Assembly: GCA_947447625.1 (NCBI GenBank)
Contig: CANFKS010000044.1
Location: 1-33,317 of the forward strand
Source of the DNA: Rhodospirillales bacterium
Lineage (GTDB): Bacteria > Pseudomonadota > Alphaproteobacteria > Acetobacterales > Acetobacteraceae
Direction of reading: 5' to 3'
Length of the DNA: 33,317 bases
Shown: positions 1-33,317 of the stretch, piece by piece
Numbering within the stretch: the stretch's first letter is position 1
How the letters are laid out: every line of letters begins with the position of its first letter
Notes under the pieces: model-generated
The model's input: the letters and a program-made list of their open reading frames with translations, nothing else
The model's database searches: none
Told to the model about the DNA's origin: nothing
Program-made: the position numbers and the translations under genes

Positions 1-76
1 CGCCGGGCTTCCCAGGCAAGTGCGGGCGGATCCGCTCCCATTGGTGGTCCTGCAAAATCAGACGAACCGATCCCAT
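1..76 (-). CDS. IS5-family transposase, first 25 codons only
   Basis: This is the N-terminus of the same transposase encoded at 32547 in the complete copy; the visible bases are identical to that copy. The ATG is at 74-76 on the minus strand, with a GGGGAG ribosome binding site a few bases upstream. The gene leaves the window at base 1, so whether this copy is intact cannot be seen. Confidence 0.85.
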   Translation of the reverse strand, partial: MGSVRLILQDHQWERIRPHLPGKPG

Positions 77-147
77 TCCACGCTCCCCAAAAGGAGCTTG
101 AAGCAGATTTCAGCCCGAGCCGGAATCCCTAATGTCAACGCGCTCTA
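1..147 (-). mobile_element. IS5-family element, left end (cut by window edge)
   Basis: These 147 bases are the exact reverse complement of 32476-32622, the left end of the complete IS at the other end of the window. The terminal inverted repeat TAGAGCGCGTTGACATT lies at 131-147 (read on the minus strand). The transposase start and its ribosome binding site follow, and the element runs out of the window at base 1. The outermost TA is probably the target duplication typical of the IS427 group of the IS5 family. The element ends against a palindrome at 147-183. Confidence 0.93.
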
Positions 148-183
148 GCGAGCGCTTCTTTTTTTCAAAAAAAAGCGCTCGCT
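147..183 (-). terminator. Perfect 11-bp palindrome with A/T-rich centre
   Basis: AGCGAGCGCTT (147-157) pairs perfectly with AAGCGCTCGCT (173-183). The centre is a T run and an A run that can extend the stem. It lies three bases beyond the stop of the minus-strand metallo-beta-lactamase-fold gene and directly against the IS end. A transcription terminator for that gene is the simplest reading, although the T tract is inside the hairpin, not after it. It could also have been a preferred IS target. Confidence 0.45.
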
Positions 184-185
184 TC

Positions 186-1163
186 CTACCCCGCAATCTC
201 CCCCGACTTCATCCGCAAAGCCTCCAGCGACTTCCACATCTCCGCATCCCGCTCCGCCGTCCAGATCCGCGGCCGATCGAGCCCCCCCGCCTCGTCATAA
301 GCGCGCGACACATTGAACGGCATGCAGTGATCGAAAATCACCCAATGCCCGAATTCCGGCCGCATCGCCGCCATCGCCTCGGCATAAACCGCCCCGAGCG
401 GCGCCCCCCGTGCCACCCCCGCCTTGGCAATCCCGAACAACCGCGTCGTAAACGCCTCCATCCCGTCCAGCGCCTCCCTCACCTCGGCCGCGTTCATCAA
501 AGCCCGCCCCCGCCCCGGCACCATCTTCTCCGCGCCCAACGCCCGCAGAGCGGCAATCGTCGCCGGCCAATCCGTGAAATGCGCATCCCCGCAATACGGC
601 GTCGCCCCGAACGCCACCGTATCCCCGGCAAACAACACCTTCTCCTTCGGCAACCACACCACCGTATCCCCCGCCGTATGCGACCGTCCGATATGGATCA
701 CCTGCGCCTCGCGATCCCCAAGCCACAACGACATCCGCCCCTGAAAACTCCGCGTCGGCCAGGTCAGCCCCGGAATCCCGTCCCGCCCCCGGAAAAGCTC
801 CGGAAACCGGCCGATTTCGCTGTCCATATCCTGCTGCCCCCGCTCGACGATCATAGCGCGCGTCACATCGGAGCAGATGATCTCATGATACGGATACCCG
901 GTGGCACCCAGCACCCGCAGCGCATGATAATGCGTCAACACGATCGTCCGCACCTTCTGGTCCGTCACCTCGGCAATGCGCCCCTGCACCTCGGCCGCCA
1001 TCGCCGGCGTCGCCTGCGCATCCACCACCACCACCCCGTCCGGCCCGACAATCACCCCCGAATTCGTATCGCCCTGCGCCGAATAGGCATACAGGCCCTT
1101 CCCCAGCTCATCGAACGAGACCGTCTTTTCAGCCATGTCATTGCTCGAAGCGAAGCCGGACAT
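186..1163 (-). CDS. Metallo-beta-lactamase-fold hydrolase with altered metal motif
   Basis: The 325-residue protein has the metallo-beta-lactamase (MBL) fold signatures in order: strand ending VVVDA (~45-49), THYH (77-80), GRSHTAGD (159-166) and FAGDTV (~178-183). The first metal motif of the family, HxHxDH, here reads HYHALR (78-83). The two first-site histidines are kept, but the Asp and His that normally serve the second metal are Leu82 and Arg83. His162 and bridging Asp181 are present. It may therefore bind one metal or use a different site; the substrate is unknown. I chose the ATG at 1163 because GGGGAG lies 7 bases upstream; an internal ATG at 1136 has only a weak site. It diverges from the RidA-like gene across 81 bases, so the two probably share a control region. 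Confidence 0.85.
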   Translation of the reverse strand: MSGFASSNDMAEKTVSFDELGKGLYAYSAQGDTNSGVIVGPDGVVVVDAQATPAMAAEVQGRIAEVTDQKVRTIVLTHYHALRVLGATGYPYHEIICSDVTRAMIVERGQQDMDSEIGRFPELFRGRDGIPGLTWPTRSFQGRMSLWLGDREAQVIHIGRSHTAGDTVVWLPKEKVLFAGDTVAFGATPYCGDAHFTDWPATIAALRALGAEKMVPGRGRALMNAAEVREALDGMEAFTTRLFGIAKAGVARGAPLGAVYAEAMAAMRPEFGHWVIFDHCMPFNVSRAYDEAGGLDRPRIWTAERDAEMWKSLEALRMKSGEIAG

Positions 1164-1244
1164 AATCTGTCTCCCCGGAAACCCGTTTGGCGTCCTTCGG
1201 GCTACAATGTATCCTCCGCCCAAAGCAACACCAAGGAGCGCCCC

Positions 1245-1628
1245 ATGCAACGCCGCGAAATCAACGCCCCCGACGCCCCCGCCCCCGCCGGCTCCTACAG
1301 CCAGGCCATCGAGATCACCGGCGCCACCCGGACCCTTTATGTCAGCGGCCAGGTTCCGGCCGACATCACCGGCCACGTCCCGGACGATCTGCTGAGCCAG
1401 TGCCGCCTCGCCTGGAAAAACGTCGAGGCTCAACTCCGCGCCGCTGGCATGGGGTTCGACAACGTCGTCAAAATCACCACCATCCTGCCCGACCACGCCT
1501 CCCTCGGCGAAAGCCGCAAAGCCCGCGGCGAAGCGATGGGTGATCGCAAACCCGCCAGCACCCTGATCGTCGGCGGCCTCGCCAGCCCTGCCTGGAAAAT
1601 CGAAATCGAAGTCATCGCGTGCGCGTGA
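1245..1628 (+). CDS. RidA/YjgF/UK114-family protein lacking the catalytic arginine
   Basis: The 127-residue protein is full length for the Rid family, whose archetype hydrolyses reactive enamines and imines from amino acid metabolism as a cytosolic trimer. Family features seen are SGQVP (34-38) near the N-terminus, a central KITTIL segment (~76-81) and the C-terminal KIEIEVIA strand (118-125). The arginine that defines active RidA (Arg105 in E. coli, in the motif PARS) is Ser105 here, in PAST. This matches Rid subfamilies without classical imine deaminase activity (established for the family). AAGGAG sits 6 bases before the ATG. The dehydroquinase-like gene starts 10 bases after its stop, so the two are probably co-transcribed. 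The exact function is unknown. Confidence 0.88.
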   Translation: MQRREINAPDAPAPAGSYSQAIEITGATRTLYVSGQVPADITGHVPDDLLSQCRLAWKNVEAQLRAAGMGFDNVVKITTILPDHASLGESRKARGEAMGDRKPASTLIVGGLASPAWKIEIEVIACA

Positions 1629-1638
1629 GGCAACAGAT

Positions 1639-2073
1639 ATGACCCGCATCCTCATCCTCCACGGCGCCGGCATGAACATGCGCGGCAAGGCCCAAGTCGA
1701 CGTCTTCGGCAAAATGACCCTGCCGGAATACGATACCCAGATCCGCGCATTCGCCGCAGCGCTGGACATCGACATCGAGATTTTCCACTCCAACATCGAA
1801 GGCGAAGTCATCAACCGCCTCTATGACGCCCACGACCAGGGCTTCGACGCCGCCATCATCAACCCCTCCGGCTTCACCCGCGGCTACCCCGCCCTCACGG
1901 CGGCCATCGCCGGCGTGAAATTCCCCACCATCGAAGTCCACATCTCCAACCCCGCCCGCCGCGGCCTGGCTTCCGACATCGCCACCGCCAGCCTCGGCGC
2001 CATCGCCGGCTTCGGCATCACCGGCTACGACCTCGCCTTGCGCGGCCTGAAATCCGTCCTGTCGCGCGCCTGA
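1639..2073 (+). CDS. Type II dehydroquinase-fold protein, catalytic residues replaced
   Basis: The 144-residue length and the order of motifs match type II 3-dehydroquinate dehydratase (AroQ): an N-terminal HGAGMN in place of NGPNLN, SNIEGE (51-56) for SNHEGE, INPSGFTR (74-81) for the INPGAYTH segment, and an intact EVHISN (99-104). The catalytic loop is changed: the essential arginine of the GxREP loop is Ala18, and the catalytic tyrosine is Phe23. The substrate-binding His81 is Arg. Asn75 and His101 are kept. A normal dehydratase role in the shikimate pathway is therefore unlikely; it is probably a paralogue with another substrate. It follows the RidA-like gene closely and precedes a transporter and a HyuA-HyuB fusion, pointing to a catabolic cluster. 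Confidence 0.82.
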   Translation: MTRILILHGAGMNMRGKAQVDVFGKMTLPEYDTQIRAFAAALDIDIEIFHSNIEGEVINRLYDAHDQGFDAAIINPSGFTRGYPALTAAIAGVKFPTIEVHISNPARRGLASDIATASLGAIAGFGITGYDLALRGLKSVLSRA

Positions 2074-2086
2074 AAACGAACCCCCT

Positions 2087-2157
2087 GCTCTAACGCTTTG
2101 TTTGATCGCGTGATTCAGACTTTTTGGCGATTCCGCCAAAAATCATCAAGCGCTATA
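2087..2157 (-). repeat. Palindromic repeat R1 (core hairpin plus linker)
   Basis: This is a minus-orientation copy of the window's repeat family. The core stem is TTTTTGGCG-GAAT-CGCCAAAAA (in minus sense), followed by the linker GATCAAACAAAGCGTTAGAGC. The third module, a long hairpin, is absent. It lies between the dehydroquinase-like gene and the DMT transporter. A TTG at 2124 inside it would extend the transporter frame, but that is the repeat reading through by chance. Confidence 0.8.
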
Positions 2158-2165
2158 ACCGGGCG

Positions 2166-3008
2166 ATGATCAGCCGAGCAACCGCCTCCGGCGCGGCAGC
2201 GATCCTCCTGTGGTCACTGCTCGCCCTGCTCTCCCGCGCCGCCGCCAGCATCCCTCCGTTCCAGTTGGCCGCGATGAGCTTCGCCGTGTCCGGCGGGCTG
2301 GGTCTCGCCTGGCTCGTCCTGCGCGGCAATCTTGGCGTCCTGCGCCAGCGCCCGCTCGTGTGGCTGCATGGCGCGGGCGGCCTGTTCGGCTACCACGCAT
2401 TGTTCTTCGCCGCCCTCGCGCGCGCCCCCGCCGCCGAGGCCACCCTCATCAACTACACATGGCCGCTGCTGATCGTGCTGCTTTCGGCTCCTGTCCTCGG
2501 CCTGCGCCTCACCCCCCGACACCTCCTCGGCGTCGCAACCGGCCTCGCCGGCAGCCTGCTGCTGCTCGCGCAAGGCACCAGCTTCAGCGCCGAAGCCATC
2601 TCCGGCTACCTCTTCGCCGCCGGCGCCGCGCTGACCTGGGCGGCATACTCCGTCCTGGCCCGCCGCCTCCACACCGTGCCGAGCAGCGCCGTCCTCGGCT
2701 TCTGCGCCGCCAGCTTCCTCCTCGCCAGCATGGCCCACCTCGCCTTCGAAACCACCGTCATCCCCACGGCCAGCGCCGCCGTCGCCGTCCTGCTGCTGGG
2801 CCTCGGCCCGGTCGGCATCGCTTTCGTCCTGTGGGATACCGGCATGAAACACGGCGACCCCCGCCTGCTCGGAATCCTCGCCTATGCCACCCCGGTGCTC
2901 TCCACCCTGTTCCTCGGCCTCGCCGGCTTCGCCCCCCTGAGCCTCACCACCATCACCGCCGCCCTTCTCGTCACCGCCGGCGGCTGGCTCGCCGCGCGCG
3001 CCGGCTGA
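2166..3008 (+). CDS. EamA/DMT-superfamily metabolite transporter
   Basis: The 280-residue protein has about ten hydrophobic segments arranged as two EamA repeats, the architecture of drug/metabolite transporters in the inner membrane. The first repeat contains AILLWSLLALLSR and ends near LLLLAQG. The second begins around GYLFAAGAALTWAAYSVLAR and contains LGLGPVGIAFVLWD. The ATG at 2166 was chosen over an in-frame TTG at 2124 because the upstream part lies inside repeat R1. No strong ribosome binding site is visible. Members export amino acids, nucleosides or other small metabolites, and the substrate cannot be read from sequence. Its position beside the hydantoinase-like gene suggests a product or intermediate of that pathway (inference). 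Confidence 0.85.
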   Translation: MISRATASGAAAILLWSLLALLSRAAASIPPFQLAAMSFAVSGGLGLAWLVLRGNLGVLRQRPLVWLHGAGGLFGYHALFFAALARAPAAEATLINYTWPLLIVLLSAPVLGLRLTPRHLLGVATGLAGSLLLLAQGTSFSAEAISGYLFAAGAALTWAAYSVLARRLHTVPSSAVLGFCAASFLLASMAHLAFETTVIPTASAAVAVLLLGLGPVGIAFVLWDTGMKHGDPRLLGILAYATPVLSTLFLGLAGFAPLSLTTITAALLVTAGGWLAARAG

Positions 3009-3100
3009 ACCCGAACCCGCCTCCCCCGAACACGGGTTGCGCCCCAGGACCGATGGGGTTTCACTCGCCTATCTTGATCGCCGCGCAGGAGACCACCGCC

Positions 3101-6100
3101 ATGACCGCCACCCACCGCTACCGCATCGGCTTCGACATCGGCGGCACCTTCACCGATTTCATCCTGCTCGACGCCGAACGCCACGACATCCGCCTCCACA
3201 AATGCCTCACCACCCCCGCCGACCCCTCGATCGGCGCGCTCGAAGGCCTCACCGAAATCGTCGCCGCCGCCGGCCTGAATCTCGCCGACATCGGCGAAAT
3301 CGTTCACGGCACCACCCTTGTCACCAACGCCCTCATCGAGCGCAAAGGCGCCAAGCTCGGCCTCATCACCACGCGCGGCTTCCGCGACATCCTGGAGATG
3401 GGCACCGAGCAGCGCTACGACATCTACGACCTCTTCCTCCAATACCCCGCCCCCCTCGTCCCCCGCCGCCGCCGCCTCGAAGTGACCGAACGGCTTGACC
3501 GTGATGGCCTCGTCGTCACCGACATCGACCTCGACGACGTCCGCACCGCCGCACGTCAACTCGTGGCCGACGGCGTCGAAGCCATCGCGGTCGGCTTCCT
3601 TCACGCCTACCGCAACCCCGCCCATGAACGCGCAGCCGGACACGCCATCCGCGCCCTGTTCCCCGACCTCGCCATCTCCCTCTCCTCCGATGTTGTCGCC
3701 GAACTCTGGGAATACCAGCGCATCGCCACCACCTGCGCCAACGCCTTCGTCCAGCCTTTGATGGACCGCTACGTCAAACGCCTCGAACACGAACTCTGCC
3801 AGCGCGGCTTCACGGGCGCGCTCTATTTGATGCACTCCGCCGGCGGCCTCGTCTCGCCCGACACCGCGCGGGCCTTCCCCATCCGCCTCCTCGAATCCGG
3901 CCCCGCCGGCGGCGGCCTCGCCACCGCCTTTTTCGGCAAGCTCGCCGGCAAATCCGACGTCATCTCCTTCGACATGGGCGGCACCACCGCCAAGGCCTGC
4001 CTCATCGAAAACGGCGCCGCCGCGATCGCCTCCGAGATGGAGGCCGCCCGCGTTCACCGCTTCAAAAAAGGCTCCGGCCTGCCCATCAAGGCCCCGGTCA
4101 TCGACATGATCGAAATCGGCGCCGGCGGTGGCTCCCTCGCCAGCGTCGACGAAGTCGGCCTGTTGCGCGTCGGCCCCCATTCCGCCGGCGCTGACCCAGG
4201 CCCCGCCTGCTACGGCCGCGGGGGCAGCGAACCCACCGTCACCGACGCCAACCTCGTCCTCGGCTACTACGACCCCGCCTTCTTCCTCGGCGGGCGCATG
4301 TCCCTCGACCTGCAGGCCGCCCATGACGCGCTGGCCAAGGTCGGCGCCAAAATCGGCCTTGATGCCATCCAAACCGCCTGGGGCATCCACCGCGTCGTCA
4401 CCGAATCGATGGCCGCCGCCGCGCGCATCCACATCGTCGAAAAAGGCCGCGATCCCCGCGCCTACGCCATGGTCGGCTTCGGCGGCGCCGGCCCCGCCCA
4501 CGCCGCCGGCGTCGCCCGCGTCCTCGGCGTCGCGGAGCTCCTGATCCCCCCCGCCTCCGGCGCCGCCTCAGCGCTCGGCTTCCTCGCCGCCCCGCTCTCC
4601 TTCGAGCAGGTCCAATCCCACCCGCTCCGCCTCGATGACCCCGCCGCCGCCGCACGCATCAACGACGTCCTGCGCGAAGTCCAAGCCGAAACCCGCACCC
4701 GCATCACCGCCGCCGGCATCCCGGACGCCGCCGTCGTCACCGAACGCAGCGCCGACATGCGCCTCTTCGGCCAGCTCCACGAAATCAACATCCCCCTCCC
4801 CGACGGCGAAATCACCGACGCCACTATGCCCGCCATCCGCGCCGCCTTCGCCACCGCCTACGCCGCACGCTACACCTCCGTCTACGAAGGCGTCGCCATC
4901 CAGCTCGTCTCCATCCGCATCCGGGCCCGCGGCCCCATTCCCGAACTCACCCTCACCCAGGCGAGTTCCGCCGCCACCGGCCCCGCCCTCAAATCCACCC
5001 GCCAGGCCTTCTTCAATGACCGTTTCCACGACACCCAGGTCTACGACCGCTACGCCCTGCGCCCCGGCGTGCACATCGACGGCCCCGCCATCATCGAGGA
5101 ACGCGAATCCACCACCATCCTCGCCCCCGGCGATTCCATGACCGTGGATGAAACCGGCACCATGCGCATCCGCATCGCCGTCGTCCCCCCCGCCGCCGCC
5201 CTGATCTCCCCCGAAACCCCGCTCGCCACAGCCCGCGCCCTCATCGAGTCTGACCCGGTCTCGCTCGAAATCATGTGGGCCCGCCTCATCACCGTCGTCG
5301 AAGAGATGTGGCACACCATCGTGCGCACCGCTTTCTCCCTCATCATCTCCGAAGCACAAGACTTCGCCACCGACCTGCTGGACCCAGACGGCGAATCACT
5401 CGCCCATTCGCCGCGCGCCATGCCCGTCTTCAACCTCACCGTCCCCATCGCCGTCAAAGCCCTCCTCAAAAAATACCCCCCGCACACCCTCAAACCCGGC
5501 GACGTCCTGATCACCAATGATCCCTGGCTCTGCGCCGGCCATCTCTTCGACATCGCCGTCATCACCCCCGTCTTCCGCGGCACCCACCTCGTGGCGCTGA
5601 CCGCCACCGTCGGCCATGTCGGTGACATCGGCGGCACCAAGGACAGCCTGCGCGCCCGCGAAATCTACGACGAAGGCTTCCAGATCCCGCCGATGATGCT
5701 CTACCGCGCCGGCGTGCCGAACGATGACCTCCTCGCCCTGCTTCACGAAAACGTCCGCAAACCTGACGAAGTCCTGGGCGATCTCCACTCCTTCGTCGCC
5801 GCCAACCAACTCGGCGCCGACCGCCTCGTCGCCTTCATGAACGACTACGGCATGCATGACCTCCGGGCACTTGCCGCCGTCGTGCAGGACCGCTCCGAAC
5901 ACGCCATGCGCGATGCCATCCGCGCCCTGCCCGACGGCACCTACACCTCCGAAGTCTTCAACAACCCGCTCGGCACCAAGCTCCGCTACCCCGTCAAAAT
6001 CACCGTCTCTGGCGACACCATCGAAACCGACTTCACCGGCGCCCCCCCCCAACAACCCCAAGGCGGCCTCAACTGCACCTACAGCTACACCGCCGCCCAC

Positions 6101-6877
6101 ACCACCTACCCGCTCAAATGCATCCTCTCGCCCCAAATCCGCAGCAACGCCGGCTGCTACCGGCCCTTCACCGTCAAAATCCCTGAAGCCTCCATCCTCA
6201 ACGCCCAAAAACCCGTCGCCGTGAACCTGCGCACCCGCACCGGCTGGTACATCGCCCCCAACATCTTCCGCGCCCTCGCCGAAGCCGCCCCCAACCAGGT
6301 CCAAGCCGCCACCGGCCTGCCCCACGCCGTCAACATCTATGGCCGCGACAGCACCGGACACACCTACGCCGACCACTTCTTCATGGGCGGCGGCCAAGGC
6401 GCATCGGCCCGCTCGGACGGCAAATCCGCCCTCCTTTACCCGACCAGCGCCTCCAACACCTCCATCGAACTCCTCGAAACCCGCGCCCCCGTCCTCGTGC
6501 TGGAAAAAACCTTCGTGCCCGACAGCGGCGGCCCCGGCCAACACCGCGGCGGCCTCGGCGTGCGCACGAGCCTGCGGAAACTCCACGACGACGGCCTCCC
6601 CACCCTGTTCTCCATCTACCCCGAAGGCGTCGGCATCACCAACGAAGGCCTCTTCGGTGGCCGCCACGGCGGCGGCGTCCACGGCATCATCAAAGCCCCC
6701 GACGGCACCACCCTCCACAACTGCGGCACCGGCGAACTCGTCACCCTCGACCGCACCGACCGCATCGTCGAAGTCCAACTCGCCGGCGGCTCCGGCTACG
6801 GCAACCCCCAAAACCGCGTGCCCGAAGCCCTCGAAAACGACCTCGCCGACGGCTACATCACTGCCCCCTACACCTGA
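3101..6877 (+). CDS. Fused HyuA-HyuB hydantoinase/5-oxoprolinase-type enzyme
   Basis: A single 1258-residue chain carries both halves of an ATP-dependent hydantoinase/oxoprolinase. The HyuA half (about 1-700) has the N-terminal ATPase motif GFDIGGTFTDF (10-20), HGTTLVTNAL, the second phosphate motif ISFDMGGTTAKA (~287-298), the GAGGGS segment, and a C-terminal domain ending near residue 700. The HyuB half begins near residue 713 with DPVSLEIMWARL and contains ITNDPW, GHVGDIGG and DFTGAPPQ. Most bacterial members are two genes; the fused order resembles eukaryotic 5-oxoprolinase (about 1290 residues). The family opens cyclic amides, or carboxylates ketones, with ATP; the actual substrate is unknown. 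AGGAG lies 9 bases before the ATG. A C9 run at 6042-6050 is in frame. Confidence 0.9.
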   Translation: MTATHRYRIGFDIGGTFTDFILLDAERHDIRLHKCLTTPADPSIGALEGLTEIVAAAGLNLADIGEIVHGTTLVTNALIERKGAKLGLITTRGFRDILEMGTEQRYDIYDLFLQYPAPLVPRRRRLEVTERLDRDGLVVTDIDLDDVRTAARQLVADGVEAIAVGFLHAYRNPAHERAAGHAIRALFPDLAISLSSDVVAELWEYQRIATTCANAFVQPLMDRYVKRLEHELCQRGFTGALYLMHSAGGLVSPDTARAFPIRLLESGPAGGGLATAFFGKLAGKSDVISFDMGGTTAKACLIENGAAAIASEMEAARVHRFKKGSGLPIKAPVIDMIEIGAGGGSLASVDEVGLLRVGPHSAGADPGPACYGRGGSEPTVTDANLVLGYYDPAFFLGGRMSLDLQAAHDALAKVGAKIGLDAIQTAWGIHRVVTESMAAAARIHIVEKGRDPRAYAMVGFGGAGPAHAAGVARVLGVAELLIPPASGAASALGFLAAPLSFEQVQSHPLRLDDPAAAARINDVLREVQAETRTRITAAGIPDAAVVTERSADMRLFGQLHEINIPLPDGEITDATMPAIRAAFATAYAARYTSVYEGVAIQLVSIRIRARGPIPELTLTQASSAATGPALKSTRQAFFNDRFHDTQVYDRYALRPGVHIDGPAIIEERESTTILAPGDSMTVDETGTMRIRIAVVPPAAALISPETPLATARALIESDPVSLEIMWARLITVVEEMWHTIVRTAFSLIISEAQDFATDLLDPDGESLAHSPRAMPVFNLTVPIAVKALLKKYPPHTLKPGDVLITNDPWLCAGHLFDIAVITPVFRGTHLVALTATVGHVGDIGGTKDSLRAREIYDEGFQIPPMMLYRAGVPNDDLLALLHENVRKPDEVLGDLHSFVAANQLGADRLVAFMNDYGMHDLRALAAVVQDRSEHAMRDAIRALPDGTYTSEVFNNPLGTKLRYPVKITVSGDTIETDFTGAPPQQPQGGLNCTYSYTAAHTTYPLKCILSPQIRSNAGCYRPFTVKIPEASILNAQKPVAVNLRTRTGWYIAPNIFRALAEAAPNQVQAATGLPHAVNIYGRDSTGHTYADHFFMGGGQGASARSDGKSALLYPTSASNTSIELLETRAPVLVLEKTFVPDSGGPGQHRGGLGVRTSLRKLHDDGLPTLFSIYPEGVGITNEGLFGGRHGGGVHGIIKAPDGTTLHNCGTGELVTLDRTDRIVEVQLAGGSGYGNPQNRVPEALENDLADGYITAPYT

Positions 6878-7020
6878 CGAGAAACCCGCAGACTGGCGCG
6901 CGCTTTGGTGCCCCCCACCCCCAAGAGCCCCCCATGCCCCCCCGCACCGTCATCCCCCAGTCCCGTTTTCAAAACCCCCGGACCGGCCCCACCCACTCAC
7001 GTCCCAATTGTTGCTTTTAG

Positions 7021-7048
7021 TTATCAAAAAAGCCCAACTGGATATAAT
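7021..7048 (+). promoter_or_regulatory. Candidate sigma-70 promoter for pobA
   Basis: A perfect -10 box TATAAT (7043-7048) lies 16 bases after TTATCA (7021-7026, 4 of 6 matches to the -35 consensus). It sits in an AT-rich patch within the 252-base gap upstream of pobA. The rest of that gap (6878-7010) is C-rich and holds nothing else recognisable. Confidence 0.5.
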
Positions 7049-7129
7049 ACCAGCGAGCCCGCCGCCCGTGCATGGCGCCGCCTGCCGATCCATCGTTATC
7101 TCCCATCATAAAACTTCTGGGGAACACGC

Positions 7130-8311
7130 ATGACGGACTCCGCGCTGCGCACACAAGTCGGCATCATCGGCGCCGGCCCCGCCGGCCTCCTCCTCGCCCA
7201 GATCCTGCATCTGCACGGTATCGACAGCATCATCATCGAGGCCCAGTCCCGACCTCACATCGAAAGCCGCGTCCGCGCCGGCCTCATGGAACATGATTCC
7301 TGCCAGCAAATGCGCGACGCCGGAATCGGCGCCCGGATGGACCGCGAAGGCTTGGTTCACGAAGGCATTATCCTGCGCTTCGCCGGCCACAGCCACCGCA
7401 TCCCCCTCACCGAACTCACCGGCCGCCGCGTCACCGTCTACGGCCAGCAGGAGGTCGTCAAAGACCTCATCGCCGCCCGCCTCGCCACTGGCCGCCCCCT
7501 CTTCTTCGAAGCTCCCGCCATCGCCATCGAAAACACCGATACCCCCAAAATCCACTTCCGCCACAACGGCACCGAAAAAACCATCCTCTGCGACTTCATC
7601 GCCGGCTGCGACGGGTTCCACGGCCCCTCCCGCGCCAGCATCCCCGCGCACCGAATGAAAATCTTCGAACGCGTCTACCCTTTCGGCTGGCTCGGCATCC
7701 TCGCCGAATCCCCCCCCGCCAGCCACGAACTCGTCTATGCCAGCCACCCAGGCGGCTTCGCCCTCCTCTCCATGCGCTCGCCGCGCATCAGCCGCCTCTA
7801 CCTTCAATGCGCACCCGACGAAAACCTGGCCGACTGGTCCGACGCGCGCATCTGGGACGAACTCGACACCCGCCTCGCCGACCGCGAATCCACCCCCCTC
7901 CCCCGCGGCCCCATCCTGCAAAAAGGCATCACCCCGCTGCGCAGCTTCGTCGCCGAACCCATGCGCCACCACCGCCTCTTCCTCCTCGGTGACGCCGCCC
8001 ATATCGTGCCCCCCACCGGCGCGAAGGGCCTCAACCTGGCCTTCGCCGACGTCCACGTCCTCGCTCGCGCCTTCACCGCCTGGTATCAAGACAACGAAGC
8101 CGACGGCCTCGAAACCTACTCCGCCACCGCGCTGCGCCGCGTCTGGCAAGCCGAGCGGTTCGCCTGGTGGATGACCACCCTGATGCACCGCTTCGACAAC
8201 CACTCTCCCTTCGAAGCCCGCATGCAGGAGGCCGAGCTTGACTACCTCACCTCGTCCAAAGCCGGCATGACCACCATCGCCGAAAACTACGTAGGCCTGC
8301 GCCTCCTCTGA
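7130..8311 (+). CDS. pobA: 4-hydroxybenzoate 3-monooxygenase
   Basis: This FAD- and NADPH-dependent enzyme converts 4-hydroxybenzoate to protocatechuate in the cytosol, feeding the beta-ketoadipate pathway. The 393-residue chain matches PobA along its length: GAGPAG FAD motif (14-19), AGCDGFHG (158-165), and LLGDAAH (285-291) followed by PPTGAKGLNLA. Active-site residues known from the Pseudomonas enzyme are present with a two-residue offset: Tyr203, Ser214, Arg216, Tyr224 and Tyr387. GGGGA lies just before the ATG. No pobR-type regulator and no protocatechuate genes are in the window, so it stands alone here. A TATAAT promoter lies upstream. The assignment is firm from sequence identity of motifs. 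Confidence 0.95.
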   Translation: MTDSALRTQVGIIGAGPAGLLLAQILHLHGIDSIIIEAQSRPHIESRVRAGLMEHDSCQQMRDAGIGARMDREGLVHEGIILRFAGHSHRIPLTELTGRRVTVYGQQEVVKDLIAARLATGRPLFFEAPAIAIENTDTPKIHFRHNGTEKTILCDFIAGCDGFHGPSRASIPAHRMKIFERVYPFGWLGILAESPPASHELVYASHPGGFALLSMRSPRISRLYLQCAPDENLADWSDARIWDELDTRLADRESTPLPRGPILQKGITPLRSFVAEPMRHHRLFLLGDAAHIVPPTGAKGLNLAFADVHVLARAFTAWYQDNEADGLETYSATALRRVWQAERFAWWMTTLMHRFDNHSPFEARMQEAELDYLTSSKAGMTTIAENYVGLRLL

Positions 8312-8390
8312 GCCCCCCCGTCAGCCCGCGTCATGGAATCATCACACGCATTTGAGCCGGCTTGGTCTGTTTGTTACGAAATTGTTAATT

Positions 8391-8494
8391 TAGAGCCTGA
8401 TGATTTTTGGTGGAATCACCAAAAATCTGAATCAGGCGATCAAACAAAGAGTTAGAGCGGGATGCCTTCGCCTATCAGAAGGCATCCCGCTCTA
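8391..8494 (+). repeat. Palindromic repeat R2 (complete, with compensatory core change)
   Basis: This is a complete copy. TAGAGCCTGATGA leads into the core stem TTTTTGGTG-GAAT-CACCAAAAA, closed by ATCAGGC. The linker GATCAAACAAAGAG follows, then a perfect inverted repeat of about 18 bp (arm TTAGAGCGGGATGCCTTC, 8-base loop). The core differs from the other copies by C-to-T on one arm and the matching G-to-A on the other, so pairing is preserved. The linker and long hairpin are identical to repeat R4. Confidence 0.88.
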
Positions 8495-8512
8495 ACGCTC
8501 CGGAGCCTGCGA

Positions 8513-8751
8513 ATGGCAAAATGCCCCGCTCGCCTGTTGCTGCTCTCGGCAACCGTGGCTGCCCTGTCGCCCGCCGCGCAGGCCAACCCAAGCCAGTTCA
8601 ACGTGGTCGGTTTCACCAGCGACGATCTCGCGGGCTCCACCTTCGCGCCCGAGTTGGTGCCGGAACCCACCACGCTCGCGCTGTTTGGCTTCGGCATCGC
8701 CAGCCTTGCCATGCTGCGCCGGTGGGACAACCAGGCCTTATCGAACACTGG
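8513..8751 (+). pseudogene. Remnant of a PEP-CTERM exported protein
   Basis: The reading frame begins with an ATG and a signal peptide (hydrophobic RLLLLSATVAAL, cleavage likely after AQA). After only some 27 residues it reaches a PEP-CTERM sorting signal: VPEPTT, a hydrophobic stretch LALFGFGIASLAML, and RR. Such signals are cut by an exosortase and belong at the very C-terminus. Here there is no stop after the RR. The frame runs on into the antisense of the next gene, so the gene has lost its natural end and probably most of its middle. A functional micro-protein is possible but less likely. The 3' limit given is approximate. Confidence 0.6.
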
Positions 8752-8761
8752 ACGTTTCGTT

Positions 8762-9877
8762 TCAGAGGGCGCCCCAGACGTCGCGGGCAACCTCGACGCA
8801 CAGTTCCAATTTGCGCCACTGCTCGTCCTCGGTCAGCAAATTGCCCTCCTCGGTGCTGGCAAATCCGCATTGCGGGCTCAGCGCCAACTGGTCGAGCGAC
8901 ACATATTTGGCAGCCTCGTCGATCCGCCGCTTGAGGTCGTCCTTGCTTTCGAGTTTCCCGGTCTTGCTGGTGACAAGCCCGAGCACGACGACCTTGTCGC
9001 CCTTGGGGACAAACCGCAGCGGCTCGAACCCGCCGGCGCGATCGCTGTCCCATTCCATGAAATAGGCATCGACGTTGATGCGGTTGAACAACGTCTCGGC
9101 CACCGGCTCATACCCGCCGGATGCCACGAACGTGGACCGGAAATTCCCCCGGCACAAATGCATCGACACCATCATATCCGCCGGGCGGCCATCGATGGCG
9201 CGGTTGATCAACGTTGCGTAGATGTCAACAAGCCCCTCGATATAGTCGCCGCGCTGCTTGAGTTGGGCGATCTGCTCGGGGTCGCAGAGATAAGCGAGGT
9301 TGACCTCATCGAGTTGCAGATACCGGCATCCAGCCGCGGCGAAGGCGCCCACCGCGTCGTGATAGGCGGTGCCGAGATCGGTAAAGAATGCGGCGATATC
9401 GGGATAGACCGCGCGATCGATCGACTGCCGCCCGCCGCGGAAATGCAGCACCGAGGGGGAGGGGATGGTCTGCTTGGCGATCGCGGATTTCACGTGCGCG
9501 GCAGTGACGCCGTAATCCGCGACGAAGGCCGGTTCCTTCCAGGCGATGCGGCCATTCACCTTCAGCCGGTGCGGCAGCATCGCGCCACCTTTGAATTCGA
9601 TGCGCTGCTCCGGCACGTAGAGTTCGGCGCCTTCGAGTTTGGCGACGAAATCATAGTGCCAATAGGCCCGGCGGTATTCGCCGTCGGTCGCGGCGCGCAG
9701 GCCGATCGACTCCTGTTTGGCGATGGCGCCGGCGATGCTGGCATCCTCGATGGCGCGCATTGCATCGGCAGGCAACGTGCCGGCGGCATGGGCGGCGCGG
9801 GCTTCGCGCAGTTTAACGGGGCGCAACAGGCTGCCGACATGATCGGCGCGGAAGGGGGGGCGGGTGCGAGCGGTCAT
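8762..9877 (-). CDS. MetE-core cobalamin-independent methionine synthase-like protein
   Basis: The 371-residue protein corresponds to the C-terminal catalytic half of MetE (the YxjG/YxjH type) without the N-terminal folate-binding half. The zinc ligands of MetE are all recognisable: His240 and Cys242 in MHLCRGN, Glu275 in FMEWDSD and Cys337 in SPQCGFAS. Asp190 (LQLDE) fits the homocysteine-binding acid. Core-only enzymes transfer methyl groups to homocysteine or a related thiol from donors other than polyglutamyl folate; the donor is unknown here. AGGAGG lies 8 bases before the ATG. It is divergent from hpnN with 99 bases between the starts. Its 3' end runs against the PEP-CTERM remnant. Confidence 0.88.
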   Translation of the reverse strand: MTARTRPPFRADHVGSLLRPVKLREARAAHAAGTLPADAMRAIEDASIAGAIAKQESIGLRAATDGEYRRAYWHYDFVAKLEGAELYVPEQRIEFKGGAMLPHRLKVNGRIAWKEPAFVADYGVTAAHVKSAIAKQTIPSPSVLHFRGGRQSIDRAVYPDIAAFFTDLGTAYHDAVGAFAAAGCRYLQLDEVNLAYLCDPEQIAQLKQRGDYIEGLVDIYATLINRAIDGRPADMMVSMHLCRGNFRSTFVASGGYEPVAETLFNRINVDAYFMEWDSDRAGGFEPLRFVPKGDKVVVLGLVTSKTGKLESKDDLKRRIDEAAKYVSLDQLALSPQCGFASTEEGNLLTEDEQWRKLELCVEVARDVWGAL

Positions 9878-9976
9878 GACGGGCCTCCTGGGATTGGCGG
9901 GTTGTCGCCCGGCTGGGATGTTTCGTCAAAAACTGAACGGTTGGACGACGCCAAGCGGGGGGAGTAATCGAACGCC

Positions 9977-12571
9977 ATGACGCTCTCTCTCCTGTTGGCC
10001 GGCATCGCCGGGTATTGCGGTCGCAACGCGTGGCGCGTGGTGTTGATCGGGTTTCTGTTGGCGCTGCTATCCGGCGGCCTGGCATATGTCCGCCTCGGCG
10101 TAAGCACGGACACCGACGCCCTTTTCGCGGCCGACCTGCCGTGGCGCAAGCGCGCGATGGCGCTGGACCGGGATTTCCCGCAGTTCCGCGATCTGCTCGT
10201 CGCCGTGATCGAAGCCCGCAGCCCGGAGGTGGCGGAGGCCACGGCAGCGGGGCTGGAGGCCGCGTTGAAGGCCGATGCGCTGCATTTCAGCTTCGTCCGC
10301 CGGCCGGATGCCTCGCCTTATCTGGAAGCCAACGGGTTGTTGTTCCTCGACCAGGCCGCGTTGCAGGACCTGCTGGATCGCACGATCGACGCGCAGCCGT
10401 TCCTGGGCCAGTTGGCGGCCGATCCATCGGCGCGTGGGCTGTTTGCGGCCCTGTCGCTGCTGGCGATCGGGGCCGAGCAGGGGGCCAATCTCGCGCCGTT
10501 CGCTGGCCCGCTCGGGATGTTTCATACGGCGCTGGCGGATGCGGCGGCGGGCAGGGCACAGCCCTTGTCGTGGCAGTCTCTGCTGGGCGGCGGGTTGGCT
10601 GAAAAGGCCGGGCCGTACCGGTTCGTGCTGGCCCGGGCGAAGCTGGACCTCATGGCGCTTGAACCTGGCGGGGCCGCGGGAGCGGCGTTGCGCAAAGCGG
10701 CGGCGGGGCTGGAATTCGTGCGCGATGGCGCGGCGCAGGTGCGGCTGACCGGGGCGGTGGCACTGCAGGACGAGGAATTCTCGACTGTGGCGGAAGGTGC
10801 CCTGGCGGGCGCGATCGGCAGTGCGGCGTTGGTGCTGTTGTGGCTGGTGCTGGCGGTGCGCAGCATCCGGCTGATCGTGCCGATCATCGCCACGCTGGGT
10901 CTGGGTCTGGTGATCACGACGGGGTTTGCGGCGCTGGCGATCGGCACGCTCAATTTGATTTCGGTGGCCTTCGCGGTGCTGTTCGTGGGCATCGCAGTCG
11001 ATCTGGCGATCCAGTACTGCGTCAGCGCACGGGCGCTGCGGCAGACGATGGCGCTCGACGCGGTGATCGAAGGAGCGGCGGTGATGGTGGGGCCGCCGGT
11101 GCTGGTGTCGGCCATGGCGGCGGCGGCGGGATTTCTCGCATTTGCGCCGACCTCCTTTAAGGGTGTGGCCGAACTCGGGTTGATCGCCGGGTTCGGCATG
11201 TTCGTGGCTTTGATCGCGACGATGACGTTTCTGCCGGCGATGCTGGCGCTGTGCCGGCCGCAGGCGGGCCGCAAGGCGGTCGGCATGGCGGCGGGCGCGT
11301 GGCTCGAAGTGCGGCTGACTGCGCATCGGCCCTGGGTGCTGGGCGGGTTCGCGCTGCTCGGCATGGCGGGCGGCGTGATGGCGCCGCTTCTCGCGTTCGA
11401 CAGCGATCCGCTCCACACCAAGGACCCGACGACGGAGGCGATGCTGACATTGGCCGATCTGGCGGCCTCGCCGCTGACCAACCCGTACAGCATCGACATC
11501 ATGATGCCGTCGCGCGCAGCGGCGGATGCGCTGGTGCCGAAGCTCGAAAAACTGCCGCTGGTCGCCGAGGTGACCACGCTGTCGAGTTTTGTTCCGACGG
11601 ACCAGGCGAAAAAACTGGAGGCGATTGCCGATGCGGCGGGGTTGCTCAATGCCTCGCTGGCGCCGCGCGCGCCGGCCGCGGCGGTGACGCCGGCGGATAT
11701 TCGGCTGGCAGCTAAGGCGACGCTGGGGCAGATCGAGCATGCCAGCGCGAAACTCAAGAGCGACGATCCGTTGCGGGCACTCGCGGCGGACCTCAAGGCA
11801 CTGGCGGCGGCGGATGATGCGACGCTGATGGCAGCCAATGCGGCGCTGACGCGGTTTCTGCCGGTGCAGCTGGCGCGGCTGCGCGCTGGGCTGGCGGCTG
11901 GGCCGGTGGCGGCGGAGGCGGTGCCGGCGGCAATCGCGCGGGACTGGCTGTTGCCGGATGGGCGGGTGCGCGTGCAGGTGACCCCCCTGGAGGGACCGAG
12001 GGGCGAGGGTGCGCGCGGGCAGGATGGGATCCGCGCGTTCGTGGCCCAGGTGCGCGAGGTGGTGCCGGAGGCGGCGGGCTCGGCGGTGCAGATCGTCGAG
12101 ACGGCGGCGACCATTGTGGGGGCCTTTTGGCAGGCGACGATTGCGGCGGTGCTGGCGATCGCGCTTCTGCTGGCGGCCGTGCTGCGGCGGACGATGGATG
12201 TGCTGATCGTGCTGCTGGCGCTCGGGCTTTCGGCGTTGCTGACGGTGCTGGGGGCGGTGCTGCTGGGGATGTCGTTGAATTTCGCCAACATCATCGCGCT
12301 GCCGTTGTTGCAGGGGGTCGGGGTGTCATTCAATATCTATTTCGTGATGAATTGGCGGGCCGGGCAGGCACGGTTTCTGGGCACACCGACAGCGCGGGCG
12401 ATCCTGTTTTCGGCGCTGACGACCGCCACGGCGTTCGGGTCGCTGGCGCTGAGCCGTCATCCGGGCACGGCAAGCATGGGCGCGTTGTTGCTGCTGAGCC
12501 TCGGGGCGACGATGGCGGTGACGCTGCTGTTTCTGCCGACGATGCTGCGGGCGTTAATGCGGGAAGGCTGA
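9977..12571 (+). CDS. hpnN: Hopanoid-associated RND transporter HpnN
   Basis: The 864-residue MMPL/RND-type membrane protein has one N-terminal transmembrane helix (VVLIGFLLALLSGG), a large periplasmic loop, and a first membrane bundle (~275-425). A second start helix (WVLGGFALLGMAGG), a second periplasmic loop opening with FDSDPLHTKDP, and a final membrane bundle (~710-860) follow. The two-repeat layout, length and FDSDPLHTKDP loop fit HpnN, which moves hopanoids from the inner to the outer membrane. No other hopanoid genes lie in this window, so it is separated from the usual hpn cluster here. The start is the first ATG of the frame that keeps the N-terminal helix. Other MMPL proteins are the main alternative. 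Confidence 0.87.
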   Translation: MTLSLLLAGIAGYCGRNAWRVVLIGFLLALLSGGLAYVRLGVSTDTDALFAADLPWRKRAMALDRDFPQFRDLLVAVIEARSPEVAEATAAGLEAALKADALHFSFVRRPDASPYLEANGLLFLDQAALQDLLDRTIDAQPFLGQLAADPSARGLFAALSLLAIGAEQGANLAPFAGPLGMFHTALADAAAGRAQPLSWQSLLGGGLAEKAGPYRFVLARAKLDLMALEPGGAAGAALRKAAAGLEFVRDGAAQVRLTGAVALQDEEFSTVAEGALAGAIGSAALVLLWLVLAVRSIRLIVPIIATLGLGLVITTGFAALAIGTLNLISVAFAVLFVGIAVDLAIQYCVSARALRQTMALDAVIEGAAVMVGPPVLVSAMAAAAGFLAFAPTSFKGVAELGLIAGFGMFVALIATMTFLPAMLALCRPQAGRKAVGMAAGAWLEVRLTAHRPWVLGGFALLGMAGGVMAPLLAFDSDPLHTKDPTTEAMLTLADLAASPLTNPYSIDIMMPSRAAADALVPKLEKLPLVAEVTTLSSFVPTDQAKKLEAIADAAGLLNASLAPRAPAAAVTPADIRLAAKATLGQIEHASAKLKSDDPLRALAADLKALAAADDATLMAANAALTRFLPVQLARLRAGLAAGPVAAEAVPAAIARDWLLPDGRVRVQVTPLEGPRGEGARGQDGIRAFVAQVREVVPEAAGSAVQIVETAATIVGAFWQATIAAVLAIALLLAAVLRRTMDVLIVLLALGLSALLTVLGAVLLGMSLNFANIIALPLLQGVGVSFNIYFVMNWRAGQARFLGTPTARAILFSALTTATAFGSLALSRHPGTASMGALLLLSLGATMAVTLLFLPTMLRALMREG

Positions 12572-12650
12572 AGCTGTGGCGGCCGGGGCTGAGTGGGTCT
12601 ATCGTCGGGGGATCCGCCGGAACAGGCGGGACATTAAGGGAGGCTCTCCG

Positions 12651-13877
12651 ATGGATCTTTCACGTCGCGTTTTGTTGGGCACGGCTGCCGCTGCCTCTGC
12701 CGTTCCGTGGCGCCAGGCGCGGGCGCAGCGGCCGATGGTTCGGATCGCGGTGTTGAACGACCAGTCCGGCCCCTATGCCGATGATGGCGGGCCGATGGGC
12801 GTGTTGTGCGCGCGCCAGGCGATCCAGGATTTTGGCGATCACGGGTTCGACGTCGATCTCCTCGTGGGCGATCATCAGAACAAGCCCGATGTGGGCGCGG
12901 GGCTGGCGCGGCGCTGGCTCGATACCGGGGGGGTGGATGTGGTGGTCGATGTGCCGACCTCATCCGTGGCACTGGCGGTCAATACGGTGTGCCGCGAGAA
13001 GGACAAAGTGTTCCTCAATTCGGGCGCGGCGACGACGGATTTGACGGGGGCGCAGTGTTCGCCGAGTACGGTGCATTGGACGTATGACACCTACATGCTG
13101 TCGAAATCGACCGGCGGCGCGCTGGTCGCGGCCGGCGGGGACAGCTGGTATTTCGTGACGGCGGATTATGTGTTCGGGCACCAACTGGAGCGCGACACGA
13201 CGAATTTCGTGAAGGCGGCGGGCGGCAAGGTGCTGGGAGCGCGGCGCTATCCGTTCCCGGATACGACGGATTTCTCGTCGCTTCTGGTGCAGGCGCAGGC
13301 GTCGGGTGCGAAGGTGTTGGGGCTTGCGAATGCGGGCGGCGATACGATCAACTGCGTGAAGCAGGCGGTCGAGTTCGGGCTGACCAAGACGATGAAGATT
13401 GCGATGCTGCTGGGCAGCATCAACACCGTGCATGCGCTGGGGCTCGATGTGGCGCAGGGGCTCAATTTCACCGAGAGCTTCTTTTGGGACCTCAATGACC
13501 GGACACGGGCGTTCACGGCGCGGATCAAGCCGAAGATCACCAAGCCGTCGATGTGGACCAATATGGTGACGACCGGGAATTACGGGGCGGTGCTGCATTA
13601 TCTCAAGACGGTCAAGGAGATGGGCGTGGTAGAAGCCAAAAAGAGCGGGGCGGCGACGGTGGCGCGCATGAAGGCGATGCCGACGGATGACGATTGCTTT
13701 GGACCAGGGCGGATCCGGGAGGATGGGCGCAAGCTGCACCCGGCCTATCTGATGCAGGCCAAGAAGCCGTCGGAGAGCAGCGGGCCTTGGGATCTGCTGA
13801 AAGTCGTGGCGACGACGCCGGCCGAGCAGGCGTTCCGGCCGTTGGCGGAAGGCGGATGCGCATTCATCAAGACCTGA
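12651..13877 (+). CDS. ABC transporter substrate-binding protein, Leu/Ile/Val type
   Basis: The 408-residue protein starts with a signal sequence containing twin arginines (SRRVLLG, then AAAASAVP), with cleavage likely near ARAQ; this suggests export by Tat or Sec to the periplasm. The mature part begins RIAVLNDQSGPYAD, typical of the periplasmic-binding fold used for branched-chain amino acids, amides and aromatic acids (PF13458 type). It includes VVVDVPTSSVAL and FVTADYVFGH. AAGGGAGG lies 7 bases before the ATG. No permease or ATPase gene is nearby, so it is an orphan component. The deacylase pair downstream begins 74 bases later and might act on its ligand (inference). Confidence 0.9.
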   Translation: MDLSRRVLLGTAAAASAVPWRQARAQRPMVRIAVLNDQSGPYADDGGPMGVLCARQAIQDFGDHGFDVDLLVGDHQNKPDVGAGLARRWLDTGGVDVVVDVPTSSVALAVNTVCREKDKVFLNSGAATTDLTGAQCSPSTVHWTYDTYMLSKSTGGALVAAGGDSWYFVTADYVFGHQLERDTTNFVKAAGGKVLGARRYPFPDTTDFSSLLVQAQASGAKVLGLANAGGDTINCVKQAVEFGLTKTMKIAMLLGSINTVHALGLDVAQGLNFTESFFWDLNDRTRAFTARIKPKITKPSMWTNMVTTGNYGAVLHYLKTVKEMGVVEAKKSGAATVARMKAMPTDDDCFGPGRIREDGRKLHPAYLMQAKKPSESSGPWDLLKVVATTPAEQAFRPLAEGGCAFIKT

Positions 13878-13895
13878 TGGGCGCCAGCCTGCAGA

Positions 13896-13917
13896 CATGC
13901 GCACATACATGTGCATG
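13896..13917. promoter_or_regulatory. Imperfect inverted repeat upstream of the M20 deacylase
   Basis: ATGC-GC-ACAT and ATGTGCAT face each other across two bases in the 74-base gap between the binding-protein gene and the M20 deacylase. There is no following T tract, so an operator is as likely as a terminator. Support is weak. Confidence 0.25.
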
Positions 13918-13951
13918 TTGCCGGCGGCGGCGGCGGGTATAGAATAGGGGG

Positions 13952-15142
13952 ATGACACACGCCCCCGACCTGCCCTCGCTTGCTTCCCCGATGACCACGA
14001 CCGAAATGTTGGCGCGGCTTGTGGCGTTCGATACCACAAGCCGCAATTCCAATATCGCGCTGATCGACTTCGTGCGCAGCTATCTCGATGCGCACGGCGT
14101 CGCGTATCGGGTGAGCCTCGATCGGACCGGCAAGGACAAGGCCAACATCCATGCGATGATCGGCCCGGCGGTGGCGGGCGGGATCGCGTTGTCCGGGCAT
14201 GTCGATGTGGTGCCGGTGGATGGACAGGCGTGGTCGAGCGATCCGTTCGTGCTGCGGGCGGAGGGCGGGCGGCTGTATGGCCGGGGGTCCGCCGATATGA
14301 AGGGATTTGTGGCGAGTTGCCTGGCGGCGGTGCCGATGTTGCAGGCGGCGGGGCTGAAGCGGCCGGTGCATCTGTTCATCACCTATGACGAAGAGACCGA
14401 CATGGGGGGCGCGCGGCGGCTGATCGAGGATATCGTCGACAGCGGATTGCGGCCGCAGATGTGCATCGTGGGCGAGCCAAGCCTGATGCAGCCAATCCTG
14501 GCGCATAAAGGGCGGCTGGCGCTCAAGCTGACGGCGCGGGGCATGGCGGGGCATTCGAGCGAGCCGGGCAAGGGGGTCAATGCGATCCATGCGCTGGCGG
14601 AGGCGATTGCGTATGTGGCGGCGGAGCAGCGGCGGTTCGCGGCCGAGGGGCCGTTCGTCGAGGGGTTCAATCCGCCACATACCACGCCGCATGTGGGCAC
14701 GATGAGCGGGGGGAGCATCCTCAACATCATCCCGGAACATGCGAGCTGCGTGATGGAGTGGCGCTGCGTGCCGGGGGACAGCCCAGAGGCCGAGGTCGAG
14801 CGGTTGCGGCGGTATGTGACGGAGCGGATCGAGCCGGCGATGCAGGCGGTGGATCCGGCAAGTGGCTTCACGCTCGAGGTGATCGACGATATTCCGGGCA
14901 TGGCGCTCGATGGCGATCATGCGCTGGCGACGCTGACCAAGCGGCTGGCGGGGTTCAACAGCGCGGGCAAGGTCAGCTACGGGACGGAGGGGGGGCTGTA
15001 TCAGGAAGCCGGGATTCCGACCATCGTGTGCGGGCCGGGGGATATCGGGCAGGCGCACAAGCCGGACGAGTTTGTCGAGGTGTCCCAGCTTGATGCCTGC
15101 GACCGCTTCATCCGGCGGCTTGCCGAATACATGGCGGCATGA
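13952..15142 (+). CDS. argE: M20 deacylase, acetylornithine deacetylase (ArgE) type
   Basis: The 396-residue zinc peptidase-family enzyme has the metal and catalytic motifs in order: SGHVDVVPVDG (His83, Asp85), GRGSADMKG (Asp115), DEETD (~146-150), GEPS, and the late His in AHKPDEF. ArgE removes acetate from N-acetylornithine; the family also cuts other N-acyl amino acids. Because argJ, which makes ArgE unnecessary for arginine synthesis, is present in the same window, a catabolic substrate is plausible. The start codon is uncertain: the ATG at 13952 has GGGGG immediately against it, and an ATG 39 bases later would also keep all motifs. Its stop overlaps the next start by four bases (ATGA), so the two are translationally coupled. 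Confidence 0.85.
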   Translation: MTHAPDLPSLASPMTTTEMLARLVAFDTTSRNSNIALIDFVRSYLDAHGVAYRVSLDRTGKDKANIHAMIGPAVAGGIALSGHVDVVPVDGQAWSSDPFVLRAEGGRLYGRGSADMKGFVASCLAAVPMLQAAGLKRPVHLFITYDEETDMGGARRLIEDIVDSGLRPQMCIVGEPSLMQPILAHKGRLALKLTARGMAGHSSEPGKGVNAIHALAEAIAYVAAEQRRFAAEGPFVEGFNPPHTTPHVGTMSGGSILNIIPEHASCVMEWRCVPGDSPEAEVERLRRYVTERIEPAMQAVDPASGFTLEVIDDIPGMALDGDHALATLTKRLAGFNSAGKVSYGTEGGLYQEAGIPTIVCGPGDIGQAHKPDEFVEVSQLDACDRFIRRLAEYMAA

Positions 15143-16125
15143 GCGGAGGGGGATCGGCGCTGCATGGGCGTCCGGGGCAGATGCCCCTGCCGTCGTTCAA
15201 GGTCGATCTGACGGCGCCGGATGTGTCGGCGTTCCTGGAGGGTAATACGGGGATTCCCGGGTTCACCAGCTATGCGGCGGCAACGCCGGGGCCGCATGTT
15301 TTGGTGTTGTCGCTGGTGCATGGCAACGAGATCGCGGGGGCGATCGTGGTGGAGCAGTTGCTGCGCGGCGGATTGCGGCCGGAGCGGGGACGGCTGACGT
15401 TCGGGTTTGCCAATATCGCGGCGTTTCGCAGTTTCGACCCTGCGCAGCCGACGGCGAGCCGGTTTCTCGACGAGGACCTCAACCGGGTCTGGGATGTCGA
15501 TGTGCTGGAGGGGCCGCGGCGGTCGGTGGAGTTGGAGCGGGCGCGGGCGATGCGGCCGCTGTTCGATACGGTGGATGTGGCGCTCGATCTGCATTCGATG
15601 TTGTGGCCGGCGGAACCGCTGATCCTGTGCGGCCAGACCGCGCGGGGGCGGGATTTGGCACAGGGGATCGGCACGCCGGGATTGTCGGTGGCGGATCGGG
15701 GGCATGTGACGGGGCGGCGGCTGATCGACTATGCGCGCTTTGGCGAAACGGGCGAGGCGGCGGCGGTGCTGGTCGAGGCGGGGCAGCATTGGGCGCGGGG
15801 AACGGTGGAGAAGAGCCTGGCGAGCGTGGCGGGCGTGTTGCGGCGGAGCGGGTGCGTGATGGCACATCCGCTGTTGCCGGCGGTGCGCGGCGGGGCGGGG
15901 GGGCGGCATGCCGAGGTGACGCAGACCGTGACGGCGGGGACGGCGGCGTTTTCGTTCATGCGCGGCTATCACGGCGGCGAGGTGATCCCGCGGCGCAACA
16001 CGATCATCGCGCTGGATGGCGAGACGGAGATCCGCACGCCTTATGACGATTGTTTGCTGGTTATGCCGAATTTGCGGCCGAGCCGTGGGCACACGGCGGT
16101 CAGGTTGGCGCGGTTCGTCACCTGA
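15139..16125 (+). CDS. Succinylglutamate desuccinylase/aspartoacylase-family deacylase
   Basis: The 328-residue protein belongs to the M14-like zinc carboxypeptidase family that removes acyl groups from amino acids. The zinc ligands HGNE (His61, Glu64) and LDLHSM (His153) are present, as are the substrate motif DEDLNRVW (~112-119) and the catalytic glutamate in VEAGQHW (Glu214). A C-terminal beta domain follows. The ATG lies in an ATGA overlap with the stop of the M20 deacylase, so both enzymes are probably made in fixed ratio and may act on the same N-acylated compound. A second ATG at 15181 is possible. The true substrate is not evident. Confidence 0.85.
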   Translation: MSGGGSALHGRPGQMPLPSFKVDLTAPDVSAFLEGNTGIPGFTSYAAATPGPHVLVLSLVHGNEIAGAIVVEQLLRGGLRPERGRLTFGFANIAAFRSFDPAQPTASRFLDEDLNRVWDVDVLEGPRRSVELERARAMRPLFDTVDVALDLHSMLWPAEPLILCGQTARGRDLAQGIGTPGLSVADRGHVTGRRLIDYARFGETGEAAAVLVEAGQHWARGTVEKSLASVAGVLRRSGCVMAHPLLPAVRGGAGGRHAEVTQTVTAGTAAFSFMRGYHGGEVIPRRNTIIALDGETEIRTPYDDCLLVMPNLRPSRGHTAVRLARFVT

Positions 16126-16127
16126 TC

Positions 16128-16172
16128 CCACCCGCCGCAACGCCCGGAGGAATGGGACTTTGCGGCGGGTGG
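16128..16172. terminator. 13-bp perfect hairpin after the aspartoacylase-like gene
   Basis: CCACCCGCCGCAA (16128-16140) pairs perfectly with TTGCGGCGGGTGG (16160-16172) around a 19-base loop. It starts two bases after the plus-strand stop codon and lies before the convergent cobT. There is no T run on either side, so it could be a Rho-independent-like terminator without the tail or a 3'-end stabiliser. Confidence 0.5.
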
Positions 16173-16182
16173 TATGAAGCGA

Positions 16183-16234
16183 TAGGGCCTGATTCAGACT
16201 TTTTGGCGATTCCGCCAAACGTCATCAGGCTCTA
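16183..16234 (-). repeat. Palindromic repeat R3 (core module only)
   Basis: This 52-bp copy in minus orientation consists of the core hairpin alone. Its ends TAGGGCCTGAT and ATCAGGCTCTA are inverted repeats with 10 of 11 matches. The terminal TAG (minus strand, 16232-16234) is the stop codon of cobT. The two other modules are absent, which shows the core can exist as a unit. Confidence 0.85.
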
Positions 16235-18106
16235 GGCGACCAGGGCGGCGCGTTCGACGCTGGCGCGGGCCCAGGCGGCGGCAGCGTCTTCGTCGAAGAG
16301 TTCGGAGAGTTTGCTCATCATGGTGCCGCCAAGTTCCTCGGCGTCAACGATGGTGACGGCACGGCGGTAGTACCGGGTGACGTCATGGCCGATGCCGATG
16401 GCGATGAGTTCCACGGCGTTGCGGCTTTCGATTTCGCGGATGACATCGCGCAGATGGCGCTCGAGGTAGTTGCCGGGGTTGACGGACAATGTGCTGTCAT
16501 CGACTGGGGCGCCGTCGGAGATCACCATCAGGATGCGGCGGTGCTCGGGGCGGCTCAGGAGGCGCTTATAGGCCCATTGCAGGGCTTCGCCGTCGATATT
16601 CTCCTTCAGGAGCCCTTCGCGCAGCATCAGGCCCATGTTTTTGCGGGCGCGGCGCCAGGGGGCATCGGCCGATTTGTAGACGATGTGGCGCAGGTCATTG
16701 AGGCGGCCGGGGTTGCGCGGCTTGCCTTCGGCGACCCAGCGTTCGCGGCTCTGGCCGCCTTTCCAGGCGCGGGTGGTGAACCCGAGGACTTCGACCTTGA
16801 CGGCGCAGCGTTCGAGGGTACGGCTCAGGATGTCCCCGCACATGGCGGCGACAGTGATGGGCCGGCCGCGCATGGAGCCGGAATTGTCGATCAGCAGGGT
16901 GACGACGGTGTCGCGGAAATCGGTGTCGCGCTCGCGCTTGTAGGAGAGCGCCAGCATCGGGTTGACGACGACGCGGGCGAGGCGGGCGGCATCAAGCACG
17001 CCTTCCTCAAGGTCGAAATCCCAGGCTCGGGTTTGCTGGGCGAGGAGGCGGCGCTGAAGGCGGTTGGCGAGTTTGGAGACGACCCCCTGGAGGTGCTGGA
17101 GTTGCTGGTCCAGTTGCTGGCGCAGGCGGGAGAGTTCCTCGGCGTCGCAGAGATCTTCGGCGGCGATTTCCTCGTCATGGACGCGGGTGTAGGGCTTGTA
17201 GATGGCGTCGTTGTCGACGACGGGCTTGTCGCGGCGGGGCTGGGGGCCGCCGGGCTTGTCGTCGCCTTCGGCAGCGGCGGCGTCTTCCTCGGCTTCGTCG
17301 CCGGATTGGTCGTCGGAGGCCTCGCCTTCCATTTCCTCGGGCTGGGCGCCGAGCATCGATTCGGTGTCGGACTCGGACTGGCCCTCGCCTTCCTGGGAGT
17401 TTTCCTGCTGACCGGATTGTTCACCGTCCTGGCCCTCCTCGCTTTCCTCGGGCTCGGCATCGACCTCGGCTTCGGCGAGATCCATGGCGGCGAGGAGTTT
17501 GCGGGCGGCGCGGGTAAAGGTGACCTGGTTGTCCTTGGCCTCCGCCATTTCGGCGATGGCGGCCTCGGCGTCGGCGCCAAGGGAGTTGCGCCACAGGTCC
17601 AGCACTTTTTGGGCGGCGGGGGGGGAGGGTTCGCCGGTCATGCGTTCGCGGGTGAGCAGCGCGAGGGCGGCCGAGATCGGCAGCTGGTCCTTGCGGGTCA
17701 TCCGGTCATAGCCCTCGGCCTCGCATTCCTCGGCGAGGCGGGCGCGCAAGTTGGAGGCGACGCCGTCCATGAATTTGGAGCCGACGACTTCGACACGGGC
17801 CTGTTCGAGCGCGTCATACGCATCCTTCGCCTCGCGGCGGGAAGGCATGCGTGCGTTGTGCACGGCATCGTCATGGTGACGGATGCGCAGTGCGAGACTG
17901 TCGGCGGCACCACGCAGGCGGGCCATTTCCTGCGGGGGGAGCGCCCGCGTGGGCATCGGCAGGCGGGCGCGCTTGCCGGCCAGGCCCGAGGGACCCGGCT
18001 GGAAAGCGACCTGCACTTCGTCATTGCCGGCGATGGCGCGCAGCACGCCGGCGGTGGCGCGCTTGAATTCCTCCGAGCGCGTGTTGTCCTTGCTGCTGCC
18101 GCTCAT
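16232..18106 (-). CDS. cobT: Cobaltochelatase subunit CobT
   Basis: The 624-residue protein matches CobT of the aerobic corrinoid pathway, which forms with CobS an AAA+ chaperone-like complex that drives cobalt insertion by CobN in the cytosol. It has a helical N-terminal domain, a strongly acidic low-complexity linker (~211-284, rich in Glu, Asp, Gln and Ser), and a C-terminal von Willebrand A domain with the metal-ion site DNSGS (407-411). The start codon ATG at 18106 precedes [14 protein letters not shown]. It lies 52 bases downstream of cobS in the same direction. The stop codon TAG is the terminal triplet of repeat R3. No cobN is in the window. Confidence 0.95.
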
Positions 18107-18158
18107 CTTACCTGCTCTCTCAGTTGTGGCTTTACGGGACGCAATGGGGGGTTGAGCC

Positions 18159-19172
18159 CTATTTGCGGCCCGGCATCAGGCCGGTCGAGACCTCGGAGCC
18201 GAAGCAACGCTGGAAGTATTCGGCCACCGTCTGACGCTCCGCCTCGTCGCATTTGTTGAGGAAGGTGAGACGGAAGGCAAAGCCGATGTCTTTGAAGATG
18301 CGTGTGTTTTCGGCCCAGGTGATGACCGTGCGGGGCGACATGACGGTGGAGATGTCACCGTTGATGAAGCCCGCGCGCGTGAGGTCGGCGAGTGCGACCA
18401 TGGATTCGACGCGCTTGCGCTCGGCCTTGTCCGAGGCATCGACGCCCATCTTGGCCAGCACGATCTCGGTTTCCTGGCCATGCGGCAGGTAGTTCAGGGT
18501 GCAGACGATGTTCCAGCGGTCCATCTGGCCCTGGTTGATCTGCTGCGTGCCGTGATACAGGCCGGTGGTGTCGCCGAGGCCGACGGTGTTGGCGGTCGAG
18601 AACAGGCGGAAGCTGCGGTGCGGGCGGATGACCTTGTTCTGGTCGAGCAGGGTCAGCTTGCCTTCGACTTCGAGGACGCGCTGGATGACGAACATCACGT
18701 CCGGGCGGCCGGCGTCGTATTCGTCGAACACCAGGGCGCAAGGATGCTGCAGCGCCCAGGGAAGGATGCCCTCGCGGAATTCTGTGATCTGCTTGCCATC
18801 TTTCAGGACGATCGCATCTTTGCCGATCAGGTCGATGCGGCTGATGTGGCTGTCGAGGTTGACGCGGATGCAGGGCCAGTTGAGGCGGGCGGCGATCTGC
18901 TCAATGTGGGTCGACTTGCCGGTGCCATGATAGCCCTGAACCATGACGCGGCGATTGAAGGCGAAACCGGCGAGAATGGCGGTCGTCGTCTCCTTGTCGA
19001 AGCGGTAGGACGGGTCAATTTCGGGCACATGCTCGGTGCGCAGCGAGAAGGCTGGCACATCCATGTCGATGTCGACGCCGAAGGTCTCGCGGGCGTTGAC
19101 AGTGATGTCCGGCATGTCGACGGCCGATGTCGGCTCGACCCGGGCTTCGGTAACGGCGGCAATCTTGTTCAT
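18159..19172 (-). CDS. cobS: Cobaltochelatase AAA+ ATPase subunit CobS
   Basis: The 337-residue AAA+ ATPase has Walker [10 protein letters not shown] (80-88), Walker B LVFDEYD (147-153), and the sensor-like [10 protein letters not shown] segment. CobS hydrolyses ATP to power cobalt insertion into the corrin ring by CobN, working with CobT, whose gene follows by 52 bases. The 111-base gap between it and the J-domain gene contains a short GC palindrome (arms CCCGCC/GGCGGG, 19210-19225) that could attenuate read-through. A MoxR-type ATPase is the alternative family, but the cobT neighbour settles it. Confidence 0.95.
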
Positions 19173-19283
19173 AGGCCAGCGATCCTGTTATTTTGACGAT
19201 GAAGTGAAGCCCGCCGAGCGGCGGGGATAGCTTACGCGCGCGATTGCACGATGGGTAGTCGGGGGATGTCATCTTGATGCAAC

Positions 19284-19868
19284 TCAGCCCGCCGCTGCCA
19301 TCTTGGGTTCAGCTAAGACACGTCCGCGCAAGGCGGCATAGGCGAGATTGATGGTTTTGATCCGTTCCTCAGCCGCGCGATCGCCGTTGTTGGCGTCGGG
19401 GTGATGGCGTTTGGCGAGTTCCTTGTAACGGGATTTGAGGGTATCGAGCGAGAGCGGCCAGTCGAGGCCGAGGGCAGCGAGGGGCTCGCGCAGGTCGGGC
19501 GGGGTTTCCTCGGCCGGTCGGCGGTTCTGCGTGGAGCGGCCGGTCGCAAGGATATGCAGCGGGTCGCGCAGGGCGTCTTCGGTGATGTGGGCGCCGTTGT
19601 GGCCGAGCGGCCAGGTGGGCCGCTGCCAGGACGTGTCGGCGCGGAGCTGGGCCTCGATCTGGCCGGGCGACATGCCTTTGTAGAAGTCCCACGACGCATT
19701 ATAGGCGCGGACATGGTCGAGGCAGAACCAGAAATACTGGTTGAGCGCGAAGCGGGATTTCGGCGCACGATAGCCGGCCGTGTGCTCGCATCCCGGCATG
19801 TCACAGTAACGGCCTGGCGCCGCCGGGTCGGGCGCAAAGGCCCGGGTGCGCGCGAAGCGTCGGGTCAT
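19284..19868 (-). CDS. J-domain protein upstream of cobS (DnaJ-like)
   Basis: The 194-residue protein has a C-terminal J domain (~135-183) with the essential HPD tripeptide (156-158), which stimulates Hsp70 ATPase. This reverses the usual DnaJ order, where the J domain is N-terminal. The N-terminal part carries Cys22, Cys27, Cys49 and His52 (CDMPGC and FCLDH), a possible zinc site. There is no Gly/Phe region or classic DnaJ zinc finger. A J-domain gene in front of cobS and cobT, diverging from bolA, is a recurring alphaproteobacterial arrangement. A role in assembling the CobST complex is inference. Confidence 0.88.
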   Translation of the reverse strand: MTRRFARTRAFAPDPAAPGRYCDMPGCEHTAGYRAPKSRFALNQYFWFCLDHVRAYNASWDFYKGMSPGQIEAQLRADTSWQRPTWPLGHNGAHITEDALRDPLHILATGRSTQNRRPAEETPPDLREPLAALGLDWPLSLDTLKSRYKELAKRHHPDANNGDRAAEERIKTINLAYAALRGRVLAEPKMAAAG

Positions 19869-19947
19869 TGACGACTATGTGCGGCCTTGATGGGGTTTTG
19901 GGAAGGGGGGATTTGCGTGGGCGCGGCGGAGGGGCCATGTTGCGGGC

Positions 19948-20232
19948 ATGACCGACCGCGCCACACGCATGCACGCCGCCCTTCGCCAGGCTTTTTTGCC
20001 GGCTGGGCTCACCATCTCCGACGACAGCGCCAAGCACGCCGGCCATGCCGGGGCGGCGCCGGGGGGGCAGACGCATTATACGGTGGTGATGGCGGCGGCA
20101 GCGTTCGAGGGAATGTCGCGGGTGGAGCGGTCACGCGCAGTGCATGCGGCGCTGGCGGGGGAGTTCGCCAGCGGGTTGCATGCGCTGGCCTTGACGCTGC
20201 GCACGCCGGACGAGGCGGCAAGGCTTCGTTAA
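19948..20232 (+). CDS. bolA: BolA-family protein
   Basis: The 94-residue protein has the BolA fold signature: an N-terminal helix (RATRMHAALRQAF), a strand LTISDDSAKHAGH, then HYTVVMAAAAFEGMSRVERSRAVHAAL and a C-terminal HALALTLRTPDE. His33 (in AKHAGH) and the late HAL histidine sit where BolA proteins bind Fe-S clusters with monothiol glutaredoxins. BolA proteins act in iron signalling, Fe-S handling and stress responses in the cytosol. It diverges from the J-domain gene across 79 bases, where the promoters of both must lie. No clear promoter boxes were seen there. Confidence 0.9.
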   Translation: MTDRATRMHAALRQAFLPAGLTISDDSAKHAGHAGAAPGGQTHYTVVMAAAAFEGMSRVERSRAVHAALAGEFASGLHALALTLRTPDEAARLR

Positions 20233-20278
20233 GGAGTAGGCCCTAGGGTGATCCTCGTCATGGAACGGGAGATCATCG

Positions 20279-20590
20279 GTGAAGGCGAGTTGTCTGGTTA
20301 ATCGCAACGTCACGGCGTTGCGCGGGCGGACGAGCATGCGGCTCGAACCGGAATTGTGGGATGCGCTCGAGGAGATTTGCGAGCGGGAGCATTTGTCGCT
20401 CACCGAGGTGGTGAAGCAGATCGAGCGGCTGGATCATCCGGGCGGGCGGACGAGTGCGGTGCGGGTGCATGTGCTGGCATATTTCCGGCGCGCGGCCACG
20501 GAGACCGGGCATCGGAGCGCCGGGCATGGCAGGCGGGAGGGGCCGGCGGAGTGGGTTCAGCCGACGCGGGTGTCGGCGCCGCTGCTCTGA
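20279..20590 (+). CDS. Ribbon-helix-helix domain protein
   Basis: The 103-residue protein contains an RHH_4-like segment (~16-70): TSMRLEPELWDALEEICER, then LSLTEVVKQIER and TSAVRVHVLAYFRR. The pattern is a short strand followed by two helices, as in small DNA-binding dimers. The C-terminal 30 residues are basic and probably disordered. The start is taken as GTG at 20279 because GGGAG lies 7 bases upstream. Its 3' end overlaps the convergent DUF2889-type gene by 34 bases. Targets are unknown; members are often found in alphaproteobacteria without a toxin partner. Confidence 0.75.
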   Translation: MKASCLVNRNVTALRGRTSMRLEPELWDALEEICEREHLSLTEVVKQIERLDHPGGRTSAVRVHVLAYFRRAATETGHRSAGHGRREGPAEWVQPTRVSAPLL

Positions 20591-21225
20591 GCTTCGTGCG
20601 CGTGTTCATGCCCGGGTTCGTGTTGGGCTTCGCGGGGCGGGGTGACGGGGCCGGTGAAAAGATGCGGCCAGCGCTGTTCGACGACTTCGCGTTCAGCGGA
20701 GTAGGCGTGGCAGGTGTTGAGCATGCGGTCGGCGTCTCGCGCGTCGTTCGCTTTTTCGCGGGCTTCGGCTTCCTCGGGGGTTTCGGCAGTGCGGCGCGAG
20801 CGGGTGGGCCACATGGTTTGCAGGGCGGTGGTCGCAATTTCCTGGAGCATTTCGCGCAGATGGGTGCAGCCGTTGGGGCCGGCCATACGGGAATTGGCTT
20901 CGCGGAGGAAGCCCGGGCGGATGCGCAGGCCGACGAGGTTGGCGTAGCTCGCGGCGCCGCCGCCGCAGATGGCGTAGGGGCCGGTTTCGGTGACGGCTTC
21001 GGCGGCAATGATGGTCATGCGGGGGTCGAAGGTGAGGCGGACGAACATGTCGTGCAGCGGTTCGCCGGGCTGCACCTGGCCGCGGAGGTCGCTGCTGAAG
21101 CTGAAGGTTTTGGTGTCCGTGAGGTGGGCTTCGACGTCGAAATTGCCGTCTTCGCGCTCATAGCCGTCGATCACGATGGTGCGGGTGTGCAGCTTGGTGC
21201 GGGCGGCGGGCGGGCTCAGCGGCAT
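20557..21225 (-). CDS. DUF2889-type protein of unknown function
   Basis: The 222-residue protein resembles the DUF2889 family: an N-terminal pattern of an arginine-rich strand, GYEREDGNFDVEAHLTDTK, followed by LRGQVQPGEPLHDMFVRLTFD. It has a centre with a GPNGCTHLREML segment where a Cys-His pair is conserved. The C-terminus is rich in His and Glu (HEPGHEHAHE) and could bind metal. I chose the ATG at 21225, with GGAG about 9 bases upstream; the frame stays open to 21300 but that extension looks non-coding. It follows the CinA-type gene by 78 bases on the same strand. The function is not known. Confidence 0.75.
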   Translation of the reverse strand: MPLSPPAARTKLHTRTIVIDGYEREDGNFDVEAHLTDTKTFSFSSDLRGQVQPGEPLHDMFVRLTFDPRMTIIAAEAVTETGPYAICGGGAASYANLVGLRIRPGFLREANSRMAGPNGCTHLREMLQEIATTALQTMWPTRSRRTAETPEEAEAREKANDARDADRMLNTCHAYSAEREVVEQRWPHLFTGPVTPPREAQHEPGHEHAHEAQSSGADTRVG

Positions 21226-21303
21226 CGGGGCGGTCTCCGGCGGGCGTGTCGCGTGTTGCGGTGCAGCACGGGCATAGGCGACGGAGCGGTTGGGATGCAA
21301 GTG

Positions 21304-22062
21304 TCAGGCGGCAGGTTCGCCCTGGATCGGGGTGGCGCCCAGGGTTGCGATCATGGCGGTCACTTCGGCGATGCAGGCATCGACCGCGGCGTGTTCGGTG
21401 CCTTTGGCAACAAGGGCGACACCGTTGCCGCTGGTGCGGTAATAGGGATAGCTGCCGAGGTCGATGGCGGGGTAGCGGTTCTGGATGGCGGAAAGTCCGT
21501 CGGCGATTTTGCCCTCGGCCAGACCCATGGCGTGAACAGCGGCCATGACGATGGGCGCGCCGCCGGCGAGCGTGGGGGCGAGGCAGGCCCACATCGCCTG
21601 CATGACGCGGGGCACGCCGGCCATGACGTGAACATTGCCGATGGTGAAGCCCGGGGCGGTCGAGACCGGGTTGTCGATCAGGGCGGCGCCGCGGGGCATG
21701 GTGGCCATGCGCTGACGGGCGGCGTTGAATTCGCCGGGTTCGTAGCGCGCTTCAAGGCGGGCCCAGGCTTCGGGGTGCGGCTCCCAAGGCACGCCGAAGG
21801 CGGCGGCGATGCATTCGCTGGTGATGTCGTCATGGGTCGGGCCGATGCCGCCGGTGGTGAAGACGTGATCGAACTTGGCGCGGGCCTCGTTGACGGTGGC
21901 GATGATGGTTTCCGGCACGTCGGGGATGACGCGGACTTCGCGCAGCGGCATGCCAATGGCGCCGAGGCCGGTGGCAAGGAATTTGATGTTGAGGTCCTGC
22001 GTCCGGCCGGAGAGGACTTCGTTGCCGATGACCAGGAGGCAGGCGGTCGGGTTGGCGGACAT
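21304..22062 (-). CDS. CinA-type molybdopterin-binding domain protein
   Basis: The 252-residue protein matches the N-terminal molybdopterin-binding domain of competence/damage-inducible protein CinA: LLVIGNEVLSGRTQDLN (9-25), FTTGGIGPTHDD (68-79), then the PGF and VMAGVP segments. The C-terminal amidohydrolase domain that makes full CinA about 420 residues long is absent. Such short forms are common in alphaproteobacteria. It may act as an ADP-ribose pyrophosphatase-like or pterin-binding enzyme; the role is unclear. AGGGAG lies about 6 bases before the ATG, squeezed between the start and repeat R4. Confidence 0.87.
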   Translation of the reverse strand: MSANPTACLLVIGNEVLSGRTQDLNIKFLATGLGAIGMPLREVRVIPDVPETIIATVNEARAKFDHVFTTGGIGPTHDDITSECIAAAFGVPWEPHPEAWARLEARYEPGEFNAARQRMATMPRGAALIDNPVSTAPGFTIGNVHVMAGVPRVMQAMWACLAPTLAGGAPIVMAAVHAMGLAEGKIADGLSAIQNRYPAIDLGSYPYYRTSGNGVALVAKGTEHAAVDACIAEVTAMIATLGATPIQGEPAA

Positions 22063-22073
22063 TGTATGCTCCC

Positions 22074-22179
22074 TAAGAGCCTGATGACGTTTGGCGGAAT
22101 CGCCAAAAAGTCTGAATCAGGCGATCAAACAAAGAGTTAGAGCGGGATGCCTTCGCCTATCAGAAGGCATCCCGCTCTA
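22074..22179 (+). repeat. Palindromic repeat R4 (complete)
   Basis: This complete copy has the core stem with TTTGGCG-GAAT-CGCCAAA, closing arms GCCTGAT/ATCAGGC, the linker GATCAAACAAAGAG, and a long hairpin with an 8-base loop and arms of about 17 bases. The last triplet read on the minus strand is the TAG stop of the GNAT-NUDIX gene (22177-22179). The other end abuts the ribosome binding site of the CinA-type gene. The linker and long hairpin are identical to repeat R2. Confidence 0.88.
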
Positions 22180-23145
22180 GAGGAAGTCGCGCAGCAGGGG
22201 GACGAGGGGGCGGTCGGCGGCGGGCATCGGGTATTCGGCGAGGTTTTCCGGGCGGACCCAGGCGAGTTGCTGGCCCTCGCGGCTTTCGGGCTTGCCCTTC
22301 CAGCGCCGGCATAGGAACAGCGGCATCAGGAGGTGAAAGCTGTCGTATTCATGGGAGGCGAAGGTGAAGGGGGCCAGGCAGTTGGAGGCGACGTCGATGC
22401 CGAGTTCCTCGCGCAATTCCCGGATGAGGGCGGCTTCGGGGGTTTCGCCGGGGTTGAATTTGCCGCCGGGGAATTCCCACAGGCCGGCCATTTTTTTGCC
22501 CTCGGGGCGACGAGCGAGGAGAATGCGGCCGTCGCGGTCGATCAGGGCGCAGGCGGCGACGAGGATGAGCGGCTTGGGGCCCGCGGGGATTGCGGCGGCG
22601 TCGGGGTCGATCGAGATGCCTTCGCGGGTGGCTTCGAAGACGAGGACTTTGAGGTCCCGGTTGCGGGCGACGAAGTGCTGGGTTTCCTCGCCGGTGTGTT
22701 TCATGCCGATTTTGCGGAGCACGGCGATCGAGCCGGCATTGCCGGTGGCGACGGTTGCGGTGACGCGATCGATATCGAGATTTGCGAGCGCCCAACGGCA
22801 CAGGCGGCCGGCGGCTTCGGTGGCGACGCCATGGCCCCAGAAGCGGCGGCCGACCCAGTAGCCGAGGCGGGCGCTGCGGGTTTTCGGGTCGAGACGCAGG
22901 CCGACGGCGCCGACCAGGATTTCGGCGTCGTTTTCGCGCCCGGTGATGGCGAGATGGTATTCGCGGCCTTCGGCGAGGGCTTCGGCGCTGAAGTGGAGCC
23001 AGGCGTCGGCTTTGGCCTGGGGGTAGGGGTAGGGAACGTCGACCAGGGTTGAGCAGACTTCCCAGTCGTTGAGCAGGCGGTGCAGTTCCGCCGCGTCCTG
23101 CGCCGCGAAGGGGCGCAGGACGAGGCGGTCCGTGGTCAGTGGCAC
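22177..23145 (-). CDS. GNAT acetyltransferase fused to a NUDIX (MutT-type) hydrolase
   Basis: The 322-residue protein has two enzyme domains. Residues 1-170 form a RimJ/RimL-type N-acetyltransferase, with the acetyl-CoA loop [12 protein letters not shown] (100-111) and the [16 protein letters not shown] segment. Residues 190-322 form a NUDIX hydrolase whose box is complete: GKFNPGE, then REL and REELGI (228-250). The MutT-like half probably cleans 8-oxo-dGTP or similar nucleotides; the acetylation target is unknown. The start is GTG at 23145, 20 bases after the argJ stop, so it is the last gene of a ppiC-argJ operon. The stop TAG is the end of repeat R4, which means the C-terminus may have been reshaped by the repeat. 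Confidence 0.9.
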
Positions 23146-23165
23146 AAAGCCTTCGGCGGCTTGGG

Positions 23166-24395
23166 TCAGCTGCGGTAGCTCCCGTTGATGTCGATGTAGC
23201 CGTGGGTCAGATCGCAGGTCCAGACGGTGGCTTTGCCGCGGCCGAGGCCAATGTCGACGGCGATGTCGACTTCCTGGCCCTTCATGTGGGCGACGACGGG
23301 GGTTTCGTCGTAGTCCGGGACGACGCCGCCGTCCTTGGCCATCCAGACGCCGCCGACGCCGACGGAGATCTTGTCGCGATCGGCGGGCTCGCCGGCCTTG
23401 CCGACGGCCATGACGATGCGGCCCCAGTTGGCGTCTTCGCCGGCGATGGCGGTTTTGACGAGGGGGGAGTTGGCGATGGTCATGGCGATGCGCTTGGCGG
23501 ATTTGGCCGAGGTGGCGCCGGTGACGTCGATGCGGATGAGTTTTTGGGCGCCTTCGCCGTCACGAACGACCTGGAGGGCGAGATCGAGCAGCACCTCGTT
23601 GAGGGCGCGGGCGAAATCGGCAAGGTCCTTGCCGCCGTCTTCGGCCAGTTTGGGGTGCTTGGCCTGGCCGGTGGCGAAGAGCAGGACGGTGTCGGAGGTG
23701 GAGGTGTCGCTGTCGACGGTGGTGGCGTTGAAGCTGCCGGCGACGCCCTTGCCGAGGAGTTTCTGCAAAGCGGGGGCCGGGATCTTTGCGTCGGTGAAGA
23801 TGAAGCAGAGCATCGTCGCCATGTCGGGGGCGATCATGCCGCTGCCCTTGGCGATGCCGTTGATGCGGACTTGCGTACCGCCGATCAGGGCCGTGCGGGT
23901 GACGCCCTTGGGGAAGGTGTCGGTCGTCATGATGCCGCGGGCGGCAGCCTCCCAGCCGGTATCGGAAAGCTTGGCGTGGAGTTCGGGCAGTGCCGCGGTG
24001 AGTTTTTCGTGGGGGAGGACTTCGCCGATCACGCCGGTGGAGGAGAGGAAGACCTGCTCGATCGGCACGCCGGCAATTTTGGCGGCGGCGGCGGCGGTGG
24101 CCTTGCAGGCATCGGCGCCGGCTTTGCCGGTGAAGACGTTGGCGTTGCCGGCGTTGATCACCACGGCGCGGGCCTTGCCGCCGGCCAGCATTTCGCGGCA
24201 CCAATCGACCGGGGCGCCGGGGCATTTCGAGGTGGTGAAGACGCCGGCCACAGTCGTGCCGCTGGCGAGATCTGCCATGACGACGTCATTGCGGCCCTTG
24301 TAGCGGATGCCGGCCGCGATGGCGCCGAGGCGGACGCCGGCGAGCGGCGGGAGTTCGGGCAGCGAGACGGCAAGCGGGGAAACGGCAGTGGCCAT
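23166..24395 (-). CDS. argJ: Ornithine acetyltransferase / N-acetylglutamate synthase ArgJ
   Basis: The 409-residue enzyme recycles the acetyl group from N-acetylornithine to glutamate in the cyclic arginine pathway. It is made as a precursor that cuts itself before a conserved threonine. The site is visible as [14 protein letters not shown], with cleavage expected between Ala193 and Thr194, which becomes the nucleophile of the beta chain. Other family marks are SSTGVIGE (118-125) and TTDTFPK. It follows ppiC by 36 bases and precedes the GNAT-NUDIX gene by 20, so all three are probably one transcript. Whether it also uses acetyl-CoA cannot be told. Confidence 0.95.
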
Positions 24396-24431
24396 GGCGG
24401 AGGTCCTCGTTGGTTTCTTGATATTTTTGGA

Positions 24432-25307
24432 TCAGGGCTTCGGATGGCCCGGCGGCATCACGTCATCGGTCAGCTTGCGCCGGGTACCGTCCGGATTGAA
24501 GCGCTCGATGGTGACGCCGGCGCGGGCGGTGGCGAGCAGCTTGGCGACGCCTTCCTGGATCATGGTCTGGCGGACCTGCTCCTGTGCCTGCTCGAAGGGC
24601 GGCGGGGGGGCGGCGCGGCGTTCCTCGACCTTGATGACATGCCAGCCGAACTGGCTCTTGACCGGCTTATCCGAGATTTCGCCCACTTTGAGAGTGAAGG
24701 CGACGGCGGAGAATTCGGGCACCATGTCGCCCTTTTTGAAGAAGCCGAGATCGCCGCCCTGGCCAGCGCCGGGGTCGGAGCTGCGGTCCTTGGCGATGGC
24801 GGCGAAGTCCCCGCCCTTTTTCAGGTCGGCAATGACTTTGAGGGCATCGGCCTCGCTGCCGACCAGGATATGGCGGGCGTGGACCTCGGGCTCGCCGTCC
24901 TTGCCCGCGATATCCTTGTTGTATCGGGCGAGGACGGCCGCATCGGTGAGGGAGGGTTCGATTTCCTTGCGCATCTGGGCGTTTTCCAGGGCCTCGTCGA
25001 CCGCACGGGCAATGGCGCGGGCGGTGGCGGGGTCCTTGTCGAGGCCGGCTTTGCGGGCCATGACGACGATGGCGGCACGGTCGATCAGCTGGTCCGTCAG
25101 CATCGGGATCAGGACGTTCTGCGGCATGCCGCGGTATTCGGCGGGGAGGCCTTGGGCTGCCTCGGTGACGTCACTGACGCGGATTTCGGCGCCGTTGACC
25201 TTGGCAATGACCGGATCGGCCGGTGCCTGGGCATGCGCAAGGCCTGCGAGCCCGGTGCAGGCGAGCAGCGCGGGGGCCAGAGCGAGGACAAACCGGTTCG
25301 TTCGCAT
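24432..25307 (-). CDS. Periplasmic parvulin-type peptidyl-prolyl isomerase
   Basis: The 291-residue protein has a signal peptide ([21 protein letters not shown], cut likely after AHA), a SurA-like helical region, and one parvulin domain (~141-230). The domain begins with VHARHILV, contains [16 protein letters not shown], and ends with [11 protein letters not shown]. It should assist folding of exported proteins in the periplasm, which fits its position divergent from secA. The start at 25307 was chosen because AAGGAA lies 7 bases upstream; an in-frame ATG at 25322 would put that site inside the gene. A promoter (TTGTCC-18-TATACG) is visible upstream. Confidence 0.92.
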
Positions 25308-25332
25308 CGGGAATTCCTTCATCCAATGCGCT

Positions 25333-25362
25333 CGTATAGGCCGGGCGGGCGGCACCGGACAA
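25333..25362 (-). promoter_or_regulatory. Candidate promoter of the ppiC-argJ operon
   Basis: Read on the minus strand, TTGTCC (25357-25362) and TATACG (25333-25338) are separated by 18 bases, a good sigma-70 type match. It lies 26 bases upstream of the isomerase start codon in the 192-base gap shared with secA. Confidence 0.5.
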
Positions 25363-25404
25363 GGCAATGTGGCCGCCAATCCCGCAGTTCAAACCAGCTT
25401 CGCG

Positions 25405-25433
25405 TTGACCCGGGGCGGTCGGGGTCCTATCTG
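25405..25433 (+). promoter_or_regulatory. Candidate promoter of secA
   Basis: TTGACC (25405-25410) and TATCTG (25428-25433) are separated by 17 bases, matching the sigma-70 pattern of alphaproteobacteria. It lies 66 bases before the secA start codon. No secM-like regulatory frame was seen in the leader. Confidence 0.55.
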
Positions 25434-25499
25434 ACAGCCAAGTTCGGCCCGTCCCGGCCTCGCGGGCGCGGTCCTTCGCGTGTATCCGGAAGGCTTCCC

Positions 25500-28229
25500 A
25501 TGTTCGCCAGACTTGCCCGCATGATTTTTGGCACCAGCAATGACCGCGCGCTGAAGGGTTATCAGCGGCGTGTGCCGCAGATCAACGCACTCGAACCCGA
25601 GATGCAGGCGCTGTCGGACGCGGCGCTGCAGGGCAAGACGGCAGAGTTCAGGGCGCGCCTCGATCAGGGCGCGACGCTGGACAGCCTGTTGCCCGAGGCG
25701 TTCGCGGTGGTGCGCGAGGCCAGCATGCGGGTGCTGGGGATGCGCCATTTCGATGTGCAGTTGATCGGCGGCATGGTGCTGCATGACGGCAAGATCGCCG
25801 AGATGAAGACCGGCGAGGGCAAGACGCTGGTGGCGACGCTGGCGGTGTATCTCAATGCGCTGGCCGGCAAGGGCGTGCATCTCGTCACGGTGAACGATTA
25901 TTTGGCGCAGCGCGACGCGGAGTGGATGGGGCTGCTTTATGGCTGGCTCGGGCTCAGCACCGGCGTGATTGTCCATGGGCTGATGGAGGAGGAGCGTCGG
26001 CAGGCCTATGCCGCCGATATCACCTACGGCACCAACAACGAATTCGGCTTCGACTATCTGCGCGACAATATGAAGTTCCGCCTGGAAGACATGGTCCAGC
26101 GCGACTTCTTTTTCGGCATCGTGGACGAGGTGGACAGCATCCTGATCGACGAGGCGCGCACGCCGCTGATCATCTCGGGGCCGGCGGAGGATTCGTCGGA
26201 CCTGTATCGCAGCGTCAACGCCGTCGTGCGGGATCTCGTGATGGTGGTGGAGAATTACGAGAAGGACGAGAAGGCACGCACCGCCGTGCTGACCGAAGAC
26301 GGCGTCGAGACTGTCGAACAGATGTTGCGGGTGGCGGGGATCATCACCGAGGGCAATCTCTACGATATCGCCAATGTGTCGGTGGTGCATCACGTGCAGC
26401 AGAGCCTGCGGGCGCATGCGTTGTTCCAGCGCGATGTGGATTACATCGTGCGCGACGACAAGGTGATCATCATCGACGAATTCACCGGGCGGATGATGGA
26501 GGGGCGGCGCTATTCGGAGGGGTTGCACCAGGCGCTGGAGGCGAAAGAGGGCGTGACGGTGCAGCCGGAGAACCAGACGCTGGCCTCGATCACGTTCCAG
26601 AATTACTTCCGGCTGTATCCGAAGCTCGCTGGCATGACCGGCACGGCGCTGACCGAAGCGGATGAGTTTGCGGAGATCTACAAGCTCGAAGTGGTTGATA
26701 TCCCCACCAATGTGACGGTGATCCGGCAGGACGGGGATGACGAGGTGTATCGCACGGCAGCCGAGAAATACGAGGCGGTGGCGGCGCTGATCGCCGAGGC
26801 GCGCGAGCGCGGGCAGCCTGTGCTGGTGGGCACGACGAGCATCGAGAAATCGGAGACGCTCAGCGAAATCCTGAAGAAAAAGAAAGTGCCGCACGCAGTG
26901 CTGAATGCGCGCTTCCATGAGCAGGAGGCGCTGATCGTGAGCCAGGCCGGTGCGCCGGGGGCGATCACGATCGCGACCAACATGGCCGGCCGCGGCACCG
27001 ACATCAAGCTGGGCGGCAATATCGAAATGCGGCTCAGGCTCGAACTGGGCACCATCGCCGACGAGGGCGAGCGCGCGGCGCGGGCGGCGGCGATCCGCGC
27101 CGAGGTTGAGAGCAACCACGGCAAGGTGAAGGCAGCCGGGGGGCTGATGATGATCGGCACCGAGCGGCATGAGAGCCGGCGGATCGACAACCAGCTGCGC
27201 GGCCGGGCGGGACGGCAGGGCGATCCGGGGGCGTCGCGCTTCTTCCTGTCGCTCGAAGACGATCTGATGCGGATTTTCGGGTCGGACCGGATGGGGGGCA
27301 TGTTGACGCGGCTTGGCCTCAAGGACGGCGAGGCGATCACCCATCCGTGGATCAACAAGGCGCTGGAGAAGGCGCAGAAGAAGGTCGAGGCGCGGAACTT
27401 CGATACGCGCAAGAACGTGCTGAAATACGACGATGTGATGAACGACCAGCGCCGCGAGGTGTACGCCCAGCGCAAGGAGTTCATGAAGGCACCGGATGTG
27501 GCCGCGATGGTGGCGGACATGCGCAGCGAGCTGGTCGACGAGATGGTGTCGCGCCATATCCCCGAGAAGGCCTATGCCGAGCAGTGGGAGACGGCGGAAC
27601 TGGCGGACGAGGTGGCGCGCATTCTCAACCTCGATCTGCCGATCGTGGAGTGGGCGCGCGAGGAGGGCATCGACGAGGCCCATCTGCGCGAGCGCATCAT
27701 GAAGGCGGCGGACGCGCATATGGCAGCCAAAGCGGCAAATTTCGGGCCGGAGTTGATGCGCTACATCGAGAAAAGCGTGCTGATCCAGTTGTTTGACCAG
27801 GTGTGGAAGGAGCATCTGCTGGCGCTGGATCATTTGCGCCAGGGCATCATGCTGCGCGCCTATGGGCAGCGCGATCCGCTCAACGAATACAAGACCGAAG
27901 CCTTCGCAATGTTCAACAGCATGTTGGACGAGATGAAGGAGCGGGTGACGATCATGCTGTGCCGGGCGGAAATCGCGCCGGAACCGCAGCAGGAGCCGTC
28001 ACCGTTCAGCATCACCGAGAGCCATCCCGATCCCGGGAGCCCGGTGCCGCCGGGCGAGACGAACTACGGGATGGCCTCGACGGACGAGATGTTCGACAGC
28101 ACTGCGGGGCTGCGCGGGGCGGAGGTGGATCCGAACGACCCGGAGACGTGGCGCAATGTCGGGCGCAATGCGGCGTGCCCGTGCGGGTCGGGGAGAAAAT
28201 TCAAGCACTGTCATGGGCGTATGATCTAG
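25500..28229 (+). CDS. secA: Preprotein translocase ATPase SecA
   Basis: The 909-residue motor of the Sec pathway pushes unfolded preproteins through SecYEG at the inner membrane. Motifs in order are Walker A MKTGEGKT (~101-108), [14 protein letters not shown], the DEAD-box-like [47 protein letters not shown] (split here only for description), and the scaffold and helical wing domain. The C-terminal zinc site [13 protein letters not shown], which binds SecB and phospholipid, is complete. GGAAGG lies 6 bases before the ATG. The TAG stop is the first triplet of repeat R5. The frame is open far upstream, but that part is antisense to argJ and ppiC and is not coding. Confidence 0.98.
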
Positions 28230-28300
28230 AGCGTGATGATTTTTTGGCGGAATCGCCAAAAAACCTGAACCAGGCGATCAAACAAAGCGTTAGAGCGGGG
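28227..28300 (+). repeat. Palindromic repeat R5 (core hairpin plus linker)
   Basis: This copy has the longest core stem: ten perfect pairs, TTTTTTGGCG and CGCCAAAAAA, around GAAT. The linker GATCAAACAAAGCG and TTAGAGCGGGG follow, but the long hairpin is missing. The first triplet TAG ends secA. It fills the space between secA and the convergent PaaK-like gene and could act as a two-way transcription stop. Confidence 0.85.
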
Positions 28301-28302
28301 CT

Positions 28303-29694
28303 TCAGTCGGGCTGCTGCGGCAGTTCCGATCTGACGGGGCGGAGTTTGCCTGCCGCGGTGCGCGGGATGCGGTCGCAGTAGGACAGGTCGATCTCGAAGC
28401 CGGTGCCGACGTCCTTAGCCATGATGGCACGGACCTGGCTGATCTCGTCGTCGGTCAGCGGACGGGCGATGGCAAGCAGGACATCGATGCGGTGCAGGCT
28501 GCGCTGAATGACTTGGTATTCCTTCACCGCCCTGATTTTCGACAGGGCATAATGATCGAAAAAGAACCGGCGGCGGCGGCCGTCGGGGCGGGTGAGATGG
28601 TCGATCGTTCGCCCGAGGATGCGCTTGAGGAGCGGCAGTCCGCGGCCGCAGGAGCAGGCTTCGGCGCATTCGGCGTCATCGCCGATTTCGTAGCGCAGCA
28701 GGGGGGTGGCGAAATTGTGTAGGGGCGTGACGACCACGCGGCCGCATGCGCCGGGGGGCACGGGGTTTGAGTCCGCATCCAGGATTTCGACGAGGCACGT
28801 TTCCGACTGGACGTGGAGCGCCGTGGAGGTAGGGCATTGCAGGGCGATGTAGCCGGTTTCTGCGGTGCTGTAATTGCTGACGATGCGCACGCCGAGCGTG
28901 TCCTGACAGAGCTGGCGCAGGGCATCATCGACGGTTTCGCTGCGTGTCCAGACCGCGCGCAGGCCGGGGAAGGCGATCCCGCGGTTCCGGCAGTGCCAAA
29001 GAATCAGACGCAACGTGGACGGGAGCGTGTAGATGTAGCTGGGGGCATGTTTGAGGATGAAATCGACATGTGTTTCAGCAGGGTGGTTCAGATCGATCAT
29101 GTGGAGCGGGCCGGTTGTCCAGATCTGGCTCTGGATTCCGCCCCATTGCGGCACGCTCACGCCGTCGCGGGTGGAGCCGGCCAGTCGCTCGGCCTCTGAC
29201 ATCGAGCGGGGCAGACCCGCGATCACGACGAGCGCGCCGGTGCGATCTTCGCGGTGCCACAGTTCCTCGCGGATGTGGATTGCCTCCCACATCAGGTTGG
29301 CGAATTCGGATTTGTGGATGCGCACGGGGACGCCGGTCGAGCCGCCGGAAGCGATTTCGCCGATGCGCCCGTGCGATGGCGGGAGCACAGCGGGGTTGAG
29401 TGCGTCGCCCGCGTCCTGCACGTCATGGCGCGTGAGGGTGGGGATGCGGGACCAGGCTTGCCAGGTGAGCGGCGCACCAGGTTCGAGGCCGGCGGCGCGG
29501 AGACGGTCGGCATAGAACGGGACGGCGCGTGTGGCGAAATTCACGAGCGCGGCGAGTTGGCGGAGTTGTTCGGCACGCAAACGCTCGGCATCCCACCACT
29601 GGCTTTGGCCGAGGTGATGCTGCAGAGCCATCAGCGTGGCGGGGCGGCCGGTGAGGATGGGCGGGAAGATGTTTGAACCGATCGAAGATCGCAC
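28303..29694 (-). CDS. Phenylacetate-CoA ligase (PaaK/CapK)-like adenylating enzyme
   Basis: The 463-residue protein belongs to the PaaK/CapK branch of adenylate-forming enzymes. The phosphate loop is SGGSTGVP (116-123). NYSTAETGYIA and RYEIGDDAE (about residues 345-353) match the adenine-binding and ribose-binding motifs, and the CSCGRGLP cluster is typical of this branch. A C-terminal domain with the expected lysine in TAAGKLRPV closes the chain. It activates a carboxylic acid as an acyl adenylate; whether the acceptor is CoA or a sugar/polymer is not evident. The start is GTG at 29694, with AGGAG 8 bases upstream. It diverges from an SDR gene. The stop is three bases from repeat R5. Confidence 0.85.
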   Translation of the reverse strand: MRSSIGSNIFPPILTGRPATLMALQHHLGQSQWWDAERLRAEQLRQLAALVNFATRAVPFYADRLRAAGLEPGAPLTWQAWSRIPTLTRHDVQDAGDALNPAVLPPSHGRIGEIASGGSTGVPVRIHKSEFANLMWEAIHIREELWHREDRTGALVVIAGLPRSMSEAERLAGSTRDGVSVPQWGGIQSQIWTTGPLHMIDLNHPAETHVDFILKHAPSYIYTLPSTLRLILWHCRNRGIAFPGLRAVWTRSETVDDALRQLCQDTLGVRIVSNYSTAETGYIALQCPTSTALHVQSETCLVEILDADSNPVPPGACGRVVVTPLHNFATPLLRYEIGDDAECAEACSCGRGLPLLKRILGRTIDHLTRPDGRRRRFFFDHYALSKIRAVKEYQVIQRSLHRIDVLLAIARPLTDDEISQVRAIMAKDVGTGFEIDLSYCDRIPRTAAGKLRPVRSELPQQPD

Positions 29695-29754
29695 GGGGTT
29701 GCTCCTGGTCGGCCGATGCGCGAGGCACTGCGATCAGCGCGACTGAGTTCTGAT

Positions 29755-29768
29755 ATTCCAGATGGAAT
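29755..29768. promoter_or_regulatory. Small palindrome between divergent genes, possible operator
   Basis: ATTCCA-GA-TGGAAT is a perfect 6-base inverted repeat in the 175-base region between the PaaK-like gene and the SDR gene, within the only AT-rich part of that region. Minus-strand boxes TTGCGT and TATCAG flank it with a 16-base spacing, so a regulator bound there could control the PaaK-like gene. This is a weak prediction. Confidence 0.3.
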
Positions 29769-29869
29769 TGCACGCAAATATTTTTACCGATTGCCTGGTG
29801 GAGCCGCTCCGGTTGCCATCCACCGCCGCGCCGGCCGATGATCCGGCGATAGGGATCGGAGGCTCGCAC

Positions 29870-30631
29870 GTGACGGCTGGTGTTTTCATTGTTACCGGTG
29901 CGACCCATGGGATTGGGCGCGCTTGTGTCGTTTTGTTGTCGCGCCAGGGCCATCGCGTGCTGGCGACCGGGCGGGATGTGGCGGCGGGGGCGGCGCTCGC
30001 GGTACTGCCGGGGGTGGTGTTCGAGCCGGGCGATGTGGCGGTGCCGGCCGATATCGAGCGGGTGGTCGCGCGCGGGTTGGCGCTGGGCGAGGGGCGGCTG
30101 GCGGGGCTGGTGAACAACGCCGGCATGTCGCGCCGGGTGGCGTTCATGGAGGCCCAGGTGGCCGACTGGGACCAGGTGCTGGATGTGAACGCCCGCAGCG
30201 CGTTTCTGTTCACGCGCCACGCGATGCAGGGGCTGCTGGCAGCGCGGGGGGCGGTGGTGAATGTGTCCTCCATCGCGGGCAAGGTCGGCGAGGAGGGCTT
30301 GGCGCTCTATTGCGCCTCCAAGGCCGCGCTGCTCGGCATGACGCAGGCGCTGGCGCTTGAATTCGGGGCCGATGTCCGGTTCAACGCGGTGTGTCCCGGG
30401 CAGATCGCGACGCGGATGATGAGCAGCATCATGGGGCAGGACGAGGCGCGGCGACGGCTCGAACTGCGGATCCCGGCGGGGCGGTTCGGCACGCCGGAGG
30501 AGGTGGCGGACGTGATCGCCTGGCTGCTGTCGCCGGCGGCCAGCTACGTCAATGGCGCGATCATCACCGTCGATGGTGGCGAAATCGCGGGGCTGCGGAC
30601 ACCGCGCGACGTGCCGCGGGACCAGGCCTGA
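29870..30631 (+). CDS. Short-chain dehydrogenase/reductase (classical SDR)
   Basis: The 253-residue NAD(P)-dependent oxidoreductase has TGATHGIG (9-16) for cofactor binding, NNAG (82-85), and the catalytic triad Ser134, Tyr147 and Lys151 (YCASK). It also has the CPGQIATRM loop and the C-terminal ITVDGGE. A family-length protein results from GTG at 29870, where GGAGG lies 7 bases upstream; an ATG at 29762 would add a tail with no SDR similarity. Arg35, after the second strand (ATGRD), suggests NADP preference. The substrate is unknown. It faces away from the PaaK-like gene and may share its regulator. Confidence 0.9.
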   Translation: MTAGVFIVTGATHGIGRACVVLLSRQGHRVLATGRDVAAGAALAVLPGVVFEPGDVAVPADIERVVARGLALGEGRLAGLVNNAGMSRRVAFMEAQVADWDQVLDVNARSAFLFTRHAMQGLLAARGAVVNVSSIAGKVGEEGLALYCASKAALLGMTQALALEFGADVRFNAVCPGQIATRMMSSIMGQDEARRRLELRIPAGRFGTPEEVADVIAWLLSPAASYVNGAIITVDGGEIAGLRTPRDVPRDQA

Positions 30632-30723
30632 CCGCGGCTTTGCAGGGTAGAGTATGGCTGCCCGGCATTTGCTGCGATGCACAAAGTGTGGCGCGAGAGA
30701 CGCAATCGGCTTAAGCCGCGCGG

Positions 30724-32478
30724 ATGACCTTCCCCTTAGTCCATCCCGCGCTCGATGCAGCGCTGGTCGCCCGCTCCTATTTCGAACCGACCGCCGTGCA
30801 ATCGGCGGTATTGCAGCCCGAAGCGGAGGGGCGTGACCTGCTGGTCTCCGCGCGCACCGGGTCGGGCAAGACCGTGGCCTTCGGGCTGGCGGCGGCGGCC
30901 ACGCTGATGCCCGATGGCGCATTGCCGCTGCCGGGTGCGCCGATCGCGCTGGTGATCGCGCCGACCCGGGAGTTGGCGCTCCAGGTGCATGCGGAGCTGG
31001 CATGGCTTTACGCCGGGGCGTGGATCGCGTCCTGTGTGGGTGGGATGGATATCAGGCGCGAGGCGCGGGCGCTGTTTCATGGCTGTCATATCGTGGTGGG
31101 CACGCCGGGGCGGCTCGGCGATCATCTGCGGCGCGAGAACCTCAATCTTTCCGCGCTCAAGGTCGTGGTGCTCGACGAAGCGGACGAGATGCTCGATCTC
31201 GGTTTCCAGGAGGAGTTGGAATTCCTGCTCCAGGCGACCCCCGCGGAGCGGCGGACGTTGATGTTCTCGGCGACGATTCCGCATGACATCGTGAATCTGG
31301 CGCGGAAATATCAGCGCGATGCGCTGCGCATCGACACGATCGACCGTTCCGTGCCGCATGACGACATCGAATACCGCGCCATGGTGGTGGGCGGGCATGA
31401 GGTTGAGTCGGCGCTGATCAATATTTTGCGCTGGTATGAAGCGCCGGGCGCGCTGGTGTTCTGCGCCACCCGGGATGCGACGCGCCGGCTGCATCTGGCG
31501 CTGGTGCAGCGTGGTTTCTCGGCGGTGATGCTGTCGGGCGAATTGAGCCAGCATGAGCGGACTTCTGCGCTCGATGCGCTGCGCTCCGGCCGGGCGCGGG
31601 TGGGTGTGTGCACCGATGTGGCGGCGCGTGGCATCGATCTGCCGTCGCTTGATCTGGTGGTGCATGCGGATCTGCCGACCAATCCCGAGACCCTGCTGCA
31701 TCGCAGCGGGCGGACCGGGCGGGCCGGGCGCAAGGGCGTGTCGGTGTTGATCGTGCCGCATTCCAAGCGGCGGCGGGGCGAACAGATCACCAACGCGGCG
31801 CGGGTGCGGGCCACCTGGTCCAATGCGCCGAGCGTGGAGGAGATCCAGGGCCGCGATCGCGAGCGCCTGCTGACGGACCCGATGCTGGAAGTGCCGGAGG
31901 GGCAGGAGCGCGCGGACGCCGAGGCGCTGCTTGCCGGACACGATGCGGTGACGTTGGCGGCGGCGCTGCTGCGGCTCTATCGGCGCGGGTTGCCGACGCC
32001 GGAGTTCGTCGGGCAAAATTTCCTGCCGGCGTCTGCGCCTTCCGATGTGCCGCGGGTGCGGCCGGAACGCAACCAATCGCGGTTCAACGAACCGCCGGGC
32101 GAGGTGTCGGGCGGGCGGGCAGACGAGCAGGGCAGAGATTTCGTGCAGTTCCGCATCTCGGTCGGCCGCAACAACCGGGCTGATCCGAAATGGCTGATCC
32201 CGCTGCTGTGCCGGGTTGGCGGGGTGACGAAACAGGATATCGGCTCGATCCGGGTGTTCGATACCGACACGCGGTTCGAAATCCGCCGCGAGATGAGCGA
32301 GGGGTTTGCCGCGGCGATTGCCGAACTGCCGGCGAATGAGCCGCGGATCAGCCATGCCGGCGACGGCCCGATGCCGGCGCGGCAGTTTCGGCCGAAGCCG
32401 GGTGGGTTCAAGCCGGATGGGTTCAAGCCGGGCGGGTTCAAGCCGGGCGGGGCGCGAAAGTTCAAACCCCGGGATTAG
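30724..32478 (+). CDS. DEAD-box RNA helicase with DbpA-type RNA-binding domain
   Basis: The 584-residue ATP-dependent helicase has motifs ARTGSGKT (43-50), APTRELA (79-85), DEAD (151-154), SAT (182-184), and HRSGRTGRAGR (326-336) in the second RecA lobe. A DbpA/CsdA-like RNA-binding domain follows (~478-540). The tail holds three five-residue repeats of the GGFKP type (32401-32445) before a basic end. It probably remodels ribosomal or structured mRNA in the cytosol. The start ATG has no clear ribosome binding site. The stop codon TAG straddles the insertion point of the IS: its TA is the element's terminal dinucleotide and its G the next base. The natural end may therefore have been altered. 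Confidence 0.93.
   Translation: MTFPLVHPALDAALVARSYFEPTAVQSAVLQPEAEGRDLLVSARTGSGKTVAFGLAAAATLMPDGALPLPGAPIALVIAPTRELALQVHAELAWLYAGAWIASCVGGMDIRREARALFHGCHIVVGTPGRLGDHLRRENLNLSALKVVVLDEADEMLDLGFQEELEFLLQATPAERRTLMFSATIPHDIVNLARKYQRDALRIDTIDRSVPHDDIEYRAMVVGGHEVESALINILRWYEAPGALVFCATRDATRRLHLALVQRGFSAVMLSGELSQHERTSALDALRSGRARVGVCTDVAARGIDLPSLDLVVHADLPTNPETLLHRSGRTGRAGRKGVSVLIVPHSKRRRGEQITNAARVRATWSNAPSVEEIQGRDRERLLTDPMLEVPEGQERADAEALLAGHDAVTLAAALLRLYRRGLPTPEFVGQNFLPASAPSDVPRVRPERNQSRFNEPPGEVSGGRADEQGRDFVQFRISVGRNNRADPKWLIPLLCRVGGVTKQDIGSIRVFDTDTRFEIRREMSEGFAAAIAELPANEPRISHAGDGPMPARQFRPKPGGFKPDGFKPGGFKPGGARKFKPRD
32401..32445 (+). repeat. Three 15-bp tandem repeats in the helicase tail
   Basis: Three in-frame units of the form GGN-GGG-TTC-AAG-CCG (the middle unit begins GAT) encode Gly/Asp-Gly-Phe-Lys-Pro. 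Such basic low-complexity tails aid RNA binding in helicases, and the copy number is prone to change by slippage. Confidence 0.85.
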
Positions 32479-32546
32479 AGCGCGTTGACATTAGGGATTC
32501 CGGCTCGGGCTGAAATCTGCTTCAAGCTCCTTTTGGGGAGCGTGGA

Positions 32547-32921
32547 ATGGGATCGGTTCGTCTGATTTTGCAGGACCACCAATGGGAGCGGATCCGCCCG
32601 CACTTGCCTGGGAAGCCCGGCGACCGCGGCCGCACCGGCGTGGACAACCGTCTCTTCGTCGAGGCGGTCCTATGGCTTGCGAGAACGGGGGTGCCGTGGC
32701 GCGACCTGCCGGAGAGTTTCGGCAATTGGAACAGCATCTTCGTCCGATTTTCGCGATGGTCCAAGGATGGTGTCTGGGACCGCCTGTTCGCCGCGATGGC
32801 TGACGAGCCTGACTTCGAATATATCATGATCGACTCCACTATTGTCCGGGCGCATCAACATGCGGCCGGTAAAAAGGGGGGTCTGAAGCTCGCGCGATCG
32901 GCCGCTCGAGAGGCGGATTGA
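32547..32921 (+). CDS. IS5-family transposase, first frame (orfA)
   Basis: The 124-residue frame holds the N-terminal helix-turn-helix part (about residues 15-90) and the first catalytic aspartate in MIDSTIVRAHQHA. A GGGGAG site precedes the ATG. The run AAAAAGGGGGG (32871-32881) lies near the end. Slipping back one base there would continue the chain as AIGRSRGG, the usual IS427-type sequence, and then into the second frame. Without slippage the chain ends after READ. Confidence 0.92.
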   Translation: MGSVRLILQDHQWERIRPHLPGKPGDRGRTGVDNRLFVEAVLWLARTGVPWRDLPESFGNWNSIFVRFSRWSKDGVWDRLFAAMADEPDFEYIMIDSTIVRAHQHAAGKKGGLKLARSAAREAD

Positions 32922-33301
32922 CGACGAAAATCCATGCTGTTGTCGACGCCTTGGGCAACCCGTTGCGCTTCATTCTGACGCCTGGACAGGCAAGCGACTT
33001 CACGCAAGCCGAAGCCCTGATCGACGATCTGCCTGCCGAGCATGTCCTAGGCGACAAGGGTTATGACTCAAAGGCACTCCGCGACGCCATCACCGAACAG
33101 GGAGCGGAGGCTGTGATACCACCAAGAAGCACCTCCCCACAGGTCCCGTGCGACTTCGCGCTCTACTGCGAGCGGAACCTCATCGAGCGTTTCTTCCTGA
33201 AGATCAAGCACTTCAGGCGCATCGCAACACGCTACGAGCAGACATCTCGTGCATTTCTGTCCATGCTATACCTCGTCGGCACGTTCATCTGGATACGCTA
33301 A
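32918..33301 (+). CDS. IS5-family transposase, second frame (orfB)
   Basis: This frame carries the rest of the DDE catalytic domain: the second aspartate in LGDKGYDS, and the glutamate in CERNLIERFFLKIKHFRR with the conserved Arg and Lys after it. It is read as a fusion with the first frame by a -1 shift at the A5G6 run, 37 bases before its own start. Its stop TAA overlaps the right inverted repeat by one base. Both frames look undamaged, so this copy may be active. Confidence 0.9.
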   Translation: MTTKIHAVVDALGNPLRFILTPGQASDFTQAEALIDDLPAEHVLGDKGYDSKALRDAITEQGAEAVIPPRSTSPQVPCDFALYCERNLIERFFLKIKHFRRIATRYEQTSRAFLSMLYLVGTFIWIR

Positions 33302-33317
33302 ATGTCAACGCGCTCTA

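Follow-up and report, generated by a model that had tools for sequence, protein, structure and literature searches.

A separate protein family on the predicted type II dehydroquinase fold keeps the carboxylate pocket and has lost the catalytic Arg/Tyr pair

We wondered what might unite a group of neighbouring bacterial genes of which three encode familiar enzyme folds with altered catalytic residues. The genes lie in a window of 33,317 nucleotides, the whole stretch of DNA that we analyzed, which begins at a contig end (genome G000, contig 44). Its nearest named relatives, among the best 80 of 476 matches to its AroQ-like gene, are Rhodospirillales and Acetobacteraceae MAGs. An earlier note on this DNA had described five genes, and all five are present where it placed them, with the MBL-fold gene on the opposite strand to the other four. 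The MBL-fold protein (186..1136, minus strand) matches Pfam Lactamase_B; its first metal site is retained and its second is gone. It is followed on the plus strand by a RidA-like protein with serine at position 105 (1245..1628; Pfam Ribonuc_L-PSP, 82.2 bits, cut-off 27.3), an AroQ-like protein of 144 amino acids (1639..2073; Pfam DHquinase_II, a match that at 109 bits against a cut-off of 23.3 is not due to chance), a DMT/EamA exporter of the YddG type (2166..3008; at 315 bits over the 300-bit cut-off of NCBIfam NF050091 for YddG-type aromatic amino acid exporters) and a fused HyuA-HyuB of the ATP-dependent lactamase/hydantoinase type (3101..6877; 1258 amino acids, four Pfam domains in order). 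The next gene 3' of HyuAB, on the same strand, encodes a PobA-type 4-hydroxybenzoate 3-monooxygenase (7130..8311, plus strand; TIGR02360, 547.9 bits, cut-off 538.7). RidA and AroQ are separated by 10 bp, and the RidA gene is preceded by the motif AAGGAG at 1233-1238, 6 nt upstream of its ATG.

The altered residues that had been reported in the MBL, RidA-like and AroQ-like proteins proved to be real, and the view that they do not reflect decay was borne out. Comparison of the window with the related locus L034 gave dN/dS values of 0.13 for MBL, 0.11 for RidA, 0.30 for the AroQ-like gene and 0.30 for HyuAB, and these four genes are thus under constraint. No match to the DMT gene is present in L034. 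In the comparison of the window with a second related locus, L035, dS was above 1.7 or undefined (saturated).

Four of the five proteins, namely MBL, RidA, DMT and HyuAB, are of already known kinds, and the AroQ-like gene is the finding. The MBL protein of the window keeps the first-site histidines and Asp221 and carries Leu, Arg and Arg in place of the residues usually numbered Asp120, His121 and His263. The second metal site is lost in all 36 MBL sequences compared, which range from 48 to 100% identity (the window included and the G003 gene counted twice). The closest solved structure is 8d2z (E 8e-108). Of 23 loci carrying this gene outside the three genomes that hold the cluster, 18 have an FAD monooxygenase nearby, 12 have a homogentisate-pathway gene and five have neither; HmgA, MaiA and FahA were each named from one representative above its NCBIfam cut-off, with a second HmgA cluster labelled by eye. 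A literature search for a link between homogentisate and MBL found no paper. As for the RidA-like protein, position 105 is serine in 13 of 14 sequences (window included) and leucine in the remaining one, and the protein scores below the TIGR00004 cut-off (62 versus 106 bits). Serine at this position is carried by about 10% of RidA proteins, according to PMC4433059. HyuAB presents the HyuA N, A and C domains and HyuB in one order by Pfam, matches the single-chain N-methylhydantoinase 7hk5 over its full length (E 4e-177) and, with 536 and 208 bits, does not reach the NCBIfam cut-offs for caprolactamase (1000 bits). Its HyuB motifs GHLFD and GHVGD, read by eye, are candidates for the Asp-His-Asp-His metal tetrad, whose residues are named in PMC8453981. 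PobA is next to a HyuAB relative in another genus as well, in the genomes of L238 and L245.

We then turned to the residues of the AroQ-like protein and compared 56 aligned subfamily members, drawn from 70 distinct genes read (69 plus that of the window), with 25 ordinary AroQ controls; alignment positions 18, 23 and 88 correspond to Arg19, Tyr24 and Asp88 of the M. tuberculosis enzyme. In the window protein Arg19, Tyr24, Asp88 and His81 (M. tuberculosis numbering) are all replaced, the first two by Ala and Phe. The losses of Asp88 and His81 had not been listed in the earlier note. Position 18 is arginine in none of the 56 members versus 25/25 controls, position 23 is phenylalanine in 55 of 56 (Tyr in L064) versus tyrosine in 25/25, and position 88 is aspartate in none (Ala in 46) versus 25/25, so that all three essential residues are replaced in 55 of the 56 members, L064 retaining the tyrosine. 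Conversely, position 15 is arginine in all 56 members versus leucine in all 25 controls. Lys17 is likewise present in 56/56; as a number of ordinary AroQ proteins carry it too (6/25 controls, 5/25 relatives and 13/31 canonical copies from the same genomes), Arg15 is the only truly new invariant. Gln19 and Pro105 also occur in some canonical copies. Asn75, Glu99, His101 and Arg108 are conserved throughout (56/56), and Ser103 is found in 53 members, with threonine in the other three. Position 81 varies across the subfamily, and the segment that bears Arg112 is three residues shorter than in A. baumannii AroQ. The paralogue group with Thr81 is represented by L002. A lid signature derived from these same sequences fits all 56 members and none of the 25 controls. 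Arg15, Lys17 and Phe23 were present in all of 14 further members from the window's bacterial family, 11 of which fit the full signature, while three from genus g57 deviate at position 19.

What these changes might mean is suggested by the published active site of type II dehydroquinase. In PMC6011038, Arg19, Tyr24 and Asp88' are described as essential. According to the same paper, Ser103, Asn75 and main-chain amides bind the substrate carboxylate, and Asn75 also contacts the C1 hydroxyl, together with His101, which donates the proton; His81 and Arg112 contact the C5 hydroxyl and Asp88' the C4 hydroxyl. When the alignment is read against this description, the pocket for the carboxylate and alpha-hydroxyl (Asn75, Ser103, His101) is kept in the AroQ-like family, and the residues that contact the C4 and C5 hydroxyls (Asp88', His81, Arg112) are lost together with the catalytic Tyr/Arg pair of the lid.

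The fold itself is predicted to be preserved. The AlphaFold model of the AroQ-like protein has a pLDDT of 89, and all 50 matches listed by Foldseek in the PDB are type II dehydroquinases, with TM-scores of 0.83-0.92; the lid of the model is low in confidence (block means of 64 and 77). The protein falls below all five NCBIfam AroQ cut-offs (TIGR01088, 112.7 versus 169.85 bits). Among the best 80 of 476 confirmed stretches, 55 loci show 51-90% identity to it and the following 25 show 44% or less. A tree built from 34 subfamily rows (of the 56) together with 50 canonical ones separates the two sets by one branch with support of 100/100 and a length of 1.05. These data show that the AroQ-like protein belongs to a separate, old family on a predicted type II dehydroquinase fold.

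The subfamily occurs mainly in Pseudomonadota and Chloroflexota; the counts per phylum are uncertain, since some MAG titles look wrong, L063 being near-identical to L067 and L065 syntenic with L064. A copy is also present in a deposited strain, Reyranella soli NBRC 108950 (L054). Occurrence is patchy, with the gene in at least 19 of 200 genomes of the bacterial family and, at E 1e-36, in at least one of 398 genomes of the phylum sample, that one being the window's own. On plasmids, all 301 and 288 records matching the protein lie below 60% identity and were taken as ordinary AroQ on that basis. A literature search on the subfamily (dehydroquinase, SAR202, hydantoinase/RidA) returned nothing recognisable, which is weak evidence as most subscription journals fall outside its coverage.

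Gene context was assessed by ORF clustering over 55 loci, Pfam scans of 40 neighbour proteins and a Pfam tally that covered 60 loci with 115 immediate neighbours (25 commonest families listed; five near-copies were removed beforehand, and L198 and L199 repeat L060 and L046). None of these three analyses revealed a constant gene partner of the AroQ-like family. The commonest immediate neighbours, TctC receptors, account for just 6 of 115, and the context therefore fixes no substrate. In five Chloroflexota loci the genes immediately upstream of the AroQ-like gene encode a hydroxypyruvate/2-oxo-tetronate isomerase and an AceE-like protein; one representative isomerase scored above both NCBIfam cut-offs and the AceE-like representative far below its own. 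Another five Chloroflexota loci have MFS and protoglobin genes in their place, and 2-hydroxyacid dehydrogenase and MocA-type genes are also found among the neighbours. The context is thus mixed and leans towards small hydroxy-acids without deciding the matter.

Do the five genes of the window belong together? The earlier note had read them as a candidate new pathway that breaks down a cyclic amide or imide; on this reading HyuAB would open the ring, the RidA-like and AroQ-like proteins would act on the products, the DMT protein would serve export and the altered proteins would have diverged jointly. The order RidA-AroQ-DMT-HyuAB on one strand with short gaps fits such a pathway, as does the betaproteobacterial locus L055, where HyuB, HyuA, amidohydrolase, TctC and AroQ-like genes follow each other on one strand. 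However, MBL, RidA and HyuAB accompany the AroQ-like gene in just two of 55 related loci (from the best 80 of 476), L034 and L035, which are the same stretches as loci L144 and L164 of genomes G003 and G004 and belong to the window's genus. The conserved neighbourhood that had been proposed as a check hence does not extend beyond the genus: among the loci examined, the quartet is limited to three of its species. Within the genus, the DMT exporter has a match in L035 and none in L034, where an MFS gene separates RidA from AroQ-like and a transglutaminase-like gene separates AroQ-like from HyuAB; in G001, of the same genus, the four families lie on four contigs. Nor is a coordinated divergence supported. 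Each of the residue changes is common to relatives located away from the other genes (in the MBL and RidA sets given above, and for AroQ across phyla), and the changes therefore predate the cluster.

A partial association among the genes is nevertheless real. We scored 120 genomes of the family, in sets compiled by hand, counting HyuAB as present at 60% identity or more with four fragmentary or split copies included, and found RidA in 12, HyuAB in 28, MBL in 40 and the AroQ-like gene in 12; kinship among the genomes makes all p values optimistic. HyuAB was present in 10 of the 12 RidA genomes versus 28/120 overall (Fisher p 5e-6; 7e-5 with the genus counted once). RidA also co-occurred with the AroQ-like gene (5/12, p 0.002, or 0.04 when the genus counts as one) and with MBL (9/12, p 0.002; p 0.01 with the genus counted once), whereas the pairs HyuAB-AroQ (p 0.11), MBL-AroQ (p 0.17) and MBL-HyuAB showed no significant association in these 120 genomes. 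By position, RidA and the AroQ-like gene are convergent and 0.1-2 kb apart in three species of a second genus, g57 (L200, L203, L205), and RidA is 2.7 kb from HyuAB in L238, of yet another genus; RidA and AroQ positions were taken from tblastn, as the ORF caller merged or missed both in some loci. What remains of the proposed pathway are these links of RidA to HyuAB and to the AroQ-like gene, which leave room for a shared function. A single five-gene pathway is mostly not supported, and we regard it as quite improbable. A smaller module is a more plausible proposal, if one that falls short of being probable: RidA (Ser105) and the fused HyuAB would act together on an amide, with the AroQ-like and MBL proteins as bystanders. 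It draws on the RidA-HyuAB statistics and on L238, where RidA, a TRAP transporter (named from a cluster member), HyuAB and PobA form one same-strand run. Against it, and besides the kinship of the genomes, the two genes are less than 3 kb apart in one of the eight genomes that hold both (window and G003 excluded), and in L203, L205 and L246 RidA follows a TPP-enzyme gene (one representative scanned). The module is compatible with the explanation that we favor and consider probable, that the window contains a set of catabolic and accessory genes brought together in a single genus, with the AroQ-like protein as their one unusual member, and not a co-evolved pathway.

This leaves the AroQ-like protein itself. 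It could still be a dehydroquinase that works through other residues and either degrades quinate or backs up the shikimate enzyme, given the whole fold retained in the model, the DHquinase_II assignment by Pfam and genome G633, which has neither a second type II nor a type I dehydroquinase gene. Yet the residues described as essential are those replaced, and ordinary enzymes accompany it: of 32 genomes (from 32 of the 55 AroQ-like loci), 31 hold a further strong type II dehydroquinase gene, G633 being the exception, and these copies carry the canonical Tyr (31/31), Asp (31/31) and, where the stretch reaches the position, Arg (30/30). A type I gene was found in none of the 32. A canonical copy is present in G632 and G634, where the AroQ-like loci (L071 and L075) have the same neighbourhood as in G633. 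From these sequence comparisons, a role as a dehydroquinase appears very unlikely. A non-catalytic protein that retains the fold for ligand binding or regulation would account for the loss of three essential residues in nearly every member and for the missing fixed partner enzyme. It would account less well for the strict conservation of Asn75, His101 and Arg108, the near-invariance of Ser103 or the new charged lid invariant Arg15, and the neighbours scanned include no constant regulatory partner; we consider it improbable, less so than a dehydroquinase.

The most likely reading is instead that the AroQ-like protein is a catabolic enzyme for another hydroxy-carboxylate, a substrate and chemistry that we infer from the pocket. 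It would bind a carboxylate with an adjacent hydroxyl on a molecule other than dehydroquinate, and His101 would act as an acid, as in dehydroquinase. Arg15 and Lys17 of the lid might stand in for Arg19 and Tyr24, and the chemistry at the end of the substrate opposite the carboxylate would be different. The reaction may be an addition or removal of water or the isomerisation of a hydroxy-acid, in the breakdown of small acids or sugar acids. RidA and HyuAB could serve lactam or hydantoin breakdown alongside, with no need to share a substrate with the AroQ-like protein. In this specific form, with His101 as the acid and Arg15/Lys17 as replacements, we hold the proposal to be doubtful. Somewhat better placed, and still tentative, is the broader idea that the type II dehydroquinase fold carries a new enzyme family, in which the pocket and the acid His101 are kept, a rebuilt lid with Arg15 and Lys17 takes the place of the tyrosinate base, and a small hydroxy-acid is the substrate in environmental catabolism, among others in SAR202 and further Chloroflexota.

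Type II dehydroquinase has been studied in depth, as an enzyme and as a drug target. A deep and widespread relative that lacks its essential residues but keeps half of its pocket would show reuse of the fold, and would offer a small protein in which to seek a new activity. It would also show that a gene can be assigned to the shikimate pathway in error when this fold is the sole basis. A type II gene of marine Dehalococcoidia is counted as a shikimate gene in PMC7506110. If our reading is true, a fold-based reading would mistake the AroQ-like gene of SAR202 and other Chloroflexota for a shikimate gene.

How, then, do these proteins compare with known systems? The MBL protein shares with 8d2z a match over residues 2-307 as well as the HYHAxR and PGRG motifs. 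The RidA-like protein resembles RidA proteins with Ser105 in its Rid domain and length and differs in its score below the TIGR00004 cut-off, its Rid subfamily being unsettled. HyuAB has the same fused A-B architecture as 7hk5; with 6yra, which we take to be the caprolactamase CapAB from our own reading of the chains of that entry, it shares the domains, but it lies below the caprolactamase cut-offs. Finally, the AroQ-like protein shares with type II 3-dehydroquinate dehydratase (AroQ, DHQ2; PF01220, TIGR01088) its predicted fold, its length, the SNxEG motif and the residues Asn75, Glu99, His101, Ser103, Asn104 and Arg108, whereas Arg19, Tyr24, Asp88' and His81 are replaced and Arg15 is a new invariant of the AroQ-like family.

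In the window, the fused HyuA-HyuB gene (HyuAB) is grouped with genes for a PobA-type 4-hydroxybenzoate 3-monooxygenase, a MetE-like protein and an RND transporter (3101-12571). This proximity, partial or complete, was found again in several genera (related loci L238, L245, L248 and L251), and the grouping is conserved more widely than the window's five-gene cluster of MBL, RidA-like, AroQ-like, DMT and HyuAB genes. At L245 (genome G130, positions 1521-5260) HyuA and HyuB, a single fused gene in close relatives, read as a pair of open frames that overlap, reflecting either a gene split or a frameshift. Between PobA and the MetE-like gene of the window, the minus strand carries a 19-pair stem with a T-rich tail (8451-8496), a predicted terminator-like site.

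Approximately 29 identical bases occur at two intergenic sites of the window, at about 2139 and 16218 (minus strand), and a spurious ORF encoding a similar peptide marks a possible third site at about 28330. Taken together, the match and the similar peptide suggest an interspersed DNA repeat.

Relatives of the window's MBL-fold protein are accompanied by a PRK08132-type FAD monooxygenase and by genes of the homogentisate pathway (L146, L147, L161, L163, L170, L172 and L173); a literature search for this family paired with homogentisate found no such report.

AroQ paralogues outside the AroQ-like subfamily retain the essential Arg, Tyr and Asp and are changed elsewhere (L002, L011, L012, L025 and L026; L289-L291). 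Thr replaces His81 (M. tuberculosis numbering) in 5 of the 25 AroQ copies from relatives (L002, L011, L012, L025 and L026), the L002 paralogue being located on contig 34 of the window's own genome. Three genomes, two of Reyranella and one labelled Rhodospirillales, have a third AroQ copy with Ala10 and Gly109 (L289-L291). The dehydroquinase fold may thus have given rise to several offshoots, not a single one.
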